Notes under the pieces: generated by a model
What the model was told of the DNA's origin: nothing
What the model saw: only the letters and a program-made list of their open reading frames with translations
Databases searched by the model: none
NCBI GenBank assembly: GCA_017410365.1
Contig: JAFQQY010000020.1
Span: forward strand, 62,001-126,000
DNA length: 64,000 bases
Direction: 5' to 3'
DNA from: Prevotella sp.
GTDB lineage: Bacteria; Bacteroidota; Bacteroidia; Bacteroidales; Bacteroidaceae
Part shown: positions 1 through 64,000 of the stretch, one piece after another
How the letters are laid out: every line of letters starts with the position of its first letter
How positions within the stretch are numbered: the first letter of the stretch is position 1
Position numbers and translations under genes: made by a program

Positions 1-20
1 ACCTAATTGCAAATCGATGA

Positions 21-263
21 CTATGCCACCCTCATCAAATCGAGCAGTGAATAGACGCGAGTAAGATTTTCAAATGTGAAATATTGGTCGTCAAGAATCA
101 TCCAGCGATTACGCTCTTTTACTGACATTTGCTTAATATCGGGAAAGAACGAAACTGGTACGATTATCTCACGACCATCAGTAAGACGGACAAGCATCTT
201 GCCTCGATGGGCCGTGAAATTCAAATCGCGGATTCCAACTTTTACATTTTCTAACTTGCACAT
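21..263 (-). CDS. DUF2442 domain protein
   Basis: Small 80-residue protein of the DUF2442 type, recognised by the pattern LTDGREIIVPVSFFP followed by a WxxLDDQ-like stretch and a C-terminal segment centred on the sequence SLLDLM. The family has no firmly established biochemical role; it usually sits beside a DUF4160 protein, and that is the case here, with the partner 13 nt upstream on the same strand. The pairing of two tiny genes looks like a toxin-antitoxin or addiction-type module, but that is inference only. There is no signal peptide or membrane segment, so it should be cytoplasmic. Confidence 0.75.
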   Translation of the reverse strand: MCKLENVKVGIRDLNFTAHRGKMLVRLTDGREIIVPVSFFPDIKQMSVKERNRWMILDDQYFTFENLTRVYSLLDLMRVA

Positions 264-276
264 GATTAATTTCCTC

Positions 277-573
277 CTATTTCTCTAAATCTATTGCAAC
301 GGTCTTTTCTCCGTTAAATGTTTTGGTTATCTGTTCGTTTATATAATCCCAATGACGATTGATTGCATCGGTAAGCATATTGTTTTCCTTTGTAGAGAGT
401 TCTGATTCAGCAATCTCTACACATTTTTCGCCATTACTTTCTATCCATATCTTTGCTAAAGAACGCATATGTCGCGTACCCTTGCGGAATACATGAACAT
501 GTCGTCTATTATCATTTACATCCAATGAAATGGCAACAATAATAAACATTTTTAGAAATGCTAATTGCCCCAT
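277..573 (-). CDS. DUF4160-like small protein
   Basis: A 98-residue protein whose N-terminal half carries the DUF4160 hallmark: a hydrophobic strand followed by a His-rich turn (RRHVHVF, compare PPHFHxxY in the family), then a basic strand and a helical end (EKCVEIAESEL...INRHWDYI). It is first in a two-gene operon with the DUF2442 gene, behind a promoter with good match to the Bacteroidota consensus. Function is unknown. The C-terminal tail after the conserved Trp is longer than in many members. No catalytic residues can be named. Confidence 0.6.
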   Translation of the reverse strand: MGQLAFLKMFIIVAISLDVNDNRRHVHVFRKGTRHMRSLAKIWIESNGEKCVEIAESELSTKENNMLTDAINRHWDYINEQITKTFNGEKTVAIDLEK

Positions 574-625
574 ATTAAATCTTTATTTCAGATAGCACTA
601 AATGTTCTCAATATATATATTTGCG

Positions 626-657
626 CAAAAATACAAAACAATTCTGTAATATGCAAA
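626..657 (-). promoter_or_regulatory. Bacteroidota-type promoter of the DUF4160/DUF2442 pair
   Basis: On the minus strand TATTTTTG (626-633) is preceded by TTTG (654-657) with a 20-nt spacer, matching the TTTG-N19/20-TAnnTTTG consensus of the Bacteroidota primary sigma factor. It lies about 55 nt before the DUF4160 start codon. Confidence 0.65.
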
Positions 658-686
658 TATCAGACAATAAAAACAAAAGATTATTC

Positions 687-950
687 TTAATATCCAGATA
701 GCAGATTCCACAAGCCGTCTTCTGAAAGGATGCCACGCTTAAGGGACTTTGGCAATAGGCCGGCTTCATCGGCTGCAAAGTCTTCTTTCCACTCCCGACT
801 GCTGTAATATGAGGCAAGTACGGCAAGCGACTGCCTCATCGCCCGCTGCTCTGCAAGGTTCCTGGGATGCTTGCTCTTCAACTGCAACACTTGGCAGTAG
901 AGTCTTTCCATCCTGATTATGCGTTGGATATTTATTGTGTAGTTATTCAT
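687..950 (-). CDS. DUF4298 domain protein
   Basis: An 87-residue soluble protein of the DUF4298 type: an N-terminal helix with the pattern IxRIxRMERLYCQVL, a middle helix, a short aromatic segment (YYSSREWKEDFAADEAG), then the conserved ending LPKSLKRGILSEDGLWNLL. The family is common in Firmicutes and Bacteroidota and has no assigned function. The gene begins 18 nt after the stop of the NhaC antiporter and has no promoter of its own in that gap, so it is probably cotranscribed with it. Confidence 0.7.
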   Translation of the reverse strand: MNNYTINIQRIIRMERLYCQVLQLKSKHPRNLAEQRAMRQSLAVLASYYSSREWKEDFAADEAGLLPKSLKRGILSEDGLWNLLSGY

Positions 951-968
951 ATAACAATAACTATCTCC

Positions 969-2426
969 TTATTTAACAAATATTGCTTTCCTGAAATAGC
1001 GGTTGCATAGTCTTGCGACGAGAAGAGTCATCAGCGGACTGAGCCAATTGAAAAGACAATAGGGAAGATAGGCTATGGTTGCCACGCCGAGCACCGTTGA
1101 CTGGGTGACTCCACACGAGTTCCACGGAATCAATACCGAGGTGACGGAGATAGAATCCTCGAGCGAGCGACTGAGCAGACGCGGTTCAAGTCCGTTGCGC
1201 CGGTAGATATTCTTATATACATTTCCGCCAAGAATCAGCGACAGGTACTGGTCGGCAGTGCAGGCATTGAAGAACAATCCGCTACCGACAGTGGCACTGA
1301 CAATGGAGTTGACCGAATGAAGACGACGGGTGAAAGCACTGGTAATAGTGGAAATCATACCACCGCCAATCATCATTCCTCCGAAAAACATTGAACACAA
1401 AATGAGATAGATTGTAGGCAGCATGCCCTCTACACCGCCCGTTGCCACGAGCGAGTTGAGCATCTCGCTGCCTGTATCAACAGTGGTCTCAGTAAAAAGC
1501 ACTCCCATGACCACGGTTGCATCGGTCATCACTCCACTGCCCCCGCCAAGAACCTCCACTATCTGAGGCTGGAAAACGAACATGCCCACGAGTCCCATCA
1601 GTGTGCTTATACCAAGAGTGACCACCGTCTTCAGTTTCAGCAGTAAAAGAACGCACGTCAACAGAGGTATGAGCAACACCCACGGCGTGATATTGAACGA
1701 AGCCTGCAGATGCTCGGTAATCTCGATGGAATGGGACAAAACAGAAACAGGCGTCAGTTGTCCGACGATGAAATAGACTATCAAGGCGATGGTCATGCTC
1801 GGAATGGTGGTGATGAAAATATACTTGATATGCGCAAAGAGATCTACACCACACGACGAGGATGCCAGTACCGTGGTATCAGACAGGGGCGACATCTTAT
1901 CACCAAAATATGCGCCCGAGATAATAGCACCAGCTATCCACCCGTCGCTGAAGCCCAGCACCTGACCGATGCCCATCAGTGCCACGCCGATGGTGGCGAT
2001 GGTGGTCCAGGAACTGCCGCTGATAACAGAGACAACAGAGCAGATAGCACAGGCAATGAAGAGAAAGAGTTGCGGACTGAGCAGTTCCAGGCCGTAGTCT
2101 ATAAGCGCCGGCACCACCCCACTCATCATCCATGTAGCAGAGACGGTGGCTATAAAAACAAGAATAGGTATGGCAGGCAGAATCTGTGCGGCACTCTTAC
2201 GCAGTCCTAACCACAGACGTTGCAGCGAGCACTGATAACCAACAATGGCTATAAGTGCCGTAAGCACTGCTGCACCAAACAGGATATAGTGGCTAACCGA
2301 CTGTGCCGTATCTGCTCCCCACACGACAATGATGCCGATAATGGCAAGAAGCAATGCCACCACGGGCACAAGCGACCAAAATAATGATGGCATGCGGCGG
2401 GAAGGGTTCGTTTTTTCTGATTCCAC
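969..2426 (-). CDS. nhaC: Na+/H+ antiporter, NhaC family
   Basis: A 485-residue polytopic membrane protein expected to exchange sodium for protons across the inner membrane. Roughly 11-12 hydrophobic segments can be counted. Family landmarks are seen: SGSSWTTIATIG and GAYFGDKMSPLSDTTVLAS in the first half, with Asp and Ser residues that belong to the ion path of the NhaC/ArsB-like fold, and SLEDSISVTSVLIPWNSCG near the C-terminus. The length is normal for NhaC. It reads divergently from the CE12 esterase gene and probably carries the DUF4298 gene as a downstream partner. Arginine/ornithine-type relatives of the fold exist, so the substrate is inferred from family. Confidence 0.9.
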   Translation of the reverse strand: MESEKTNPSRRMPSLFWSLVPVVALLLAIIGIIVVWGADTAQSVSHYILFGAAVLTALIAIVGYQCSLQRLWLGLRKSAAQILPAIPILVFIATVSATWMMSGVVPALIDYGLELLSPQLFLFIACAICSVVSVISGSSWTTIATIGVALMGIGQVLGFSDGWIAGAIISGAYFGDKMSPLSDTTVLASSSCGVDLFAHIKYIFITTIPSMTIALIVYFIVGQLTPVSVLSHSIEITEHLQASFNITPWVLLIPLLTCVLLLLKLKTVVTLGISTLMGLVGMFVFQPQIVEVLGGGSGVMTDATVVMGVLFTETTVDTGSEMLNSLVATGGVEGMLPTIYLILCSMFFGGMMIGGGMISTITSAFTRRLHSVNSIVSATVGSGLFFNACTADQYLSLILGGNVYKNIYRRNGLEPRLLSRSLEDSISVTSVLIPWNSCGVTQSTVLGVATIAYLPYCLFNWLSPLMTLLVARLCNRYFRKAIFVK

Positions 2427-2451
2427 AGGTGTATTTTTTATTTCACGGATG

Positions 2452-2459
2452 CAAAGGTA
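2452..2459 (-). promoter_or_regulatory. Promoter -7 box of nhaC
   Basis: TACCTTTG on the minus strand, 25 nt before the antiporter start codon, matches the TAnnTTTG -7 element of Bacteroidota promoters. It is in a divergent intergenic region with the CE12 promoter. No convincing -33 TTTG was identified at the right distance. Confidence 0.5.
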
Positions 2460-2536
2460 TATAATTTATCGCATACTTTGACTTAATTTTAAACTCCTTT
2501 GATTTTTTTTTCACCCCATTCCATCGGTTTTATGCA

Positions 2537-2544
2537 TAATTTTG
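2537..2544 (+). promoter_or_regulatory. Promoter -7 box of the CE12-CE8 operon
   Basis: TAATTTTG followed by CAAAC lies 60 nt before the CE12 start codon and matches the TAnnTTTG -7 element. It would produce a transcript with a leader of about 50 nt rich in A. Confidence 0.5.
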
Positions 2545-2603
2545 CAAACGTGAAAAAAGCCTCACAACTCTTACACTAAAAAAATAAAACTAAAAATAAG
2601 ACA

Positions 2604-4559
2604 ATGAAGACCAAAAAACTATTATGCATTAAGCATTATGCATTAAGCTTTGTTCTCGTTCTGGCAGCACTTATGCTGATGAGTGCCGGAACAGTGAAGG
2701 TGCATACCTGTGGCGACTCCACAATGGCACCATACGACGAATCGGCCACAGTAACCCGTGGCTGGGGAATGTACTTCCATCAGTTCCTGAATGGTGTGAC
2801 ATCAATCAACTACGCACGCGGCGGGCGCGACACGCGCGGATTCTATAATGAGGCCGACCGCTGGGGTGCAGTGAAGAGCAACATGCAGCCGGGCGACTAT
2901 GTGCTCATACAGTTTGCTCATAACGACGAGAAGAACGGCGGTATGGACGGTATGGCTCTGAAAGAATACTACCAGAGTATTGGCAACACTGCCGAGGCAA
3001 ACAAGGTTGATACCCGCGGTACAGTGCCAAGCACTACCTACAAGGAATATCTGCGCAAGTATGTAGAGGAAACTCGCGCACTGGGCGGCAACCCTATCCT
3101 CGTGGCTCCTGTATGCCGCAGCTACTTCAGCGGCAACAAGATTCGCCGTAACGGTCGTCACGACCTGGGCGACAGTTTCTCTGTGCTTACAGAGAACGGA
3201 CCTGTTAGCGGGCAGAAGGTGGCAGAGAGCGACCACTCTATGGACTATCCTTATCAGATGAAGTTGGTGGCAGAGGAGATGAACGTGCCGTTTATCGACC
3301 TTACCACAGCCACAGCCGAACTCTACGAGAGCTACGGCGACGCCAAATGTCATGAATATCTGTTCGACGGCGACGGCAGCACCCACTTCAACACTACTGG
3401 TGCTCTGCTCGTGGCTCGCAAGTGTGCCGAACTGATGAAGGCACAAGGCATCCTGGCCGATAACATCGTACTGCCAAGCGACCTCAGCGTAACACCTGCC
3501 GAGGCAGACCTTGGCGAGGCTTACAAAGGACAGACTCTGCGCAAGGAGTTTACACTCAACGGATTCAGCCTTACTCCTGAGAGCGGAACTATCACCATAA
3601 GTGCTTCTGAGGGCATAACACTGTCAACAGACAAGAACAACTGGCAGAACACACTTAGCGTAAACTACACCGCCTCAACGCTGGTGCAGACATTCTACGC
3701 ACAGCTGACACTGACTCAGAATGGACTGACCGAGGGTAAGGTAATAATCAAGCAGGGCGACAAGACCATCGAGGTGCCGGTAAAGGCAACTGCCGTAACC
3801 CTGGAAGGCGGAACAGCAGTGAAGGCTTTCTGGCGCTTGGAGAAGGATGAGTCATGCGTGCTCACCGGTCCGGCAACGGTAATAGAGCAGTCATGGTCTA
3901 ACATGTATGTTCAGAGATATGCATGTCCGAAGGGCGGCAAGGATGGCAACGGCAATTACTATACACAGTATCCTGACGGCATTCCTGCAGGCGAGACTCC
4001 CGACCGCAAGACACAGCGCAACCTGCTGACCGGCGACCAGTGGCCTGACGGCGAGATTGACGACAACCCGGAGCGTTATATCGACTTCGGACTGAAAGCC
4101 AACGTCGGCACAGAACTGAAGATAAACAACATAAGTCTCTATGTGGGCGGCGCTGGCGGCAACGGAATGATGTGCCACGTTTATTATTCTACCGACAACT
4201 TCCAGACACGCACCACTATCTATGCACCAAGCAAGATGGTAGCTAACACGATGAACGGCGTGAGCTGTCAGCCTGTCATCACCCTGAAAGAGGGCGAGGA
4301 GGTACACGTGCGCATCTATCCTTGGTATAACGGTGCAGCATCGGGCAAGACCATCTGTCTGAGCGACGTTACCATCGAGGGCATGGTGTTCGATGCCTCT
4401 GCCGACGGTATTAATGGTGTAATAAACAACCCCAACGTGGTTAGCGTAAACTACTACGATGCCAATGGGAGAGCACTGTCATCACAGACCGAAGGCGTGA
4501 ATATTATCCGCACAACTTATGCTGACGGGAATACAGATATAAAGAAAGTGGTGAGGTAA
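2604..4559 (+). CDS. Secreted SGNH hydrolase, rhamnogalacturonan acetylesterase (CE12-like)
   Basis: A 651-residue exported esterase expected to remove acetyl groups from rhamnogalacturonan/pectin. After a signal peptide (about residues 1-29) comes an SGNH domain (about 33-280) with block I GDSTMAPYDES (catalytic Ser), block II GGRDTRGF, block III QFAHNDE and block V DGSTHFNTTGA carrying the Asp-His pair. Beta-sandwich-like regions follow, and a C-terminal tail (about 605-651; YYDANGRALSS...NIIRTTYADG) resembles the sorting/adhesion tails of Prevotella secreted enzymes. The CE8 gene follows after 42 nt, so an operon is likely. Oddity: part of the signal peptide (CIKHYALSF) is encoded by an intergenic-type ATGCATTAAGC repeat. 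Substrate assignment comes from family and context. Confidence 0.85.
   Translation: MKTKKLLCIKHYALSFVLVLAALMLMSAGTVKVHTCGDSTMAPYDESATVTRGWGMYFHQFLNGVTSINYARGGRDTRGFYNEADRWGAVKSNMQPGDYVLIQFAHNDEKNGGMDGMALKEYYQSIGNTAEANKVDTRGTVPSTTYKEYLRKYVEETRALGGNPILVAPVCRSYFSGNKIRRNGRHDLGDSFSVLTENGPVSGQKVAESDHSMDYPYQMKLVAEEMNVPFIDLTTATAELYESYGDAKCHEYLFDGDGSTHFNTTGALLVARKCAELMKAQGILADNIVLPSDLSVTPAEADLGEAYKGQTLRKEFTLNGFSLTPESGTITISASEGITLSTDKNNWQNTLSVNYTASTLVQTFYAQLTLTQNGLTEGKVIIKQGDKTIEVPVKATAVTLEGGTAVKAFWRLEKDESCVLTGPATVIEQSWSNMYVQRYACPKGGKDGNGNYYTQYPDGIPAGETPDRKTQRNLLTGDQWPDGEIDDNPERYIDFGLKANVGTELKINNISLYVGGAGGNGMMCHVYYSTDNFQTRTTIYAPSKMVANTMNGVSCQPVITLKEGEEVHVRIYPWYNGAASGKTICLSDVTIEGMVFDASADGINGVINNPNVVSVNYYDANGRALSSQTEGVNIIRTTYADGNTDIKKVVR
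2621..2648 (+). repeat. ATGCATTAAGCATT repeat inside the CE12 signal peptide
   Basis: Two copies of ATTATGCATTAAGC lie head to tail within the 5' end of the CE12 gene. The same word family (GCATTAAGCATTATACATTAAGC) is found at the folP 3' end around 39066-39106. It encodes the hydrophobic core start of the signal peptide. Confidence 0.6.
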
Positions 4560-4601
4560 CTCAAGAACTCAATAACTCAAAAACTTAAATAAAACTCCAT
4601 T

Positions 4602-7600
4602 ATGAAAAAGAACTTTTTAAATGGGCTTCTGCTCATGCTCGTCAGTCTCTTTGCCACATCGGCAAAGGCAGAGAGCGTGCAGATAGCCAACTGGACATTC
4701 GACACTGGCTACGACGTGGCTGAGAATGTTTACACGCCTAACAGCAACGCATGGGCGGCTGTAGGACATTTCTGGTTTAAAGACGGACAACCGAAGTTCG
4801 TTGCTAACGAGGCCGTTGGCAACGCTGCCGACTATGTCATGACAGCACAATCGGAAGGCCGCTACTGGCAGTTGTGCGAGGGTTATCAGAACAAGGTGCT
4901 GCGCATAGAGAATGCTGACGCCAACGACATCAGCGACTATACCGACGCATCTAAGCATAATGTATATTACGAGATTCAGTTCCCTACCAAGGGATATAAG
5001 AACATCTCTATAGAATATGCATGTGCCTATGGAGCCAATGCCGTGGCTTCACTGCAGACAGTGGTTTCTACCGACGGCGGTGCAACATGGTTTGACGGCG
5101 GTTCATGCCAGACAGCAGCAAACTGGTGGATATACAATGTCAACACTGTGACCTTGTCTGCCAATAACAAGGACAAGGTTATCGTGCGTCTCATCGCCGG
5201 CAACACTTTCAAAAGCAACTGGAACATGGACTATGTGAAGGTTATGGGTGAGGCAATGGAAGAGGCTAAGCCTATCGAAGCAAAGGATGCTACAATAGCA
5301 TGGGCTTTCGACCAGGGTGTTGAGAATCCTACAATGGCAACGGTTTCTGTTCCTGAGGCTGTTTCTACAACAAGTTGGGAATTGGGCAGCAACGTTACTC
5401 TTCAAGCAACCGCATCTGCAGGCACAGAGACAATGACAAAGATTCAGCCTGTAGTAAGCATCGGCAGAGCACAGGAGGAGAACTCTTATGTTAAATACAC
5501 AATCATTCCTAAAAAAGGCGTTAAGTTCACACCAAAGAAACTCAGCTTCAACGCAGCTAAGTTTGGTACAAGCGGCGGACAGTTTGACGTATATGTTATT
5601 CGTGGCGAAGAGAAGGTTCAGTTGACAGAAGGTTTCAATCCTGAGCGCAACAACACCGGCAATGGTTTCACAGCTGTAGAACATGCAATCAACGGTATGG
5701 GCGCCAGCGAGGAAAGAATAGAGCTATGGTTCTATATCTGGAATCTTGCCAACAACAAGCAGGTGGGTCTGAGTGACATCACACTGACAGGTGACTTCGA
5801 AGGTACTCCAGAGGCAGTTCCTGTATATACTCTGAATGTCAAGTCAGGCATGGAGGGTGCTGGCAAGATTGCCGTCAATCCTTCAGGCAACGAGTTTGAT
5901 GCAGGCACAGAAATAACTCTTTCTGTAACAGAGAACTTCGGCTACCACTTCACATCATGGACAGATGCTCAGGGCAACGTTGTTTCTGACAAGAATCCTT
6001 ATACATTCGAGATTTCTGCAAATACCGACCTTACAGCAAACTTCGACAAGAACAACGTATATGCTCTCAACTATGTTGCCATCGACGATATGGGCAACAA
6101 GTATGGCAACCAGAACCTCGTGACATTCCTACCTGAGGGCAATATCGTTGACGGTGTTCACTACTACGAGGAAGGCACAGACGTGAAACTGACTGTTGCC
6201 AACAATAAGATTCTCTCGTTCACAGGTTGGGAAGACGGTACAACAAATGCCGAGCGCATCATCAACATGGACGGCGAGAAGAACGTAACCGTAAACTATG
6301 CCGTGGCCGACTATATCGTGGCATGGGACCTCTATCAGGATCAGCCTAACTCTCAGCGTGCAGCCGACTACCGCAGCAACAGCGAGAATGCCGGTCTGCT
6401 CTCACTGCGCAATGCTGCCGGCAGTACAACAAGCTGGCTTACTCGCGGTGTAAACAACGGTGCTGAGGAAGGCCGTTGGGGCGCACGTATCTGGAAGCTC
6501 CGCTCAGAAGGATGGTACTGGGAAGTATCTTTCTCAACAAAGGGATACAGCAACATCAAGTTCTCTAATGGTTTCGGACACAACTACAACACATATTCTG
6601 TGATTAAGGCTGAATACTCTGTTGACGGAACAAACTTCACAGAGGTTGGCACATACGACATTCCTGAGCGCGGATGGGTTGACGGTGAGTTCACTCTTCC
6701 TGCTGACGCCAACAACCAGGAGCGCGTATATATCCGTTGGATGCCAGGTTCTGAAGAACTGGTTGGCGCAGAGACCGACTACGATGGTCTTTCTATCGGT
6801 GACATCTTCGTATTGGCAGAGAGCGAGCAGGCCAACGACCAGACAGCACCAGTGCTCGTAAGCAGCAACCCTGCCAACGGAGCAACAGGCGCTTCGGCTA
6901 CAGGCAGCATCGTACTTACATTCGACGAGCGCGTGAAGGTTGGTACAGGCAACGCCACTCTCAACGGCGAGGCGATTGCTCCAACCGTAACTGGTAAGAC
7001 AGCTGTGTTCCAGTATGCAGGTCTTGACTATAACAAGGAATACTCATTCACACTGCCTGCTGGCGTAATCACCGACCGCAGCGGCAACGCTTATGCCGGT
7101 ACAACTATCAACTTCACTACAATGGAGCGCACACAGCCAGCAGCACGCATCTATGATGCAGTTGTTGCAGCTGACGGTTCTGGCGACTACAAGACTGTTC
7201 AAGAGGCTATCGACGCTGCTCCTGCCGGCAGAGCATTCCCATGGCTCATCTTCATCAAGAACGGTGAATATAAGGGTCACGTTGACGTTCCTGCCAACAA
7301 ACCATACTTGCACTTCATCGGACAGGAGCGCGACAAGGTAATCATCACCGACGACAAACTCTGTGGCGGCGACAATGCTGTCCACGTAAGCGTAGGTGCA
7401 ACGGTTGTGGTTAATTCAAACAACTGCTACTTCGACAACCTGACACTCGAAAACTCATGGGGTCATGACAAGCAGGCGGGTCCACAGGCATTGGCTCTGA
7501 ATACCAGCGGCGACCGCACTGTGTTCAAGAACGTGGCAATGCTGTCTTATCAGGACACATGGATTACTCCTTCTACATCAAACTACCGTGTTTATGCCAA

Positions 7601-8468
7601 GGACTGCTTCATCGAGGGTGCTGTAGACTTTATCTACAACAGCGGTAACATCTATATCGACAACACAACTCTCTACATCAACCGCAAGAGCGGTGGCTAT
7701 ATCGTGGCTCCTTCTCATGCAGCCGACGTTAAATGGGGATATGTGTTCATGAACTGTACCATCACTGCTCCTGGCAATCCTGCCGAGACAGATGTATGGC
7801 TCGGCCGCCCATGGCACAACCAGCCAAAGACCGTATTCATCAACACCACTGCCGAGGTAACAATTCCTGCAGCAGGATGGTATGAGAAGATGGGTGGTCT
7901 GCCTGCACTCTGGGCAGAGTACAACACAATGGACGGCGACGGCAATCCTCTCGACCTCTCACAGCGCCGCAGCTCTTACTGGAAGGAAGTTGACGGCGAA
8001 CAGGTTTGGGTACACAACGTGAAGAATGTGCTCACTGCCGAGGAGGCAGCCCAATATACAGTGAAGAACGTGCTTTCTGGTTCTGACAACTGGCAGCCAT
8101 CTATCATCACAGAGTCTTGCGCTGCTCCTCAGGCTAAGATTGAGGGCAACAAGATTGTTTGGGATGCCGTACCATACGCTATCTGTTATGTAATCATAAA
8201 GGACAACGAGGTGGTTGGGTTCACCACTGAGTGTGAGTTTGCTTGCGAGGCAAATGCAGAGTACAAGGTGTTCGCTGCAAACGAGCAGGGCGGTCTGAGC
8301 AAGGCTTCTGTTCCTGGCGTTACCGACGGCATCAGCAGTCTGCCAACAGCCGACGGCCAACAGCCAACAGCCATCTACACACTCGACGGCAAGCGCGTAC
8401 AGCAGTTGCAGCAGGGCATCAACATCATCAAGACTGCCAATGGCGAGGTTAAGAAAATCATAAAATAG
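4602..8468 (+). CDS. Secreted multidomain pectin methylesterase (CE8)
   Basis: A 1288-residue exported pectinesterase that should hydrolyse methyl esters of polygalacturonate outside the cytoplasm. Order of parts: signal peptide (1-24); two beta-sandwich/CBM-like regions (about 30-210 and 230-405); two InlB-type repeats (about 410-485 and 490-570; FTSWTDAQGN and FTGWEDGTTN); another sandwich region; an SbsA-type Ig domain (about 750-840; TAPVLVSSNPANGATG); the CE8 beta-helix (about 845-1140); a fibronectin-like segment; and a sorting-like tail (IYTLDGKRVQ...GINIIK). CE8 motifs are present: GPQALAL, YQDTW (Asp near 985), GAVDFIY (Asp near 1009) and WLGRPW (Arg, Trp). The gene follows the CE12 esterase and ends in a strong hairpin terminator. 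The DGQQPTA stretch before the tail is encoded by a short CCAACAGCC-type repeat. Confidence 0.93.
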   Translation: MKKNFLNGLLLMLVSLFATSAKAESVQIANWTFDTGYDVAENVYTPNSNAWAAVGHFWFKDGQPKFVANEAVGNAADYVMTAQSEGRYWQLCEGYQNKVLRIENADANDISDYTDASKHNVYYEIQFPTKGYKNISIEYACAYGANAVASLQTVVSTDGGATWFDGGSCQTAANWWIYNVNTVTLSANNKDKVIVRLIAGNTFKSNWNMDYVKVMGEAMEEAKPIEAKDATIAWAFDQGVENPTMATVSVPEAVSTTSWELGSNVTLQATASAGTETMTKIQPVVSIGRAQEENSYVKYTIIPKKGVKFTPKKLSFNAAKFGTSGGQFDVYVIRGEEKVQLTEGFNPERNNTGNGFTAVEHAINGMGASEERIELWFYIWNLANNKQVGLSDITLTGDFEGTPEAVPVYTLNVKSGMEGAGKIAVNPSGNEFDAGTEITLSVTENFGYHFTSWTDAQGNVVSDKNPYTFEISANTDLTANFDKNNVYALNYVAIDDMGNKYGNQNLVTFLPEGNIVDGVHYYEEGTDVKLTVANNKILSFTGWEDGTTNAERIINMDGEKNVTVNYAVADYIVAWDLYQDQPNSQRAADYRSNSENAGLLSLRNAAGSTTSWLTRGVNNGAEEGRWGARIWKLRSEGWYWEVSFSTKGYSNIKFSNGFGHNYNTYSVIKAEYSVDGTNFTEVGTYDIPERGWVDGEFTLPADANNQERVYIRWMPGSEELVGAETDYDGLSIGDIFVLAESEQANDQTAPVLVSSNPANGATGASATGSIVLTFDERVKVGTGNATLNGEAIAPTVTGKTAVFQYAGLDYNKEYSFTLPAGVITDRSGNAYAGTTINFTTMERTQPAARIYDAVVAADGSGDYKTVQEAIDAAPAGRAFPWLIFIKNGEYKGHVDVPANKPYLHFIGQERDKVIITDDKLCGGDNAVHVSVGATVVVNSNNCYFDNLTLENSWGHDKQAGPQALALNTSGDRTVFKNVAMLSYQDTWITPSTSNYRVYAKDCFIEGAVDFIYNSGNIYIDNTTLYINRKSGGYIVAPSHAADVKWGYVFMNCTITAPGNPAETDVWLGRPWHNQPKTVFINTTAEVTIPAAGWYEKMGGLPALWAEYNTMDGDGNPLDLSQRRSSYWKEVDGEQVWVHNVKNVLTAEEAAQYTVKNVLSGSDNWQPSIITESCAAPQAKIEGNKIVWDAVPYAICYVIIKDNEVVGFTTECEFACEANAEYKVFAANEQGGLSKASVPGVTDGISSLPTADGQQPTAIYTLDGKRVQQLQQGINIIKTANGEVKKIIK

Positions 8469-8512
8469 TAAGTAGTATTCTCGGCATTCTCATCAGCGGA
8501 GATGCCAATGGT

Positions 8513-8557
8513 AAAGGTCGCATTCTATCTGTAAAGATTAGCAATGCGACCTTTTTC
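8513..8557 (+). terminator. Rho-independent terminator after the CE8 gene
   Basis: A perfect 12-bp stem (AAAGGTCGCATT at 8513-8524 with its complement at 8543-8554) encloses an 18-nt loop and runs into a T-rich end. It is 44 nt after the pectinesterase stop and should end the CE12-CE8 transcript. Confidence 0.85.
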
Positions 8558-8643
8558 TTACCATTATGTCGTATTTTCCTCTAATTGATAAATATTTACC
8601 CCTTTTCGATTAAAAATTAAACCTTCAAGAAAGCAAATAGCAG

Positions 8644-8890
8644 TAATTTTGCAACAACAAGAAACAGGTCTCGCCGGTAAGATGGATTAGAGATTACGGA
8701 TTAAAGATTAAGGATTGCTAACAAGCATACACTCTTAACTCCTAAAGTACCAACTTGTAAACTGAGAAATAAAGATAGTTAGTTAAATATTTTATGGTTA
8801 TTAGTTAGTAGTTGTACCTGCTGCGAAGCAGGTAAACGATAAGAAAGCTCCCGATGCATATTGACATCTGGAGCTTTCTTGATTTTTAGG
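8644..8890 (+). ncRNA. Possible small RNA in the CE8-catalase gap
   Basis: This stretch has no plausible ORF but has the outline of a small transcript: a TAATTTTG -7 box (8644-8651), about 160 nt of A/T-rich sequence with repeated GGATTA-like words, a 7-bp hairpin with a GCGA (GNRA) tetraloop (8816-8833) and an intrinsic terminator (8841-8887). No known RNA family was recognised, and a clear -33 element is missing, so this is only a candidate. Confidence 0.3.
8841..8887 (+). terminator. Rho-independent terminator hairpin
   Basis: AAGAAAGCTCC (8841-8851) pairs perfectly with GGAGCTTTCTT (8870-8880), with an 18-nt loop, followed by GATTTTT. On the minus strand the hairpin is preceded by AAAAATC and followed by ATCG, so it favours the plus direction. 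A GNRA hairpin sits just upstream (8816-8833). Confidence 0.75.
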
Positions 8891-8897
8891 AACAAGC

Positions 8898-9033
8898 AAC
8901 TCATCAACTCATAAACTTATTAACTTCTCAACTTCTCAACTCATAAACTTATTAACTTCTCAACTTCTCAACTCATCAACTTATCAACTCATCAACTTCT
9001 CAACTCATTCACTTCTCAACTTTCCAACTCTCT
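8898..9033. repeat. Degenerate 8-bp tandem array (AACTYNTN)17
   Basis: Seventeen consecutive octamers, all in register, of the form AACTCATC, AACTCATA, AACTTATT or AACTTCTC. The last three units lie inside the catalase gene and encode its final residues and stop codon. The same octamer family recurs at 4562-4590, 29884-29923, 43208-43255 and 56311-56413, in both orientations. Confidence 0.9.
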
Positions 9034-10478
9034 TGCAAATCTATTCCCAACGCCTTTGCCACTCCCTCACCATACTCCTTGTCGGCAAGATAACAGTTGC
9101 GCACATGTCGCTGCTTTATGAACAGTTCCGCATCGCCCATCGCCCTTGCCGTATTCTCAAAGAGCAACTGTTGCTCCTCAGCAGGCATCAGTCGGAAGAG
9201 ATTGCCTGGCTGCGTGTAATAGTCGTCATCATATTCGCGCTCAGTGTAGTTATACACCTCCCCATGCGTCCGCAACGGCGGTTCCTTCAGTCGTGGCGTG
9301 TCATTCCACTCACCAAAACTGTTTGGTTCATAACCCAGTGTTCTGCCATAGTTGCCATCCACCCTCATTGCGCCGTCGCGATGATAGGCATGGAACGGAC
9401 AGCGCGGACGATTGACTGGAATCTGCTCAAGGTTCACCCCTAGGCGATAACGCTGCGCATCGCCGTAGGAAAACAGTCGCCCTTGCAGCATCTTGTCGGG
9501 CGAGAACCCTATGCCATCGACTATATTCACCGGATTGAATGCCGCCTGCTCCACCTCAGCAAAGAAATTCTCCGGATTGCGGTTCAGTTCGAGTATGCCA
9601 ACATCATGCAACGGGTAATCGCCATGCGGCCACACCTTCGTCAGGTCAAACGGATTGATATGATAGTTGTCGGCCTCATCCTCGGTCATCAGTTGCACCT
9701 GAAAGAGCCACCGCGGATAGTCACCCCGTTCAATACTCTCAAACAGGTCGCGCTGGTGCGACTCGCGGTCTTTGGCTATCAGCGCCTCAGCCTGTTCGTC
9801 GGTAAGGCATTTTATCCCCTGCAGCGTGCGCAGGTGGAACTTCACCCATGTGCGCTTGTTGTCTGCATTTATGAAACTATAGGTATGACTGCCGAAACCG
9901 TGCATGTGGCGGTATGACAACGGTATGCCTCGCGGACTCATCGTGATGGTTATCTGGTGCAGAGCCTCTGGCAGCAGCGTCCAGAAGTCCCAGTTGTTGT
10001 TTGCCGAGCGCATGCCCGTGCGCGGGTCGCGCTTTATGGCATGGTTAAGGTCGGGAAACTTCAGCGGGTCGCGCAAGAAGAACACCGGCGTGTTGTTTCC
10101 CACAAGGTCCCAGTTGCCCTCTTCCGTATAGAATTTCATTGCAAACCCTCTGATGTCGCGTTCTGCATCAGCTGCTCCCCGCTCACCAGCCACGGTAGAA
10201 AACCTTACGAAACACTCCGTCTGCTTGCCAATCTCGCTGAACATTGCAGCCCGTGTATATTTCGTTATGTCATGCGTCACGGTAAACGTACCGTATGCTC
10301 CAGCACCCTTTGCATGCATTCGCCGTTCCGGTATCACCTCACGGTCAAAGTGAGCCAACTTCTCTATCAGCCACGGGTCTTGCATCACTATCGGTCCTCT
10401 CTTTCCTGCCGTCTGCGAGTTCTGGTTGTCGGCAATCGGTCTGCCATTGGCAGCAGTCAGTTTCTTCTCTTTCTCCAT
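9009..10478 (-). CDS. katA: Heme catalase
   Basis: A 489-residue monofunctional heme catalase that decomposes hydrogen peroxide in the cytoplasm. Landmarks are in place: the distal His in [12 protein letters not shown] (His near 55), the Asn in VGNNTPVFF, the substrate-channel region [16 protein letters not shown], and the proximal heme ligand Tyr in [11 protein letters not shown] (near 338). Length and start ([14 protein letters not shown]) fit small-subunit bacterial catalases. The gene stands alone, with its own -7 box upstream. Oddity: the last eight codons (ESWKVEK and stop) are made of the octamer repeat array that fills the downstream spacer, so the native C-terminus has been replaced or extended by repeat. 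Confidence 0.96.
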
Positions 10479-10513
10479 AATCCTGAAAACTTTAAATTAA
10501 ACCTTTCCCTAAC

Positions 10514-10529
10514 CCTCCCCAAGGGGAGG
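10514..10529. repeat. GC-rich palindrome CCTCCCC-AA-GGGGAGG
   Basis: A 16-bp palindrome between the catalase start and its promoter. The same word occurs at 25682-25697 and, expanded, at 42241-42430. It belongs to a family of C/G-rich intergenic repeats often seen in Bacteroidales genomes. Confidence 0.5.
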
Positions 10530-10583
10530 AAACTTGGAAGCTCAAGAGTTTACAAACTCATAAACTCAATCACTATTCCACCG

Positions 10584-10591
10584 CAAATATA
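10584..10591 (-). promoter_or_regulatory. Promoter -7 box of catalase
   Basis: TATATTTG on the minus strand, 106 nt before the catalase ATG, matches TAnnTTTG. The leader it implies includes the GC-rich palindrome and an AAACTCATAAACTC repeat. The rest of the 330-nt gap up to the BRO-N gene shows only an 8-bp hairpin (10719-10740) and no ORF. Confidence 0.45.
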
Positions 10592-10807
10592 CGCTTCCAC
10601 CGTCTTCGCCCGTTCATCTGGAGAATTAAAAAAACATAATCCCTACCCCCTTTTAATCATTTTACATTTATTGTTGGATTGGTTAACGGTTGGGGAGCTA
10701 TTATATACTGGACTTGAGTAAAATCACAATTATGATTTTAACCCAAATCGGTCATTTAGATTTTAGTGCGTTTGTATTGTTATTTTTGAGAAGATTTTTT
10801 ATGTGTT

Positions 10808-11191
10808 CTAAAGTGTATATGCCTTCTTGCGGCTCTGTCCGTCGATGGTATTGTCGCTGTATGTAAACCAATCGAGAAACTCATTAGCTTTATTGTTGGG
10901 ATAGTGCTTTGCCAATATCTGTACACACTCATTGTCGAGTGCATCGGCTGCACGCTTCTTGCCATCGGGTGCCTCAAATTTGAAGTCGTGAGTGACGCTC
11001 ACGAGTTGAACCCCATCGGCTGTCAGTTTCTTTTTAAGCCAACGCCAATAGTTACCCGCCTTGACATAATCTGTCTCTTCATTGATTGCACGAATTATAT
11101 CAATAGCAGAAAACCACCACTTGGAATTCTCCTCATCCCAAATGGCTCGCACCTCACGGTCATTATAGAATCGAATGGATATTTTGGTCAT
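10808..11191 (-). pseudogene. BRO-N-like (antirepressor-type) domain protein, apparently truncated
   Basis: A 127-residue protein with a BRO-N-like DNA-binding domain as found in phage antirepressors and in some Fic/filamentation proteins (KISIRFYNDREVRAIWDEE, WWFSAIDIIRAI). The sequence runs through a helical linker (NKANEFLDWFTY) and the phrase TIDGQSRKKAYTL, then stops. From memory, longer homologues continue after KAYxLFES into a Fic-type catalytic domain. None of that is visible in the following 300 nt in any frame, so the gene looks 3'-truncated at the island edge. It could still make a free-standing DNA-binding protein. Phage or mobile-element origin is likely. Confidence 0.55.
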
Positions 11192-11276
11192 AATCTATTT
11201 CGTTTTTGATTTCCACTCTTTTACTCTTTACTTATACTTCTCCTTCTCAATATAAAGTTACGAGGTCAATTCTCTT

Positions 11277-12020
11277 TTATATTCTATGCGGTTGGTTTCG
11301 GGGCATTTGCTGTATAATCTCACCTTGCAGCATTTTTCCATTTGCGTGTTTGTTTCTTTTGATGCCATCACTACCCCAAGTTCCCCATTGCTTGAAAAAG
11401 AAAGCTGAACCTTTCGACTCTGCTTGCTGTTTAATACTAACGGCCCATTCTGGCTTCATTGGTCTGGCTTTTGGACCGCTCTCACCACCGACTATCACCC
11501 AATCAATACCAATGAGGTCCAAATTTCCCAAATCCTCTATCAACGGCTCGCAAGACAGAAACTTAACCGAAGCATCCAGATGGCGCAGATGCTCTATTCT
11601 GTATTTGGTCGCTTGACACTCCACGGTTACACCTAACCACACATTCCGAGGTATAGTCCGCGTTTTGAAATACTCTTCCATCCGTTCTGCGCGTTTTGTC
11701 AAAATCTGATAGCGGTGTTGTGGTGTCTGTATAATAGTATTCATTATTCTATCGACAAACTCGTATGGAACTTCCTCATGGAATATGTCACTCATAGAGC
11801 AGACGAAAATATTATGCGGTTTGTTCCAGGCCAGAGGTTCTTGCAAATCGTCTTCATGCAAGGCCAATCCAAATCCTTGTTGGTATTTCTTCAACCCCAT
11901 AGCCTTCAGACGTCGTGCCATGACTTCAGCATAGCAATGTGCGCAGCCTGCCGACTTTTTTGTGCAACCCGTTATGGGATTCCACGTTTTGTCCGTCCAT
12001 TCTATTTTTGTCGTCCTCAT
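11277..12020 (-). CDS. Gp37/Gp68-family (DUF5131) three-Cys-motif protein
   Basis: A 247-residue protein of the phage Gp37/Gp68 (DUF5131) family. It opens with TKIEWTDKTWNPITGC and has a cysteine cluster C19-x6-C26-x2-C29 (GCAHCYA) that resembles, with different spacing, the 4Fe-4S-binding loop of radical SAM enzymes. Further family marks are FVCSMSDIFHE, YQILTKRAERM, WLGVTVE, FLSCEPLIEDL and WVIVGGESG, which together look like a TIM-barrel radical-SAM-like scaffold. The start overlaps the TcmP stop by 4 nt (ATGA), so the two are translationally coupled; the TcmP family is named as the partner of these three-Cys proteins. Reaction and substrate are unknown. It is last in a four-gene operon. 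Confidence 0.85.
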   Translation of the reverse strand: MRTTKIEWTDKTWNPITGCTKKSAGCAHCYAEVMARRLKAMGLKKYQQGFGLALHEDDLQEPLAWNKPHNIFVCSMSDIFHEEVPYEFVDRIMNTIIQTPQHRYQILTKRAERMEEYFKTRTIPRNVWLGVTVECQATKYRIEHLRHLDASVKFLSCEPLIEDLGNLDLIGIDWVIVGGESGPKARPMKPEWAVSIKQQAESKGSAFFFKQWGTWGSDGIKRNKHANGKMLQGEIIQQMPRNQPHRI

Positions 12021-12964
12021 AATCCTTGTTTCTTCTTAATAATCTGACTTGCAATCTTAATTGCTGTTTGATTGTTTGATGCACAAGCGAAGTGAAATAT
12101 TGGCGTGTTCCTTGTGTTATACAACACCAAAGGTTTCTCGGTTACATAATCAAAAATTGTTTTAAGTTGCTCAATATACAGCTCTGCTATTTTCTCGATA
12201 GGTTTCTTCACTTTCTCTACGATTTCAGTTTCACCAAACAACGTGTCAACTGTTCTAATCTTATAGAAATAGTTCTTTAGAAAAACTTCATCCTTGCCAA
12301 AGAAAGAAGTGAGTTTGTCAATATGTGTCAATTCACATTTCCTATCAAGAAGCCTGTTGACAATAACACCAGTAGGAATCAGAATCCACAGGTCTGTTCG
12401 TGTACCTTTCAGCTGTTCAATGGATGTCCAATCAACTTGCATACCAAATGGATCAAGCAGAACCAAGGAAGCTAATTTTCTATCTTTCTGCATTGCACTT
12501 GCAAGCATCTCTATTTGCTTGTTAGCATCAGAGTTTCTATAGACTAAAGTCTTTTCGTTTTCAAAGCGAGACAACAATTCGTGTAGTTTAAGACTTGATT
12601 CAGGATCATTATCCACGAAATAATAGTAGTCAAAGCCTCTTTGAGAAATACTTAAAACTCTTTCTGCTGCGCCCTTATAGAGATTCAATTCTTCCTTCTT
12701 GATAGATGACTCTTTAAAGAAATCTAACAACAAAGGTGAGTCCTTTTCCTTATTCATCTCATTGCGGGATCCACTACCGGCAAAACCGTCGAAATAAATC
12801 AGCTTCCAGTTATACTTGTCGCGAGAAGCATTCATAATAGTCAGATATGCATTGACATATTTCTCAAATGCATCCAACTTCTCTTCTGTCCATTGCCCTC
12901 CCCATGATGAAGGTTCACAAGCCAGAAAAGATTCTTCTTCAATGTGGTTGTATTCTTTTGCCAT
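12017..12964 (-). CDS. tcmP: Three-Cys-motif partner protein TcmP
   Basis: A 315-residue protein of the TcmP family. Residues 57-65 (YFDGFAGSG) look like the glycine-rich motif I of a class I SAM-dependent methyltransferase, and LVLLDPFGMQVDW near residue 170 corresponds to the acidic DPxG motif of the same fold. The N-terminal WGGQWTEEKLDAFEKYVNAY region is typical of the family. It is always or nearly always encoded beside a three-Cys Gp37/Gp68-type protein, as here. Its substrate is unknown; nucleic-acid modification is a reasonable guess given the helicase in the same operon. No signal peptide is present. Confidence 0.85.
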   Translation of the reverse strand: MAKEYNHIEEESFLACEPSSWGGQWTEEKLDAFEKYVNAYLTIMNASRDKYNWKLIYFDGFAGSGSRNEMNKEKDSPLLLDFFKESSIKKEELNLYKGAAERVLSISQRGFDYYYFVDNDPESSLKLHELLSRFENEKTLVYRNSDANKQIEMLASAMQKDRKLASLVLLDPFGMQVDWTSIEQLKGTRTDLWILIPTGVIVNRLLDRKCELTHIDKLTSFFGKDEVFLKNYFYKIRTVDTLFGETEIVEKVKKPIEKIAELYIEQLKTIFDYVTEKPLVLYNTRNTPIFHFACASNNQTAIKIASQIIKKKQGL

Positions 12965-12987
12965 ATTCTATAAACGTATTTTAGAAT

Positions 12988-13296
12988 TTAAGGTATCAAT
13001 AGCCCTCTGTATTCAAGGTCGTTCTTCATTATTTCTTCCATTTGATGCGTTTCAAGGTCTATCTGACTCAGTCGCTTTTCCATTTCTTCTTCAGTATGCC
13101 GGTTGTCTTGAAGTACATTTAACTTCATCTTGGCTTTGACGCATTCCAAACCATAGTGTATTGCCGACATACTCACAGGTGCATTGGAGTTGAATAGATG
13201 TACCCAACTTTGTCCTGCAAGCAGGTTTCCCCACTTCTCGTATTTTTGAATGCCGTTTAGGCACTGCTCTATTCTGCTATCTTGTATCTGTTCCAT
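12988..13296 (-). CDS. Small hypothetical protein in the helicase-TcmP operon
   Basis: A 102-residue soluble, mostly helical protein that I do not recognise. It contains HYGLECVKAKMKLNVLQDNRHTEEEMEKRLSQ-like helices (described here only in part) and a conserved-looking WVHLF segment in the middle. The gene is 12 nt after the helicase and 23 nt before tcmP on the same strand, so it is almost certainly part of that operon. Possible roles include an adaptor or regulator for the helicase. It has no recognisable catalytic motif, and the pI-neutral composition gives no further hint. Confidence 0.6.
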   Translation of the reverse strand: MEQIQDSRIEQCLNGIQKYEKWGNLLAGQSWVHLFNSNAPVSMSAIHYGLECVKAKMKLNVLQDNRHTEEEMEKRLSQIDLETHQMEEIMKNDLEYRGLLIP

Positions 13297-13308
13297 AATT
13301 TGTTGTTA

Positions 13309-16077
13309 CTATATTTTCCAGTTGTCTATAGTCCTGTCAAAATATTTAATAACGTCCTCTTCTTCTTGAGTGAAAGTCGCAGCAAGATGAGTGGTGGCCC
13401 TAGAAACACCGACATAAAGATACCTTCTCATAATATCTAATGAGCAATCTTCCAAAGCTGTATCTATATCATAGAAAAACACAACCTCAAATTCCATTCC
13501 TTTGACTTCTGAAATTCTGAACACTCGAACTGCCTTAGTATTTGGTGCAGTCCTATTTTCAGAGCAATCGTATATCTGGATGCCATTAAGATAGTCTTGA
13601 TCGTTTATTAAATCAACGAGTTCTTTAATATTTACGTCATCGCCAACGAAAATAGCAACTGATGGCATACTTTCATCGTATGTTTTATAGACTTCAATAA
13701 TACGCTTTGCAATCCATTCCGCCTTCTCTTCTTCATCATCTGAGATAAAACAAAGCGGAGCAGGTTCATTATCCGATCTTTCCTTAGTTGTAGTATAAGG
13801 AGCCTCCACCTTCAAATCATCAAAGTACATTTGCTTTGACATATCAAGCAACGAGGGCAATTGGCGATAGGATGTCTTCAGTTCATATACTTCCAACTTG
13901 GGAAGAATGGATTTTTTGAGTTGGTTCCAGTTCTTTATGCCATTATCATTCAGGCCTTGCATAATATCACCACACAAAGTTAGTGTTGAATATTCATAAT
14001 GGGAGAATGATGCCATAAAATAGTAATCAATAATAGAATAGTCTGTAGCCTCGTCTATTCCAATGACAGGTTTTACGTTCTCTTTATAGGCTTCCACATA
14101 TTTATTCTTCATGCCGTTGAAACGTACATGAGATTTCTTATACATTCCAAGTAGCATATTGTTGATGAAGCCTACTATTAGTTCAAGTTCTTCTGGATGA
14201 ATACGTTTGCCTCCGTCCTTCTTTTGAATCTTCTCAAGAAGTTTTTTATTAAACAGATTGCTTCCTATCTCAATTTGCCTCTTCCGGAATAACTTGTAAA
14301 GCCGAGGAATCTGGTTAAGCAAATTGCTTTCAACACCCCTGCACAAGAATGCATAGTTTTTGGTAAACCAACTTAGTTCACCAATATCGTTGAGTTCGTT
14401 TATTTCCACCAAAGACTTGACAATAACATACAAATCTTTTTGTCGCTTGGTTAGTTTCTGGTTACTATCATATTTCCGCAAACTCAACTTCTTCAAAATC
14501 GGTTTTAATTGCTGATACAGTTTTGCGTCATAGTCGATGGAAGACAATTCTTCCTCATCGTCTTCGGCTTCATCCATCGCATTTTCTTCTATGTCATCTT
14601 CTTGAACAATGATAGTCTCTTGCCTCCATTTCTCAAACAAGTCTATGACTGCCGTTTTTAACTGCTCATCCTCATCTACCTTATTCTTAATAAATAGAGC
14701 CCTCTTGCTTAATAGGTCATTCAACTGCGCCTCTATTTGTGACACTGATTTCCTCTCATTGTCATATAATGAGTTAAATAGTCGTATAAGTGCATCAATA
14801 TCCTTTATTGTTTCTGCTCGCTTACAATATGCCTTGATGCTCTGCGCCAAAGTATGCCAAGAATATTCAGAAGTCTTCAAAGAATAAGCATTTAGCAAGA
14901 TATTTGAGATATTGCCAATACAGAATTTCTCAAATGCTGATATTGCACCTTCTGCATTTAAAATTAAAGATGTCTCAGCTTTATCCCTTACCTTATATAA
15001 TTTGAATGGTCCGTCAGAATCAGGCTTCCTCAATTTATACTCCATCAGAATCTTGTTTCTAAAGCTTTCTAATGTAGTTGTATTATTCTCATTGGCGTTC
15101 AGGTACTCGCCCCTCATGTTGGCCTGTAGGAATGACAACAACTTATCTGTCGGAGAAAAGAACAACCAGTTTGTATCCCTTGTATTTGGATTAGTAAGAG
15201 ATGATATTTGTTCAGATGTAAGAGGTGCATTATATTCCTCCAAGGCCTGTTGGGATATTAAGAACTTCAACCTTTGAATCATGGTGGTAGTCTTTCCTGT
15301 ACCTGGGCCACCTTCTATTACAATTGGAGTCCCATCAAACAGATGAGAACGCTTAGCATCTTCCTGTGTCTCATCAAGGATGTGCTGGGATCGTAATGAC
15401 AAGTCTTTACGAATGAAAGACTGTGTCTGTTTCACTTTCGATTTTGACTCTTCAATATCTTTTTCCAGTTGAGCAATCTTAGCACGATTAGTTTTTTCTT
15501 CCTCTTCGCGCTTTCTTGCTTCTTCAAGAAGTCTTTCTTCTTCCTCCTTTCTGGCTTTCTCCTTAGCAGCCCTTTCTGCCTCTTCTCTTTGTTTGCGAAG
15601 TCTTTCCTTTTCTTCTTGAAGTGCTTTCAGTTGGGCCTCTTGCTCTCTTTGCTGTCCTAACAAATCATATAATCGCTGAAAACGATAGTAATTCGCATCA
15701 TTTTCGATATTGATAACAATTTCCTGTGCAGTAGAGAAATCTGGTTTATAGATAGCCCTATTATGAATTGTCACTTCTACTTCATTCTTCCGTTTTGGAT
15801 TTTTGGTTATTTGTATATATTTTCTCTTTCCAGAATAGTATTTGGAAAGAATCTCACCCATCTTTGAGTCTCGATGAACAACAGTTCCATCTGTGCGGAG
15901 CACTTTGGTTGTATCACCTATTACAATCCAAAACTGTTGAGCACCCTCTTTACCGCGTAATGTGCTATCAAGCGAACAATAAGCTCTTCCTATTGCAGGA
16001 ATCCGCGTATAACTTGCCTTTTCCTTTTCAATATGTCGTTGGATGGCCTTACCTATGTCGTGAAGTGATTCTTTCAT
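13309..16077 (-). CDS. SF1 (UvrD/HelD-like) helicase with N-terminal coiled coil
   Basis: A 922-residue ATP-dependent helicase or translocase. An N-terminal globular region (about 1-135) is followed by a highly charged coiled coil (about 140-220, rich in Glu, Lys, Arg) and then an SF1 motor: motif I GGPGTGKTTT (near 256-265), motif II IDEATD (near 675), motif III LTLCGDIMQ, motif IV TSYRQ, motif V VKGMEFEVVFF and motif VI YVGVSRAT near the C-terminus. I chose the ATG before KESLHDIG; the frame is open 13 codons further with a TTG. It is the first gene of a helicase, small protein, TcmP, three-Cys operon. DEATD instead of DExQ suggests a divergent, defence-associated branch rather than UvrD/Rep. 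Confidence 0.85.
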   Translation of the reverse strand: MKESLHDIGKAIQRHIEKEKASYTRIPAIGRAYCSLDSTLRGKEGAQQFWIVIGDTTKVLRTDGTVVHRDSKMGEILSKYYSGKRKYIQITKNPKRKNEVEVTIHNRAIYKPDFSTAQEIVINIENDANYYRFQRLYDLLGQQREQEAQLKALQEEKERLRKQREEAERAAKEKARKEEEERLLEEARKREEEEKTNRAKIAQLEKDIEESKSKVKQTQSFIRKDLSLRSQHILDETQEDAKRSHLFDGTPIVIEGGPGTGKTTTMIQRLKFLISQQALEEYNAPLTSEQISSLTNPNTRDTNWLFFSPTDKLLSFLQANMRGEYLNANENNTTTLESFRNKILMEYKLRKPDSDGPFKLYKVRDKAETSLILNAEGAISAFEKFCIGNISNILLNAYSLKTSEYSWHTLAQSIKAYCKRAETIKDIDALIRLFNSLYDNERKSVSQIEAQLNDLLSKRALFIKNKVDEDEQLKTAVIDLFEKWRQETIIVQEDDIEENAMDEAEDDEEELSSIDYDAKLYQQLKPILKKLSLRKYDSNQKLTKRQKDLYVIVKSLVEINELNDIGELSWFTKNYAFLCRGVESNLLNQIPRLYKLFRKRQIEIGSNLFNKKLLEKIQKKDGGKRIHPEELELIVGFINNMLLGMYKKSHVRFNGMKNKYVEAYKENVKPVIGIDEATDYSIIDYYFMASFSHYEYSTLTLCGDIMQGLNDNGIKNWNQLKKSILPKLEVYELKTSYRQLPSLLDMSKQMYFDDLKVEAPYTTTKERSDNEPAPLCFISDDEEEKAEWIAKRIIEVYKTYDESMPSVAIFVGDDVNIKELVDLINDQDYLNGIQIYDCSENRTAPNTKAVRVFRISEVKGMEFEVVFFYDIDTALEDCSLDIMRRYLYVGVSRATTHLAATFTQEEEDVIKYFDRTIDNWKI

Positions 16078-16139
16078 ATTATGTCTTTTATTTACTTCAA
16101 AATACAATTTATTCAAGATAAAATTATCTGGTGATTCGT

Positions 16140-16211
16140 CTAACCCGTTGCAAATAGCACGTTCGGAATTTGTGCCATTTCGAATGGCACAATATCACCA
16201 TACTTCGTCAT
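16140..16211 (-). pseudogene. Remnant micro-ORF upstream of the helicase
   Basis: A 23-residue ORF (MTKYGDIVPFEMAQIPNVLF) that overlaps the end of the preceding 31-residue ORF by 17 nt in another frame. The two together read like one protein broken by a frameshift. It ends 62 nt before the helicase start. It may be a leader, or more likely a piece of a decayed gene. Confidence 0.25.
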
Positions 16212-16290
16212 ATCCGTTTCTTGTTTCAAACTCCTCTCTATGTTTCAGAAGTTCACCACCAAAATTTGCTTTTTCTATATTGTTACTCAT
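16195..16290 (-). pseudogene. Remnant 31-residue ORF
   Basis: The ORF starts MSNNIEKANFGGELLKH and ends at GYDEVW. Its ATG overlaps the stop of the preceding 54-residue ORF (ATGAGTAA), as in translationally coupled genes. A TAACTTTG promoter-like box lies just upstream (16303-16310). The product is too short to be a recognisable domain; with the next micro-ORF it probably marks a decayed coupled gene. Confidence 0.3.
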
Positions 16291-16447
16291 AATTCTTGTT
16301 TGCAAAGTTACGAATACTTTTTCTATTCCTTGCATGATCCTCAAATCCACTTTCGAGCATAAATCCTAATGTGGCTGAGTTCTTTCTTCCCAGTGCTTTC
16401 ACATCTTCGAAGAAACCATTTCTGCTGTCAATGAATTCTGTCGTCAT
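16283..16447 (-). pseudogene. 54-residue ORF, likely N-terminal remnant of a larger protein
   Basis: The ORF reads MTTEFIDSRNGFFEDVKALG, then RKNSATLGFML, ESGFEDHARN and a short basic tail. The pattern FxDVKxLGxKNSxTLGFMxxxxFxDHA reminds me of the N-terminal part of GNAT-like acetyltransferase domains in accessory regions, but this is from memory and unverified. The protein stops exactly where a core beta strand would follow. It is preceded by AAAAGAGGTAG, a possible ribosome binding site, and coupled to the next micro-ORF. I take it as the start of a broken gene between two defence operons. Confidence 0.35.
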
Positions 16448-16539
16448 CTATTCTCTACCTCTTTTCGAGTTACCCACTAAGTATATTATAGTTTCCCACG
16501 AACTCTGGAGAGTTAACCAGTAACTCAAATTTCTCTATT

Positions 16540-17739
16540 TTAATACAGCCTTAAATCCCTATTAGGAAAACAAATTCTATTGCCAGTGTCATTTATTGTT
16601 TCCATAATCTTTTTCCCTACAACTTCCATTATTTTCCGCATAAGTGGTACTATAGAGGCATATTCATCATAATTAATTGTTGTTATATGAAATTCTGATT
16701 CTTTATTGTGTACTAATGAGCATCTGACATCGTATATAAATTTTGAAATACAACTATTGATTTGAGCAGAATCTCTTATGCTTTCTGGTTTCATATACGT
16801 ATTACCATTGGAGTTCTTCTGATAGTATTTAGTGCAGAAAGTTACTACATCAGGAGTAACCAATGTGTCAGGAACCTCTCCATCAAAAGATGATAATACT
16901 TCAGGAAGCCCTTTCACAAAAGTATCTCTTTCTGCATTAGAGAATTTTTTATCCAATCCTATAATTTGTCTGACAAACGACTGTTTTACATTTGCCCCAG
17001 TAACAATTGACACAAATTCTTTTCTATATACCATATATTCAAGTATTTGGTACATTTTTAGGAACGCTGTTAACACATCTTTACAGTTGTTCCATTCACT
17101 AATCACATCGTAAATATCAATATATTGTTCGTATTTGGCAGTGCTGTTAAAAGATATAGTTGTATTAAATTGTAACGGTGAGTAATTTAATGCTGGATTA
17201 ACATCGATATGACCTCCACAATTAACGCACATGTATAATCCATACATATACAATTTCCACGAATCAACTCCATTTAAGGTATTTCTATCAGATATTATAT
17301 AATATGCATTTTTTCCGTCATGGTTTATAATATAATTAAGGAAATCTTTTCTACAGTTTTCATCAAAACATATCTTCTCGAATGCTAACATTATAGAGTC
17401 TTTATACTCTTCACCTCTTAGAAAGTTGTCACAATTAAGTACAATAAGTTCTAATGAATTCCAAATAAAATTTCTTTTTTGAAATATTAGTTGGAATGTT
17501 TCTCGTGTAACTAAATACTTTTCATAATTATTTAGTTCATCTTCATTGCAATTAGCAATCATTGATTCTACAATAACCTTAAAATTCTCTTCTTGCAGAT
17601 TTTTTTTTAGAAGTATTAAAGCATCCTCTAAACCATTTACATCAAGTTCATTTTGAACATCATCATTATTAATAACTAAATCTGGATGTTCAGAAAGAAT
17701 CGTTGAGAGTATATTGGTATATAATTCTTTTCTATTCAT
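16540..17739 (-). CDS. HEPN-like protein with C-terminal Rx4H motif
   Basis: A 399-residue, Asn/Ile-rich protein of unknown family. Near the C-terminus a helical region contains R339-CSLV-H344, an Rx4H arrangement matching the catalytic Rx4-6H signature of HEPN ribonucleases, followed by NKE and a long helix. A single CVNCGGH stretch mid-protein could bind metal. The gene overlaps the upstream DGQR gene by 8 nt, so the two are coupled. HEPN proteins in such settings are commonly RNA-cleaving toxins of abortive-infection systems; activity here is inferred only from the motif. Base composition is clearly more AT-rich than in flanking core genes, in line with horizontal acquisition. The 424 nt beyond its end hold only remnant ORFs. 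Confidence 0.6.
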   Translation of the reverse strand: MNRKELYTNILSTILSEHPDLVINNDDVQNELDVNGLEDALILLKKNLQEENFKVIVESMIANCNEDELNNYEKYLVTRETFQLIFQKRNFIWNSLELIVLNCDNFLRGEEYKDSIMLAFEKICFDENCRKDFLNYIINHDGKNAYYIISDRNTLNGVDSWKLYMYGLYMCVNCGGHIDVNPALNYSPLQFNTTISFNSTAKYEQYIDIYDVISEWNNCKDVLTAFLKMYQILEYMVYRKEFVSIVTGANVKQSFVRQIIGLDKKFSNAERDTFVKGLPEVLSSFDGEVPDTLVTPDVVTFCTKYYQKNSNGNTYMKPESIRDSAQINSCISKFIYDVRCSLVHNKESEFHITTINYDEYASIVPLMRKIMEVVGKKIMETINDTGNRICFPNRDLRLY

Positions 17740-18985
17740 TATTTAATCCTTTTTTTGACGTAAATGCTTCTGACCATTGTATGTTACTTCCATCAAGAAC
17801 AGATAAAGAATACCTAAAGATAGCATCTCTGACTTTATCACCAATATTAATTCTACTGCTTGACAAATTATTGTATTCCCTATAAAAATCATTCAGATTG
17901 AAATAGTTTGTATGACATAGATTTGTGATGAGTTTGTTTGTTGCTTCTTGGAAATTGTTATTATAATCATCTTTTACTAATCTCAGATAACGTCCAACAG
18001 CTCCCATTATCCCAGAAATGGTGGTGTCTTTTACAAACCACACATAATATTGAGAATCATAGGAACAGAGTAGATTATCTATATTATATAAAGATTCCAA
18101 ATAAATATTTAAAAAAGGCTGGTTAAAATATTTATCCACCTCTTCTTCTGACACAAAATCTTCTTCATAATTTAATTCAAGATTATCTGTGCTCAAACGA
18201 ATAGGCTTTCCCATAATAAGAGATTGTAGTCCAATGATAGTAGATGAAAATATAAAATCTCCAACATTCCTTTCGCCCTTTTTTACTTTACCATACGAAT
18301 CATCTTTTTCACGTATAAGATGAACTTGTTTAGATAGTTCTTTGTCTTTAAATATTTGTAAAAACATTAATTCGTATTGATGACCAGTAGATACTTTACG
18401 CTGTCCTGCATTTAGTATGAGCATCTTGTTAATAGTCTCTTTTTCATTTAATCCACCCCAAATATAAAAGAATACATCAAAGTTCTTGTAAATTTGGGGA
18501 ATAATAGAAACATTGATACTATTACTTAAATCCAACAGTTGTTTAATTAATGATATTGACAATACCCCCGGAATATAGTAATTAGATGTCTTTAATTCAT
18601 TTATTATTGTTGACATATTGAATGTATATTCCCCAAACATATCCAAAGATTGAGTTTCAAGAGCAATCTCCGATATCTTTTTATAAAGCCAAAGGCGGTA
18701 GGTTCTTTGTAAACCGTCCAGTATATTAAACGAGCCATTGTTGATGTTTAGCTCATTGTCTTTCACATCTGCCTTATCAATTGTAATAGTTATTGGTGGA
18801 ATAGGTTCGTTTCTTTGAACGGACAAGAGTATGGAGTCTAAATATTTATTTTTTACGATTCCCCTTTGAATTTCAAACTCAAAGTTTTTTGGTGAAACGG
18901 ATACAAGATAATCCCATAGTGACATTTTTCCTAAAAACCAAGAACGACCTTGAATTCTTTTACTATCTAATATTGAAACCTTCAT
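17732..18985 (-). CDS. DGQR/ParB-like (DUF262/DndB-type) protein
   Basis: A 417-residue protein with the core of a ParB/sulfiredoxin-like domain of the DUF262/DGQHR group: PPITITIDKADV leads into FNILDGLQRTYRL, where D90-G91-x-Q93-R94 is the signature, and MLILNAGQRKVSTGHQ is the second conserved block, comparable to the ILNxTQKxV block of DndB-like proteins. Such domains are nucleotide-dependent DNA-binding or nicking modules in GmrSD, Dnd/Ssp and similar defence systems. The gene follows a membrane protein gene by 10 nt and overlaps the HEPN-like gene. The remaining C-terminal half is helical and unrecognised. The exact subfamily is uncertain. Confidence 0.65.
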   Translation of the reverse strand: MKVSILDSKRIQGRSWFLGKMSLWDYLVSVSPKNFEFEIQRGIVKNKYLDSILLSVQRNEPIPPITITIDKADVKDNELNINNGSFNILDGLQRTYRLWLYKKISEIALETQSLDMFGEYTFNMSTIINELKTSNYYIPGVLSISLIKQLLDLSNSINVSIIPQIYKNFDVFFYIWGGLNEKETINKMLILNAGQRKVSTGHQYELMFLQIFKDKELSKQVHLIREKDDSYGKVKKGERNVGDFIFSSTIIGLQSLIMGKPIRLSTDNLELNYEEDFVSEEEVDKYFNQPFLNIYLESLYNIDNLLCSYDSQYYVWFVKDTTISGIMGAVGRYLRLVKDDYNNNFQEATNKLITNLCHTNYFNLNDFYREYNNLSSSRINIGDKVRDAIFRYSLSVLDGSNIQWSEAFTSKKGLNNE

Positions 18986-18995
18986 AACGCTAATA

Positions 18996-19811
18996 TTATT
19001 TATTTGTATCTGACATATTCATTTGTTGCTGCTGTGTTAATGCTTTCTGAAAAGCATTTGCCATTTCAATCTGAGACTTAGCATTTTTATACATTTCATA
19101 ATTACCAAAGAGATAATTATCCCATAGCCCCATATCAATCTCATGTAATATCTGTTCTATCTTTTCTGGGATAGCATTACCGTTTTGATCATAAAGTACA
19201 TCAAAACAAGCCTGCTCATGCAGATATCGTAAAGACAAATATTCACCTAATCCAAAAGTTTTATACCAATCAGGGTTATAGTTTGTTTGTTTTGTTTCAC
19301 TATTATAATGACTTTTTGCTAAAACCTCCCTTACATATCTCTTTCCAAGTTCTCTAATAGTAATGTATTGGCGGTTCGCGCCAAAATACCTTTCGGCATC
19401 AATAAAAAACAAATTGTCACAATGCTTTTGATTAATCTGAAGTATTATTCCATCTATTTCCTTCTCGTCAATAATTCTTTCGGCAAAATGAATTCTATGG
19501 ATGTTAAACGTCTCATTTGCAGGAACAATAATCGGAATTCCTAATTTGTGCAACAACACTATGATTGTTCTTTTTTGCGCAATAGTTAAATCTGTATTGA
19601 ATTGGTTCTCTGCTTTAACATAGGATTGACCATCGTAATGCCTAATAATGTTTAATGCTTTTATGGCAATATTACGTACTTCAGCCATTCTTTCGTCTTC
19701 TTTTGCTTTTTGGTATTTGTTACCAAAGAAAGCACCGACCCAACCACCAAGAACTGCTGCAAGGATGGGGATAAGGACATATGCACCGATATTAAATGTA
19801 GTAGGTTCCAT
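18996..19811 (-). CDS. Membrane-anchored protein of unknown function
   Basis: A 271-residue protein with one N-terminal transmembrane helix (about residues 8-30, a Gly-rich run ending GGWVGAFFG) followed by a charged linker and a mainly helical cytoplasmic domain. No catalytic signature was recognised; conserved-looking segments are AERYFGANRQY and GLGEYLSLRYLHEQ. It is the upstream member of a run of three closely spaced, AT-rich genes with the DGQR and HEPN-like genes. A membrane sensor or effector role in the same system is possible but speculative. Confidence 0.6.
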   Translation of the reverse strand: MEPTTFNIGAYVLIPILAAVLGGWVGAFFGNKYQKAKEDERMAEVRNIAIKALNIIRHYDGQSYVKAENQFNTDLTIAQKRTIIVLLHKLGIPIIVPANETFNIHRIHFAERIIDEKEIDGIILQINQKHCDNLFFIDAERYFGANRQYITIRELGKRYVREVLAKSHYNSETKQTNYNPDWYKTFGLGEYLSLRYLHEQACFDVLYDQNGNAIPEKIEQILHEIDMGLWDNYLFGNYEMYKNAKSQIEMANAFQKALTQQQQMNMSDTNK

Positions 19812-19825
19812 AATCTATATGCTTG

Positions 19826-20157
19826 TTATTTGTTATTATTGTATTCTTCTCGTGTTATTGGAGTCTCAGGATCTACGATGAGCACTTCATCGTAGGTCAG
19901 GCCATATAGGTGATAGACGAGGAGGTCGATTTCTGATTCTTCTTTTGAAGTGTCAGCATCTGACAACTTGCCTTGAAGAATTGCATTGACCATTTCTTCT
20001 ATCTGTACCTTTTGCTTTTCTGAAGTATTGGGAAGTTTGACTTGCTTCACATATTCTGCTTTGATGGCAAGATTCAGAAATTTCGTAGCGAAAAGATAAT
20101 TCATGAGTTTCGAGTTGAGAATGCCTAACAAGTAACGCAGAGAGTCTATTTAAATCT
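19826..20157 (-). pseudogene. 3' fragment of an Eco57I/type IIG-like restriction-methylase
   Basis: The reading frame from IDSLRYLLGILNSKLMNYLF to the end (NAILQGK, then IDLLVYHLYGLTYDEV) is the characteristic C-terminus of Eco57I-like restriction-modification methylases with a TaqI-like specificity domain. Full proteins are typically around 1000 residues or more; only about 110 remain. The frame is closed by a TAA exactly where homology starts, near 20157. Upstream lies a promoter box and an ATG opening a different frame (MKDLNRLSALLV). So a foreign promoter/start has been joined to the methylase stub. The ATG version starting MLGILNSK could be translated but would lack the catalytic region. 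Confidence 0.65.
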
Positions 20158-20190
20158 TTCATTATTTACACATTTTATTGGCGTATTTCG

Positions 20191-20198
20191 CAAAGTTA
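20191..20198 (-). promoter_or_regulatory. Promoter -7 box before the methylase stub
   Basis: TAACTTTG on the minus strand sits 29 nt before the ATG of the out-of-frame 69-codon ORF at 19953-20162. It could drive the downstream membrane protein, DGQR and HEPN-like genes, since no other promoter is evident between them. Confidence 0.45.
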
Positions 20199-20337
20199 GT
20201 GATAATATGCGAAACCACGTATTTTATCAGCAACTTTTTTGTTTCATGAGGATAATTTTAATAGTTAAAAGTTGAAAAACTGTAGGCTTATAAGATTATT
20301 CAGAGCGCAAACTTTTACTCTCATTCTCGTATGTTCC

Positions 20338-20402
20338 CAGTAAGTGGCGTTCTGACTGGCAGTTTGTAGGCCAAAAACTGTCAGTCAGAACGCCACTTAC
20401 TG
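20338..20402. repeat. 28-bp near-perfect inverted repeat
   Basis: CAGTAAGTGGCGTTCTGACT and eight more bases (20338-20365) are matched by their complement at 20375-20402, with one G-T wobble and a 9-nt centre. It lies between the methylase stub and the RhuM-Fic terminator. It has no following T-tract, so it does not look like an ordinary terminator; a mobile-element or recombination-site remnant is possible. Confidence 0.85.
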
Positions 20403-20435
20403 AAATTTATAGCTATTTTTATGGGGTAAAGTATT

Positions 20436-20471
20436 TAGAAAAATGCCAGACCTCTATAAGAAATCTGGCAT
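20436..20471 (-). terminator. Terminator of the RhuM-Fic gene
   Basis: On the minus strand ATGCCAGA and TCTGGCAT (8 bp, 13-nt loop; 20443-20471) are followed by TTTTTC. It is 56 nt beyond the stop codon of the RhuM-Fic gene. Confidence 0.65.
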
Positions 20472-20526
20472 ATCACGATTTTATTGTTTCGATAAAAGTC
20501 CGACTGCTCATATTCAGGCAGTCCAT

Positions 20527-21504
20527 TCACTCATCATTGCTTTTGTTTATAAGATTAACGACAACTTTCACCATAACATCTTTTTCCTCTGTCCTGCTCT
20601 CGGCTATCATAAGCGTGAGGGCTACAAGGGTGTTGTCTGCTAACCTCTTGGTGCCGTCTTCACGATAAAGGATGCCATTGTTGTTTAAGAACCATAGGAA
20701 CAGGGTGGCGGCAATGCGCTTATTTCCGTCACTGAACGAGTGATTTTTGGTGACAAGATAGAGCAGCATGGCGGCTTTCTCTTCAACACTTGGATAAAGT
20801 TCTTCGCCACCAAAAGTCTGATATATCTGAGCAATACTGCTTTTAAACGAATCGTCCTTCTCGTTGCCAAAGAGTTTGCTGCCTCCAAACTTGTCACGAA
20901 GTGCACGGATAGCCTCCATTGCGTTGTCGTAGGTGGCATGGAATTTTTCTTCAGGTGTTGTTTCCTTAACTACCAATCGCTGGTAATCGTAGTCATCAAG
21001 GGTGTCGAGAGCGTATGTATAGTCAACCACTACATCAAAAAGCGCGTTGGTTTCATCGGTGGAAAGCACTGGCTGATTCTGAATAGTACGTCCAAGCATC
21101 CCCACAAGTTGGCGCAACTCACCTATCTGCTCCTTGTGGATACGCTCGTTGACGGCATAGCCTTTAACCAGGTAATCCTTGATGATTTGGCGTGCCCATA
21201 TACGAAAAGCCGTACCGCGTTTGCTTTTTACTCGATAGCCCACAGAGATGATGACATCAAGGTTATAATACGGAACAGGCTTCTTGATTCCATTAACGTG
21301 TATTTTTTGCACGTTATTATCACGCTCCAATTCTCCTTCTTTAAAAACGTTGATAACATGCCTACGGATATTGGATTCTTCTTTGTCAAATAGCATTGCC
21401 ATCTGACTGGTAGATAACCACACCGTCTCGCTCTCCAGACGAACATCTATTTGTGTTTGTCCGTCCTCTGTCTGATATATAATGATTTTATTATCTGTAT
21501 CCAT
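20527..21504 (-). CDS. RhuM-Fic/Doc fusion protein
   Basis: A 325-residue protein with an N-terminal RhuM-type domain (about 1-130; TVWLSTSQMAMLFDKEESNI, YYNLDVIISVGYRVKSKRG) and a C-terminal Fic/Doc domain (about 150-320) with the active-site loop H255-SFSDGNKR-263, matching HxFxxGNxR. Fic domains transfer AMP or other nucleotide moieties to target proteins, and Doc phosphorylates EF-Tu; the target here is unknown. In Fic enzymes the His is catalytic and the Asp binds metal; both are intact. It marks the right end of the accessory island, has its own promoter box and ends in a hairpin. Members of this fusion are spread by mobile elements and may act as toxins. Confidence 0.88.
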   Translation of the reverse strand: MDTDNKIIIYQTEDGQTQIDVRLESETVWLSTSQMAMLFDKEESNIRRHVINVFKEGELERDNNVQKIHVNGIKKPVPYYNLDVIISVGYRVKSKRGTAFRIWARQIIKDYLVKGYAVNERIHKEQIGELRQLVGMLGRTIQNQPVLSTDETNALFDVVVDYTYALDTLDDYDYQRLVVKETTPEEKFHATYDNAMEAIRALRDKFGGSKLFGNEKDDSFKSSIAQIYQTFGGEELYPSVEEKAAMLLYLVTKNHSFSDGNKRIAATLFLWFLNNNGILYREDGTKRLADNTLVALTLMIAESRTEEKDVMVKVVVNLINKSNDE

Positions 21505-21540
21505 ATTTTTATTATCTACAAAACATTACAGATGTGCATG

Positions 21541-21548
21541 CAAAGATA
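21541..21548 (-). promoter_or_regulatory. Promoter -7 box of the RhuM-Fic gene
   Basis: TATCTTTG on the minus strand, 37 nt before the start codon, matches the TAnnTTTG element. Confidence 0.55.
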
Positions 21549-21632
21549 TTTAAATTATTGGAATTTATAGAATAATTGATTGTATAAATAGAATTTTTCA
21601 TCGGCATTTGGCCTATCAACCTTAAAAACAAT

Positions 21633-22739
21633 TCAATCTTTCAGTTTCCTATAGGTAAGGGCGGCAAGGAGGTTGAACAGAAGGGCAAAGGCAAAGAGGG
21701 CGGCATAATTAATCCAAAGTTCAACGACGGTTGTACCTTTAAGATATATCGAGCGAAGTATCTCAACAAAATAGCGTGGCGGCAGGATTAGCGTGAAACG
21801 CTGCGCCCACTCTGGCATGGAGTCGATAGGCGTGAGAAGTCCGCTCATGAGCATGAAGGTGATGATGAAAAAGAACATAACGAACATCGTCTGCTGCATG
21901 GTGTCAGAGAAATTGGCTATGGTAAGACTGAAACCTGAGATGGTGAGGATGAAGAGCGTAGCACCGAGGTATATGGCTGCCACTGAACCAACTGGAACAA
22001 GGCCATATACCAGCCATGCAACAATGATTGCCACGGTGAGCACGAAATAGCCGATGAACCAATAAGGCACCAGTTTGGAGAGTACGAAAACGAAGCGTGA
22101 GACGGGCGTCACGTTTATCTGTTCGATAGAACCGTTTTCCTTCTCGCCAACGATGCTCAGTGCTGGCAGGAATCCGCAGATAAGGATGAAAAGAATAATC
22201 ATCAGTGCCGGAATCATATAGTGGCGGTAGTTGAGCGTGGGATTATAGCGGTTGATGACTGTCACCAGTTCAGAAACACCTGCCTGACTCCTCTCGCCAC
22301 GCAGTTCTCCCAACGTGCGCGCAACGGTCTGCATGACATACTGCATGCCCATGGCTCCCTTTGTGGCATTCACACCATTGGCAACTATACTTATGCGTGC
22401 CGGAGCGGATGTAGCCATGTCGCGCTCGAAATGGCGCGGTATCTGAACGATGACATCGGCATCGCCCTGCTCCATCGCTGCCATGGCATGCTGATAGTCG
22501 GCAGAAAGATGCGACAACGTGAGATAACTGGAAGCATCTATATGTGAGGCTATGCGACGAGAGGCTGCAGAGCGGTCGAAATCAACCAGTGCCACATTTA
22601 CATTACGCACGTCCATGGTCATAATGAGTGGCATGAGCAGCATCACCAATATGGGGAATGCCACTATCAGCTTGGGCAGAAACGAACTGCGACGAATCTG
22701 CAGAAACTCTTTTTGCAACAGTACTATAAACGCACGCAT
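21633..22739 (-). CDS. ABC-2 type efflux permease (YbhR/YhiI-like)
   Basis: A 368-residue inner-membrane permease. It has one N-terminal membrane helix (about 25-42), a large periplasmic domain (about 43-175; VNVALVDFDRSAASRRI) and five or so helices in the C-terminal half, the layout of ABC-2 exporters such as YbhS/YbhR. It is last in a six-gene minus-strand cluster with TolC-like, HlyD-like, two ATPase and one other permease gene; the paired permease ends 9 nt upstream. The complex would expel a small hydrophobic compound or drug through the outer membrane. Substrate cannot be read from sequence. Confidence 0.88.
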   Translation of the reverse strand: MRAFIVLLQKEFLQIRRSSFLPKLIVAFPILVMLLMPLIMTMDVRNVNVALVDFDRSAASRRIASHIDASSYLTLSHLSADYQHAMAAMEQGDADVIVQIPRHFERDMATSAPARISIVANGVNATKGAMGMQYVMQTVARTLGELRGERSQAGVSELVTVINRYNPTLNYRHYMIPALMIILFILICGFLPALSIVGEKENGSIEQINVTPVSRFVFVLSKLVPYWFIGYFVLTVAIIVAWLVYGLVPVGSVAAIYLGATLFILTISGFSLTIANFSDTMQQTMFVMFFFIITFMLMSGLLTPIDSMPEWAQRFTLILPPRYFVEILRSIYLKGTTVVELWINYAALFAFALLFNLLAALTYRKLKD

Positions 22740-22748
22740 GGTATAATA

Positions 22749-23843
22749 TTATTCGAGTTTGTCGTTAAACTTCTTCAGTGATATGCTTATCAGGGCTACT
22801 GTCATGCTGAGCAGTATGAGGCAGTGCTGCCACACCTCAGCAAGAGGCAGGCCTTGAATCATCATCTTGCGCACGGCATCGATATACCAACGCGCCGGAA
22901 CGATGTTGGACACCACCTGAAAGAACAGAGGAAGATTCTCTATAGGGAAGAGCAGACCTGAGAGCATCAGGATGGGCATCATAAGAACCACCGCCGAGAT
23001 GAGCAGTGCTGCCACCTGTGTGCCGGCTATGGTCGATACAAGCAAACCGAGCGATAGCGACAGCACGAGATAAAGCAATGACAGTATGAATATGCCGGCT
23101 ACACCACCCGACATAGGCACGCCAAGCATGTAGCGGGCCAAAAGGAGTATGGCAACAAGCACGATGCAGGAGATTACGAAATAAGGAATCATCTTGGCGA
23201 AGATAATCTTTGCCGGACGAACGGGCGACACGAGCAGAACCTCCATCGTGCCCATCTCCTTTTCGCGCACTATCGACACGGAGGTCATCATGGCACACAC
23301 GAGGATGAAGATGAGTCCCATGATACCGGGAACAAAGTTGTAGGCACTCTTCATCTGCGGATTGAACATCATGCGCGTCTCGAACATAGCCTGCTGCGAC
23401 GCACTGCCCAACAGTATGTTTTGCAGATAGGCAGTTGCCATGCCCGCCGTATTAACGTTGGAGGCATCTACTATGAGTTGGATGATTGGTTTTACTGGCA
23501 CTCCCGCTGCTGCCAGCTGCGCCCTACGGTCGTAGTCGCGGGCAAACACCACCACGGCACTTGCCTTACCGCTGCGCAACAACTGATCGGCCTGAGCTGA
23601 CGGGATATAGCCGCAAAACGTGAAATACTCGTTCTGCGACAACCGTTCTACGGCATCGCGAACACCATCGGTACGCTCTTCTGCCACCACAGCCACTCTG
23701 ATGTTGTTGACCTCGGTAGAGATGGCAAAGCCGAAGAGCACCATCAGCATGACGGGGATAAGCATCACGACGAGCATCGTGCGCTTGTCGCGGAGTATGT
23801 GGAGCGACTCTTTCCTTACGAATGATATGAAGTTGCCTTTCAT
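22749..23843 (-). CDS. ABC-2 type efflux permease (YbhS-like)
   Basis: A 364-residue inner-membrane permease, paralogous to the next gene, with the same topology: one N-terminal helix, a periplasmic domain (NIRVAVVAEERTDGVRDAV) and a C-terminal helical bundle that includes VREKEMGTMEVLLVSPV, a typical ABC-2 coupling segment. I set the start at MKGNFISFVRKES because it has AGAGGAGG upstream and lies 7 nt after the ATPase stop; the open frame extends 24 codons further into the ATPase gene. It likely forms a heterodimer with the downstream permease. Confidence 0.88.
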   Translation of the reverse strand: MKGNFISFVRKESLHILRDKRTMLVVMLIPVMLMVLFGFAISTEVNNIRVAVVAEERTDGVRDAVERLSQNEYFTFCGYIPSAQADQLLRSGKASAVVVFARDYDRRAQLAAAGVPVKPIIQLIVDASNVNTAGMATAYLQNILLGSASQQAMFETRMMFNPQMKSAYNFVPGIMGLIFILVCAMMTSVSIVREKEMGTMEVLLVSPVRPAKIIFAKMIPYFVISCIVLVAILLLARYMLGVPMSGGVAGIFILSLLYLVLSLSLGLLVSTIAGTQVAALLISAVVLMMPILMLSGLLFPIENLPLFFQVVSNIVPARWYIDAVRKMMIQGLPLAEVWQHCLILLSMTVALISISLKKFNDKLE

Positions 23844-23850
23844 CGGTTTC

Positions 23851-24591
23851 TTATCCTCCTCTCTGTGCACTGCGCGCCAGAATACGGAACACCTCGTCCA
23901 TTGTATCGGCGGCATATTGTTGTTTTAGTTGTGCCGGAGTGTCCAGCGCATGCACCTCACCATCGACCATTATCGACACTCGATGACAATATTCGGCCTC
24001 ATCCATGTAGTGGGTGGTAACGAAGATGGTGGTTCCGCCGGCAGCCGTCTCATAGATTAGTTCCCAGAACTGGCGACGAGTAATGGGATCGACGCCTCCC
24101 GTGGGTTCGTCGAGGAACACCACCTCGGGCTCATGTATGGTGGCAATGGCAAATGCCAGTTTCTGCTTCCAACCCAAGGGCAGCGAACCGACAAGGGTAT
24201 TGCGCTCGTCGAGAAAACTGAGACGTGAGAGCATAGCCTTGCCCCGCTCGTCAATCTGGCGCAACGAAAGTCCATATACCGTGGCATAAAGACGTATGTT
24301 CTCCCACACGGTAAGGTCGTTGTAGAGCGAGAAACGCTGACTCATATACCCGATGTGGCGCTTTATCTTCTCGCCCTCGCCCATGATGCTGCAACCAGCC
24401 ACAGTGCCTCCGCCCGATGTAGGCCTGCTCAATCCGCACAGCATACGCATGGCTGTGGTCTTGCCGGCGCCGTTGGCTCCGAGAAAACCGAATATCTCGC
24501 CTTTCTCGACATCAAACGATATATTGTTGACGGCAATGAAATCGCCGAATCGCTTGGTAAGGTTTTTCACTGAAATGACAATGTCGCTCAT
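23851..24591 (-). CDS. ABC transporter ATPase with degenerate signature
   Basis: A 246-residue ATPase for the efflux system. Walker A is GANGAGKTT, Walker B is VVFLDEPTGGVD and the switch His is in FVTTHYMDEAEYC. The signature is LPLGWKQKLA instead of LSGGQ, a substitution known from one half of YbhF-like double ATPases. It overlaps the upstream ATPase gene by 4 nt, so the two nucleotide-binding halves that are fused in YbhF are here separate coupled genes. The upstream partner has an intact signature, so one of the two composite ATP sites may be weak. Confidence 0.9.
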   Translation of the reverse strand: MSDIVISVKNLTKRFGDFIAVNNISFDVEKGEIFGFLGANGAGKTTAMRMLCGLSRPTSGGGTVAGCSIMGEGEKIKRHIGYMSQRFSLYNDLTVWENIRLYATVYGLSLRQIDERGKAMLSRLSFLDERNTLVGSLPLGWKQKLAFAIATIHEPEVVFLDEPTGGVDPITRRQFWELIYETAAGGTTIFVTTHYMDEAEYCHRVSIMVDGEVHALDTPAQLKQQYAADTMDEVFRILARSAQRGG

Positions 24592-25490
24592 CGCTTCATC
24601 AGTTTAATAAACATATCCTCAATAGTTGGTTCTGCCGGCACTATCTCCAACCCGCCGATAGCGTTCAGTTCTCTTAAAAACCCATCCGCAACAAACGAGT
24701 GGTCGGCCACAAGATGGTGGTACTCGCCGAAGGGATAGCAGTCGGCAACTCCCTCTGCGCACCGAGCCGCTCCAAGCAAGGCAAACATATTGTTGGCCTT
24801 AATGGCATAGAGAGGTTGGTTGAAACCGGCAACAATACCTTTAGGTGTGTCGATGCCAAGAAGGCGTCCTTCGTTGCACAGTGCTATGCGGTCGCAACGG
24901 CCGGCCTCATCCATATAAGGAGTAGATACCACTATCGTGATGCCATGGTTCTTGAGTGTGGCGAGCATGTCCCACAGTTCGCTGCGCGACACGGCATCGA
25001 TACCTGTGGTCGGTTCGTCGAGCAACAGCACACTGGGCTTATGAATCAAAGCACAAGAGAGTGCCAGCTTCTGCTTCATGCCGCCTGATAGTTTTCCTGC
25101 AAGACGGTCCTTGAATGGTTCTATCTGACTATAGACGGGAGCCACCAAACTGTACGACTCCTTGATGCTCACGCCAAACAGTGCTGCAAAGAAATTAAGG
25201 TTCTCCTCCACGGTGAGGTCGGGATATAACGAGAATCTGCCTGGCATATAGCCTACTCGTCTGCGTATGTCTATATAGTCTTTTACAATATCACACCCAT
25301 CGACAATGGCTGTTCCTCCATCGGGATTGATAAGCGTGGCGAGCAGACGAAAGAGTGTGGTCTTACCGGCACCATCTGGCCCGATAAGTCCGAACAGTTC
25401 GCCGCGCTGCACCTCAAACGAAACGTCACGAAGTGCCTGCACCTTACCGTAGTTCTTCGACAGGTTGTGTATTTTTATTGCGGTTTTCAA
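24588..25490 (-). CDS. ABC transporter ATPase
   Basis: A 300-residue ATPase. Walker A is GPDGAGKTTLF, the signature LSGGMKQKLALS, Walker B VLLLDEPTTGID, and the H-loop is replaced by STPYMDEAGRC, with Pro where His is usual. A C-terminal extension of about 80 residues follows the core. It is coupled to the second ATPase. The 219-nt gap upstream to the HlyD gene holds octamer-like GGAGTTTA and TTCTTCAC repeats and a GC-rich palindrome rather than a clear promoter, so readthrough from the HlyD gene is assumed. Confidence 0.9.
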   Translation of the reverse strand: MKTAIKIHNLSKNYGKVQALRDVSFEVQRGELFGLIGPDGAGKTTLFRLLATLINPDGGTAIVDGCDIVKDYIDIRRRVGYMPGRFSLYPDLTVEENLNFFAALFGVSIKESYSLVAPVYSQIEPFKDRLAGKLSGGMKQKLALSCALIHKPSVLLLDEPTTGIDAVSRSELWDMLATLKNHGITIVVSTPYMDEAGRCDRIALCNEGRLLGIDTPKGIVAGFNQPLYAIKANNMFALLGAARCAEGVADCYPFGEYHHLVADHSFVADGFLRELNAIGGLEIVPAEPTIEDMFIKLMKR

Positions 25491-25494
25491 TTTA

Positions 25495-25712
25495 TATTTA
25501 GGAGTTTAGGAGTTCAAACGGATGCTTTGTTTTGAGAAGTTTAGGAGTGAAGGAGTGACGCTTCGCTTAGGAGTGGAGACGGATGCGTAGGATAATCTAA
25601 GAACCTTAGACTTTTTTAAAGCGGTAGCAAATTCTTCACTTTTCACTCTTCACTTAATAGATTCTTCATTCTTCACTCATTCCTCCCCACGGGGAGGTCA
25701 GGTGGGGGCTTA
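25495..25712. repeat. Repeat-filled spacer between ATPase and HlyD genes
   Basis: Repeated GGAGTTTA/GGAGTGAA words (25499-25600), a CTTCACTT/CTTCATTC run (25630-25680) and the palindrome CCTCCCC-AC-GGGGAGG (25682-25697) fill this gap. No ORF or promoter is seen. The GC-rich part runs into the stop codon of the HlyD-like gene. Confidence 0.6.
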
Positions 25713-26603
25713 TCTCAAAATAACTTCTCCTGCCAAACCAATTTTTATGCGTCCGTCGTTTTTCACCGCTATCTTTGCGGCATACACGAGGTTGGCACGA
25801 GAGTCTTTGGTCTGGATGGTCTTTGGAGTGAACTCGCTCTCACTGGATATCCATGCTATCCGTCCTTCGTAGTCGTAACGCTCATCACCGCCGAAGTCGG
25901 CCACTACCCTAACCGTGTCTCCCAACTTTATGTTTGCCAACTGCGACGAGGTGAAATATGCACGGAGATAAATGGCGTTGAGGTCGGCAATCTTCACAAG
26001 CGGCTTGCCAGCCGTAGCCAGTTCGCCAGCCTCAGCATACTTGACAAGCACCGTTCCACCGACAGGAGCAGTGACACGGCATTTGGCTATACGGTCGTCG
26101 AGAGCCGCTATCTGTGCCTCCAGAGCAGCCGAGTTGTCGTTGATGGTGGCGGTATTCTTGCCAAGGGTTGACAGCAATGCCTCCATATTGCCCTGCAACA
26201 CCTTTATCTGCGCCTCTATGTCGTCGCGCTGCTTTCTGGTGGCAGCACCATCTGCCAGCATATTATCAACTCTCTGCAGCTCGCGCTTCTGCTTGGCTAT
26301 CTGCTCGCGCAGCGATGCCACTTGCTTACTGACATCAGGTCGTGAACTGAGCAGTGCCGTCTGCTGTGCCAGCAACTGCTTGCGCTGCAGATGCAGTTGC
26401 AGGCTGTCTATAACAGCCAACTCCGTGCCGGCCTCTATCGTTGCACCTTCATCGATACTGAAATTGAGAATCCTGCCCGCCGATTCGGAAGAGACAATAA
26501 CCTCTGTGGCTTCGAAGGTGCCCTGCGCGTCAAACTCCGTATCGCTGCCACACGATACTGTGAGCATTGCGATGGCTATGTATGCTAATCGTTTCATGTT
26601 CAT
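25710..26603 (-). CDS. HlyD-family membrane fusion lipoprotein (YbhG-like)
   Basis: A 297-residue periplasmic adaptor that would link the ABC permeases to the TolC-like channel. A lipoprotein signal ends at the Cys of MLTVSCGSD. Next come a lipoyl/barrel-sandwich half (EVIVSSESAGRILNFSIDEG), a long coiled-coil hairpin (about 75-165, with repeated LLAQQTALL and REQIAKQKRELQ-type heptads), the second lipoyl half (VTAPVGGTVLVKYAEAGE) and a beta-barrel domain. The gene starts 7 nt after the TolC-like gene. All members needed for a tripartite pump are therefore in one cluster. Confidence 0.9.
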   Translation of the reverse strand: MNMKRLAYIAIAMLTVSCGSDTEFDAQGTFEATEVIVSSESAGRILNFSIDEGATIEAGTELAVIDSLQLHLQRKQLLAQQTALLSSRPDVSKQVASLREQIAKQKRELQRVDNMLADGAATRKQRDDIEAQIKVLQGNMEALLSTLGKNTATINDNSAALEAQIAALDDRIAKCRVTAPVGGTVLVKYAEAGELATAGKPLVKIADLNAIYLRAYFTSSQLANIKLGDTVRVVADFGGDERYDYEGRIAWISSESEFTPKTIQTKDSRANLVYAAKIAVKNDGRIKIGLAGEVILR

Positions 26604-26610
26604 AAATATG

Positions 26611-27885
26611 TCATTGGTTTAAAGTGGTTTTAAGTCTATATACAGTCTGCAGCAGTTCTATCTCGTGAGCGCTCTGGTTCTGCACGGCTGTGGTCTCGTC
26701 GGCTATCTTGCGCAACAGGTCGGTGGCGTCGATAACACCATTCTTCAGTTGCGACTCTGCTGCCAGACGCACCCTCCGACGCAGTTCCACAATCTTGGCA
26801 TCGTCTTCAACAGCCATACGCAAACGCTCCACCTCACCGTCTTCCTGCATGGTCTGCATACTGGTGTTGAAAAGGAACACATCGCGCTGAACGGCAATCT
26901 GATTCTGTGCCGTGGCCAACTTGTCGAGGTTGTTCTTCTTGGTATATAAAGCACCTACGTTCCACGACATTCTCACTCCCACGATGCCATTGAGCGTAAG
27001 GTCGGTCTTGGTCATGCTTTTGAACATATCAAGACCGGGATAACCATAGTAGCCTTGGGCGAAAGCACTGAAACGTGGCATCACCGACGCATTGACGGCA
27101 CGACGACGGGCATCGAGCGTCTTGCTCTGTGCATAGAAATGTTGCAGTTCCGGACGTGCCACCGTGCGACTGTCCACATGCTGCATGACAGGACGCTCCA
27201 GTTTGTCGGCAGAAAGTGGTTTGCCTATGAACGCCTCCAGCATGCGACGGTAACTCTGACGCGACGTTTCTATCTGTCGGAGCGTTTGCTGGGCAGTAAG
27301 CAGTTCCGCCTCAACGGCATCCACATCGGCCTGCATCGCCACACCGTTCTTCAAAAAAGAGCGCAAACGACCGAGATTGCTTTCCAGTACGGCAATCAGC
27401 GACTTTGTCTGCACCACACGCTCATCGAGAAGCAGAATACCGAAATAGAGATTGTCAACCCTCGACTGAAGAGCATAAAGCGACACGTCGGTACGGCTGC
27501 GCTGTTCGGCAGCCTCAGCCTCGGCAATGGCCTTGTTCGCCTTATACTGACCGCCGTCCCATATATTCTGCGACACATCGACAGCCACCTTGTACTGGTC
27601 TTTTTCTATTCCCGACATATCAATGCCGTTGGCCTGCATCATCTTGCTGAAAGCTTGGGGATAGGTGGGCGTGGCCGACTGATACGTTGCCTGTCCGGAG
27701 AATGTCACCTGTGGCAGCCATGCCTTGGCCGCATTCGACAGATTGTATTGCTCTGCCTGGTCTATAAGTCCATATTTCCTAATCTCCGGATAATGGTTGC
27801 GTGCCATCGTGCGGCACTCGTCGAGCGTTTGCGCCGAGGCAAATGTTGCAACCAGCATGCAGCATGATAAACATAATCGTCTCAT
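26611..27885 (-). CDS. TolC-family outer membrane channel
   Basis: A 424-residue outer membrane efflux protein. It has a signal peptide (cleavage after FASAQ) and two repeated helix-strand halves. The first contains LSNAAKAWLPQVTFSGQATY and the second MPRFSAFAQGYYG, with the typical VGVRMSWNVGALY strand, then long helices with heptad repeats. It is the first gene of the pump cluster and stands behind a promoter with perfect spacing. Length and pattern are usual for the family. Confidence 0.9.
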   Translation of the reverse strand: MRRLCLSCCMLVATFASAQTLDECRTMARNHYPEIRKYGLIDQAEQYNLSNAAKAWLPQVTFSGQATYQSATPTYPQAFSKMMQANGIDMSGIEKDQYKVAVDVSQNIWDGGQYKANKAIAEAEAAEQRSRTDVSLYALQSRVDNLYFGILLLDERVVQTKSLIAVLESNLGRLRSFLKNGVAMQADVDAVEAELLTAQQTLRQIETSRQSYRRMLEAFIGKPLSADKLERPVMQHVDSRTVARPELQHFYAQSKTLDARRRAVNASVMPRFSAFAQGYYGYPGLDMFKSMTKTDLTLNGIVGVRMSWNVGALYTKKNNLDKLATAQNQIAVQRDVFLFNTSMQTMQEDGEVERLRMAVEDDAKIVELRRRVRLAAESQLKNGVIDATDLLRKIADETTAVQNQSAHEIELLQTVYRLKTTLNQ

Positions 27886-27917
27886 AACTCAGTTTCGTCA
27901 AAATAGTTTTACGGTTG

Positions 27918-27949
27918 CAAAGATAGTCAAATGATTTGGACTACCAAAA
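27918..27949 (-). promoter_or_regulatory. Promoter of the tripartite efflux operon
   Basis: On the minus strand TTTTG (27945-27949), a 19-nt spacer and TATCTTTG (27918-27925) give a full Bacteroidota consensus promoter, 33 nt before the TolC-family start codon. Confidence 0.75.
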
Positions 27950-27959
27950 CTTTTTTAAG

Positions 27960-28718
27960 TTATTTCAACAGTCGGTCTTTGCTTGAGGAACATCTGCAGT
28001 CTTCACTGCGGCAGAATGCGATGCTGTTGAAATTCATTGTAATGGCATCAATGCACAGCAGGCGGTTGGTGAGCAACGACCCGCATTGTGTGAAATATTT
28101 CAGTACTTCAGTGGCCTGTATCGTTCCAACCATTCCAGCCACGGCACCTAAGATGCCGGCATCGTTGCTGTTGGGCATGCTGCCTGCTTCCGGTTCGTTG
28201 CCGAAAAGACATCTGTAGCATGCACTGCCAGGAACATAGGTGAACACCTGACCGCCAAAGCGCAGCAGACTGCCATGAGAGAATGGCTTGCCCAAAGCAA
28301 CACATACGTCGTTTATCAAGAACTTGGCAGCAAAATTGTCTGTGGCATCAACGATGAAATCGTATTGTTTTATCAGTTCCTCCGCATTAGCCTCGTTAAA
28401 AAGACCGTTTATGGCATCGATGGTAATGTCTGGGTTTATGGCGGTCATCTTCTCTTTCGCACTCTCCACCTTTGACTTCCCGCGGTCGTCAGAAAAGTGG
28501 ATGACCTGTCGTTGCAGATTGCTTATGTCCACATTGTCGGCGTCGATGATTCCTATTCGGCCAATGCCTGCCGCTGCAAGATATAATGCTATGGGCGAAC
28601 CCAGTCCACCAGCGCCCACAATGAGAACGCTGGCGGAAAGGAGTCGCTCTTGTCCTTCAGCACCTACACCGTCGAGCACGATGTGGCGCTTGTATCTTTC
28701 TTTTTGTTCTTCGGTCAT
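27960..28718 (-). CDS. ThiF/MoeB/HesA-family adenylyltransferase
   Basis: A 252-residue E1-like enzyme that adenylates the C-terminus of a small sulfur-carrier protein such as ThiS or MoaD. It has GAGGLGSPIALYLAAAG for nucleotide binding, DxDxVDxSNLQRQ (DADNVDISNLQRQ) and two zinc-binding Cys pairs, CYRC and CRSEDCRC. The start ATG before TEEQKERY is preferred; the frame opens five codons earlier at a TTG that would overlap the nitroreductase gene. No thiS, thiG or moa gene is nearby, so the pathway (thiamine or molybdopterin) is undecided. It follows the nitroreductase gene by 4 nt. Confidence 0.88.
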   Translation of the reverse strand: MTEEQKERYKRHIVLDGVGAEGQERLLSASVLIVGAGGLGSPIALYLAAAGIGRIGIIDADNVDISNLQRQVIHFSDDRGKSKVESAKEKMTAINPDITIDAINGLFNEANAEELIKQYDFIVDATDNFAAKFLINDVCVALGKPFSHGSLLRFGGQVFTYVPGSACYRCLFGNEPEAGSMPNSNDAGILGAVAGMVGTIQATEVLKYFTQCGSLLTNRLLCIDAITMNFNSIAFCRSEDCRCSSSKDRLLK

Positions 28719-28722
28719 GAAT

Positions 28723-29352
28723 CTATTCAACAAACTTCACCTTGCCCATGTCGCGTGGCTTTGCTTCTGGTGATTCGTCAGCATATCCCAAACCGATGCA
28801 AAGGCATAGTTCGTAGCCCTCGCTGAATCCGAGTTTCTCAAGCACTGGCTTGCAAACGTCGTTGTCGGTGAGGAAGCGTACAGGACTGCCAAGGCATATT
28901 GAACCGACACCCATTGACCATGCCGACAACATGATGTTCTGCGACATCAGTCCGCAGTCGTATGCAGAGAAGTCATAACTGAGGTCGCGTGCGATGAACA
29001 CCATCACCGGAGCACCGCGGAAACAACCCTTAATCATCTCAGCATCCATGTCTGGATGTCCCTTTGCCATGGCATCCTTAATCTCTTCCATCACGGTAGG
29101 ATTGTCAACGATGCGCACCTCCCACGACTGTTTATTCTGTCCGTTAGGCGCATTAATACCGCACTCCATAATCTTGTTCAGCGTGTCGCGGCTAACAGGT
29201 TTATCCTGATACTTGCGAATACTGCGACGTGCCATGATGTTTTCAATCACTTCGTTCTTGTCTTCCATAACCGTTTGTTCCTTTGGTTGCTCTGTGCACG
29301 ATATAACCGTAGCGGCTATCAGTGCAGCAAAAATAATTTTACTTAGTTTCAT
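28723..29352 (-). CDS. Nitroreductase-family lipoprotein
   Basis: A 209-residue FMN-dependent nitroreductase-family protein. The core is typical: ENIMARRSIRKYQDKPV for FMN phosphate binding, GINAPNGQNKQSWEVRIV, and the C-terminal GYADESPEAKPRDMGKVKF. Unusually, it starts with a lipoprotein signal peptide (ALIAATVISCTEQPKEQ, lipobox Cys at about residue 19), which puts a flavoprotein in the cell envelope. Such exported members do occur in Bacteroidales. Redox substrate unknown. It is 19 nt after murF and 4 nt before the ThiF-like gene. Confidence 0.9.
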   Translation of the reverse strand: MKLSKIIFAALIAATVISCTEQPKEQTVMEDKNEVIENIMARRSIRKYQDKPVSRDTLNKIMECGINAPNGQNKQSWEVRIVDNPTVMEEIKDAMAKGHPDMDAEMIKGCFRGAPVMVFIARDLSYDFSAYDCGLMSQNIMLSAWSMGVGSICLGSPVRFLTDNDVCKPVLEKLGFSEGYELCLCIGLGYADESPEAKPRDMGKVKFVE

Positions 29353-29371
29353 GTTCTTAATTGTTTTTTAG

Positions 29372-30709
29372 TTATAAGTACTCTGGCAACAGATACAGCT
29401 TAATGGAGTTGCTGCCTTTTACCAATATATAATAGTCTTTTGGCTTGTCTTCGTTGATGGCAGCCTTTACTTCATCAACATTGTTGAACTTTCGGAAATC
29501 GCAGTCGGTCTTGCCGAACTCATCGCCAACAAGCCACACACAGTCGAAAGCGCACTCTTTCAGATAGTCGGCAACTTTCTGATGCTCTTCATCGCTAACT
29601 CCGCCCAGTTCTTTCATGTCGCCAAGAATCACCATCTTGTGATCCACCTGCATGTCATTGAAATTCCTTAGTGCAGCCATCATGCTGGTAGGGTTGGCAT
29701 TGTAGGCATCAACAATCAAGCGGTTGCTCTCGGTTATCGTCAGCTGAGAACGGTTGTTGCTCGGGATGTAATTGCTCAGTGCATGGCATATCTGTTCTTC
29801 GCTCACTCCGAAATGCTTACCGATACATGCAGCAGCCAGCATATTGGTGAGGTTATATGTGCCGATGAGGTGGGTAGGGATTTGAGTTGACGAGTTGGCG
29901 AGCTGACAAGTTGACGAGTTGTTTGACTCTTTCATGTTTGTCGGGTAAGTCAACTCAATCTCCAGCAGCGGATTGCATGCCGTCACTTTGCCGCATACGC
30001 TTAATGAACTGCTGTTGTCTGTACCATACCTTACTATATTCAGTCCTTGTGAAATGGCAGCGAGATGCTCGTTCTCGTTGTGCAGGAAGATAGTGCTGGC
30101 AGGTTTTGTGCGCAGATAGTCGAAAAGTTCGCCCTTTGTCTGCACCACACCTTCAAACGAACCGAACCCTTGCAGATGTGCACGTCCTACGTTTGTGATG
30201 ATGCCATAGTCTGGTTCCGCCGTCTCTGCCAGTGTCTTTATGTCGCCAGGATGACTTGCGCCCATTTCAATGATGGCTATCTCATGGTCTTTGTTGAGGC
30301 GCAGCAATGTCTTTGGCACGCCAATGTCATTGTTGAAATTGCCTTGTGTATAGAGAACGTTGTACTTCTCTCCAAGTACGGCAGCAGTCAGTTCCTTTGT
30401 CGTTGTCTTGCCGTTAGTACCTGTAATGCCGATTACCGGGATGTTGAATTGGCGGCGATGGTGGCGTGCCAGCAGTTTCAGTGTCTTCAGACAATCATCA
30501 ACCACGATGAAACGGTCGTCTTTCGCATATTCCGGATTATCTATTACAGCATACGCGCATCCTTTTTCGATGGCCATTTCAGCAAATTTATTGCCGTCGA
30601 ACGACTCGCCCTTTAGTGCGAAGAACATCGAACCCTCAGGACAATCCCTGCTGTCGGTGGTTAGTGCTCCGCACTCTTGGTATATCTCGTATAGTCTTTC
30701 TATTTCCAT
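29372..30709 (-). CDS. murF: UDP-MurNAc-tripeptide:D-Ala-D-Ala ligase MurF
   Basis: A 445-residue cytoplasmic Mur ligase that adds D-Ala-D-Ala to UDP-MurNAc-tripeptide. The P-loop GITGTNGKTTTKEL, the NxxxAxA-like NMLAAACIG and DAYNANPTSM motifs and KGSNSIKL end are in place. The start MEIERLYEIYQ is normal. Between ELTYPTN and THLIGTYNL there is a low-complexity stretch, NSSTCQLANSSTQ, encoded by five units of the intergenic octamer repeat, which is an in-frame insertion in a surface loop before the C-terminal part of the ATPase domain. The enzyme is essential, so the insertion must be tolerated. Confidence 0.95.
   Translation of the reverse strand: MEIERLYEIYQECGALTTDSRDCPEGSMFFALKGESFDGNKFAEMAIEKGCAYAVIDNPEYAKDDRFIVVDDCLKTLKLLARHHRRQFNIPVIGITGTNGKTTTKELTAAVLGEKYNVLYTQGNFNNDIGVPKTLLRLNKDHEIAIIEMGASHPGDIKTLAETAEPDYGIITNVGRAHLQGFGSFEGVVQTKGELFDYLRTKPASTIFLHNENEHLAAISQGLNIVRYGTDNSSSLSVCGKVTACNPLLEIELTYPTNMKESNNSSTCQLANSSTQIPTHLIGTYNLTNMLAAACIGKHFGVSEEQICHALSNYIPSNNRSQLTITESNRLIVDAYNANPTSMMAALRNFNDMQVDHKMVILGDMKELGGVSDEEHQKVADYLKECAFDCVWLVGDEFGKTDCDFRKFNNVDEVKAAINEDKPKDYYILVKGSNSIKLYLLPEYL
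29884..29923. repeat. Octamer tandem repeat inside murF
   Basis: Five in-register units GAGTTGAC, GAGTTGGC, GAGCTGAC, AAGTTGAC and GAGTTGTT, the complement of the AACTCGTC-type repeat found in several spacers of the window. It encodes about 13 Ser/Thr/Gln/Asn-rich residues of MurF. Confidence 0.8.
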
Positions 30710-30745
30710 AATTCCATTCTTATTTTAATCCATTGTCTTAAACAA

Positions 30746-30777
30746 CAAAAGTAGGCAACAATTTTTGAATATCAAAA
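30746..30777 (-). promoter_or_regulatory. Promoter of murF
   Basis: TTTTG (30773-30777), a 19-nt spacer and TACTTTTG (30746-30753) on the minus strand; 37 nt before the start codon. Confidence 0.75.
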
Positions 30778-30788
30778 TTTTTTGCAAG

Positions 30789-31583
30789 CTATTTAGTCAA
30801 GTCAGGATTCTTTCTGTTGCTTAAATCCTTATATGCAGCTTTCAACGAGGCGTTGGTTACTTTAAACTCCACAGGTGCAGCCACTCGTGCCGAGTCGGTA
30901 AGACTATGAGCAAACAGCCATTTGTATATCTCTTTATGATAGAATGCCCGGGCAAGAGCCGAGTGGTTCATTCCCTTTATGCGGTCGTAGTGGAGACGCG
31001 GTGCGCCACCCTCAGCAGCTTCCATTGCCTTGACCACGATGTCGCTCTGCTTCACGCTGACAGCACGGTCGGCAGTGCCGTGCATTATCCACATCGGCAA
31101 CTGAGTCAGTCCGCTGTAGTCCTTAACCGTTCCGCCGCCGCACATTGCTATTCCTGCTGCCACCTTCTCGGGATAAGTGGCACAGAAGTCGATAGTGCCA
31201 TAACCTCCAAGACTCATTCCCAGCACATAGATGCGTGTAGTATCGATGGAATGGTTGTTTTTTGCCCATTCCACAATGTCCATCACCTTGTTCGGTCGCC
31301 ATGCTCCACCAGGATTTTGCGGTGCCACGACAAAGGCATCAATCTCGCGTCCCTTCTCAATGGCATCTATTGTGCCGTAGCGTCTCACCTTGTTGAGATT
31401 CTTTCCGCACAGACTTGCACCATGCAGAAAAACCACCAAGGGTTTGACGCTGTCAGTGTCTGTCGGTTGGTAGAACCAGAAGTTGTATCCTTTTTCTATT
31501 TCTCCCTTATGCGCCGTTATCTTTTGTGCTGATATGTTTAATGTAGTCATCAACACAGAAAATATCATTAGTAACTTCTTCAT
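30789..31583 (-). CDS. Secreted alpha/beta-hydrolase (PHB depolymerase/esterase-like)
   Basis: A 264-residue exported esterase. After a signal peptide ending NISAQ, the fold shows LVVFLHGASLCGKN (oxyanion region), the nucleophile elbow GMSLGGYG, an Asp in MHGTADRAV and a His in KGMNHSALA. It resembles CE1/PHB-depolymerase-type esterases common in Bacteroidales, some of which act on feruloyl or acetyl esters of plant polysaccharides. The substrate cannot be fixed. It is separated from the beta-propeller lipoprotein gene by 12 nt on the same strand and may be cotranscribed. Confidence 0.85.
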   Translation of the reverse strand: MKKLLMIFSVLMTTLNISAQKITAHKGEIEKGYNFWFYQPTDTDSVKPLVVFLHGASLCGKNLNKVRRYGTIDAIEKGREIDAFVVAPQNPGGAWRPNKVMDIVEWAKNNHSIDTTRIYVLGMSLGGYGTIDFCATYPEKVAAGIAMCGGGTVKDYSGLTQLPMWIMHGTADRAVSVKQSDIVVKAMEAAEGGAPRLHYDRIKGMNHSALARAFYHKEIYKWLFAHSLTDSARVAAPVEFKVTNASLKAAYKDLSNRKNPDLTK

Positions 31584-31595
31584 TAAGTTATTCCT

Positions 31596-33182
31596 TTACT
31601 TTATTGTCATTTTAAAAATTGAACGTCCTCGCGAACCTACAACAACATGGTTGTCTATAACGACAGGCGATGACTCGAAATTTTCTCCTACACGGCAGGT
31701 GTATATTATCTTGCCGTCTATACCGTTTATTAGATAGACGTTGCCAAAGGTGTCGCCGGTGAAGATAAACATCTCGTCTTTTTCATTTGTGAATCCAACG
31801 GGTGACGACCATGCGTAATGTTTAAGATGTGTGCGATAAGCGATTGCTCCGGTCTTACGGTCGAAGGCGATGAAGTCGCCGTTCTGTCTTTTTTTATTTA
31901 TAACACAGTTAGTGAAAATCAATCCATTGCAGTTGCCTTTCCCCAATAACGGCGAAGCATAAAAACCACCATCGAAGTGTTTGTCGTTTATGTTAAATCT
32001 TTTGCCTTGCACTGGGGTCTCCCATATTATTTTGCCATTCAAGGCATCGAGTTTTCTAAAGAAGGCAGTGCTGTCGTTTCTTCTGTCAACTTCACATCCT
32101 GTATAAACAAAAGGTTTTCCTCCTTCCTCTGCCACTACGATGGTAGCATCTGTGTCATCCCCATTCTCAAAGCACCATACAGGACGCATTGTATTTAGGT
32201 TTATGCATAGCACATTGCCGTGGTTGTCAGCAGTATAGCCGTAATTTCTATAAATAGATATAGAGGCTTCCATGCCCGGTGCCATACCATTTTTTGTATA
32301 TTTCATTACAGTGTGCGGGATAATATGCCCATCTTTGCATACATATTTGTATAGTGAACCATTCTCTCCAGGCCAAAACAGAAACTGTCCTACTCTTACA
32401 GGTGAAGAATCGAATGCGCCCCAACCGCGGTATGCTTTACGGTCTTCTGCCATGAACTGCTTTATCTTGCCTTTGCCTATGTCTATAACCATGTGGCCGA
32501 AAGGTCTTTTGGCAGGAACACCTTGGCCTACATAGAGGTTTCCGTTAAGTTCCGGGTCGAGCGAGATGGAACCTTTTATGGGATTGCCCGCATCTATTGG
32601 CTGACGGGAAATTTTTCCAGTTTTGAAATTAAGGAAATAAACATATCCGCAAAGGGAACCCACTATGATTTCTTCGTTGTCGAAATCTGCAGTGGCTATT
32701 CCAGATAGTTTTATTTTATCAGCTTCGTGTTTATTCCATTTTACATATACAGGCTGGCCTGTCCATCCGGAACCGCCGCCCCAGATGCCGAACTTAGTAC
32801 GGCAAGTGTCAAACTCTGTTACGAATTCCCAATCAACGGCTATTGAATCAGGAGAACCTTTGACTCTACCGCCAAAGTCAGCTTGCCTGCAAGGACTATT
32901 ACGGAACATAAAAACACCAGGGACATCAGTATACAAACTACTAAGATTGTTTATTACAGAATCAGTGGTATCATTTTTCAGTTCAATAACATATCTAATT
33001 AATTTTGCAGAGGCAAAAGCTGTATCAGGCAGCACTTTGGCCGTAAAGTCACATTCTACAGTATCAACTGTATCAGCGGTCAAAGTGTCTGATGACTCTT
33101 CTGAATTTGCAGTCGAGCTCTTTTGTCTTGTGCAGCAACAGAGAATCAAGCATAATAGTACAAGGTGAACAATATGTCTCAT
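31596..33182 (-). CDS. PQQ/WD-like beta-propeller lipoprotein
   Basis: A 528-residue exported lipoprotein (LVLLCLILCCCTRQKSS). The mature part has repeated blade-like segments such as IIVGSLCGYVYFLNFKTG, GYTADNHGNVLCINLNTM, FRKLDALNGKIIWETPVQG and GDTFGNVYLINGIDGKIIY, which fit a quinoprotein-alcohol-dehydrogenase-like eight-bladed propeller. No catalytic PQQ residues can be confirmed, so a binding or scaffolding role is more likely. It is followed by the esterase gene. Confidence 0.75.
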   Translation of the reverse strand: MRHIVHLVLLCLILCCCTRQKSSTANSEESSDTLTADTVDTVECDFTAKVLPDTAFASAKLIRYVIELKNDTTDSVINNLSSLYTDVPGVFMFRNSPCRQADFGGRVKGSPDSIAVDWEFVTEFDTCRTKFGIWGGGSGWTGQPVYVKWNKHEADKIKLSGIATADFDNEEIIVGSLCGYVYFLNFKTGKISRQPIDAGNPIKGSISLDPELNGNLYVGQGVPAKRPFGHMVIDIGKGKIKQFMAEDRKAYRGWGAFDSSPVRVGQFLFWPGENGSLYKYVCKDGHIIPHTVMKYTKNGMAPGMEASISIYRNYGYTADNHGNVLCINLNTMRPVWCFENGDDTDATIVVAEEGGKPFVYTGCEVDRRNDSTAFFRKLDALNGKIIWETPVQGKRFNINDKHFDGGFYASPLLGKGNCNGLIFTNCVINKKRQNGDFIAFDRKTGAIAYRTHLKHYAWSSPVGFTNEKDEMFIFTGDTFGNVYLINGIDGKIIYTCRVGENFESSPVVIDNHVVVGSRGRSIFKMTIK

Positions 33183-33239
33183 TGCTTCTTCGTCTTGCTT
33201 TTAATTAGGGTGAATAAGTCTTTATAGTTATATCATTTG

Positions 33240-33247
33240 CAAAAATA
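33240..33247 (-). promoter_or_regulatory. Promoter -7 box of the propeller lipoprotein gene
   Basis: TATTTTTG on the minus strand, 57 nt before the start codon, matching TAnnTTTG. Confidence 0.45.
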
Positions 33248-33370
33248 CAAACTTTTTCTTATAATCATAAAATATTGATAGTTAAATCGTTCCTCAATGA
33301 GTGTCAATGTCAACATTAATATTATTATGAAAAAATCAATCATTTATTCCGCGATTAATCAGAAAAATAT

Positions 33371-33378
33371 TAATTTTG
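33371..33378 (+). promoter_or_regulatory. Promoter -7 box of nadE
   Basis: TAATTTTG, 58 nt before the nadE start codon, in the divergent gap with the propeller lipoprotein gene. A clear -33 partner was not found. Confidence 0.45.
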
Positions 33379-33436
33379 CCACTGCAGCAAACCAGTATGC
33401 GCTGACCGTTTTAAGATAATAAATATATACATTGAT

Positions 33437-34315
33437 ATGAAAGAGATATTTGAACGTATTGTAACTCAGACAGGTGAGTATCTGACGAGATATAACCTTA
33501 AGGCTATGGTGCTAGGACTTTCTGGTGGCCTTGACTCAACAGTATGTGCAGCCATTGGCTGTGAGGTGGCAAAGCTTTATGGTATTCAATTGATAGGTAT
33601 TTCTATGCCATGCCGTTCAAACAGCAATGAAGAGAACGACATAGCGAGAAATGCGGGCATTGCCTTTTGCAACAGGTTCGTTACAATGAACCTGCAAGAC
33701 CTCTATGGACTGGCTAAGTTTAAGTGCGACACCGAACTGGGCGAATCGACACCTCTCTCACAAGGCAACATCAAGGCGCGTCTGCGCATGATGATGCTGT
33801 ATAATACGGCAACAATCAGTGGCGGACTGGTCATTGATACCGACAATCTGTCGGAACATTTCCTCGGGTTCTGGACTATTCATGGTGATGTGGGTGACTT
33901 TAAACCGATAGGAAAACTGTGGAAGACCGAGGTCTATGAACTTGCCAAGTGGATAAGGGATGATTATCAGACAAGATTGAACGGCGCTTCGGCCGACAAG
34001 GAACAATGTCAGACGGCAATCGTTGCCCTCAACAATGCCATTAACATAACTCCAACCGATGGCAATGCTGTTGCCATCGGCGGTGACATGGGGCAGATAG
34101 CACCTGGATATACATACACAGAGGTAGATATCGTGCTGAAATATCTTGTTGACAACAACGTTCAGAAGAATATGCTTGCTTCTGATGCCGGACTTAACGA
34201 TATTGCAGCGCAGCACTTTGACGGCGACATGGCTATGGTGGAGCGTATTGCCAACAGATATTACGGTTCTGCTTTCAAACGTAACACCGGTTATGTGGGA
34301 GCGGTATTATACTAA
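33437..34315 (+). CDS. nadE: NAD+ synthetase (ammonia-type)
   Basis: A 292-residue enzyme making NAD+ from deamido-NAD+, ammonia and ATP. The PP-loop is LGLSGGLDSTVCAAI, and the GTDNxxE-like segment is VIDTDNLSEHFLGFWTIHGDVGD, followed by KTEVYELAKWI. The protein lacks the N-terminal glutaminase domain, so it would use free ammonia. Length is close to that of single-domain NadE. It converges with the PL9 gene, with one base between the stops and no hairpin between them. Confidence 0.92.
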   Translation: MKEIFERIVTQTGEYLTRYNLKAMVLGLSGGLDSTVCAAIGCEVAKLYGIQLIGISMPCRSNSNEENDIARNAGIAFCNRFVTMNLQDLYGLAKFKCDTELGESTPLSQGNIKARLRMMMLYNTATISGGLVIDTDNLSEHFLGFWTIHGDVGDFKPIGKLWKTEVYELAKWIRDDYQTRLNGASADKEQCQTAIVALNNAINITPTDGNAVAIGGDMGQIAPGYTYTEVDIVLKYLVDNNVQKNMLASDAGLNDIAAQHFDGDMAMVERIANRYYGSAFKRNTGYVGAVLY

Positions 34316-34316
34316 C

Positions 34317-36773
34317 CTATTTAACAACCATCTTGCAACCCATAACATCTCCTGCTATCTGCGCGTAGCAGATGTATATGCCAGGTGACAACGATATAGT
34401 ACTGATTGGGAGATAATAATCGGTGGAAGGCTCTATTATATGAGATTCCATCGATTTTATTGTACTTCCGTCAAGAGAACATATCCTAATAGTCGCTTTA
34501 GCTCTCGCTTTTGTGCTAATCTTGGCTATTACCTCAGCATCATACTGTCCTGGTTGTAATTCGAAAGCAACCTTCTTTTCATGGGTGACAATGGTCTGAA
34601 TTCCTGTATTGTCAGTTTCCTTTACAAACTCATACGGTCCTAAATCACGGGCGATGCCATAGATAGGTTGAATAGTAAATGGAAACTCATCGCCAAAGGG
34701 CAGTGGTTTTTCTATTCCTGCGTCTATCAGTTTGCTTGTGCTCTTAAGGCGTGCAAACTTTGCAGGCATACTGCCGTCAACACCTCTAGGTGCGAGAGCA
34801 TCCGTCTCACTCAGACTTTCATAATCGGCACGACTGAACATTCGTACTACATTGTTATAGAATGTCTTGCCCTGTTCTGGTGTACCGGCAAAAGCATTAT
34901 TGCTTTCTTTGCCAACGAGTATTTCCTGGCGACCGAAGCAAACATTATTGTAAAACTCAGTGTTTGCACCACCTCCGGATTCAAACATAAAATCGTAGCC
35001 GTTGTCGAAAGCAAGTCCGCCGACAACATAGTGCCCGTCCTTATGATGATTACAGTCAAAACCCTTTGTCGAACCGGATTTGTCGCATCCAAACGCTACG
35101 CAGTTGTATATATAGTGAAGCCCTTTGGAACTACCTCCAGTACCGTTGCCGCCAAGTTTGATACCGTTTCCGTTGCCAGAGAAATTTGGGCCCTTGTCGA
35201 AATAATCATAAACCCATGTGTGGTCGCTTGCGTTTCCCGACTCCCATGCCCAACATTCTATCATGTAAACACTGTAGTCTGTTTCATAGAGATCCCAAGC
35301 GTCATCGCTATTGCGCCATGCCCTACATCTGATGAACCTATTGCCTTTTCCGTTGTGCATCTTGCATGCAAAACCATCGGCATCACTACCGTAATTGGTA
35401 TCGAAGTCGCAATTGTGATGACTGTCACAATCAATGATGTCATTATAAGCGCAATACGACCCGTCGTTGCTTGAACCGAAACCGCTTGCGGAGAAGTCAT
35501 GGCCGAATCCTAATTGCAGTCCTGTGTCAAGGCAATAGCTGAATTCACATCGTTCTATGCGGTTGTGGCTGCCCTCAAGCTTAATTCCGTTGTCTGCTGC
35601 ATGGGTGATATGCAATCCATAAAGATGCCAATAGTTGCCGGTTAGCAATATGCCGCGGTCGCCAACCTTTGATCGGTCTCGTCCGCAGTCAATCAGTTGC
35701 TGCTCAAAATCAAATATAGGCGTCTCCCCATCGTAGTTTCTAATGGTGATAGGTGCCTCGGCTGTGCCTGAGTTTTTGATGCGTACAGTAAGTTTGCCAC
35801 TATTATCGCGAGTGGTGAAATTATATTTTCCGCCACGGCATATTATGACATCGCCTGGTTGGGCTATGTTGACCACGTTTTGCAGATTCATCCACGGTTT
35901 GCTGATAGTGCCATCGCCAGTCTGGTCGTTGCCGTTGGAGGCTATGTAGTATTCGTTGTTTCCTGTTTCGCTGCCGGTTCCTTCTATATATAATGTTGTT
36001 TCTGCGTTTCCGCCTTTGATAAGTATTTCGGCAGAATATTGCTTCAATTCCTTTGGAGCAAAGCGTAATGAAATGTCGGTCTCTGCAATCTTGCCGTCTG
36101 TAAAATCGATTGTTTTTGATGAAGAGAAGTCGAGTCCGTCGCTACTTATTGTTATAGCGTCGTTATTGCTGCTGATTGTTATTGTACCCTCCAATGGTTC
36201 CAAAGAGAATGCTGATAATTTGATGCTACGCTCACGCTGCTCGCCCACTTTGGTATTGCCAAAAAGAATCTTTGCAGTGCTGGTTTTTATTGTAGGCATC
36301 TTTATTTCGCCCTCTGGTTGCTCATCGCCTGCAGAACCTTGTGTTATTATAATGTCATCTATGTATATCGTAGCACTCTTGCAGGTAAATCTAAGTAGTA
36401 CGTTGTCCGACTTGCTTTCTCCTACCGTATGTCCGGAAGAACCATAAGCAGAAGCCGACGATACACGCACGCTGCCAATATTTGTCCAAGTATTCCCGTT
36501 GTCTGTAGATTTCTCAACTATCAGTTCTTTGTTGTTGCCGCTTCCTCTGTGCTTGTATTCTACTACAACCACAGAACTCAAAGCTGGCGACGTGAGTGTG
36601 GCACCGTTGCTCATTGCAGCACGCATGCTGTTGTTGTCTTTTTTTACGGTAATACCGTTTGCAATCCATCCTTCAGGTATTCCATTCTCAAAATCTACCT
36701 TTATGGTGCTGTTTGCAAAAGATGATACAATGCTTCCAAATAGAAGCAATAAAATGGTGTTTAACAGTTTCAT
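34317..36773 (-). CDS. Secreted pectate lyase, PL9 family
   Basis: An 818-residue exported beta-helix enzyme that should cleave polygalacturonate by beta-elimination. A signal peptide (1-20) is followed by a beta-sandwich (about 22-150), an Ig-like region (about 155-265; LFGNTKVGEQRERSIKLSAF) and the PL9 helix (about 275-660). In the helix, DSHHNCDFDTNYGSDADGFA, then CRAWRNSDDAWDLYE, are the Ca2+-binding and catalytic-region motifs of PL9 (DxDGFxxK and NSDDxWDL). A C-terminal sorting-like domain (about 720-818; LSPGIYICYAQ) ends the protein. It has its own promoter and no PUL neighbours apart from distant pectin genes in the window. Confidence 0.9.
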   Translation of the reverse strand: MKLLNTILLLLFGSIVSSFANSTIKVDFENGIPEGWIANGITVKKDNNSMRAAMSNGATLTSPALSSVVVVEYKHRGSGNNKELIVEKSTDNGNTWTNIGSVRVSSASAYGSSGHTVGESKSDNVLLRFTCKSATIYIDDIIITQGSAGDEQPEGEIKMPTIKTSTAKILFGNTKVGEQRERSIKLSAFSLEPLEGTITISSNNDAITISSDGLDFSSSKTIDFTDGKIAETDISLRFAPKELKQYSAEILIKGGNAETTLYIEGTGSETGNNEYYIASNGNDQTGDGTISKPWMNLQNVVNIAQPGDVIICRGGKYNFTTRDNSGKLTVRIKNSGTAEAPITIRNYDGETPIFDFEQQLIDCGRDRSKVGDRGILLTGNYWHLYGLHITHAADNGIKLEGSHNRIERCEFSYCLDTGLQLGFGHDFSASGFGSSNDGSYCAYNDIIDCDSHHNCDFDTNYGSDADGFACKMHNGKGNRFIRCRAWRNSDDAWDLYETDYSVYMIECWAWESGNASDHTWVYDYFDKGPNFSGNGNGIKLGGNGTGGSSKGLHYIYNCVAFGCDKSGSTKGFDCNHHKDGHYVVGGLAFDNGYDFMFESGGGANTEFYNNVCFGRQEILVGKESNNAFAGTPEQGKTFYNNVVRMFSRADYESLSETDALAPRGVDGSMPAKFARLKSTSKLIDAGIEKPLPFGDEFPFTIQPIYGIARDLGPYEFVKETDNTGIQTIVTHEKKVAFELQPGQYDAEVIAKISTKARAKATIRICSLDGSTIKSMESHIIEPSTDYYLPISTISLSPGIYICYAQIAGDVMGCKMVVK

Positions 36774-36823
36774 TACAGTATAGTCTTAGTACGTTAAGAT
36801 TTTTATTAGTCTATAGTTGCTTG

Positions 36824-36831
36824 CAAAATTA
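36824..36831 (-). promoter_or_regulatory. Promoter -7 box of the PL9 gene
   Basis: TAATTTTG on the minus strand, 50 nt upstream of the PL9 start codon; consensus TAnnTTTG. Confidence 0.5.
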
Positions 36832-36936
36832 CATTATTTTTTGTGAATTATGAAAGATAATGACAATCTTTGGAATTTATACATTTAAATAATATTAAGA
36901 ATATGCGAAAATGCTTGCAGAATATTTTTTTTTATT

Positions 36937-36944
36937 TACCTTTG
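36937..36944 (+). promoter_or_regulatory. Promoter -7 box of the 211-residue secreted protein gene
   Basis: TACCTTTG, 46 nt before the start codon, preceded by an A/T-rich stretch containing TTGC about 18 nt upstream. Confidence 0.5.
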
Positions 36945-36990
36945 TTGCCGATAGGAATAACAAAAGCAAGTCAAAAGATACAGGTAAATT

Positions 36991-37626
36991 ATGAAAAGGT
37001 TTTTAGTGATAATGCTAAGCGTGGCAGCATCGTTGGGGATATATGCGCAGAAGTCGGCAGGCTTCAGTGCCACTACAACTCTTTATAAAGACTATCAACC
37101 GGCTAAGATAACACTCGCAGACGGCAAAGTCATCAAGCAGAGCAAGGCAAATGTTTTTCTTAAAAATTCACGTCTGCTCTTCAAACGCGGTATGTTCGAC
37201 ATGGAGGCTAACATGGCTCAGATAAGTAGGGTAGAGTTTGCCGACAAGACATTTGAGAAGCTTGACACTATGCTGGTAACGGTGGTTGACACAGTGGGCG
37301 ACAAGCGAATACTTTGTGCAACAACCATCGACATAGAGGCATACAAGTCAAAGGCTGTCAACGACCGTGTGGTGACAAATCTCTCGCTTGGCGAACAGGT
37401 GTCGATGACAACTATCGACCTCGCACCTGAAGACGAGTTGAAATATCCGTTAATAAATACATATTATTTTGAAATAGACGGAAAACCGTTTGAGGTGCAT
37501 GAGCGAACCATAACCCGAATGCTCGACAAAGACAAGCGCAGGATGCTTAAGACATATATGCAGTTCCCCGATTTCGACTGGGGTGACAGAGAGTATCTTC
37601 GCAAAATATTACAACTGTTTGATTAA
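36991..37626 (+). CDS. Exported protein of unknown function
   Basis: A 211-residue protein with a cleavable signal peptide (cleavage after GIYAQ). I do not recognise a named family; it looks like a Bacteroidales-specific secreted protein. The mature part has short alternating strands (KITLADGKVIKQSKANVFLK; LLFKRGMFDMEANMAQI) and a helical C-terminus rich in Lys, Arg and Asp (TRMLDKDKRRMLKTYM). There is no Cys that could be lipidated. It ends in a strong hairpin, so it is probably transcribed alone. An envelope-associated role is all that can be inferred. Confidence 0.7.
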   Translation: MKRFLVIMLSVAASLGIYAQKSAGFSATTTLYKDYQPAKITLADGKVIKQSKANVFLKNSRLLFKRGMFDMEANMAQISRVEFADKTFEKLDTMLVTVVDTVGDKRILCATTIDIEAYKSKAVNDRVVTNLSLGEQVSMTTIDLAPEDELKYPLINTYYFEIDGKPFEVHERTITRMLDKDKRRMLKTYMQFPDFDWGDREYLRKILQLFD

Positions 37627-37630
37627 ACGA

Positions 37631-37662
37631 AAAAACTAAATGAGAAATCATTTAGTTTTTTT
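37631..37662 (+). terminator. Terminator after the exported protein gene
   Basis: A perfect 13-bp stem (AAAAACTAAATGA/TCATTTAGTTTTT) with a GAAA tetraloop and continuing T-tract; 5 nt after the stop codon. Confidence 0.85.
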
Positions 37663-37691
37663 GGTTTTCTACGGAATTTACCGTATTTTTG
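37660..37691 (+). promoter_or_regulatory. Promoter of the tlpA-folP-cdaA group
   Basis: TTTG (37660-37663), 20-nt spacer, TATTTTTG (37684-37691). The -33 box is the end of the preceding terminator's T-tract. It sits 76 nt before the TlpA-like start. Confidence 0.65.
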
Positions 37692-37766
37692 CATAATGTA
37701 AACATTGTGTTGCGGGTGCTTGGAAAATATACGCAATTATGAGTGTTGAATATAAAACCTAAGATT

Positions 37767-38288
37767 ATGAAAAAACTGAATATACTGATGGCGCTGCTTA
37801 TGTGCCTCTTTGTAAGTGCAGTTTCTGCGCAGGACCTCGACGATAAGTATGCTGCAGAGATGCTTAAGCCAGGTGCAGTGGCTCCCGACTTCACCGTTAT
37901 AGATGCCGAGACGATGGACGACTTGCCCATCAGCACCTATCGTGGCAAGTATGTCGTGCTCGATTTCTGGGCAACATGGTGCCCTGATTGCCGCAAGGAC
38001 GTGCCCAAGATGAAGGAACTCTATGGCAAGTTTGCCTCTGACAACATTATATTCATCGGTGTTTCTTTCGATAAGAACGATGAAGTGTGGATGAAATACA
38101 TCCGTGAGAATGGTATGGAGTGGCTGCAGCATCGTGAGCAGAAACCGAAGAACGAAAGTCAGGTGTCAAAAGACTATCACGTCAAGTGGATTCCCTCTAT
38201 CTACGTCATCGGTCCTGACGGGAAGATTATGCTCGGCACGGTGATGATAGAGAAACTGGAGAAGTTGCTTGAGACAATAAAGAAGTAA
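37767..38288 (+). CDS. TlpA-like periplasmic thioredoxin
   Basis: A 173-residue thiol-disulfide oxidoreductase of the TlpA/ResA type. The signal peptide (MKKLNILMALLMCLFVSAVSAQ) is followed by a peroxiredoxin-like N-terminal part (KPGAVAPDFTVIDAETMDD) and the active site WATWCPDCRKD; the CPDC pair should be the redox centre. The cis-Pro segment is VKWIPSIYVIGPDGK. I chose the second Met because the eight upstream codons have no signal character. folP begins directly after the stop codon, so the two are probably translated from one mRNA. Confidence 0.9.
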   Translation: MKKLNILMALLMCLFVSAVSAQDLDDKYAAEMLKPGAVAPDFTVIDAETMDDLPISTYRGKYVVLDFWATWCPDCRKDVPKMKELYGKFASDNIIFIGVSFDKNDEVWMKYIRENGMEWLQHREQKPKNESQVSKDYHVKWIPSIYVIGPDGKIMLGTVMIEKLEKLLETIKK

Positions 38289-39086
38289 ATGCAAAGACCG
38301 TTGCCATATACAATCAACGTTCATGGTCGTCTGCTCGACTTGTCCGTTCCGCGGGTGATGGGCATCCTCAATGCCACGCCCGACTCATTCTTCTCTGACA
38401 GCAGAATGCAGACGGAGCGTGAGATTGCCTACAGGACGACGGAGATAGTAGAGCAGGGTGGCGATATAATCGATGTAGGGGCATACTCAACCCGTCCTGG
38501 TGCTTCTGAAGTGCCGGTAGAGGAGGAGATGGCACGCCTTAGAGTTGCATTGCAGGTAATCAGGCGCGAGCAACCTGATGCCATCCTCAGCGTTGATACC
38601 TTCCGTGCCGATGTGGCGCGTATGTGTGTAGAGGAATACGGTGTTAGCATTATCAACGATGTGTCAGAAATGGCAGATGAGGCTATGGCGCGAACGGTGG
38701 CAAGACTTGGCGTACCATATATACTGATGTCGGTGCAACCGACGCTTCGCGAAATGCTGATAGGCCTGGCTGACAAGGTACAGCAGCTGCGCAACCAGGG
38801 TGCCAAGGACATAATCATAGATCCGGGCTTCGGTTTCGGCAAAACATTGGATCAGAACTATCAGTTAATGTACGAATTGGAAAAGCTCCATGTGTTGGGT
38901 TTGCCTCTACTCGTAGGTATATCGCGAAAGTCGATGATTTACAAACGCTTGAACTGCACACCGGCAGAAGCTCTCAACGGAACAACCGTACTCAACACTA
39001 TCGCACTGACTAAAGGCGCAAGCATACTGCGTGTTCACGATGTCAGGGAGGCGGTGGAAACAGTAGCATTAAGCATTATACATTAA
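38289..39086 (+). CDS. folP: Dihydropteroate synthase
   Basis: A 265-residue cytoplasmic enzyme of folate synthesis, condensing p-aminobenzoate with the pterin pyrophosphate. Visible motifs are MGILNATPDSFFSDSR, DVGAYSTRPGA, SVDTFRADVA, NDVSEM, DPGFGFGKT and LLVGISRKSM, all at usual positions. The last residues (LSIIH) and stop are encoded by a GCATTAAGCATTATAC repeat that continues into the spacer, so the C-terminus appears to be repeat-derived. cdaA follows 25 nt later, a pairing common in Bacteroidota. Confidence 0.95.
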   Translation: MQRPLPYTINVHGRLLDLSVPRVMGILNATPDSFFSDSRMQTEREIAYRTTEIVEQGGDIIDVGAYSTRPGASEVPVEEEMARLRVALQVIRREQPDAILSVDTFRADVARMCVEEYGVSIINDVSEMADEAMARTVARLGVPYILMSVQPTLREMLIGLADKVQQLRNQGAKDIIIDPGFGFGKTLDQNYQLMYELEKLHVLGLPLLVGISRKSMIYKRLNCTPAEALNGTTVLNTIALTKGASILRVHDVREAVETVALSIIH

Positions 39087-39106
39087 GCATTAAGAATTAC
39101 GCATTG
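39066..39106 (+). repeat. GCATTAAG repeat at the folP 3' end
   Basis: Successive GCATTAAG, CATTATA, CATTAAG, CATTAAG and AATTACG words span the folP stop codon and most of the spacer to cdaA. The same words form part of the CE12 signal-peptide coding sequence at 2621-2648. Confidence 0.6.
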
Positions 39107-39111
39107 AATAT

Positions 39112-39888
39112 ATGTTTTTCGAATTTGGAATAAAAGATATTGTCGATATACTTCTGGTGGCGCTGATGCTCTACTACTTTTATCGGTTGATGAAAGAGTC
39201 GCGCTCCCTGAATATCTTCATTGGCATCATGATGTTTGTCATGGTGTGGTTGCTGGTATCACAGGTGTTTGAGATGCGCCTTCTTGGTTCCATCATGGAC
39301 AAGTTGGTGAGCGTGGGAGTAATCGGACTTATCGTCTTGTTCCAGGAAGAAATCCGTAAGTTCTTTAATGAACTCGGCACGCGCCAGCGCATGCGTGTGT
39401 TCCTCAAGTTCTTTTCTTCGGATAAGAAAAAGGACGATGGAAGCAACAAGGAAACCATTGTGCCCCTTGTGCTTGCCTGTCTTAATATGAGTAACCGACA
39501 GGAAGGGGCACTGATTGTAATCGAACGCCATATGTCGCTCAACGAGATTGTATCAACTGGCGACATCATTGATGCGAATATCAACCAGTTGCTCATCGAG
39601 AACATCTTCTTTAAGAACTCGCCGCTCCACGACGGAGCAATGGTCATCTCCAACCGCCGAATAAAGGCTGCCGGTTGTATTTTGCCAGTGTCTCATAATA
39701 AAGATATTCCCAAGGAGCTCGGCCTTCGCCACCGTGCCGCTCTCGGCATGACGCAAAACAGCGATGCGATAGTCATCATCGTGTCAGAAGAGACAGGTGC
39801 CATCTCAATGGCAATAAGGGGCAACTTCCACTTGAAACTATCGGCAGAGCAGCTTGAAAGCATCTTGACGGAAGAGTTGAAGGGTTGA
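39112..39888 (+). CDS. cdaA: Diadenylate cyclase CdaA
   Basis: A 258-residue membrane enzyme making cyclic di-AMP from two ATP. Three transmembrane helices occupy about residues 8-80, then a short coiled linker and the DisA_N catalytic domain. Hallmark motifs are SPLHDGAMVI (DGA) and LGLRHRAALG (RHR), both intact. c-di-AMP controls osmolyte and potassium balance and wall homeostasis in bacteria that have it. It is next to folP, the usual arrangement in Bacteroidota, unlike the cdaA-cdaR-glmM operon in Firmicutes. Confidence 0.93.
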   Translation: MFFEFGIKDIVDILLVALMLYYFYRLMKESRSLNIFIGIMMFVMVWLLVSQVFEMRLLGSIMDKLVSVGVIGLIVLFQEEIRKFFNELGTRQRMRVFLKFFSSDKKKDDGSNKETIVPLVLACLNMSNRQEGALIVIERHMSLNEIVSTGDIIDANINQLLIENIFFKNSPLHDGAMVISNRRIKAAGCILPVSHNKDIPKELGLRHRAALGMTQNSDAIVIIVSEETGAISMAIRGNFHLKLSAEQLESILTEELKG

Positions 39889-39940
39889 AGGAGAAACGAA
39901 AAATCTTACAGTTAACTACAAGTAATTGAATAAAATTTAC

Positions 39941-39948
39941 TAATTTTG
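39941..39948 (+). promoter_or_regulatory. Promoter -7 box of pta-ackA
   Basis: TAATTTTG, 55 nt before the pta start; consensus TAnnTTTG. The -33 element is not clear. Confidence 0.5.
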
Positions 39949-40002
39949 CAAAGTCGAAATAGCAAAATGGCATAAAAGCAAAACATACAATAAACAACTA
40001 TT

Positions 40003-41013
40003 ATGGATTTAGTACAACAAATCATTGAGCGCGCTAAGAACAACAAGCAGCGCATTGTACTCCCCGAAGCCACCGAGGAGCGCACATTGAAGGCAGCTGA
40101 CATGGTGTTGGCTGAAGGTGTGGCAGACCTCATCCTTATCGGTAACCCTGATGAGATTCATGCTCTCGCAGAGAAGTGGGAACTGAAGAACATCGACAAG
40201 GCTACCCTTATCGATCCGGAGAACAACCCAAAGAGCGAAGAGTATGCAGCATTGCTGACAGAACTCCGTAAGAGCAAGGGCATGACCATTGAGAAGGCTC
40301 GCGAACTGGTTAAGAACCCTCTCTATCTCGGTTGTATGATTATCAAGACTGAAGGTGCAGACGGTCAGATTAGTGGTGCACTGAGCACTACTGGCGACAC
40401 TCTGCGTCCTGCCCTCCAGATTATCAAGTGCTCTCCAGGTATCACTTGTGTGAGCGGTGCCATGCTGCTTATCACAAAGAAACCTGAGTATGGTGAGAAC
40501 GGTGTGCTTGTAGTTGGTGACGTGGCAGTTACTCCAATGCCAGACGCTGCTCAGCTCAGTCAGATTGCCGTTTGTACAGCCCAAACAGCCAAGAGCGTTG
40601 CCGGTTTTGCCGACCCACGCGTTGCAATGTTGAGCTTCTCAACAAAAGGTAGTGCTACTCACGAGGTTGTTGACAAGGTGATTGAGGCTACTCGTCTTGC
40701 TAAGGAACTCGATCCTTCACTGAAGATTGACGGTGAGTTGCAGGCAGATGCCGCTCTCGTTCCTTCTGTAGGCAGCAAGAAGTGTCCAGATAGCGAGATT
40801 GCAGGTAAGGCTAACGTGCTTGTGTTCCCTAACCTCGAGGTTGGTAACATTGGTTACAAGCTTGTTCAGCGTCTTGGTGATGCTGTTGCCATTGGTCCTA
40901 TCCTTCAGGGTATCGCCCGTCCGGTTAACGACCTCAGCCGCGGCTGCTCTGTAGAAGACATCTACTACCTCGTTGCCATCACCGCTTGCCAGGCGATGGA
41001 TGCAAAGAAGTAA
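40003..41013 (+). CDS. pta: Phosphate acetyltransferase
   Basis: A 336-residue short-type Pta that converts acetyl-CoA and phosphate to acetyl phosphate. Family marks are IVLPEATEERTLKAAD at the N-terminus, ISGALSTTGDTLRPALQII, GVLVVGDVAVTPMPDAAQL, RVAMLSFSTKGS and the C-terminal DLSRGCSVEDIYYLVAITA. It lacks the N-terminal regulatory domains of the long enterobacterial enzyme. ackA follows after 30 nt, so the pair gives ATP and acetate from acetyl-CoA. Codon use is strongly biased, as expected for a highly expressed central enzyme. Confidence 0.96.
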   Translation: MDLVQQIIERAKNNKQRIVLPEATEERTLKAADMVLAEGVADLILIGNPDEIHALAEKWELKNIDKATLIDPENNPKSEEYAALLTELRKSKGMTIEKARELVKNPLYLGCMIIKTEGADGQISGALSTTGDTLRPALQIIKCSPGITCVSGAMLLITKKPEYGENGVLVVGDVAVTPMPDAAQLSQIAVCTAQTAKSVAGFADPRVAMLSFSTKGSATHEVVDKVIEATRLAKELDPSLKIDGELQADAALVPSVGSKKCPDSEIAGKANVLVFPNLEVGNIGYKLVQRLGDAVAIGPILQGIARPVNDLSRGCSVEDIYYLVAITACQAMDAKK

Positions 41014-41043
41014 TAATTAATTATGAATTAAGGATTAGGAATT

Positions 41044-42237
41044 ATGAAAATACTCGTTTTAAACTGCGGTTCATCATCTATCAAGTACGCATTGTACAAT
41101 ATGGATGATAAGTCAGTAATGACATCAGGTGGTGCCGAGCGTGTAGGTCTCGACGGCGGCTTTGTAAAGGTAAAGCTTGCCAATGGCGAGAAGAAGCAGG
41201 TGATGCACGACATCCCAGAGCACACAGAAGGTGTGAAGTTCATCTTCTCTCTGCTCACCGACCCAGAAATCGGTGTTATCAAAGACCTTAGCGAGATTGA
41301 TGCTGTGGGTCATCGTATGGTGCACGGCGGTGAGAAGTTCAACAAGAGCGTTGTCCTCACCGATGAGGTGCTCAAGGTGTTCGAAGAGTGCAGCGACCTC
41401 GCTCCGCTCCACAACCCAGCCAACCTCAAGGGTGTTAACGCCGTATCAGAACTCATGCCAAACCTCCCGCAGGTAGGTGTGTTCGACACAGCTTTCCACC
41501 AGACAATGCCGGCAAAGGCATACATGTATGCAATCCCTTATGAACTGTACGAGCAGTACGGCATCCGTCGCTACGGTTTCCACGGAACTAGTCATCGCTA
41601 TGTTTCTAAGCGCGTGTGCGATTTCCTCGGCGTAAACCCAGAAGACAAGAAGGTTATCACCTGCCACATCGGTAACGGTGGTTCTATCGCAGCTGTTGAC
41701 GGAGGCAAGTGTGTTGACACAACCATGGGTCTCACCCCACTGGAAGGTGTTATGATGGGTACTCGTAGTGGTGACATCGACGGCGGTGCTGTTTCTTTCA
41801 TTCAGAAGAAACTCAACCTCGATGCTGACGGAATCTCTAACCTTCTCAACAAGAAGAGTGGTGTTCAGGGTATCACTGGCATCTCTTCTGACATGCGTGA
41901 GGTAGAGGCAGCAGAGAAGGCAGGCAACGAGCGTGCCATCCTTGCCATGGAGATGTACAACTACCGCATTAAGAAGTACATCGGTGCTTATGCAGCAGCC
42001 ATGAACGGTTGCGACATCATCGTGTTCACAGCCGGTGTTGGTGAGAATCAGGCAGGCATGCGTGCTGATGTTTGCAAGGGCATGGAATGGATGGGCGTGA
42101 AGATTGACGAGGCCAAGAATGCTACAATACATGGCGAAGAGGCTGTTATCTCAGCTCCTGACTCAAAGGTAACAGTAGTTGTTGTTCCTACTGACGAGGA
42201 ATTGATGATTGCTACTGATACAATGAATTTGTTGTAA
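41044..42237 (+). CDS. ackA: Acetate kinase
   Basis: A 397-residue ASKHA-fold kinase that transfers phosphate between acetyl phosphate and ADP. It has LVLNCGSSSIKYAL (phosphate 1), HRMVHGGEKF, DTAFHQTMP (catalytic Asp), GFHGTSHRYV, CHIGNGGS and FTAGVGENQ. The length is normal. It is the second gene of the pta-ackA operon. A near-perfect 12-bp terminator and a long GC-rich inverted repeat follow in the convergent gap to the LpxH-like gene. Confidence 0.97.
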   Translation: MKILVLNCGSSSIKYALYNMDDKSVMTSGGAERVGLDGGFVKVKLANGEKKQVMHDIPEHTEGVKFIFSLLTDPEIGVIKDLSEIDAVGHRMVHGGEKFNKSVVLTDEVLKVFEECSDLAPLHNPANLKGVNAVSELMPNLPQVGVFDTAFHQTMPAKAYMYAIPYELYEQYGIRRYGFHGTSHRYVSKRVCDFLGVNPEDKKVITCHIGNGGSIAAVDGGKCVDTTMGLTPLEGVMMGTRSGDIDGGAVSFIQKKLNLDADGISNLLNKKSGVQGITGISSDMREVEAAEKAGNERAILAMEMYNYRIKKYIGAYAAAMNGCDIIVFTAGVGENQAGMRADVCKGMEWMGVKIDEAKNATIHGEEAVISAPDSKVTVVVVPTDEELMIATDTMNLL

Positions 42238-42240
42238 AAG

Positions 42241-42430
42241 GGCCTCCCCCAGCCCCTCCGAAGGAGGGGAGTAGGATGAAGGAGGGGAGATACTATAAAA
42301 TATAAGGGATTAAGGCACAAAACCTTAATCCCTTATTTTGTTTATAATCTATAATCCCTCATCTCTCATCCAATACACTCTCATCTCACATCCATATCTC
42401 CCCTCCTTCGGAGGGGTAGGGGGGAGGTCC
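42241..42430. repeat. GC-rich 30-bp inverted repeat flanking the ackA/lpxH gap
   Basis: Left arm 42241-42270 (CCTCCCCC, CCCCTCCG, AAGGAGGGG) and right arm 42399-42430 are near-perfect complements, each itself a palindrome around CCTCCGAAGGAGG or CTCCTTCGGAG. They bracket the terminator at 42304-42334 and run up to both stop codons. Related short versions are at 10514 and 25682. Confidence 0.85.
42304..42339 (+). terminator. Terminator of pta-ackA (bidirectional with LpxH-like gene)
   Basis: AAGGGATTAAGG (42304-42315) pairs perfectly with CCTTAATCCCTT (42323-42334) across a 7-nt loop, followed by ATTTTG. The A-rich sequence before it would also serve the opposite strand. Confidence 0.85.
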
Positions 42431-42433
42431 TCC

Positions 42434-43216
42434 TTACATCTCACTCTCACCCTCAACATACTCACCCAACAGCATGTGCTCTCCGTCGAACACGGCGTAG
42501 GTGAACTGACTTATCCAGTCGCCCAGAATCATCATCCGTGCCTTCTTCGTCAGTTGCAGGTCGAGCTCAATATGGCGATGACCATAAATGAAGAAGTCAA
42601 CGTCAGGATGCGTCTTTATATATTCCTTCGTGTAAAGCACCAGATGCTCCCTGTTCTCACCCATATAGGTAGGGTCTTCATGCTGCTGATGCTTCAGTCG
42701 GCTATGCTTCGCCCACGACATGCCGAACCATAGCCCCCAGCGTGGGTGAAGCGACGAGAACATCACCTGACACAGGCGGTTGCGGAAGATGGCGCGCAGG
42801 GCCTTGAACTTCTTGTCTGGGTCGCCAAGACCGTCACCGTGAGCCATGAAGAATATCTTTCCGTAAATCTCTGTTGTCAGCGGTTGCTTGTGCAGTGTTA
42901 CGCCGCACTCCCGTTCCAGATAGTCGTAAGCCCAGATGTCGTGGTTGCCTGTAAAGAAATGCACCTCCACGCCCAAGTCGGTCAGTTCCGAAAGCTTGCC
43001 GAGAAATCGTGTGTATCCGCGTGGCACCACATATCGGTATTCGTACCAAAAGTCGAAGATGTCGCCTAGCAGATACACGGCTGCAGCCTTATGCTTTATG
43101 CTGTCGAGAAACCTCACCAGTCGTCTCTCGTGCATCCGTCCATGCTCTATTGCCCATGAACCGAGGTGGGCGTCTGAAAGGAAATATACGTTTTTCATTG
43201 TTTTATTAGTTGACAA
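42434..43216 (-). CDS. UDP-2,3-diacylglucosamine diphosphatase, LpxH-like
   Basis: A 260-residue calcineurin-like phosphoesterase of the LpxH group, which hydrolyses UDP-2,3-diacylglucosamine to lipid X in lipid A synthesis. The metal-binding set is complete: LSDAHLG, LLGDIFDFW, FTGNHDIW, MAHGDGLG and FIYGHRHIE. The protein is membrane-peripheral, with no signal peptide. Bacteroidota lacking classical LpxH use this COG2908-type enzyme. Upstream spacer sequence (43208-43255) again contains GTTGACAA octamer repeats. Confidence 0.88.
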   Translation of the reverse strand: MSTNKTMKNVYFLSDAHLGSWAIEHGRMHERRLVRFLDSIKHKAAAVYLLGDIFDFWYEYRYVVPRGYTRFLGKLSELTDLGVEVHFFTGNHDIWAYDYLERECGVTLHKQPLTTEIYGKIFFMAHGDGLGDPDKKFKALRAIFRNRLCQVMFSSLHPRWGLWFGMSWAKHSRLKHQQHEDPTYMGENREHLVLYTKEYIKTHPDVDFFIYGHRHIELDLQLTKKARMMILGDWISQFTYAVFDGEHMLLGEYVEGESEM

Positions 43217-43334
43217 GTTGATTGCTACGCAAGTTAACGAGTTTACAAGTTATTTGCACTTGAATGTAATGGCCTTTTACTCCTTTTAAATCCCTTTTAC
43301 TCCTAACTACTAATTCTGTTGACAAGTTGACGTC

Positions 43335-43655
43335 TTAATCAAATCCCAGTTCTACTCTCGCCTCTTCGCTCATCATGCTTTGGTCCCAAACGGGTTCGAA
43401 GACGATGTTCACGTTGCAGCACTTTATTCCCTCAAGTCCTTCCACCTTTTGCCTTACGTCTTCGAGCATGAACTCTGCTGCAGGGCAGGATGGGGCAGTG
43501 AAAGTCATATCGAGGTCAACGTCGCCGTCGTCCTTCACATCCACCTTGTAAATCAGTCCCAGATCATATATATTCACTGGTATTTCAGGGTCGTAAACCG
43601 TGCGCAGCACATCCACAATGCGCTCCTCTATCTTTGTCTTTTCTTCTTGTGTCAT
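43335..43655 (-). CDS. MIP18/SufT-like iron-sulfur assembly protein
   Basis: A 106-residue protein of the MIP18 (DUF59, PaaD/SufT) family. It has RTVYDPEIPVNIYDLGLIY, MTFTAPSCPAAEFM (the conserved Cys region) and the end VNIVFEPVWDQSMMSEEARV. Such proteins help load or deliver iron-sulfur clusters. It is transcribed toward the LpxH-like gene, 118 nt away, with repeats between them. It is not inside a suf operon in this window. Confidence 0.88.
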   Translation of the reverse strand: MTQEEKTKIEERIVDVLRTVYDPEIPVNIYDLGLIYKVDVKDDGDVDLDMTFTAPSCPAAEFMLEDVRQKVEGLEGIKCCNVNIVFEPVWDQSMMSEEARVELGFD

Positions 43656-43765
43656 ATTTTTATATTATATTGTCTTTTAAAAGGTATTGCAAAAATACAA
43701 CTAAATTCGCAGAATCTATGCTTATTGTAGTAAAAAAACTGCTATAAACGCATTGTATCAAAAGT

Positions 43766-43831
43766 GTATTCGGGCAGAATACACTCTGTATTTGGCGTAA
43801 ATACACTTTGTATTTGGTGCAAATACACTTT
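43766..43831. repeat. Three tandem 22-nt palindromic repeats
   Basis: Units at 43766-43787, 43788-43809 and 43810-43831 of the form GTATTTGGYGYAAATACACTTT. Each contains an inverted repeat GTATTT-N5-AAATAC, so RNA from either strand could form three adjacent hairpins. The first unit has two or three changes. It lies 21 nt beyond the stop of the barrel-protein gene. Confidence 0.9.
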
Positions 43832-43851
43832 TAAATAAGCCTTTTATTCGT

Positions 43852-44982
43852 TCATTGCCCCAATCTGAATGATATACCTGCATTGACATTTAGATTGAAA
43901 GGCTTATCCTGATAGATTGTAATGATGTGGCTATAGTTGTCAAAGTGATAGTTAAATCCCGATTCGATATAAAGACCCGTTATTTTGCTTATGCGGTATT
44001 CCAGTCCTATGTTGCTGTTAACGGAGAATTGCAAGGCAGAAGTACTCAGACTATTATCTGATACATGACTTAACTCGCTGCCAATTTCCTTTTCTGTCGT
44101 AACGGCTTTGCCACTGATTGCTTTTTCTATTGTCGTTCCTACAGAAGTATAAACGGTCCAACGGTTGGATTGCCATAAGCAATAATTCATGCTTGTTGTT
44201 ATACCTATATAATGCAGCTTTTGCTCAATTATGGTTGACTTTATCATTTCGTCGGTACGGATGTCTGACTTTAGCAATGAGTACGACAATCCAAGTCCTA
44301 CACCCCACTTGCTGTTCAGATTGTAGTTCAACGACAAACCAACCTTTATCGGTTGTTTGTGTTTGGTGTTTGTGGTTGAACCTGGAGAGTTTATCGATGG
44401 GTCTGGCAAGTTAAACATGCTGTTGCTTGTGCTGTTCATATTGCTAATATATGCCTTTGCCGTCAATCGAGAGTCTTGTTTGTTGCTTATTGGATTTATG
44501 TTGTACGTCGGTATAACAGATTCCTTTTTCTTCTTTCCTATTTGATTTGTTGGTTGGACTTTGACGTTAATGTCTTTGTTGTCCATTGTCTGCTTTTGTT
44601 TTTTCACCGTTTCTTCTTTTACTGCTTCTGCCGTTACTGTTTCTTTAGCCATAACTGTATTACCGTTTTGTTCCGCATAATAATTAATAGGTACAGTTTG
44701 TCTCTGACTGTTGCCTTTTGTCTCTTTATCTTTGTTTAGCGATACTGAATTATCGTACGGCATTTTGTCTTCTGCCAGTTCTTGGTCAGTGAATAATGGC
44801 AATGTAGCAGTAAGCCCTATAAGAAATATTATAGCTGCTGCCACTTTCCATTTAGTGCCATTGCTCCCTTTCTTGCTTTTGGCTATTATTGGCAATTCCA
44901 CATTGCTCCACACCATTTCAGGCGCAGGATGCTCGTAGCTTTCCATCTTTTTTCTGATGTCTTCGGTCCAATCCTTTTTCAT
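43852..44982 (-). CDS. Sigma-associated membrane protein with outer-membrane-barrel-like domain
   Basis: A 376-residue protein made of an N-terminal cytoplasmic segment (1-45; DWTEDIRKKMESYEHPAPEM), one transmembrane helix (about 46-64), a Lys/Asn-rich linker (about 65-200) and a C-terminal beta-barrel-like domain (about 205-376) with alternating strands such as KVGLSLNYNLNSKWGVGLGL and IGLEYRISKITGLYIESGF, ending in FRLGQ. It directly follows an ECF sigma factor gene (12 nt), as anti-sigma partners do. The N-terminal region could hold the sigma factor. How a membrane helix and a barrel-like domain work on one chain is unclear. Confidence 0.75.
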   Translation of the reverse strand: MKKDWTEDIRKKMESYEHPAPEMVWSNVELPIIAKSKKGSNGTKWKVAAAIIFLIGLTATLPLFTDQELAEDKMPYDNSVSLNKDKETKGNSQRQTVPINYYAEQNGNTVMAKETVTAEAVKEETVKKQKQTMDNKDINVKVQPTNQIGKKKKESVIPTYNINPISNKQDSRLTAKAYISNMNSTSNSMFNLPDPSINSPGSTTNTKHKQPIKVGLSLNYNLNSKWGVGLGLSYSLLKSDIRTDEMIKSTIIEQKLHYIGITTSMNYCLWQSNRWTVYTSVGTTIEKAISGKAVTTEKEIGSELSHVSDNSLSTSALQFSVNSNIGLEYRISKITGLYIESGFNYHFDNYSHIITIYQDKPFNLNVNAGISFRLGQ

Positions 44983-44994
44983 TATGTGGAGTTT

Positions 44995-45543
44995 TTATTT
45001 ATTATACAGTTTTATTGCTTTTGCCAGCCATTGCTTTGCCCTGTGTAATTGTGAGGCCGACGAGTCTTCCTTTATCCCCAGCAGTTCGGCTATCTCTTTA
45101 TGACTGATGTTCTCAATGACATGCAGGTTGAATATAGTTCTATAACCATCGGGCATCTCCCTTATCAGTTCAAATATGATGTCTGGAGGAATGTCAGACG
45201 TGTCGGGTTCTTCTCCGTAGTCCTCACTTATATCAATATCAGTAAGCAGCATTCTTTTCTTTTGCCTTTGCCTGAGAAAGTCGAGCGATTGGTTTATTGC
45301 TATTCTCTTTGTCCATGCAAAAAGAGAACCTTTTCCTCTGTATTCAAAATGCTCAATCGAGGTTATAATTTTTATTATGCAGTCGTGAAGAACATCCTTG
45401 GCATCATCTTTGTTGCCTATATATCTGATGCAGACAGCAAACAATTTGCTGGCAAAGCGGTTGTAAAAATCCTGCACGGCATCTTGTTCGCCTTGCATTA
45501 TCCGCTTTGCCAGCAGTTTTTCTCTGTCTGAACTCCAAATCAT
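44995..45543 (-). CDS. ECF RNA polymerase sigma factor
   Basis: A 182-residue sigma-70 factor of the ECF class. Region 2 (YNRFASKLFAVCIRYIGNKD, DVLHDCIIKII) and region 4 (EMPDGYRTIFNLHVIENISH, KEIAELLGIKEDSSASQLHR) are clear; there is no region 1 or 3. The start at MIWSSDREK is chosen because the longer frame begins with a TTG inside the lipoprotein gene. It sits between a lipoprotein gene (8 nt upstream) and its probable membrane partner (12 nt downstream). It most likely controls an envelope-related regulon in response to the partner. Confidence 0.92.
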   Translation of the reverse strand: MIWSSDREKLLAKRIMQGEQDAVQDFYNRFASKLFAVCIRYIGNKDDAKDVLHDCIIKIITSIEHFEYRGKGSLFAWTKRIAINQSLDFLRQRQKKRMLLTDIDISEDYGEEPDTSDIPPDIIFELIREMPDGYRTIFNLHVIENISHKEIAELLGIKEDSSASQLHRAKQWLAKAIKLYNK

Positions 45544-45551
45544 ACTTTGTA

Positions 45552-46007
45552 CTATTCTATGCGTATTGACTTTTTGCCTTCGTATGATTTCCAATCAATG
45601 GTTACGCATGTACTAGAACTGTATGTATTGCTTAGGTCAAATATCATTGTTGCTTTGCATGCTTCTCCCAGCGTATCGCCATAGGCTTTGTGATATAGTG
45701 CGTAATAATTCGGTGTGTTTACCTCCCAACAATGCACAAGTGTAATCGAATGTGGCATTTCAGAATTGCCATAGAAGAGCGTCTTTACTGTTAGCAGATT
45801 GCCATTACGACTAACCTCTTCTATTTCTATTTTGTCGCCGCCATAAAAGTAGTCGTTGTTATGGTATTTGCTCTCGGCAGGGATGTAAACTTGGCCGGTC
45901 AGATAGCAATCAGTGTTGTAATGCGACTCGTCATCATCGTTGTTACAAGCAGTCAGTGTAATAAGCATTAGGGCAATGATACCTCCTTGAAGTCTTGTCT
46001 GTTTCAT
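45552..46007 (-). CDS. NigD-like lipoprotein
   Basis: A 151-residue lipoprotein; lipobox LITLTACNNDDDES, with an acidic stretch after the Cys that is a typical surface-export signal in Bacteroidota. The mature domain is small and beta-rich, ending in CVTIDWKSYEGKKSIRIE, similar in style to NigD-type lipoproteins. Start taken at MKQTRLQGG because AAAGGAAC lies upstream. It is the first gene before the ECF sigma factor and may belong to the same operon. No function known. Confidence 0.7.
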   Translation of the reverse strand: MKQTRLQGGIIALMLITLTACNNDDDESHYNTDCYLTGQVYIPAESKYHNNDYFYGGDKIEIEEVSRNGNLLTVKTLFYGNSEMPHSITLVHCWEVNTPNYYALYHKAYGDTLGEACKATMIFDLSNTYSSSTCVTIDWKSYEGKKSIRIE

Positions 46008-46119
46008 AATTATGTTCCTTTCTTCTGGTTTTGTTGTTCGCTTATGAAACGAAACAAGTCTGGAAACTTGCACCGGTTTTTGTTAATAAATCATAAACCA
46101 GTTTTTGCTGGAACTAACA

Positions 46120-46391
46120 GCTTAGCCAACTGCTACTCTTGCAACTGCTCTATTGCCGTTTTACCATATCTGGTTGGCTCGGTCGCGGGCAACGGCCTGG
46201 TACTATTTGCCATTTCGGTCTATCAACTTGTAAGTAGGGTAGCCCTCAAGACCAATATATTTTTCCAATGCAGCCTGCTGAGATGCCGGCAGATTATAGT
46301 GAGCCACGTTCTTGCCTGTCAATCCGAACTGTTGGATGTTGCTCTTCAGCGACATCAGCAGCAGAATGATTATTGATAGTTGTCGCTTCAT
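46120..46391 (-). pseudogene. Decayed thioredoxin-family (TlpA-like) gene
   Basis: The frame opens with a signal-like MKRQLSIIILLLMSLKS and jumps straight to the C-terminal half of a thioredoxin-fold protein (YNLPASQQAALEKYIGLEGY, then PTYKLIDRNGK), stopping at 46203. In the shifted frame the usual ending continues (RPSQPDMVKRQ, then in a third frame AIEQLQE and QLAKLL). The CxxC region is missing. So an internal deletion and at least two frameshifts are visible. Similar full-length proteins in Bacteroidales are periplasmic oxidoreductases, as the intact gene at 37767. Confidence 0.65.
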
Positions 46392-46551
46392 ACGTTATTA
46401 TTTTTTCAAAGTTATAGCTTTATATTAATATTACGCATAAACTTGGCAAAAGTTAAGTTGGCTTAACGTTGTTTAACTGTAAAGTTGCAGAGCGGGGCTT
46501 TTTATTTTACAGATTCCACAAATGGTTTTAGCCCAAATGTAGATAACGAAA

Positions 46552-46588
46552 AAGGTCGTTTCCCAAGTGAGGAAAACAACCTTATTTT
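46552..46588. terminator. Hairpin terminator below the NigD-like gene
   Basis: AAGGTCGTTTCCC (46552-46564) pairs with GGAAAACAACCTT (46571-46583), with two wobble pairs and a 6-nt loop. A T-run follows on both strands, so it can terminate in either direction; it lies 60 nt after the NigD-like stop. Confidence 0.7.
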
Positions 46589-46642
46589 TGAACTTTCAAA
46601 AAGTTTTACCGGGCACCAATAATACCTTTCATAATTAAAGAG

Positions 46643-47347
46643 TTACTCTATACGCGCCTCTTGACGTGTGCGATACTTGAACTTTGCAGTCTTCTTGCCG
46701 CTGAACGAGTTCCATTCAAGGGTCAAGTCAACAACCTTGCCTTTGGTGTCGGGCAATCTGTCTAATCGGAATGCCACCACACCATCTCCCCACGGACCGT
46801 TCAGGTCACCGAAGGCATTATGATGGAACACCACCTTGTAAGGGTCGTTCTCGTCGCCGGCACTTACAAGACTAACCAAGTGCTTACTGCCCATGCCCCA
46901 GCGAGTGCGGAAGCGCATTGTGAGATAACCGTCCTCAACCACTGTTTCCCATGAGTTCACCACCTCAACAGGATCTTTACCGTATGCAGAGTCGTTTTTT
47001 TCAGCATAGTCATGCGCCATGCCCTTGGTCAGGATGCTGTCCATCCAGTTTACTTCAACTAGACGGCCGTTGTGGTTTGGCATATCGTCCTCGCGTTCGA
47101 AGTTGGCAAATGCCCTTACCTCTTTATTGCCAAACGGCGAACTCTTCATGTTAGAAGGGTAGAGCACCACAGAGTCGTTTAGTTGCATGGTGAAAGCCGA
47201 GTTGTCGGCGTTCGGCTTTACTGTAACCATGGCCGTAGGCATTATTTCGTCGTAGTCGTAATTGTCGTCGTCATCGCTGCATGACGAAAGTGTGAAGGCT
47301 GTGGCTGTGAGCCAGATGCCCATCAATAAATAGTTTAATTTTTCCAT
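46643..47347 (-). CDS. NigD-like lipoprotein
   Basis: A 234-residue lipoprotein with lipobox FTLSSCSDDDDNYD. The mature protein has an N-terminal OB-like part (AMVTVKPNADNSAFTMQLND) and a C-terminal beta-sandwich ending in VVDLTLEWNSFSGKKTAKF, which fits the NigD family of Bacteroidales outer-membrane-associated lipoproteins. The biochemical role is unknown; the original NigD is linked to a bacteriocin immunity locus by name only. It appears to be transcribed alone, ending at a bidirectional hairpin. Confidence 0.8.
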   Translation of the reverse strand: MEKLNYLLMGIWLTATAFTLSSCSDDDDNYDYDEIMPTAMVTVKPNADNSAFTMQLNDSVVLYPSNMKSSPFGNKEVRAFANFEREDDMPNHNGRLVEVNWMDSILTKGMAHDYAEKNDSAYGKDPVEVVNSWETVVEDGYLTMRFRTRWGMGSKHLVSLVSAGDENDPYKVVFHHNAFGDLNGPWGDGVVAFRLDRLPDTKGKVVDLTLEWNSFSGKKTAKFKYRTRQEARIE

Positions 47348-47462
47348 AATCTTTTTACCTTAATTTGTTCTTTTGATGTTTAATACGCTGCAATAATACG
47401 CAATTATCGGCTATGGTGTATCTGTCGTGGTTGATTTTTAATGTTTTTTGTTATGAGATAAC

Positions 47463-47600
47463 AGGATATTAAGAAGTTATAAGGAGATAAAGAAAAATAT
47501 AAGAAGATAGAGGGAGATATAAGGAGATAGAGGACAAATGCATATAGTATGTCTTCTATCTTCCTTAATCTTCCTCTATCTCCCTCTATTCCTAATATAT
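47463..47600. repeat. Purine/pyrimidine-skewed short repeats forming an inverted pair
   Basis: GGAGATA, AGAAGATAGAGGGAGATA and similar words (47488-47533) are matched by CTTCTATCTTCC, CTTCCTCTATCTCCCTCTATT (47553-47590, read as shorter words) on the same strand. The two halves would fold as an imperfect hairpin just beyond the GH105 stop codon. No ORF is seen in the 257-nt gap. Confidence 0.6.
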
Positions 47601-47604
47601 AATT

Positions 47605-48999
47605 TTACTTTGTCTCGCTGAAGATGGCACGGTTGGTCTTCTGTGGAGTCTTGTAGAAGAGTGTTGCGCTGTCGTTTGACTTTGGGTTCTGCTTCTTGAT
47701 GAGGTTAATCATTTCGGCACCAGCCCAAATGGCGGGACCATATCCGTGGGCAGCATAGACGTTGACAGGACGATAGTAGTAGAAAGCAGGGTCGAAGCCC
47801 ATGCCTGTACCCACGCACACGTCTTCCACCTGTCCCTTGTCGTTAATCTTTGTTGCCACGGCGTTCCAGCCCAATGTAGCAATCGGTCCGTAGGTCATAG
47901 CGCTTACCCAACCTTTGTTTATGGCATGAGCCATGCAATATACGTAGATGGCCGTTGCCGATGTCTCATGATAAGAATCGTTGCGGTCGAGCAACTGATG
48001 CCAGAAACCGTCTTTGCTCTGACGCTCAGCCAGTCCCTGCAAATGCTTCTTGAACAAATTCATTATGAAAGCACGCTTAGGATGAGACTCAGGCAGTACG
48101 TCGAGTACCTCGCACATGGTGAGCAACGCCCATCCGTTGGCTCTTCCCCAGAAGAAAGCAGGATGCGGGTCCATCGCTTCTGCCCATCCGTGGCGGAAGA
48201 GATTCTTGTCTGCCACCCACATTCTCTGGGCAAACTGCTCTATCTGCTTTGCTGCCTCGTCACTATACTTTTGCGCATCGCTGCCAGCAACCTTGGCATA
48301 CCATGCCACAGGTGGAATGCCCATGAACATATCGTCGAGCCAGACGCTGTTGAAGAACGGACGGTTGCGGGCAAAGGTGCCATCGCTGAGACGGTGCTCC
48401 TTGGTCATAATATAATTAATGTAGTTGTCGATGAGTGGCATGAGGTCGGTCTTTGAGCCCTTGGTCATGGCCTTTATCATGGCTGCACACATGGCACCTG
48501 AGTCGTCGAGTGCACCAGGACTGAGCACGCGACTCATGTTGCCGTCGATTCTTCCGCCCAGTTCCTTAACCTTCTTGAAATATGGAACCGATTCCGCCAA
48601 CAGCTTGAAGCGCTTGTCAACATAGTCCATATAAGTCTTATCGCCAGTAGCTTCGGCTGCGGCAATCATGGCAGAATATGTAACGCCCCACTCATAACTA
48701 GTAAGTCGGAAGTCGCCCGGCTTCAGTCTTGAGTTTGCGTCAATCTTCTTATAGTCAGTAATCTCCTTGCCTGTGTTCTTGTCTTCTATCACAGCAGGAG
48801 AAGCCACTTCCAGATAGCGCAGTATGCGGTCCATGTCAGACTTCACCTCCTCCACGGTCTTGATGCCGTAAGGTGTAGAATAGTCAGGTTTAAGCAGGTG
48901 CAACGGAGTGTTCGAGTCGTTTACCTTAGTCTGGGCATTGACACCAAATGTGCAGCCCGCAGCCATCATGGCTGCAATGATTAATGTTTTTTTGTTCAT
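47605..48999 (-). CDS. Unsaturated rhamnogalacturonyl/glucuronyl hydrolase, GH105
   Basis: A 464-residue exported (signal peptide ending VNAQ) alpha6/alpha6-barrel enzyme of GH105. It should hydrate and release the unsaturated uronic acid left on oligosaccharides by pectate or rhamnogalacturonan lyases. Recognised stretches are WGVTYSAMIAAAEATGD, PGALDDSGAMCAAMIKA, VWLDDMFMGIPPVAWY (Asp of the active site), FFWGRANGWALLTMCEVLD and YHETSATAIYVYCMAHAI. It lies 94 nt downstream of PL22 on the same strand, which together form a pectin-oligomer processing pair. Confidence 0.92.
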   Translation of the reverse strand: MNKKTLIIAAMMAAGCTFGVNAQTKVNDSNTPLHLLKPDYSTPYGIKTVEEVKSDMDRILRYLEVASPAVIEDKNTGKEITDYKKIDANSRLKPGDFRLTSYEWGVTYSAMIAAAEATGDKTYMDYVDKRFKLLAESVPYFKKVKELGGRIDGNMSRVLSPGALDDSGAMCAAMIKAMTKGSKTDLMPLIDNYINYIMTKEHRLSDGTFARNRPFFNSVWLDDMFMGIPPVAWYAKVAGSDAQKYSDEAAKQIEQFAQRMWVADKNLFRHGWAEAMDPHPAFFWGRANGWALLTMCEVLDVLPESHPKRAFIMNLFKKHLQGLAERQSKDGFWHQLLDRNDSYHETSATAIYVYCMAHAINKGWVSAMTYGPIATLGWNAVATKINDKGQVEDVCVGTGMGFDPAFYYYRPVNVYAAHGYGPAIWAGAEMINLIKKQNPKSNDSATLFYKTPQKTNRAIFSETK

Positions 49000-49093
49000 G
49001 TTTTTATCGTAGTTTTTAAGTTATTTATTGTTAGATAGGGCTTATAGGGTTAATGAGACTTATGGGTCTTATTAGTCTGACAGGACTGAGAGT

Positions 49094-50416
49094 TTATTTT
49101 CCCCAGAAAGCCTGCTTTGTCAGGTCAACCATCATCAAGTTTAGTCGCTTGCCGTTAGTGAAATGGCCAGACTGGAATATCATCTTCTTGCAGTCTGGGC
49201 TGAATGCCGGATGCGAGTGGTCAGGACGCATGCGTGTCTCGGTAGCGATATGGTGGCGCTGGCCTGTCTCGTTGTTTATCAGCCATACGCTGCCAGCAAA
49301 GGTGTCGCCGGCTGTCCATTTATCGTCGCGTGTTGCGTTGCAATGCCAAAATCCGCGGCCGCGTAGTTGGTCGCCGTCGGCATTCATTTCCACTTGCCCA
49401 AGCAGTTCAACGTCATCGTTGCGCAGGTTGATGCGGAGGATGCCCGATGCCTGTTTGCGCAGACGTGGCTGGAAGCCAAGGATGTTGAAATAAACATAGT
49501 CGCGCGATGCGAATGTCTCATGGGTAACCCAATCGAGCGGTGTTTCCTTATAGAGAGGCTTTACCACAGAACCATCGGACTTGGCGTACCACATGCGCTG
49601 TGCAGCGTCCCCACCTGTCTCGTTGCAGAATACTATCTCGTCTGGATTGAAGCGACTTGACTGGATGTGTCCCACTTTGAACTCTACATCGGCAATCTTT
49701 GTCACCTCACCTGTCTGCAGATTCATCTTGCGCAGTCCGCTAAGCACAGGCTTAATCTTTATAGGTTGATCGCTAAGAGGGATGAAAGCGTTTTTATTCA
49801 TACGCTCTTTCTCCTCCTCCGTGCCGTCGCGCTCAACGCTGATGAAGGCGTAGGTGTCGTCGCTGTTGATGGCCATGCCGCCAGGGCGCCCCATCTCAGC
49901 AGGGAAGGTGCCGATGAAGCGTTCGTAGTTCTTCTGCTTCTTGCACTTGCCAGCCTTAACATCGGCAAAGAACGCATCGAGGTTCATCTCATAGAGACTC
50001 CACTTGCCGTCCTCGCGGCGGTTGTAGTAGAACTTGTTTGACTTGTTGCCAAGGAACACCCCACCCTCCTTGCCGTCTGTGGCCTGGATTATCTTGCCAG
50101 TTTCGAGGTCGATGAAGAAATAGTTGGTTGGGCGATACTTGCGCTTCTTGCCGTCGCGTCCGACGGTTTCCTGTTCCTTGCCGTCACCACGACTTGACGA
50201 GCGGAACAGCAGATACTTGCCGTCGGGCGTCCACATCGGGTCTGTCTGATACATGAAGCGGTCGTTCTTTGTTGTGTCGGTAAGTCCGATAATGGTCACA
50301 CCGGTTTGCTTGTCCTTGTACTCATAGCGTTCAGATGGTGTGCAGTTACCAAACTGTGCAAAAGCGCTCTGTCCGAGTGCAAGCAGCATCGTCATTGTTG
50401 TCAGTAGTTTTTTCAT
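49094..50416 (-). CDS. Oligogalacturonate lyase, PL22
   Basis: A 440-residue exported beta-propeller lyase that degrades short oligogalacturonides. After a signal peptide (ends SAFAQ) the blades contain TDPMWTPDGKYLLFRSSSRG, GRPGGMAINSDDTYAFIS, VGHIQSSRFNPDEIVFCNET, WVTHETFASRDYVYF and PDHSHPAFSPDCKKMIFQSG. The repeated His residues fit the Mn2+-coordinating set of PL22. In Enterobacteriaceae the family is cytoplasmic; the signal peptide here indicates a periplasmic location, as seen in other Bacteroidales. It may be cotranscribed with radC and the glycosyltransferase, since only 36 nt separate it from radC. Confidence 0.9.
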   Translation of the reverse strand: MKKLLTTMTMLLALGQSAFAQFGNCTPSERYEYKDKQTGVTIIGLTDTTKNDRFMYQTDPMWTPDGKYLLFRSSSRGDGKEQETVGRDGKKRKYRPTNYFFIDLETGKIIQATDGKEGGVFLGNKSNKFYYNRREDGKWSLYEMNLDAFFADVKAGKCKKQKNYERFIGTFPAEMGRPGGMAINSDDTYAFISVERDGTEEEKERMNKNAFIPLSDQPIKIKPVLSGLRKMNLQTGEVTKIADVEFKVGHIQSSRFNPDEIVFCNETGGDAAQRMWYAKSDGSVVKPLYKETPLDWVTHETFASRDYVYFNILGFQPRLRKQASGILRINLRNDDVELLGQVEMNADGDQLRGRGFWHCNATRDDKWTAGDTFAGSVWLINNETGQRHHIATETRMRPDHSHPAFSPDCKKMIFQSGHFTNGKRLNLMMVDLTKQAFWGK

Positions 50417-50452
50417 AAGTTTTGTTTTTAAGTTGTTTTGTAAATAATTTGT

Positions 50453-51151
50453 TTATATTTTGCCTTCTTCTCTGTACGAATAGTAGTTGCCGTCGGTTAT
50501 TATCACATGGTCAGCAAAGTGAAGTCTCATCAGTTCGCAGGCTTTCTTCACCTGTTCGGTGAGCCGGTCGTCAAAGCCGCTCGGACGGAGACTATTGCTC
50601 GGGTGGTTGTGTGCCAATGCCACTATTGTGGCGTTGTTGAGTATAGCCTCCTTCACTATTATTCGCACATCTACCGCCGTCTCACTGATGCCTCCGTGAC
50701 TAATGCGTTGCTTCTTAATAAGCTTGAAGTTCTGGTTCATCAGGAGAATCCATGCTTCCTCCACATCCAGGTCCTGCATCACGGGGTGCAGATGGTTGTA
50801 TATGGCCGTTGCCGAACTGAGGTCCTGCCTCTCTTCCGCCTTTTCCAGTTGGCGCCGCTTGCCCAGTTCGCACGCTGCCAGTATGATTATCGCCTTCGCC
50901 TCACCCACACCGTTGTATTCCTGCAGGTCGCGGATAGACTTCTTGCCGAGCGTGTTCAGGTTGTTGTTGCAGTCGCTAAGCACACGCCTCATCAGGTCAA
51001 CTGCACTCTCTTTCGTCGAACCAGACCCTATAAGTATGGCCAGCAGTTCGGCATCCGACAGTGCCTCAGCACCATAGCGAGCCAGTTTTTCTCTCGGCCT
51101 GTCTTCTTCTGCCCACTGGTTTATATTGAGTTTATGCGGAGAGTCGGTCAT
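50453..51151 (-). CDS. radC: RadC-family JAB-domain protein
   Basis: A 232-residue protein. An N-terminal helix-hairpin-helix-like part (LLAILIGSGSTKESAVDLMR, KSIRDLQEYNGVGEAKAI) leads to a JAB1/MPN-type C-terminal domain with the metal-binding motif HNHPSNSLRPSGFDDRLT. Despite the name, a role in DNA repair is not proven; RadC proteins may act in replication or as metal-dependent peptidases or nucleases. It is 5 nt downstream of the glycosyltransferase. Intact motif and usual length. Confidence 0.93.
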   Translation of the reverse strand: MTDSPHKLNINQWAEEDRPREKLARYGAEALSDAELLAILIGSGSTKESAVDLMRRVLSDCNNNLNTLGKKSIRDLQEYNGVGEAKAIIILAACELGKRRQLEKAEERQDLSSATAIYNHLHPVMQDLDVEEAWILLMNQNFKLIKKQRISHGGISETAVDVRIIVKEAILNNATIVALAHNHPSNSLRPSGFDDRLTEQVKKACELMRLHFADHVIITDGNYYSYREEGKI

Positions 51152-51156
51152 GCGGT

Positions 51157-52203
51157 CTAACTGTAGAAGTTCTTTTCAAATGCCTGAAACTCGTCCTTTC
51201 CAAGCATACAGCGCTTCCACCATGCTTCGATGAATCCGAAACCGTAGCCGAAGAGCTGTACAAAGGCTGCACCGATCGATATGAAACCGATGTGCATGCT
51301 CTTGTTCTGTATGGCAGAGTCGATGAATATGAGCAGGGAGTAGAGTAGGATGGGCGATAGCGCAGCTATGACCAGCCAGTACCAGTTGTAGAAATCGGCA
51401 GGATTGCCGTAAACCATCATCACTCTGCCAAAACAAGCGATGAGGAAGAGCAGGATAACGCCGACAGTGAATACCATTGGCAGTAAATGGACAAGTTTCA
51501 TTGAACCCGGATGGCGCTTGTGCAGGTTGATGCGCGCAATGCCACTGTTATATACCTGACGAAAGAACTTGCGCATGTCTGTGCGGCGCTTGTGCCATAC
51601 CCATGCTTCAGGGAACAGACGGCATTTATAACCGGCTTTGAATATGCGGATGCTGAAATCTATGTCTTCACCAAAGCGCATCTTTGAGAAACCGCCTAGT
51701 TTCATGTAGGATTCCCGGCGGATGCCCATGTTGAACGAGCGGGGATAGAATTTGTCAAGTTTTTTCTTGCCACCACGTATGCCGCCGGTGGTGAAGAAAC
51801 TTGTCATAGAGTAGCTTATGGCCTTTTGCGTATCAGTGAATGAATCGTGGGCACGGTCAGGGCCGCCAAAGGCATCGGCATGTTGGCGTTGCAACTCGTC
51901 TTCAACGGCTTGAAGATAGCCTTCAGGCAGTACTACGTCAGAATCTAGTACAATCAAGTATTCACCGCTCGAACGTTCGGCACCATAGTTGCGACTCAGG
52001 CCCGGTCCTGAATTCTGTTTCATGAAATACTTCATATTCAGTCGTTCCATGTATTTGCTGCATACATCTTTGCAATTAACCGGCGAACCATCTTCTACAA
52101 TGATTACTTCAAAGTCTTTGAAACTTTGTTTGCAAAGGCTTTCAAGCAATTCGTCTACTTCATCGGGACGATTGTATACAGGTACAATTATTGAGTATTT
52201 CAT
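51157..52203 (-). CDS. Family 2 glycosyltransferase with C-terminal membrane helices
   Basis: A 348-residue membrane-associated GT2 enzyme. The GT-A domain has IIVPVYNRPDEVDELLESL, VIIVEDGS, the DxD-like VLDSDVVLP and the acceptor-side FGEDIDFSIRIFKAG (ED motif). Three hydrophobic segments follow in the last third (about 235-330). It would transfer a sugar from a nucleotide sugar to a lipid or polysaccharide; donor and acceptor are unknown. It begins behind the efp terminator and is followed by radC with a 5-nt gap. Confidence 0.9.
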   Translation of the reverse strand: MKYSIIVPVYNRPDEVDELLESLCKQSFKDFEVIIVEDGSPVNCKDVCSKYMERLNMKYFMKQNSGPGLSRNYGAERSSGEYLIVLDSDVVLPEGYLQAVEDELQRQHADAFGGPDRAHDSFTDTQKAISYSMTSFFTTGGIRGGKKKLDKFYPRSFNMGIRRESYMKLGGFSKMRFGEDIDFSIRIFKAGYKCRLFPEAWVWHKRRTDMRKFFRQVYNSGIARINLHKRHPGSMKLVHLLPMVFTVGVILLFLIACFGRVMMVYGNPADFYNWYWLVIAALSPILLYSLLIFIDSAIQNKSMHIGFISIGAAFVQLFGYGFGFIEAWWKRCMLGKDEFQAFEKNFYS

Positions 52204-52263
52204 AAATGTATTACTTCACGTTGTCAGTGCCGGAAGTACCGGTCGATTAGTAATCAGTAGTCT

Positions 52264-52323
52264 AAAAAAAAGAATTTTGAATTATGAACAGTAGATTTGC
52301 CTGCCGCTCATAACTCAAAATTC
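52264..52323 (-). terminator. Terminator of efp
   Basis: On the minus strand a 16-bp stem (52272-52287 with 52308-52323, one wobble pair) is followed by a run of seven to eight T. It lies 26 nt past the efp stop codon. The flanks also contain AATTATGAATT-type repeat words. Confidence 0.8.
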
Positions 52324-52349
52324 ATAATTAATAAATTAAAGAATCTGGA

Positions 52350-52916
52350 TTATTCCTTTACTCTCTGCAGGTAGCTACCATCACGTGTGTCAACTTGAAC
52401 CAACTCGCCTTCGTTGATGAACAGAGGAACGCGAATCTCAACACCAGTCTCCAAAGTAGCAGGCTTTGTTGCGTTTGTAGCTGTGTCACCTTTAACGCCT
52501 GGTTCTGAATGAGTGATGCGCAAAACGGTCTTAACAGGCATTTCTGCGTAGAGGATAGTGTTTGTGTCTGCATCGCTAACAACTTCAACGATATCGCTCT
52601 CCTTCATATAGTCAGCACCTGTAATCATATCTTTTGCGATAGGCACCTGGTCGAATGTCTCCTGATTCATAAAGATGTAATCTGCACCTTCCTGATAGAG
52701 ATACTGATATGGACGACGCTCAACGCGAACGTCTTCAAGAGCTTCGCCAATGTTGAAACGCTTTTCTAATACACGACCACTAACAACGTCTTTCAAAGTG
52801 GTACGCATGATGGTGTTACCCTTGCCCGGCTTCACGTGAAGGAAGTCGATGCAGAAGTAGAGCTTGCCATCCATGCGGATGCAAGTTCCTTTCTTAATGT
52901 CTTGTGATTTAATCAT
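52350..52916 (-). CDS. efp: Translation elongation factor P
   Basis: A 188-residue EF-P that relieves ribosome stalling at polyproline stretches. The KOW domain has FCIDFLHVKPGKGNTIMRT, with the conserved Lys at the loop tip (near residue 32) that is modified or unmodified depending on species; the OB domains contain YQYLYQEGADYIFMNQETFDQ and the end GVEIRVPLFINEGELVQVDT. It is divergent from rpmH and has its own promoter and terminator. Confidence 0.96.
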   Translation of the reverse strand: MIKSQDIKKGTCIRMDGKLYFCIDFLHVKPGKGNTIMRTTLKDVVSGRVLEKRFNIGEALEDVRVERRPYQYLYQEGADYIFMNQETFDQVPIAKDMITGADYMKESDIVEVVSDADTNTILYAEMPVKTVLRITHSEPGVKGDTATNATKPATLETGVEIRVPLFINEGELVQVDTRDGSYLQRVKE

Positions 52917-52957
52917 AAAAAATTATAATAATGTCCTTAAAATCGATTTTACGAGTG

Positions 52958-52965
52958 CAAAGATA
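52958..52965 (-). promoter_or_regulatory. Promoter -7 box of efp
   Basis: TATCTTTG on the minus strand, 42 nt before the efp start codon. Confidence 0.55.
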
Positions 52966-53047
52966 CAATTTTTATCTGTAACTAACGTAAATATAACGTC
53001 TTTTTAATCAAAAAACATAAAAGATTAAACTTATTTTCCTTGAAATC

Positions 53048-53078
53048 TTGGTTGTTTTGAAAAAAAAGCGTACCTTTG
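53048..53078 (+). promoter_or_regulatory. Promoter of rpmH
   Basis: TTGG (53048-53051), a 19-nt spacer and TACCTTTG (53071-53078), followed by CACCCC; 45 nt before the rpmH ATG. Confidence 0.65.
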
Positions 53079-53122
53079 CACCCCAAAGTGTGAAATAATA
53101 ACAATAAAAAAATAATAAAGCA

Positions 53123-53278
53123 ATGAAAAGAACATTTCAGCCACACAACAGAAGACGCGTGAACAAGCACGGTTTCCGTGAGAGAATGGCAACAAAGAAC
53201 GGTCGTCGCGTATTGGCGTCTCGTCGTGCAAAGGGTCGTAAGAAGTTAACAGTATCAGACGAACACCACGGAAAATAA
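53123..53278 (+). CDS. rpmH: 50S ribosomal protein L34
   Basis: A 51-residue basic protein starting [20 protein letters not shown], with [20 protein letters not shown] in the middle, the invariant L34 pattern. The tail [10 protein letters not shown] is of the Bacteroidota type. It is a single gene between a promoter and a 12-bp UUCG-capped terminator. In many bacteria rpmH sits near dnaA and rnpA; neither is seen next to it here. Confidence 0.97.
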
Positions 53279-53311
53279 TCCGCTTTGTTCTCTGATTTAC
53301 AGAATCAACTT

Positions 53312-53341
53312 AAAAAGGCAGGCTTCGGCTTGCCTTTTTGT
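53312..53341 (+). terminator. Terminator of rpmH with UUCG loop
   Basis: AAAAAGGCAGGC and GCTTGCCTTTTT form a 12-bp stem (one G-T wobble) closed by a TTCG tetraloop and ending in T-run. It lies 33 nt after the stop codon. Confidence 0.92.
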
Positions 53342-53446
53342 ATTTCAATAGCTAGGCTCGGTTATTGATATTGCCTTTGTTCTATATTGCTGATTGGGGT
53401 TAACTCAAAGTAATCTTATTTGTGGAAATAAAAATAGCGGATTTTA

Positions 53447-53478
53447 TTTTGCTGTACATTATTTTTAGTGTAAATTTG
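53447..53478 (+). promoter_or_regulatory. Promoter of the PASTA-rluD-ddl group
   Basis: TTTTG (53447-53451), a 19-nt spacer, TAAATTTG (53471-53478); 30 nt before the PASTA protein start codon. Confidence 0.7.
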
Positions 53479-53508
53479 CATTGTATAATTTGTACATAAT
53501 ATATAAAT

Positions 53509-54210
53509 ATGAATATAAAAGAGTTTTTTGGAAAATTCGTCAGTAAGTACATCTTGCTTAATTTGATGGCAATGGCAATACTCGTTGCGCTGATTGTTTT
53601 TGGTGTGAAATATGGCCTTGACGAATATACACGTCATGGTGAGGAGATAGAAGTGCCCGACTTGTATTCCATGACATTCCTACAGGCAAAGGAATTGTTA
53701 GAACTTAATGGAATGACAGTGCTTGTCAGCGATTCAGGGCATAACAAGAAGATGGCTGCCGGTTGCGTGTTGGCTCAGAATCCAAAGGCAGGTTCGCATG
53801 TAAAGTCTGGGCGCATAATATACGTAACGCTCAACTCCCCTTCGTCGCCTACTTTCGCTATTCCTGATATTATAGATAATAGCAGTTACCGTGAGGCAGA
53901 GGCAAAGCTCACAGCCATGGGCTTTAGGTTGTTGGCACCGAAATATATTGCAGGCGAGAAAGACTGGGTCTACGGTGTGGTTAGTCGTGGTCGTAACCTT
54001 GGAGTAGGTGACCAAGTGTCAATAGATGTGCCATTGCAGCTTGTTGTTGGTAACGGTGGATACGAAGGCAATGATGTCAGTATAGATTACAAAGATGCTG
54101 ATTATATGGGAAACAGTTTTGAGGAGGATGTATTCGAAGAAGTTGGAGCTGGTGGTGCAACGGAAAGTGACCCGATGGTTGATGATTTCGAGGAAGTGAA
54201 AATGGATTAA
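53509..54210 (+). CDS. Membrane-anchored PASTA domain protein
   Basis: A 233-residue protein with a short cytoplasmic N-terminus, one transmembrane helix (about 15-37; LNLMAMAILVALIVFGV) and extracytoplasmic PASTA-type repeats (about 47-115 and 118-185): VPDLYSMTFLQAKELLELNG, AQNPKAGSHVKSGRIIYVTL and IPDIIDNSSYREAEAKLTAM. An acidic, Asp/Glu-rich tail ends it. PASTA repeats bind peptidoglycan fragments or beta-lactams in other proteins. It is 8 nt upstream of rluD, a common arrangement in Bacteroidales. There is no kinase domain, unlike PknB-type proteins. Confidence 0.88.
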   Translation: MNIKEFFGKFVSKYILLNLMAMAILVALIVFGVKYGLDEYTRHGEEIEVPDLYSMTFLQAKELLELNGMTVLVSDSGHNKKMAAGCVLAQNPKAGSHVKSGRIIYVTLNSPSSPTFAIPDIIDNSSYREAEAKLTAMGFRLLAPKYIAGEKDWVYGVVSRGRNLGVGDQVSIDVPLQLVVGNGGYEGNDVSIDYKDADYMGNSFEEDVFEEVGAGGATESDPMVDDFEEVKMD

Positions 54211-54218
54211 GGAAAATC

Positions 54219-55286
54219 ATGGCAGAAGAATTCGATGATATAGAACTGCTTGAGGACGATGGCGAAGGGCAACAGCTCTACGAGCATTTCCGTATAGAGG
54301 TGGACCGCGGCCAGGTGCCGGTGCGCATCGACAAATACATGTTCGAGAAGTTGCAGCACTCAAGTCGCAATCGCATCCAGAAGGCTGCCGATGCAGGGTT
54401 TGTACATGTCAACGACAAACCGGTGAAAAGCAATTATAAGGTACGTCCGGGCGACATCATTACTCTGATGCTCGACCGTCCTCACTATGACACAACGATA
54501 GAGCCGGAGGATATTCCGCTTGATGTTGTGTATGAGGATGACGACTTGATGGTGATTAACAAGCCGGCCGGCCTTGTAGTACATCCAGGTTGCGGCAATT
54601 TCCGTGGCACACTGGTGAATGCCGTGGCATGGCATCTGCGTAACTTACCATCGTATGACCCAAACGACCCGCAGGTGGGACTGGTGCATCGCATAGATAA
54701 AGACACTAGCGGACTGCTTGTCGTGGCAAAGACGCCGGAAGCAAAGACCGAACTGGGTGCGCAGTTCTTTAATAAGACTACTCATCGCAGTTATAACGCA
54801 TTGGTATGGGGCAACTTCACAGAGGACAGTGGAACTATAGAGGGTAATATTGGGCGTGACACCAAAGACCGTCTGCGCATGGCGGTGTTTCCTGTTGGCA
54901 GCGACATAGGCAAGTCGGCTGTAACCCACTATAAGGTAATGGAGCGTTTCGGATATGTAACATTGGTGGAATGTATTCTGGAAACGGGTCGAACTCATCA
55001 GATACGTGCCCACATGAAGCACATTGGTCATCCTATGTTCAGCGACGAGCGTTATGGAGGCACGGAGATACTGCGTGGTGAGCGTTCAGGCAGCTACAGG
55101 CAATTCATACAGAACTGTTTCAAACTCTGTCCGCGCCAAGTTCTTCATGCCCGCACACTTGGTTTTGTGCATCCTCGCACGGGCAAGCAGATGGACTTCA
55201 CTTCAGAACTGCCTGCCGACATAACGGCATTGCTGGAGAAATGGAGGAAATACGTGGGAAATTGGGAATTGGAAAATAAGAATTAA
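54219..55286 (+). CDS. rluD: 23S rRNA pseudouridine synthase RluD
   Basis: A 355-residue pseudouridine synthase of the RluA/RluD family, acting on the 23S rRNA helix 69 region in the model enzyme. An N-terminal acidic extension and S4-like domain (about 30-95; RIDKYMFEKLQHSSRNRIQK) precede the catalytic domain with GLVHRIDKDTSGLLVVAKTP, where Asp is the nucleophile, and ETGRTHQIRAHMKHIGHPM. The length and domain order are those of RluD. It lies between the PASTA gene (8 nt) and ddl (14 nt). Confidence 0.92.
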   Translation: MAEEFDDIELLEDDGEGQQLYEHFRIEVDRGQVPVRIDKYMFEKLQHSSRNRIQKAADAGFVHVNDKPVKSNYKVRPGDIITLMLDRPHYDTTIEPEDIPLDVVYEDDDLMVINKPAGLVVHPGCGNFRGTLVNAVAWHLRNLPSYDPNDPQVGLVHRIDKDTSGLLVVAKTPEAKTELGAQFFNKTTHRSYNALVWGNFTEDSGTIEGNIGRDTKDRLRMAVFPVGSDIGKSAVTHYKVMERFGYVTLVECILETGRTHQIRAHMKHIGHPMFSDERYGGTEILRGERSGSYRQFIQNCFKLCPRQVLHARTLGFVHPRTGKQMDFTSELPADITALLEKWRKYVGNWELENKN

Positions 55287-55300
55287 GAATATTACAATAT

Positions 55301-56308
55301 ATGAGCAAAAGAACAATAGCCATCGTTTGTGGTGGCGATTCATCTGAATATGAGGTGTCGCAGCGCTCGGCACAAGGACTATATTCCTTTTTTGATAAAG
55401 AGCAATATGATGTTTATATAGTACTGATGAGGGGAGTGGATTGGCAGGTGCATCTGGCTGATGGCACCACAGCGCCTATTGACCGCAATGACTTCTCATT
55501 TATGGAAAACGGTAAACTGGTGCATTTCGATTATGCCTACATTACTATCCATGGTACCCCAGGAGAGAATGGGATCTTGCAAGGTTATTTTGATTTGATA
55601 CATTTGCCTTATTCTACTAGTGGTGTATTGGTAGAGGCAATGACATTTGATAAGTTTGTGCTTAATCAGTATCTCCGTGGCTATGGTGTGAGCGTTGCTG
55701 ACAGTCTGCTGATACGTAAGGGATATGAAGAACTGGTGAGCGACGATGAAATAGAAGAGCGCATCGGAATGCCATGCTTTGTGAAGCCGGCAGCCGACGG
55801 CAGCAGTTTCGGTGTGTCTAAGGTAAACAGCAAAGACCAGCTGGCACCAGCCATCCGCAAAGCAATGATGGAAAGTCCGGAGGTTATGGTTGAGTCATAC
55901 CTGAAGGGTACAGAGATTTCAATCGGCTGCTATAAGACAAAGGAGAAGTCGGTGGTACTGCCTGCAACAGAGGTGGTGACAAGCAACGAATTCTTTGACT
56001 ACGACGCTAAGTACAACGGTCAGGTGCAGGAAATCACTCCTGCCCGCCTGAGCGAAGATACCGCACGTCGTGTGGCAGAACTGACTAGTCATATCTACGA
56101 CATCCTGCATTGCAACGGCATCATCCGTATTGACTACATCATCTGCCGCGGACTGAATAAGCAGGGCGAGGAGGTGGATAAGATCTATATGCTCGAAGTA
56201 AACACCACACCAGGAATGACTGTAACCAGCTTCATACCGCAGCAGGTAAGAGCTGCCGGATTGAATATGGCCGACGTACTGACAGATATTGTGGAGAATC
56301 AGTTTTAA
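55301..56308 (+). CDS. ddl: D-alanine--D-alanine ligase
   Basis: A 335-residue ATP-grasp enzyme that makes the D-Ala-D-Ala dipeptide used by MurF. Motifs: IAIVCGGDSSEYEVSQRSAQ at the N-terminus, IHGTPGENGILQG, PCFVKPAADGSSFGVSKV in the ATP-grasp fold and MLEVNTTPGMTVTSFIPQQV at the end. It is the last gene of the PASTA-rluD-ddl group, followed by a long inverted octamer repeat. Confidence 0.95.
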   Translation: MSKRTIAIVCGGDSSEYEVSQRSAQGLYSFFDKEQYDVYIVLMRGVDWQVHLADGTTAPIDRNDFSFMENGKLVHFDYAYITIHGTPGENGILQGYFDLIHLPYSTSGVLVEAMTFDKFVLNQYLRGYGVSVADSLLIRKGYEELVSDDEIEERIGMPCFVKPAADGSSFGVSKVNSKDQLAPAIRKAMMESPEVMVESYLKGTEISIGCYKTKEKSVVLPATEVVTSNEFFDYDAKYNGQVQEITPARLSEDTARRVAELTSHIYDILHCNGIIRIDYIICRGLNKQGEEVDKIYMLEVNTTPGMTVTSFIPQQVRAAGLNMADVLTDIVENQF

Positions 56309-56310
56309 TT

Positions 56311-56413
56311 GAGTTGACGAGTTGACAAGTAAACGAGTAAACAAGTTGCTTGCTAAAGATAAAGAGTCTTAACTTGTCAACTCGTCAACTCATAAACTCA
56401 TAAACTTGTCAAC
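56311..56413. repeat. Inverted octamer repeats after ddl
   Basis: GAGTTGACGAGTTGACAAGT (56311-56330) and its exact complement (56372-56391) frame a 41-nt loop that holds further units. On the right side the AACTTGTC, AACTCGTC, AACTCATA run continues to about 56413. The hairpin follows the ddl stop by 2 nt. It has no T-run, so it may be a weak terminator or a stabilising 3' structure. Confidence 0.85.
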
Positions 56414-56427
56414 TAAAAAAATATATT

Positions 56428-57594
56428 ATGAACGCAGACCTTAAACAATTTGACGCTATCAGGCCTTTTGAGCCGGAGGAGTTGCCCGAAGTGTTCGAGC
56501 GACTGATTGCCGACGAGCAGTTCCGCTCCGTCGTTGCTGTGGTATTCCCCAACATACCATTTGAAGCCATTGCACAGAAGATGCGCCAGTGCAAAACAAA
56601 CCTTGATTTCCAGTTGGCGTTTTGCTACGGATTCCTTAAGGATCTGTTGTCAAAGGCAAGCAAGGGGTGCGACATTGATGTGAGCAATGTTGATGTCACC
56701 CGTCGATATACCTTCGTAAGCAATCATCGTGACATAGTGCTCGACTCCGCACTGCTTGACGTGTTGCTTGTTGATGCCGGTTTCAAGACAACCTGCGAGA
56801 TAGCCATCGGCGACAATCTGCTGGCTGCACCATGGATAAAGGATTTGGTTAGAGTCAACAAGTCGTTCATCGTTGAGCGCAGTGCCGGTGTGCGTGAGAT
56901 GCTGATGAGCAGCAAGCGCATGGCTGAATATATGCACTATGTTGTTGAGAAGAAAAATGACAACGTGTGGATAGCACAGCGCGAAGGTCGTGCTAAGGAC
57001 AGCGACGACCGCACACAGCCTTCAATACTGAAAATGATGGCAATGGGCGGCACGGGAAACATTATCGAACGACTGATGCAGCTGCATATCGTACCGTTGG
57101 CCATATCTTACGAATACGACCCTTGCGACTTCCTCAAGGCAATGGAATTCCAACTGAAGCGTGACGTGGCGGGCTGGAAGAAAACCAAGCAGGACGATGT
57201 GATGAGCATGCGTACAGGTATCATGGGCTACAAGGGACATATCCATTATCATGCTGCACCATGCATTGACGACTTCTTAAAGACGCTCGACCCTGACATG
57301 CCAAAGGGCGAACTGTTTGACACTATTGCTGCTCATATAGACAAGCAGATACATGCCAATTACATGCTCTATCCTTGCAACTATATCGCTGCCGACATGC
57401 TTGCTGGCAACGATGCTTTGGCTGCCAACTATACAACAGAGGACAAGGTCGCTTTCGAGAAGTATCTTGCTGGCAGACTGGCAATGATTGACATTCCTAA
57501 TAAAGACGAGGCATTTTTGCGTGAGCGTATACTCACAATGTATGCTAATCCAGCGAAGAATAAGTTGGCAAACGACTTGATAGTTAAAGAGTAA
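56428..57594 (+). CDS. Acyltransferase of the PlsB/PlsC type
   Basis: A 388-residue soluble or membrane-peripheral acyltransferase. The NHxxxxD motif is SNHRDIVLDSALLD, followed by PWIKDLVRVNKSFIVERSAG and the glycerol-phosphate-type motif WIAQREGRAKDSDDRTQ. Length and absence of strong membrane helices resemble Bacteroidota acyltransferases annotated with glycerol-3-phosphate acyltransferase activity. The acyl donor and acceptor are not certain; lipid or ornithine-lipid synthesis are both possible. The NigD-like lipoprotein gene follows after 13 nt. Confidence 0.82.
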   Translation: MNADLKQFDAIRPFEPEELPEVFERLIADEQFRSVVAVVFPNIPFEAIAQKMRQCKTNLDFQLAFCYGFLKDLLSKASKGCDIDVSNVDVTRRYTFVSNHRDIVLDSALLDVLLVDAGFKTTCEIAIGDNLLAAPWIKDLVRVNKSFIVERSAGVREMLMSSKRMAEYMHYVVEKKNDNVWIAQREGRAKDSDDRTQPSILKMMAMGGTGNIIERLMQLHIVPLAISYEYDPCDFLKAMEFQLKRDVAGWKKTKQDDVMSMRTGIMGYKGHIHYHAAPCIDDFLKTLDPDMPKGELFDTIAAHIDKQIHANYMLYPCNYIAADMLAGNDALAANYTTEDKVAFEKYLAGRLAMIDIPNKDEAFLRERILTMYANPAKNKLANDLIVKE

Positions 57595-57607
57595 TTATAT
57601 AAAAGAA

Positions 57608-58270
57608 ATGGTGTATAAGATTTGGATGTATGCTATCCTTCTATTGCTACTTGCTTCCTGCGAGAGCGATAGCTACGACAAGGGTGAGGGCGAACTGTCG
57701 CTTGCTACGGCGGAGTTTGTTGAGGCGCATGCTAACGGCAACAAGCAGATGGACTATGTGATAACCGACAACGATGAGCGTCTAACGGTGAGTTCACAAC
57801 CTTCAGTTAAATGGATGACAACACCAGACTCGCTCTATCGAGCTCTTTTATATTATAATAATGTGGGAGAAGGCATCATTGAGCCACTGAGCATCACCCA
57901 AGTGCCAACGCTCAGCATTTATTCCGACTGGATGATACAGGACATCAAGACCGACCCGGTAACGTTTGAGAGCATCTGGCAGAGTGCCAACGGCAAATAC
58001 CTTAATATGGCGTTCTACTTGAAAATCGGTGAGGTTAGCAAAGATGCAGAACTGCATACCATCAGTATTATTCAGGACACAATCATTCAAAATGCAGATG
58101 GCACCGCTACTTCTTTTATGTGTCTATACCACGACCAAGGCGACATGCCTGAGCATTACTCATCGAAATGTTATATAAGCATTCCGCGCGACTCAATTAA
58201 GGCTGATTCTGTTTGTATGGGAATAAATACGTACAAAGGAGTGCTTTACAAGAAGGTTGCACTAAGATAA
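57608..58270 (+). CDS. NigD-like lipoprotein
   Basis: A 220-residue lipoprotein (lipobox LLLLASCESD, then an acidic stretch) with two small beta domains. MDYVITDNDERLTVSSQPSV and the ending SVCMGINTYKGVLYKKVALR are the NigD style also seen in two other genes of the window. It follows the acyltransferase gene by 13 nt, so the two are probably cotranscribed. Function unknown. Confidence 0.75.
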   Translation: MVYKIWMYAILLLLLASCESDSYDKGEGELSLATAEFVEAHANGNKQMDYVITDNDERLTVSSQPSVKWMTTPDSLYRALLYYNNVGEGIIEPLSITQVPTLSIYSDWMIQDIKTDPVTFESIWQSANGKYLNMAFYLKIGEVSKDAELHTISIIQDTIIQNADGTATSFMCLYHDQGDMPEHYSSKCYISIPRDSIKADSVCMGINTYKGVLYKKVALR

Positions 58271-58312
58271 CAAAACGGAACACTTTATCTCGCTTTCGTA
58301 AGCAAAGCGTAA

Positions 58313-58356
58313 AAACAAATAGAGAATGTGTGATTAGGCACATTCTCTATTTGTTT
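58313..58356. terminator. Bidirectional terminator, 18-bp stem
   Basis: AAACAAATAGAGAATGTG pairs perfectly with CACATTCTCTATTTGTTT across an 8-nt loop. It serves the NigD-like gene on the plus strand and the metalloprotease gene on the minus strand, whose stop codon it overlaps by 2 nt. Confidence 0.92.
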
Positions 58357-60469
58357 AAATTACTAGAAGATTGACAACCATTGTTGCTCTGTATTCCTTG
58401 TTGGCCGCATCTTTATAGATGAATGCCTGACGAATAGTATAGGTCTTGCCTCGTGTCAGCTTGCCAGGATATTGACCTACATAACAACCATATTGGTCTG
58501 GATACCACTCAGCAAAGATGCCTGCACTGGTTGTATATGAGCACACCCTGCCATCAGTAGTAAACCAATGACCGTATTTGCGGTCTGATGCAGTTGATGT
58601 GGCACTTGAACTGGTTGTTGTGGTTGTAGCACTGTTTACCGTTCCGTCTGGATTTATTCCTACGAAACATGGATTGTAACTTCTGCTTGGCTTAATTGTT
58701 TTCAGTTGGGCAGTGCTCAGACCAAGAGCTTGGCTGATGGCATCCATGTCATACTGCACACGTACCGATGTGTAACTGTCGGAGCTATAGCCAAGGGTAG
58801 CATTAATAACCACTGTGGTGTCTTTACGCTGATAGTCCTGCGGATAGTCACCATAAGTTCGGCTTGCACCATAGGGATCTGTGTTAGTAAACTTCACGGC
58901 ATACGGCCACTGCTCATCATCTGCTACATTGTCGTTCCATGAATGTGTCCAATAGGTTGTTGGAGCACCCATCACCACAAACCATATATACTTGCAGTTT
59001 TCGGGAACAGTGATGCTCACCTCCCCCTCTGCCGTGCGCCCTATATCACTATAGGTGCGTGTGCCGTCGCTTGAATATGCCACAAGACCATAGCGCCATC
59101 CTGCATAAGAGGAATTAATGTTTCTATAGCCCTCGATGCCGGTCAAGCCTTTGAAAGTAGCCTTTACAACGGTTCCTGCAGCAGGCACCTTCAGCGGATT
59201 AGCGTTATATCCATAGTTTTGCGGACAATATGCAGGATCGACAATCCACCATCCTTCTTCTCCAGCGAGATTTTTTTCCAATATAGTAGCCGAAACCTCC
59301 TTTAGACGTTGCTGCTCACTGCCAATAAGTCCTTGGCCGTAGGTTTTCCATGCGTCGATATCCATACAGGCTATATGGCAGTATCCTTCAAACTGTTCAT
59401 CAGCAAAGGTCTCTTCATTTAAACCAAACATACGCATATAAGCCTGTATTGGGTCTTCAGGGTTTATAGCCTCACGCCACACACGACCAACTGTGTTGAG
59501 TCCATGCTTCTGGCACCACCAGTCTTGATAGTAGCAGTTATTATATCGTGCGTCTTCATGCAAGATGTTCAGATGGTGCATATTCTGATTATTATTCCAG
59601 TTGCTGCTGAACTGCGCTTCAGGATAAACCTTGTGAGCTTGCCAGTTGGCACAGTCTTCCCACCACTCATTACCTGATGAGTTTTGACCAAGCACATAGT
59701 TCAATCCATGTCTCATCCCTAAGTCTGCGCTAACCAGATACTGGAATGTGTGTCCTATCTCATGAGCCACTGTAACATTATCACTTGCTGCCCACGGGTT
59801 GCAATGGAATATTCCTGTTTTATGTGCCTGTGCTGTACGGTTTGTGCCAACACCAGGTTTCCAGATAGTGCCGTCAACTCCGCTGCCGTCGGCTCTCCAG
59901 TCAGACTGGTTAACGATATACATCTGTATCTTTACTCTATCGGTTGTTGAGTTGCCTGGTTCGAGGAATCCAAGTTTGTTTACATATACGTCCCATATCT
60001 TCTCTGCATTGGCAAGCAGGGTGTTTACATTGCACACAGAACTGGAAGCTCCTCCAGTGATGTTGCCGTTTGATTGCTTGGTTAGTCCCTTGGCCCAATA
60101 GATAATAAAGTGCTCACTCTCTGCACTGCGTTGAAAACACCATGTTGAATTCTCACTGGTATAGTTATTGTTTGAATAAGTGCTTGGCTTAACCATATAG
60201 CGTTGCACCTCATCCAAGCGATACACTCCATCAGTACGATAGTTGAATGGTAGGGCTAGCACCTGATTATTGTCAGGGAAAAACCTATACAATTTAAGGG
60301 ATTTTTGGGTAAAGGCAATGGAGTCAACATCTTTGAGGCTCAGTACGTCATTGGCTGTAAAACGGTCGTCAAACTGAAACCATAAGTTAGTAGGTCTCTC
60401 CTGTGCCTTAAGTTGCAGAGAGGACATTAAAACAACCAATAAAGTAAATATAAACTGTATTTGCTTCAT
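58355..60469 (-). CDS. Secreted putative zinc metalloprotease (DUF6055/DUF4859-like)
   Basis: A 704-residue exported protein. Signal peptide 1-22 (ends LKAQ); N-terminal region with WFQFDDRFTANDVLSLKDVD; central domain with VAHEIGHTFQYLVSADLGM (HExxH near 236-240) and WWEDCANWQAHK, whose Glu downstream could be the third zinc ligand; then a domain with GYRNINSSYAGWRYGLVAYS; and a C-terminal DUF4859-like domain with KLTRGKTYTIRQAFIYKDAA. The arrangement is that of DUF6055 proteins of Bacteroidales. Proteolysis of host or dietary glycoproteins is a guess. It is 18 nt downstream of a small sorting-tail protein. Confidence 0.75.
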   Translation of the reverse strand: MKQIQFIFTLLVVLMSSLQLKAQERPTNLWFQFDDRFTANDVLSLKDVDSIAFTQKSLKLYRFFPDNNQVLALPFNYRTDGVYRLDEVQRYMVKPSTYSNNNYTSENSTWCFQRSAESEHFIIYWAKGLTKQSNGNITGGASSSVCNVNTLLANAEKIWDVYVNKLGFLEPGNSTTDRVKIQMYIVNQSDWRADGSGVDGTIWKPGVGTNRTAQAHKTGIFHCNPWAASDNVTVAHEIGHTFQYLVSADLGMRHGLNYVLGQNSSGNEWWEDCANWQAHKVYPEAQFSSNWNNNQNMHHLNILHEDARYNNCYYQDWWCQKHGLNTVGRVWREAINPEDPIQAYMRMFGLNEETFADEQFEGYCHIACMDIDAWKTYGQGLIGSEQQRLKEVSATILEKNLAGEEGWWIVDPAYCPQNYGYNANPLKVPAAGTVVKATFKGLTGIEGYRNINSSYAGWRYGLVAYSSDGTRTYSDIGRTAEGEVSITVPENCKYIWFVVMGAPTTYWTHSWNDNVADDEQWPYAVKFTNTDPYGASRTYGDYPQDYQRKDTTVVINATLGYSSDSYTSVRVQYDMDAISQALGLSTAQLKTIKPSRSYNPCFVGINPDGTVNSATTTTTSSSATSTASDRKYGHWFTTDGRVCSYTTSAGIFAEWYPDQYGCYVGQYPGKLTRGKTYTIRQAFIYKDAANKEYRATMVVNLLVI

Positions 60470-60487
60470 ATATTATCCTCCCAGATG

Positions 60488-60946
60488 CTATTGTTTGAAA
60501 ACTTTAAATGAAGATTCTCCCACACGCACAACATACACGCCTTTTGACAGTTGCTTAAGACTAACAGCAACTACGTCCCCAACCTGCTCCACAGTTGCGT
60601 TTACCTTTATGCCATTGGCTGTATATACGCCAATGGATTCAGTATTGTCGGCATGGATAATGAGGGTGCCTGCCTTATAGGTAATCTGCTGTTCTTTCAA
60701 TAAATGCTCAATACCGTTAGGATCGTCTGTCTCAGAAATATAGAAGTTCTTTATATTGCTGAAAGAATACTCGTCAGAGTCAACACACACTTTGCCATCG
60801 GCAAAACGCATCATTGGATTCTTGTCGCCTCCCAGCATATAGTAAACCAATGTCTTGTTTGCCAGCGTAAGCACCAGGCTCTTGCCAAATGAGATACCTA
60901 TTGAGAACAACAGGCAAGTCATGGCGATGACTATTCGTTTATTCAT
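60488..60946 (-). CDS. Small exported protein with sorting-like C-terminus
   Basis: A 152-residue protein with a signal peptide ending ISFG and a middle segment with strands (MMRFADGKVCVDSDEYSFSN). The last 50 residues (IGVYTANGIKVNA... QLSKGVYVVRVGESSFKVF) look like the sorting/adhesion tail of Bacteroidota secreted proteins (type A-like). Usually such tails are on large enzymes; here it is almost the whole protein. Its ATG overlaps the argF' stop by 4 nt. It may work with the metalloprotease downstream. Confidence 0.7.
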   Translation of the reverse strand: MNKRIVIAMTCLLFSIGISFGKSLVLTLANKTLVYYMLGGDKNPMMRFADGKVCVDSDEYSFSNIKNFYISETDDPNGIEHLLKEQQITYKAGTLIIHADNTESIGVYTANGIKVNATVEQVGDVVAVSLKQLSKGVYVVRVGESSFKVFKQ

Positions 60947-61923
60947 AAATCTTCGAGCATTCTCTTTATTACCACAGAACAGGAAATCTCACGGTTGGCT
61001 GCCTCTGGGATTACGATTGAGTTTTCGCTCTCAATAACCTCGTCGGTAACAATCAGACCACGGCGAACGGGCAGACAGTGCATGAACTTGCCATTGTTTG
61101 TTACTGCCATGTGGGCAGCGTCAACGGTCCACGACATGTCCTTGCTGATAATCTTACCATAGTCTTCTGGGTTAGTAACACCAGGACAACTCCAGTTCTT
61201 TGCATAAACGAAGTCGGCTCCCTCGAGCGCCTTCATCTGGTCGTACTCTACATGGGCATTGCCAACGAATGCAGGGTCTAGTTCATAACCTTCGGGATGA
61301 GTTACAACGAAATCAACATCTGCAGCATTCATCCACTGTGCAAAGGAGTTAGGCACAGCCTGCGGCAGAGCCTTGCAGTGAGGAGCCCATGTCAGTACCA
61401 CCTTCGGCTTTCTGGTAGCAGACTCAGGGTTCTTCTTCCAATACTCATCAATGGTGATAAGGTCAGCAAACGACTGCAGCGGATGCACCGTGGCTGTCTC
61501 CATAGCAAACACTGGTTTGCCGCTGTATTTGATAAACTGCTGCATTACCGTCTCCGCATAGTCATATTCGCGGTCGGTAAGTCCTGCAAACGAACGCACA
61601 CCTATAAGGTCGCAATAACTTGCCATTACCGGAATGGCTTCGAGCAGATGCTCACTCTTGTCACCATCCATAATCACACCACGCTCAGTCTCCAGTTTCC
61701 ATGCCCCGGCATTCACGTCGAGCACGATAACATTCATGCCGAGGTTCATTGCTGCCTTCTGCGTAGAAAGACGTGTGCGCAATGAGTTATTGAAGAATAT
61801 CATGAGCAGCGTCTTGTTCTTGCCAAGATGCTGATATTTGAACCTGTCGTTCTTTATCTCCTGTGCTTCGGCGAGTGCTTGACGGAGGTCGCCGAGATCC
61901 TCCACGTTGATAAATGTTTTCAT
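60943..61923 (-). CDS. argF': N-acylornithine carbamoyltransferase ArgF'
   Basis: A 326-residue transcarbamylase of the acylated-intermediate arginine pathway of Bacteroidota. Motifs: FFNNSLRTRLS for carbamoyl phosphate, ETATVHPLQSFADL, WAPHCKALPQAVPNSF and HCLPVRRGLIVTDEV. In this branch the substrate is N-acetyl- or N-succinyl-ornithine rather than ornithine; in Bacteroides the succinyl form was reported. Which of the two is used here cannot be read with certainty. The gene is downstream of proB-proA, with 122 nt of repeat-rich spacer. The following gene overlaps it by 4 nt. Confidence 0.88.
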   Translation of the reverse strand: MKTFINVEDLGDLRQALAEAQEIKNDRFKYQHLGKNKTLLMIFFNNSLRTRLSTQKAAMNLGMNVIVLDVNAGAWKLETERGVIMDGDKSEHLLEAIPVMASYCDLIGVRSFAGLTDREYDYAETVMQQFIKYSGKPVFAMETATVHPLQSFADLITIDEYWKKNPESATRKPKVVLTWAPHCKALPQAVPNSFAQWMNAADVDFVVTHPEGYELDPAFVGNAHVEYDQMKALEGADFVYAKNWSCPGVTNPEDYGKIISKDMSWTVDAAHMAVTNNGKFMHCLPVRRGLIVTDEVIESENSIVIPEAANREISCSVVIKRMLEDL

Positions 61924-62045
61924 GTCTTATTCTTATAGAGTTGAAGAGTTGAAAAATTGAAGACTGTGAAGCTGATGAGCGAAGGCGAGTAATTGAAGGA
62001 TTGAAGGTGCTGGAGACAGCGATACTGACAGCATTAGCGATTAGT

Positions 62046-63293
62046 CTATCCTCTCACCTGTCCGTCGCCTTCTATAATCCACTTGTAAGTTGTTATCTCT
62101 TCGAGAGCCATCGGACCGCGTGCACCCAGCTTCTGAGTACTGATACCTATTTCTGCGCCAAGTCCGAACTGCGCTCCGTCGGTGAAGCTTGTCGGTGCAT
62201 TGACATAGACACAAGCCGCATCTACTTCCGCCTTGAAACGATTGGCATTCTCGTTGTCGTCTGTGATAATACACTCGCTGTGACCACTACTGTATTGAGC
62301 TATATGCTCAAGAGCTTCATCGAGCGTAGCCACAGTACGTATTGCCATCTTGTAGTCCATGAACTCCGTTCCGAAACTTTGGTCGTGAGTATGGTCAAGC
62401 AGATGGTTCGGATAGCAGCCGCTCAGAGTCTGATACGCCGGTTCATCAGCATAGATTATTACATTCTTGTCAGCCAACGGAGCACAGAGCTCACCCAAGT
62501 CGCTCAACCTGCTCTCATGCACAATGAGGCAGTCGAGGGCGTTGCACACGCTGACGCGGCGAGTCTTGGCATTAGCAACGATACGCTGTCCCATGCGTAA
62601 GTCGGCAAAGGCATCGAAGTACGTGTTCACCACACCTGCCCCTGTCTCGATAACAGGTACACGGGCATTGTCACGCACGAAATCAATCAGTTTTCTGCCG
62701 CCACGAGGAATGCAAAGGTCAATATAACCAACCGCATTTAGCATCTCACCCGTTGCCTCATGAGTGGCAGGCAACAGTTCCACTACCGATTTATCTATGC
62801 CAAACGACTCGAGCACTTCGTGAATCAGTGCTACCTCCTCACGATTTGAGCAGTCGGCATCCTTTCCGCCTTTCAGAACACATGCGTTTCCACTCTTGAA
62901 ACAGAGAGAGAAGACATCGAACGTGACGTTAGGACGTGCCTCGTAAATCATTCCGATAACACCGAAAGGCACGCTTATGCGCTTTAGGTGCAAACCGTTT
63001 GGCAATGTATTCTCCTTCAGTACCCTTCCAAGTGGCGATGGCAACGTGCTCACGTTGCGCATATCGCCGGCAATACCTTCCAGACGGTCGTCAGTAAGTT
63101 GCAGACGGTCGTACAACGGATTGTTTTGATCCATCTTCGCCAAGTCCTCTGCATTGGCTTTCAGTATTCTCTCTTTTTGGTTGATTATGGCATCTGCCAC
63201 GGCGATAAGCACTTCATTGCGCTTCTCGTCTGACACTAAGGCCAGGCCTCTGCTGGCTTTCTTTACCTTTTTGAATATATCGCTTAGTTCCAT
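62046..63293 (-). CDS. proA: Gamma-glutamyl phosphate reductase
   Basis: A 415-residue aldehyde-dehydrogenase-fold enzyme, the second step of proline synthesis. It carries [48 protein letters not shown], the catalytic Cys in [16 protein letters not shown] and the terminal [20 protein letters not shown]. Normal length. The 98-nt spacer to proB holds a 9-bp tandem array, without promoter, so proB-proA is probably one transcript. Confidence 0.96.
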
Positions 63294-63342
63294 AAAGTAT
63301 TTATTTGGGGATTAGAGGCATTAAGCCCGATGGAGTTATAGA

Positions 63343-63396
63343 GAATCTAGATTTTCTAGAGGTTCTAGAGGTTCTAGGGGTTCTAGAGATTCTAGA
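63343..63396. repeat. 9-bp tandem array (GGTTCTAGA)6
   Basis: Six consecutive units GAATCTAGA, TTTTCTAGA, GGTTCTAGA, GGTTCTAGG, GGTTCTAGA and GATTCTAGA. The last unit supplies the proB stop codon (read on the minus strand as TAG). It fills half of the proB-proA spacer. Each unit has the palindrome TCTAGA. Confidence 0.92.
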
Positions 63397-64000
63397 TTAT
63401 AAACTCCGTATGTCTTGTTTCCTCTGGATTATTGATAAGATTCACCAGGATATCGTCTTTCTTGCCGTTGGCGATTATGACGCGTATGCCAGATGCCTGC
63501 AGTTTGCTTGCCGTAGTATATTTTGAGTGCATGCCACCACGACCAAAGGCACTTTTCTCCGCCTGGATATACTGGCTGAGGTCTGTGCCTGGTTCTACGC
63601 GCAGTATCAACTGAGAATCCGGTTCGTCAGGCTTACCGGTATAGATACCATCGATGTTGCTAAGCAGTATCACCGTGTCGGCATTCATCATCTGTGCAAT
63701 CAGTCCGCTCAGTTCATCGTTATCGGTAAACATCAGCTCCGTAACGCTAACGGTGTCATTCTCATTGACAATAGGGATGACATCGTTTTCCAACATCACG
63801 TTCATACAAGCCTGCTGGTTCTGATACTGCTCGCCCGGTTCGAAGTTCTCCTTCATTGTGAGAATCTGACCTACATGCAGATGATACTCGCGGAACAGGT
63901 CGTAGTATAGCCCTACAAGTTTTACCTGTCCCAATGCAGAGAACAGCTGACGCTGCTCAACAGAGTCGAGATCATGGTCAACCTTCAGTTCCCTGCGACC
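63392..64000 (-). CDS. proB: Glutamate 5-kinase (5' end outside the window)
   Basis: The 3' 203 codons of glutamate 5-kinase, first enzyme of proline synthesis. The open frame continues to the window edge and codes there for RRELKVDHDLDSVEQRQLFS, so the start is beyond it. Visible family stretches are GLYYDLFREYHLHVGQILTM, PIVNENDTVSV, FTDNDELSGLIAQMMNADTV and GGMHSKYTTASKLQASGI. No PUA domain follows, as the frame stops right after the kinase domain (HTEFII). proA is downstream. Confidence 0.95.
   Translation of the reverse strand, partial: GRRELKVDHDLDSVEQRQLFSALGQVKLVGLYYDLFREYHLHVGQILTMKENFEPGEQYQNQQACMNVMLENDVIPIVNENDTVSVTELMFTDNDELSGLIAQMMNADTVILLSNIDGIYTGKPDEPDSQLILRVEPGTDLSQYIQAEKSAFGRGGMHSKYTTASKLQASGIRVIIANGKKDDILVNLINNPEETRHTEFII

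Follow-up and report, generated by a model that had tools for sequence, protein, structure and literature searches.

A divergent copy of the two-gene Dazbog system beside an independent membrane-protein gene in Prevotella

The middle and last of three neighboring genes in a Prevotella contig are, as judged from their sequences, a divergent but recognizable version of Dazbog (dzbA-dzbB), a known anti-phage system of two genes. The first gene, which we call gene A, belongs to a separate family of membrane proteins; it is not part of Dazbog and does not travel with dzbAB. We put roughly two chances in three on a divergent Dazbog pair in which a DUF262/GmrS-like sensor, DzbA, controls a HEPN-like RNase, DzbB, and in which the upstream gene A is not needed. 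The basis obtained here for the Dazbog reading is sequence membership, tight pairing, co-divergence and invariant motifs.

All three open reading frames lie on the minus strand of the analyzed stretch of 64,000 nucleotides (the window). Gene A (18996-19811, 271 aa) is separated by 10 nt (18986-18995) from the dzbA homologue (17732-18985, 417 aa), which overlaps the dzbB homologue (16540-17739, 399 aa) by 8 nt (17732-17739). The GC fraction is 0.28-0.35 in the four 1-kb segments spanning 16-20 kb, compared with 0.36 to 0.54 in the other 60. An earlier note on this DNA had described the coordinates, the single strand, the 10-nt gap, the 8-nt overlap, the AT-richness, the motifs and an N-terminal hydrophobic stretch in the first product, and all of these were confirmed.

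The dzbA-dzbB pair

Comparison with the PADLOC models assigns both genes to the same system. The DzbA model (PDLC03835) matches the middle protein with an E-value of 2.4e-27, and the DzbB model (PDLC03836) matches the last protein with an E-value of 6e-08 and 30.5 bits, accompanied by a weak match to a SIR2 model (E 0.019). The matches extend to both families: all 34 aligned DzbA proteins (the window protein and those of 33 loci, excluding the truncated L042) match the DzbA model, 31 of the 32 aligned DzbB proteins (the window protein and those of 31 loci) match the DzbB model, and no other system is found at an E-value of 0.001. The earlier claim of an undescribed system is thereby withdrawn, and a precise Dazbog assignment takes its place.

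The two genes are tightly paired. In 31 of the 34 related loci, DzbA is followed immediately on its 3′ side by a DzbB homologue; in the remaining three the locus ends 72 to 914 bases past the DzbA frame. When open reading frames are taken from their first start, the dzbA-dzbB spacing varies from −38 to +15 nt across loci. The pairwise identities of DzbA and DzbB are correlated across 32 members (r = 0.87), a value reached in none of 2000 permutations. Correlated divergence of DzbA and DzbB can also arise from shared descent. Within the genus, dzbA is present in one of 170 genomes, its own included.

One alternative is that the window pair is a new system, having only the DUF262 and HEPN folds in common with Dazbog. 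The similarity to the DzbB model is indeed modest at 30.5 bits, and four Bacteroidales/Bacteroidia loci (L011-L014) are closer to the window than most others, at 38-64% DzbA identity. However, DzbA identity declines gradually from 64 to 25% over the 34 loci while the gene order is kept into Firmicutes and Proteobacteria, and the model matches just described span nearly every member and name no other system. We consider a new system extremely improbable. The pair is like Dazbog in matching both models, in its gene order and tight coupling and in its DUF262-type DzbA; it is unlike the system as described in that the window copy is divergent and is preceded by an orphan membrane-protein gene unrelated to it and by what remains of a type IIG restriction-modification (RM) enzyme.

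The window DzbA is classed as a DUF262/GmrS-like protein of the ParB/Srx superfamily with IQR, DGLQR and LNAG motifs, including DGLQR at D90 and LNAGQRK from L191. Residues L89-R94 and N192-A193-G194 are invariant in all 34 aligned proteins. Each of them thus keeps LDGLQR, with a leucine at the position where the reviewed consensus, (I/V)DGxQR, has isoleucine or valine. At E-values up to 0.05, the Pfam family GmrSD_N (DUF262) matches 10 of the 34 (best 2.8e-05). The window protein is not among these 10 and has no Pfam match (best E 0.69), and a search of PDB sequence profiles with DzbA returned no solved structure resembling it.

The same DGxQR nucleotide-pocket motif and the 10 GmrSD_N matches connect DzbA to the modification-dependent DUF262-DUF1524 enzymes GmrSD, BrxU and SspE. 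In contrast to these enzymes, Dazbog is reviewed as having no DUF1524 nuclease (PMC10952713), and the partner of DzbA is a separate protein with an R-x4-H block.

DzbB as a candidate RNase

The C-terminal block of the window DzbB, RCSLVHNKESEFH, contains RCSLVH, with R339 and H344. Across the 32 aligned proteins, R339, H344, E349 and H351 are invariant, and the R-x4-H motif is always present, with cysteine or asparagine next to the arginine; the window copy has cysteine. Because they are invariant across 34 and 32 aligned proteins, respectively, the DzbA and DzbB motifs are more than chance. The active site of HEPN proteins is given as Rx4-6H with a polar residue after the arginine, mostly N, D or H (PMC3710099). 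The window DzbB has the spacing of this motif and agrees with the polar position only in part, its cysteine falling outside the usual three residues. From these sequence features, DzbB is predicted to be a HEPN-like RNase, and this reading of DzbB is possibly new. It gives Dazbog a testable effector hypothesis, centered on a block kept in 32 of 32 proteins.

Profile searches gave no direct assignment. None of the 32 DzbB proteins matches a Pfam HEPN family at an E-value of 0.05, the window protein has no match in Pfam as a whole, and nothing in the PDB sequence profiles is significant, with weak matches (best E 0.059) that lie outside the motif region. We therefore compared alignments with hhalign. 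The R-x4-H of DzbB aligns in register with the RNxxxH of HEPN_RiboL-PSP at a score of 20.6, which is non-significant (P = 0.035, probability 1.4%), is reached by one of 100 column shuffles and compares with 16.1 for a reversed-alignment control. With HEPN_Apea the motif is also in register, at scores of 15.7-16.1, below the 18.0 of the unrelated gene A against Apea. The hhalign test of HEPN membership is a weak one, because RiboL-PSP and Apea, both accepted HEPN families, score only 14.1 against each other and are not linked by it either. A seemingly strong comparison between these two sets (probability 96.9) was invalid, as one gene was common to both (L050 = L054); the score of 14.1 is that obtained without this gene.

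The composition of the HEPN sets bears on these scores. The RiboL-PSP set holds 13 of 18 loci, as L056, L057, L058, L066 and L069 had no open frame with the motif and were dropped, and some of its members score under the Pfam cut-off. By the same rule the Apea set lost L049 and L051, leaving three members, or two after removal of L050. Choosing members by motif biases the comparison toward motif alignment. A search with a third HEPN family, MAE_28990, largely gave the RiboL-PSP genes again and was not used further.

These results also bear on the possibility that DzbA is the main enzyme, cleaving or blocking DNA, and that DzbB serves as a regulator in which the R-x4-H block plays a structural part and forms no HEPN active site. 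The lack of HEPN family matches among the 32 proteins and the non-significant hhalign comparison fit such a regulator, as does the length of the conserved block, YxxRxxxxHxxxxExH, which extends beyond the plain HEPN motif. Yet an active site would fit the strict retention of R, H and other polar residues in 32 divergent proteins, the motif's in-register alignment with a HEPN family beats 99 of 100 shuffles, and cleavage by GmrSD-type enzymes is assigned in review to the DUF1524 domain that Dazbog lacks (PMC10952713). We consider such a division of roles unlikely.

Under the favored reading, a sensor DzbA controlling an RNase DzbB, the nucleotide-binding DGLQR pocket would belong to a DUF262/GmrS-like sensor responding to a property of the phage DNA, most probably its modification by methylation. 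On detection, DzbA would release or activate DzbB, whose R339/H344 pair would cut RNA, so that the infected cell stops making phage. RNA as the target, the gating of DzbB by DzbA and the use of nucleotide hydrolysis are steps that we infer. The sensing of methylated DNA is taken from reviews: one describes the DUF262 domain of Dazbog as required for resistance and likely to recognize methylated DNA, with gene loss abolishing resistance (PMC10952713), and another states that phage methylases activate the system (PMC12409349). Dazbog has been classed among abortive infection systems (PMC11680222). A search confined to open literature found no mechanistic study of it.

The association of ParB/DUF262 and HEPN domains that the earlier note mentioned is documented. 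HEPN families in operons with ParB proteins are named in PMC3710099, and a review table lists PD-T4-2 as combining DUF262 and HEPN (PMC10952713). The note's coupling of a DUF262-like protein to an R-x4-H partner in a defense context likewise holds for the families. If DzbB is HEPN, the window pair has the domain pairing of PD-T4-2; unlike it, the window proteins draw no model of that name from PADLOC at E-values up to 1, although PADLOC may hold none. The R-x4-H protein and its ParB-superfamily partner also resemble the HEPN RNases operonic with ParB proteins (MAE_28990, RiboL-PSP), from which DzbB differs in having no significant RiboL-PSP or Apea profile match and in a block that continues to E349 and H351.

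Gene A and the surrounding sequence

The product of gene A has a single hydrophobic N-terminal segment. Nothing in Pfam comes near its cut-off (best E 0.079), NCBIfam and PADLOC give no match, PDB sequence profiles give nothing significant, and no match was found in viral contigs and plasmids. Nine members of its family were found in all, of which eight were aligned, and the gene is thinly spread: it occurs in a single genome (its own) among 395 sampled from the phylum and in one of 119 genomes from the family to which G101 belongs.

The earlier note had joined gene A to the pair in a three-gene module. A form of this idea is that the three genes make a single operon here, gene A being a recent, membrane-anchored addition to Dazbog in this lineage that localizes DzbAB to the membrane or supplies the trigger. 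The genes do share a strand, gene A ends only 10 nt before dzbA, and gene A occupies the position of the junction between the type IIG RM gene and dzbA in the closest relative. However, gene A homologues are found at none of the 34 related dzbA loci (one of which, L031, has less than 150 nt upstream), dzbA is found at none of the eight other gene A loci, and gene A is present in 7 of 170 same-genus genomes compared with one for dzbA, its own genome counted in both. We regard the three-gene operon as very unlikely. The note had itself named as decisive whether homologues of the genes ever occur together: in the sample the trio does not outside its own genome, and the dzbA-dzbB pair does, in 31 of 34 loci.

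The neighbors of gene A vary, and include Dazbog, a type IIG RM enzyme with DUF3644, Schlafen-AlbA_2 proteins, GHKL-type ATPases, a DEAD helicase and a STAND/NACHT protein. This orphan family in varied defense-type neighborhoods is a separate and possibly new lead. It might consist of undescribed membrane-anchored proteins that recur in Bacteroidales defense islands with changing partners, a shared membrane-located effector or sensor borrowed by modules, while DzbB as a HEPN RNase would explain phage arrest by Dazbog. Taken together, we hold this combination to be quite unlikely.

Upstream of gene A, the open reading frame at 19826-20131 matches REase_MTase_IIG in PADLOC (E 3.3e-11). By tblastn, residues 957-1059 of the 1064-aa RM enzyme of the closest relative (L011) match window positions 20143-19841 at 50%. 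We annotate 19826-20143 on the minus strand as the C-terminal remnant of a type IIG restriction enzyme-methyltransferase; in that relative, the intact gene stands immediately before dzbA, and the window retains only the last ~100 residues. That dzbA generally adjoins a methylase was considered and dropped, as homologues of this enzyme occur in 2 of 34 loci (L011 and L027). A crude methylase-motif search adds L033 and L030, the latter judged spurious as its frame comes straight after dzbA. In favor of the idea, a Priestia plasmid carries a cytosine methylase and an MspI-type enzyme upstream of dzbA, at a distance of ~4 kb or more.

Gene A contains promoter-like matches on the minus strand, which start at 19471 and 19144; the total for the region is at the level of chance (28 versus 24.5 expected, sd 4.4). 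A flank search of 30 same-genus genomes found no empty island site. The flank at 9009-10478 was matched in its own genome only, and the ABC-transporter flank was matched in 24 of the 30 (its own included), elsewhere mostly at 63-78%, short pieces aside.

Identity of the B and C genes

We found three genes in close succession on the reverse strand of the window, gene A encoding an orphan membrane protein (18996-19811, 271 aa), gene B (17732-18985, 417 aa) and gene C (16540-17739, 399 aa). A and B lie 10 nt apart, B and C overlap by 8 nt, and the GC content is 0.28-0.35 at 16-20 kb versus 0.36-0.54 elsewhere. An earlier note had these coordinates, strand and spacings right, and every motif that it named is found in the window proteins; it had read the genes as an undescribed three-gene defence module. 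The trio looked new because Pfam and NCBIfam return no significant match for A, B or C. PADLOC identifies B as DzbA (E 2.4e-27, 94 bits) and C as DzbB (E 6e-08, 30.5 bits, with an additional weak SIR2 model match, 0.019), the two components of the anti-phage system Dazbog. B and C are a new, divergent member of this known system, and the idea of an undescribed one has to be given up. The DzbA model is matched by each of the 34 B proteins in the alignment (33 loci, L042 left out, plus the window), the DzbB model by 31 of the 32 C proteins aligned (31 loci plus the window), and neither set matches another defence family at E 0.001.

Residues Q40-R41, N46, L89-D90-G91-L92-Q93-R94 and N192-A193-G194 are invariant in the 34 B proteins. 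Ten of them, not including the B of the window, match the Pfam model GmrSD_N (DUF262) with E no higher than 0.05 (2.8e-05 at best), in agreement with the review PMC10952713, which counts Dazbog among DUF262 systems. Most likely, DzbA would sense modified phage DNA through its nucleotide-binding DUF262 domain and license DzbB, which would then cut RNA. Excerpts of PMC10952713 and PMC12409349 describe triggering of Dazbog by a phage methylase and a requirement for the DUF262 gene, and the classification excerpted from PMC11680222 places the system under abortive infection.

Pairing of dzbA with dzbB and the HEPN prediction

Scanning genome contigs with a query alignment built from three B proteins yielded 34 loci spanning Bacteroidota, Proteobacteria, Firmicutes and others, which are not fully independent (the contigs of L013 and of genome G321 are equal in length, and L035 and L044 are close). 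A C homologue lies immediately 3′ of B in 31 of them (phmmer E 1e-3), at a spacing of -38 to +15 nt when ORFs are taken from the first start. The loci of the other three, L025, L030 and L042, stop 668, 914 and 72 bases past the B frame; B of L042 is itself truncated, and in L025 and L030 B is directly succeeded by an open frame that the C profile does not recognise. On a Priestia megaterium plasmid, the gene after B overlaps it and is 1371 nt long. DzbA and DzbB diverge together (r = 0.87 across the 32 members; none of 2000 permutations as high), which is consistent with a partnership, and common descent also yields such a correlation. In the two close loci, a PAPS-reductase-domain gene stops 14 nt (L035, 5018-5923) and 12 nt (L044, 5065-5919) before dzbA; such domains are found in phosphorothioation genes, and a link to DNA modification is possible. 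An AIPR abortive-infection gene lies 57 nt upstream of dzbA in L029 (3514-5907).

Y336, R339, H344, E349 and H351 are invariant in the 32 C proteins, and the residue following R of R-x4-H is C or N; the HEPN RNase motif is Rx4-6H, in which R is followed by a polar residue, mostly N, D or H (excerpt of PMC3710099). No Pfam HEPN model matches any of the 32 at E 0.05. In profile comparison, the C-terminal half of C aligns to HEPN_RiboL-PSP with R-x4-H in register but short of significance (P 0.035, probability 1.4%), scoring 20.6 against 12.0 (sd 2.1) for column shuffles, 1 of 100 being as high, and 16.1 for the reversed alignment. The motif is also in register with HEPN_Apea, at a score of 15.7-16.1, less than gene A reaches with Apea (18.0). 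RiboL-PSP and Apea, both accepted HEPN families, score 14.1 with each other after removal of a shared gene. Profile comparison has little power here. Judged by its motif, DzbB is likely a HEPN protein, a prediction that is one useful lead from the locus. In the part of the PMC10952713 table at hand, the HEPN row holds PD-T4-2, PD-T4-5, PD-T7-3 and ApeA, without Dazbog; PD-T4-2 stands also in the DUF262 row, so, if DzbB is HEPN, the domain pairing of B and C would not be unprecedented. The pairing of DUF262/ParB and HEPN that the earlier note mentioned is borne out by the excerpt of PMC3710099, which noted HEPN families sharing operons with ParB proteins in 2013.

Gene A and the history of the locus

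Gene A is separate from dzbAB, and we reject the three-gene module. No A homologue occurs in the 34 dzbA loci, 33 of which reach upstream of dzbA by over 2 kb, or in the stretches around B of G321 and G093 (L009, L010), and no B homologue in eight other A loci (L007, L008, L105-L110; L106/L107 and L008/L110 are near copies, A being partial in L110). Conservation of the neighbourhood holds for B-C (31 of 34 loci); the trio was not seen together outside the window's genome among the loci and genomes sampled. In samples of 393 genomes from the order, A occurs in the window's genome G000, G101 and G109, and B in G000, G321 and G093. Within the genus, 7 of 170 genomes carry A and 1 of 170 carries B (draws that start with the same genomes, G000 counted in both), leaving six others with A and none with B. 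Since A is confined to G000 among 395 phylum genomes and to G101 among 119 of that genome's family, it is a narrow family.

Common to eight aligned A proteins (33-47% against that of the window) are a single glycine-rich hydrophobic stretch at the N terminus and a conserved domain marked by the blocks KRxxxVxLHKxGxP, CDxLF and GLWD. No family model scores above its cut-off, and solved structures give no significant match. The neighbours of A vary: in L007, a type IIG restriction-methylase (RM) and, with a 4-nt overlap, a DUF3644 gene (PDC-S19); a DEAD helicase in L008 and L110; in L105, DUF6414 141 nt upstream and, at a greater distance on A's other flank, an integrase-core gene together with a GHKL ATPase; in L106/L107, a NusG-like gene, joined in L107 by a more distant NACHT/STAND gene; in L108, a GHKL-type ATPase 9 nt upstream (its own Pfam match below cut-off, yet related to the L105 ATPase) and, 56 nt downstream, a Schlafen-AlbA_2 gene; and in L109, a Schlafen-AlbA_2 gene with a 14-nt overlap. 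PADLOC returns PDC-S19 and the IIG RM (L007), a weak PDC-M54A (L107) and pAgo-type matches for both Schlafen genes, leaving DUF6414 and both GHKL ATPases unnamed. Our impression is that A may be linked to defence islands; this family beside varied defence-type genes is a second useful lead.

In L011, a Bacteroidales MAG locus holding the closest relative (DzbA 64%, DzbB 66%), gene A was not found, and an intact 1064-aa type IIG-like RM (Eco57I, TaqI_C) stops 13 nt before dzbA. The window retains a remnant of this enzyme (19826-20143, reverse strand), covering its residues 957-1059 only (50% identity, 20143-19841), followed by gene A and then dzbAB. At the DNA level, the window resembles L011 only in dzbAB (70%) and over 80 bases within the remnant. 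Gene A therefore occupies the place of the relative's RM-dzbA junction, and may either have been gained in the window lineage or lost in L011. Also on the reverse strand, a 935-aa UvrD-like helicase (UvrD_C_2, 13309-16116) with weak GajB and mad8 matches lies between Dazbog and a candidate defence pair, DUF5131 (PDC-M41B/M30B) and TcmP (PDC-M41A), at 11277-12964, 3.6 kb past the Dazbog genes, and a RhuM-type protein with a Fic/DOC domain (20527-21504) is the PADLOC candidate PDC-S23.
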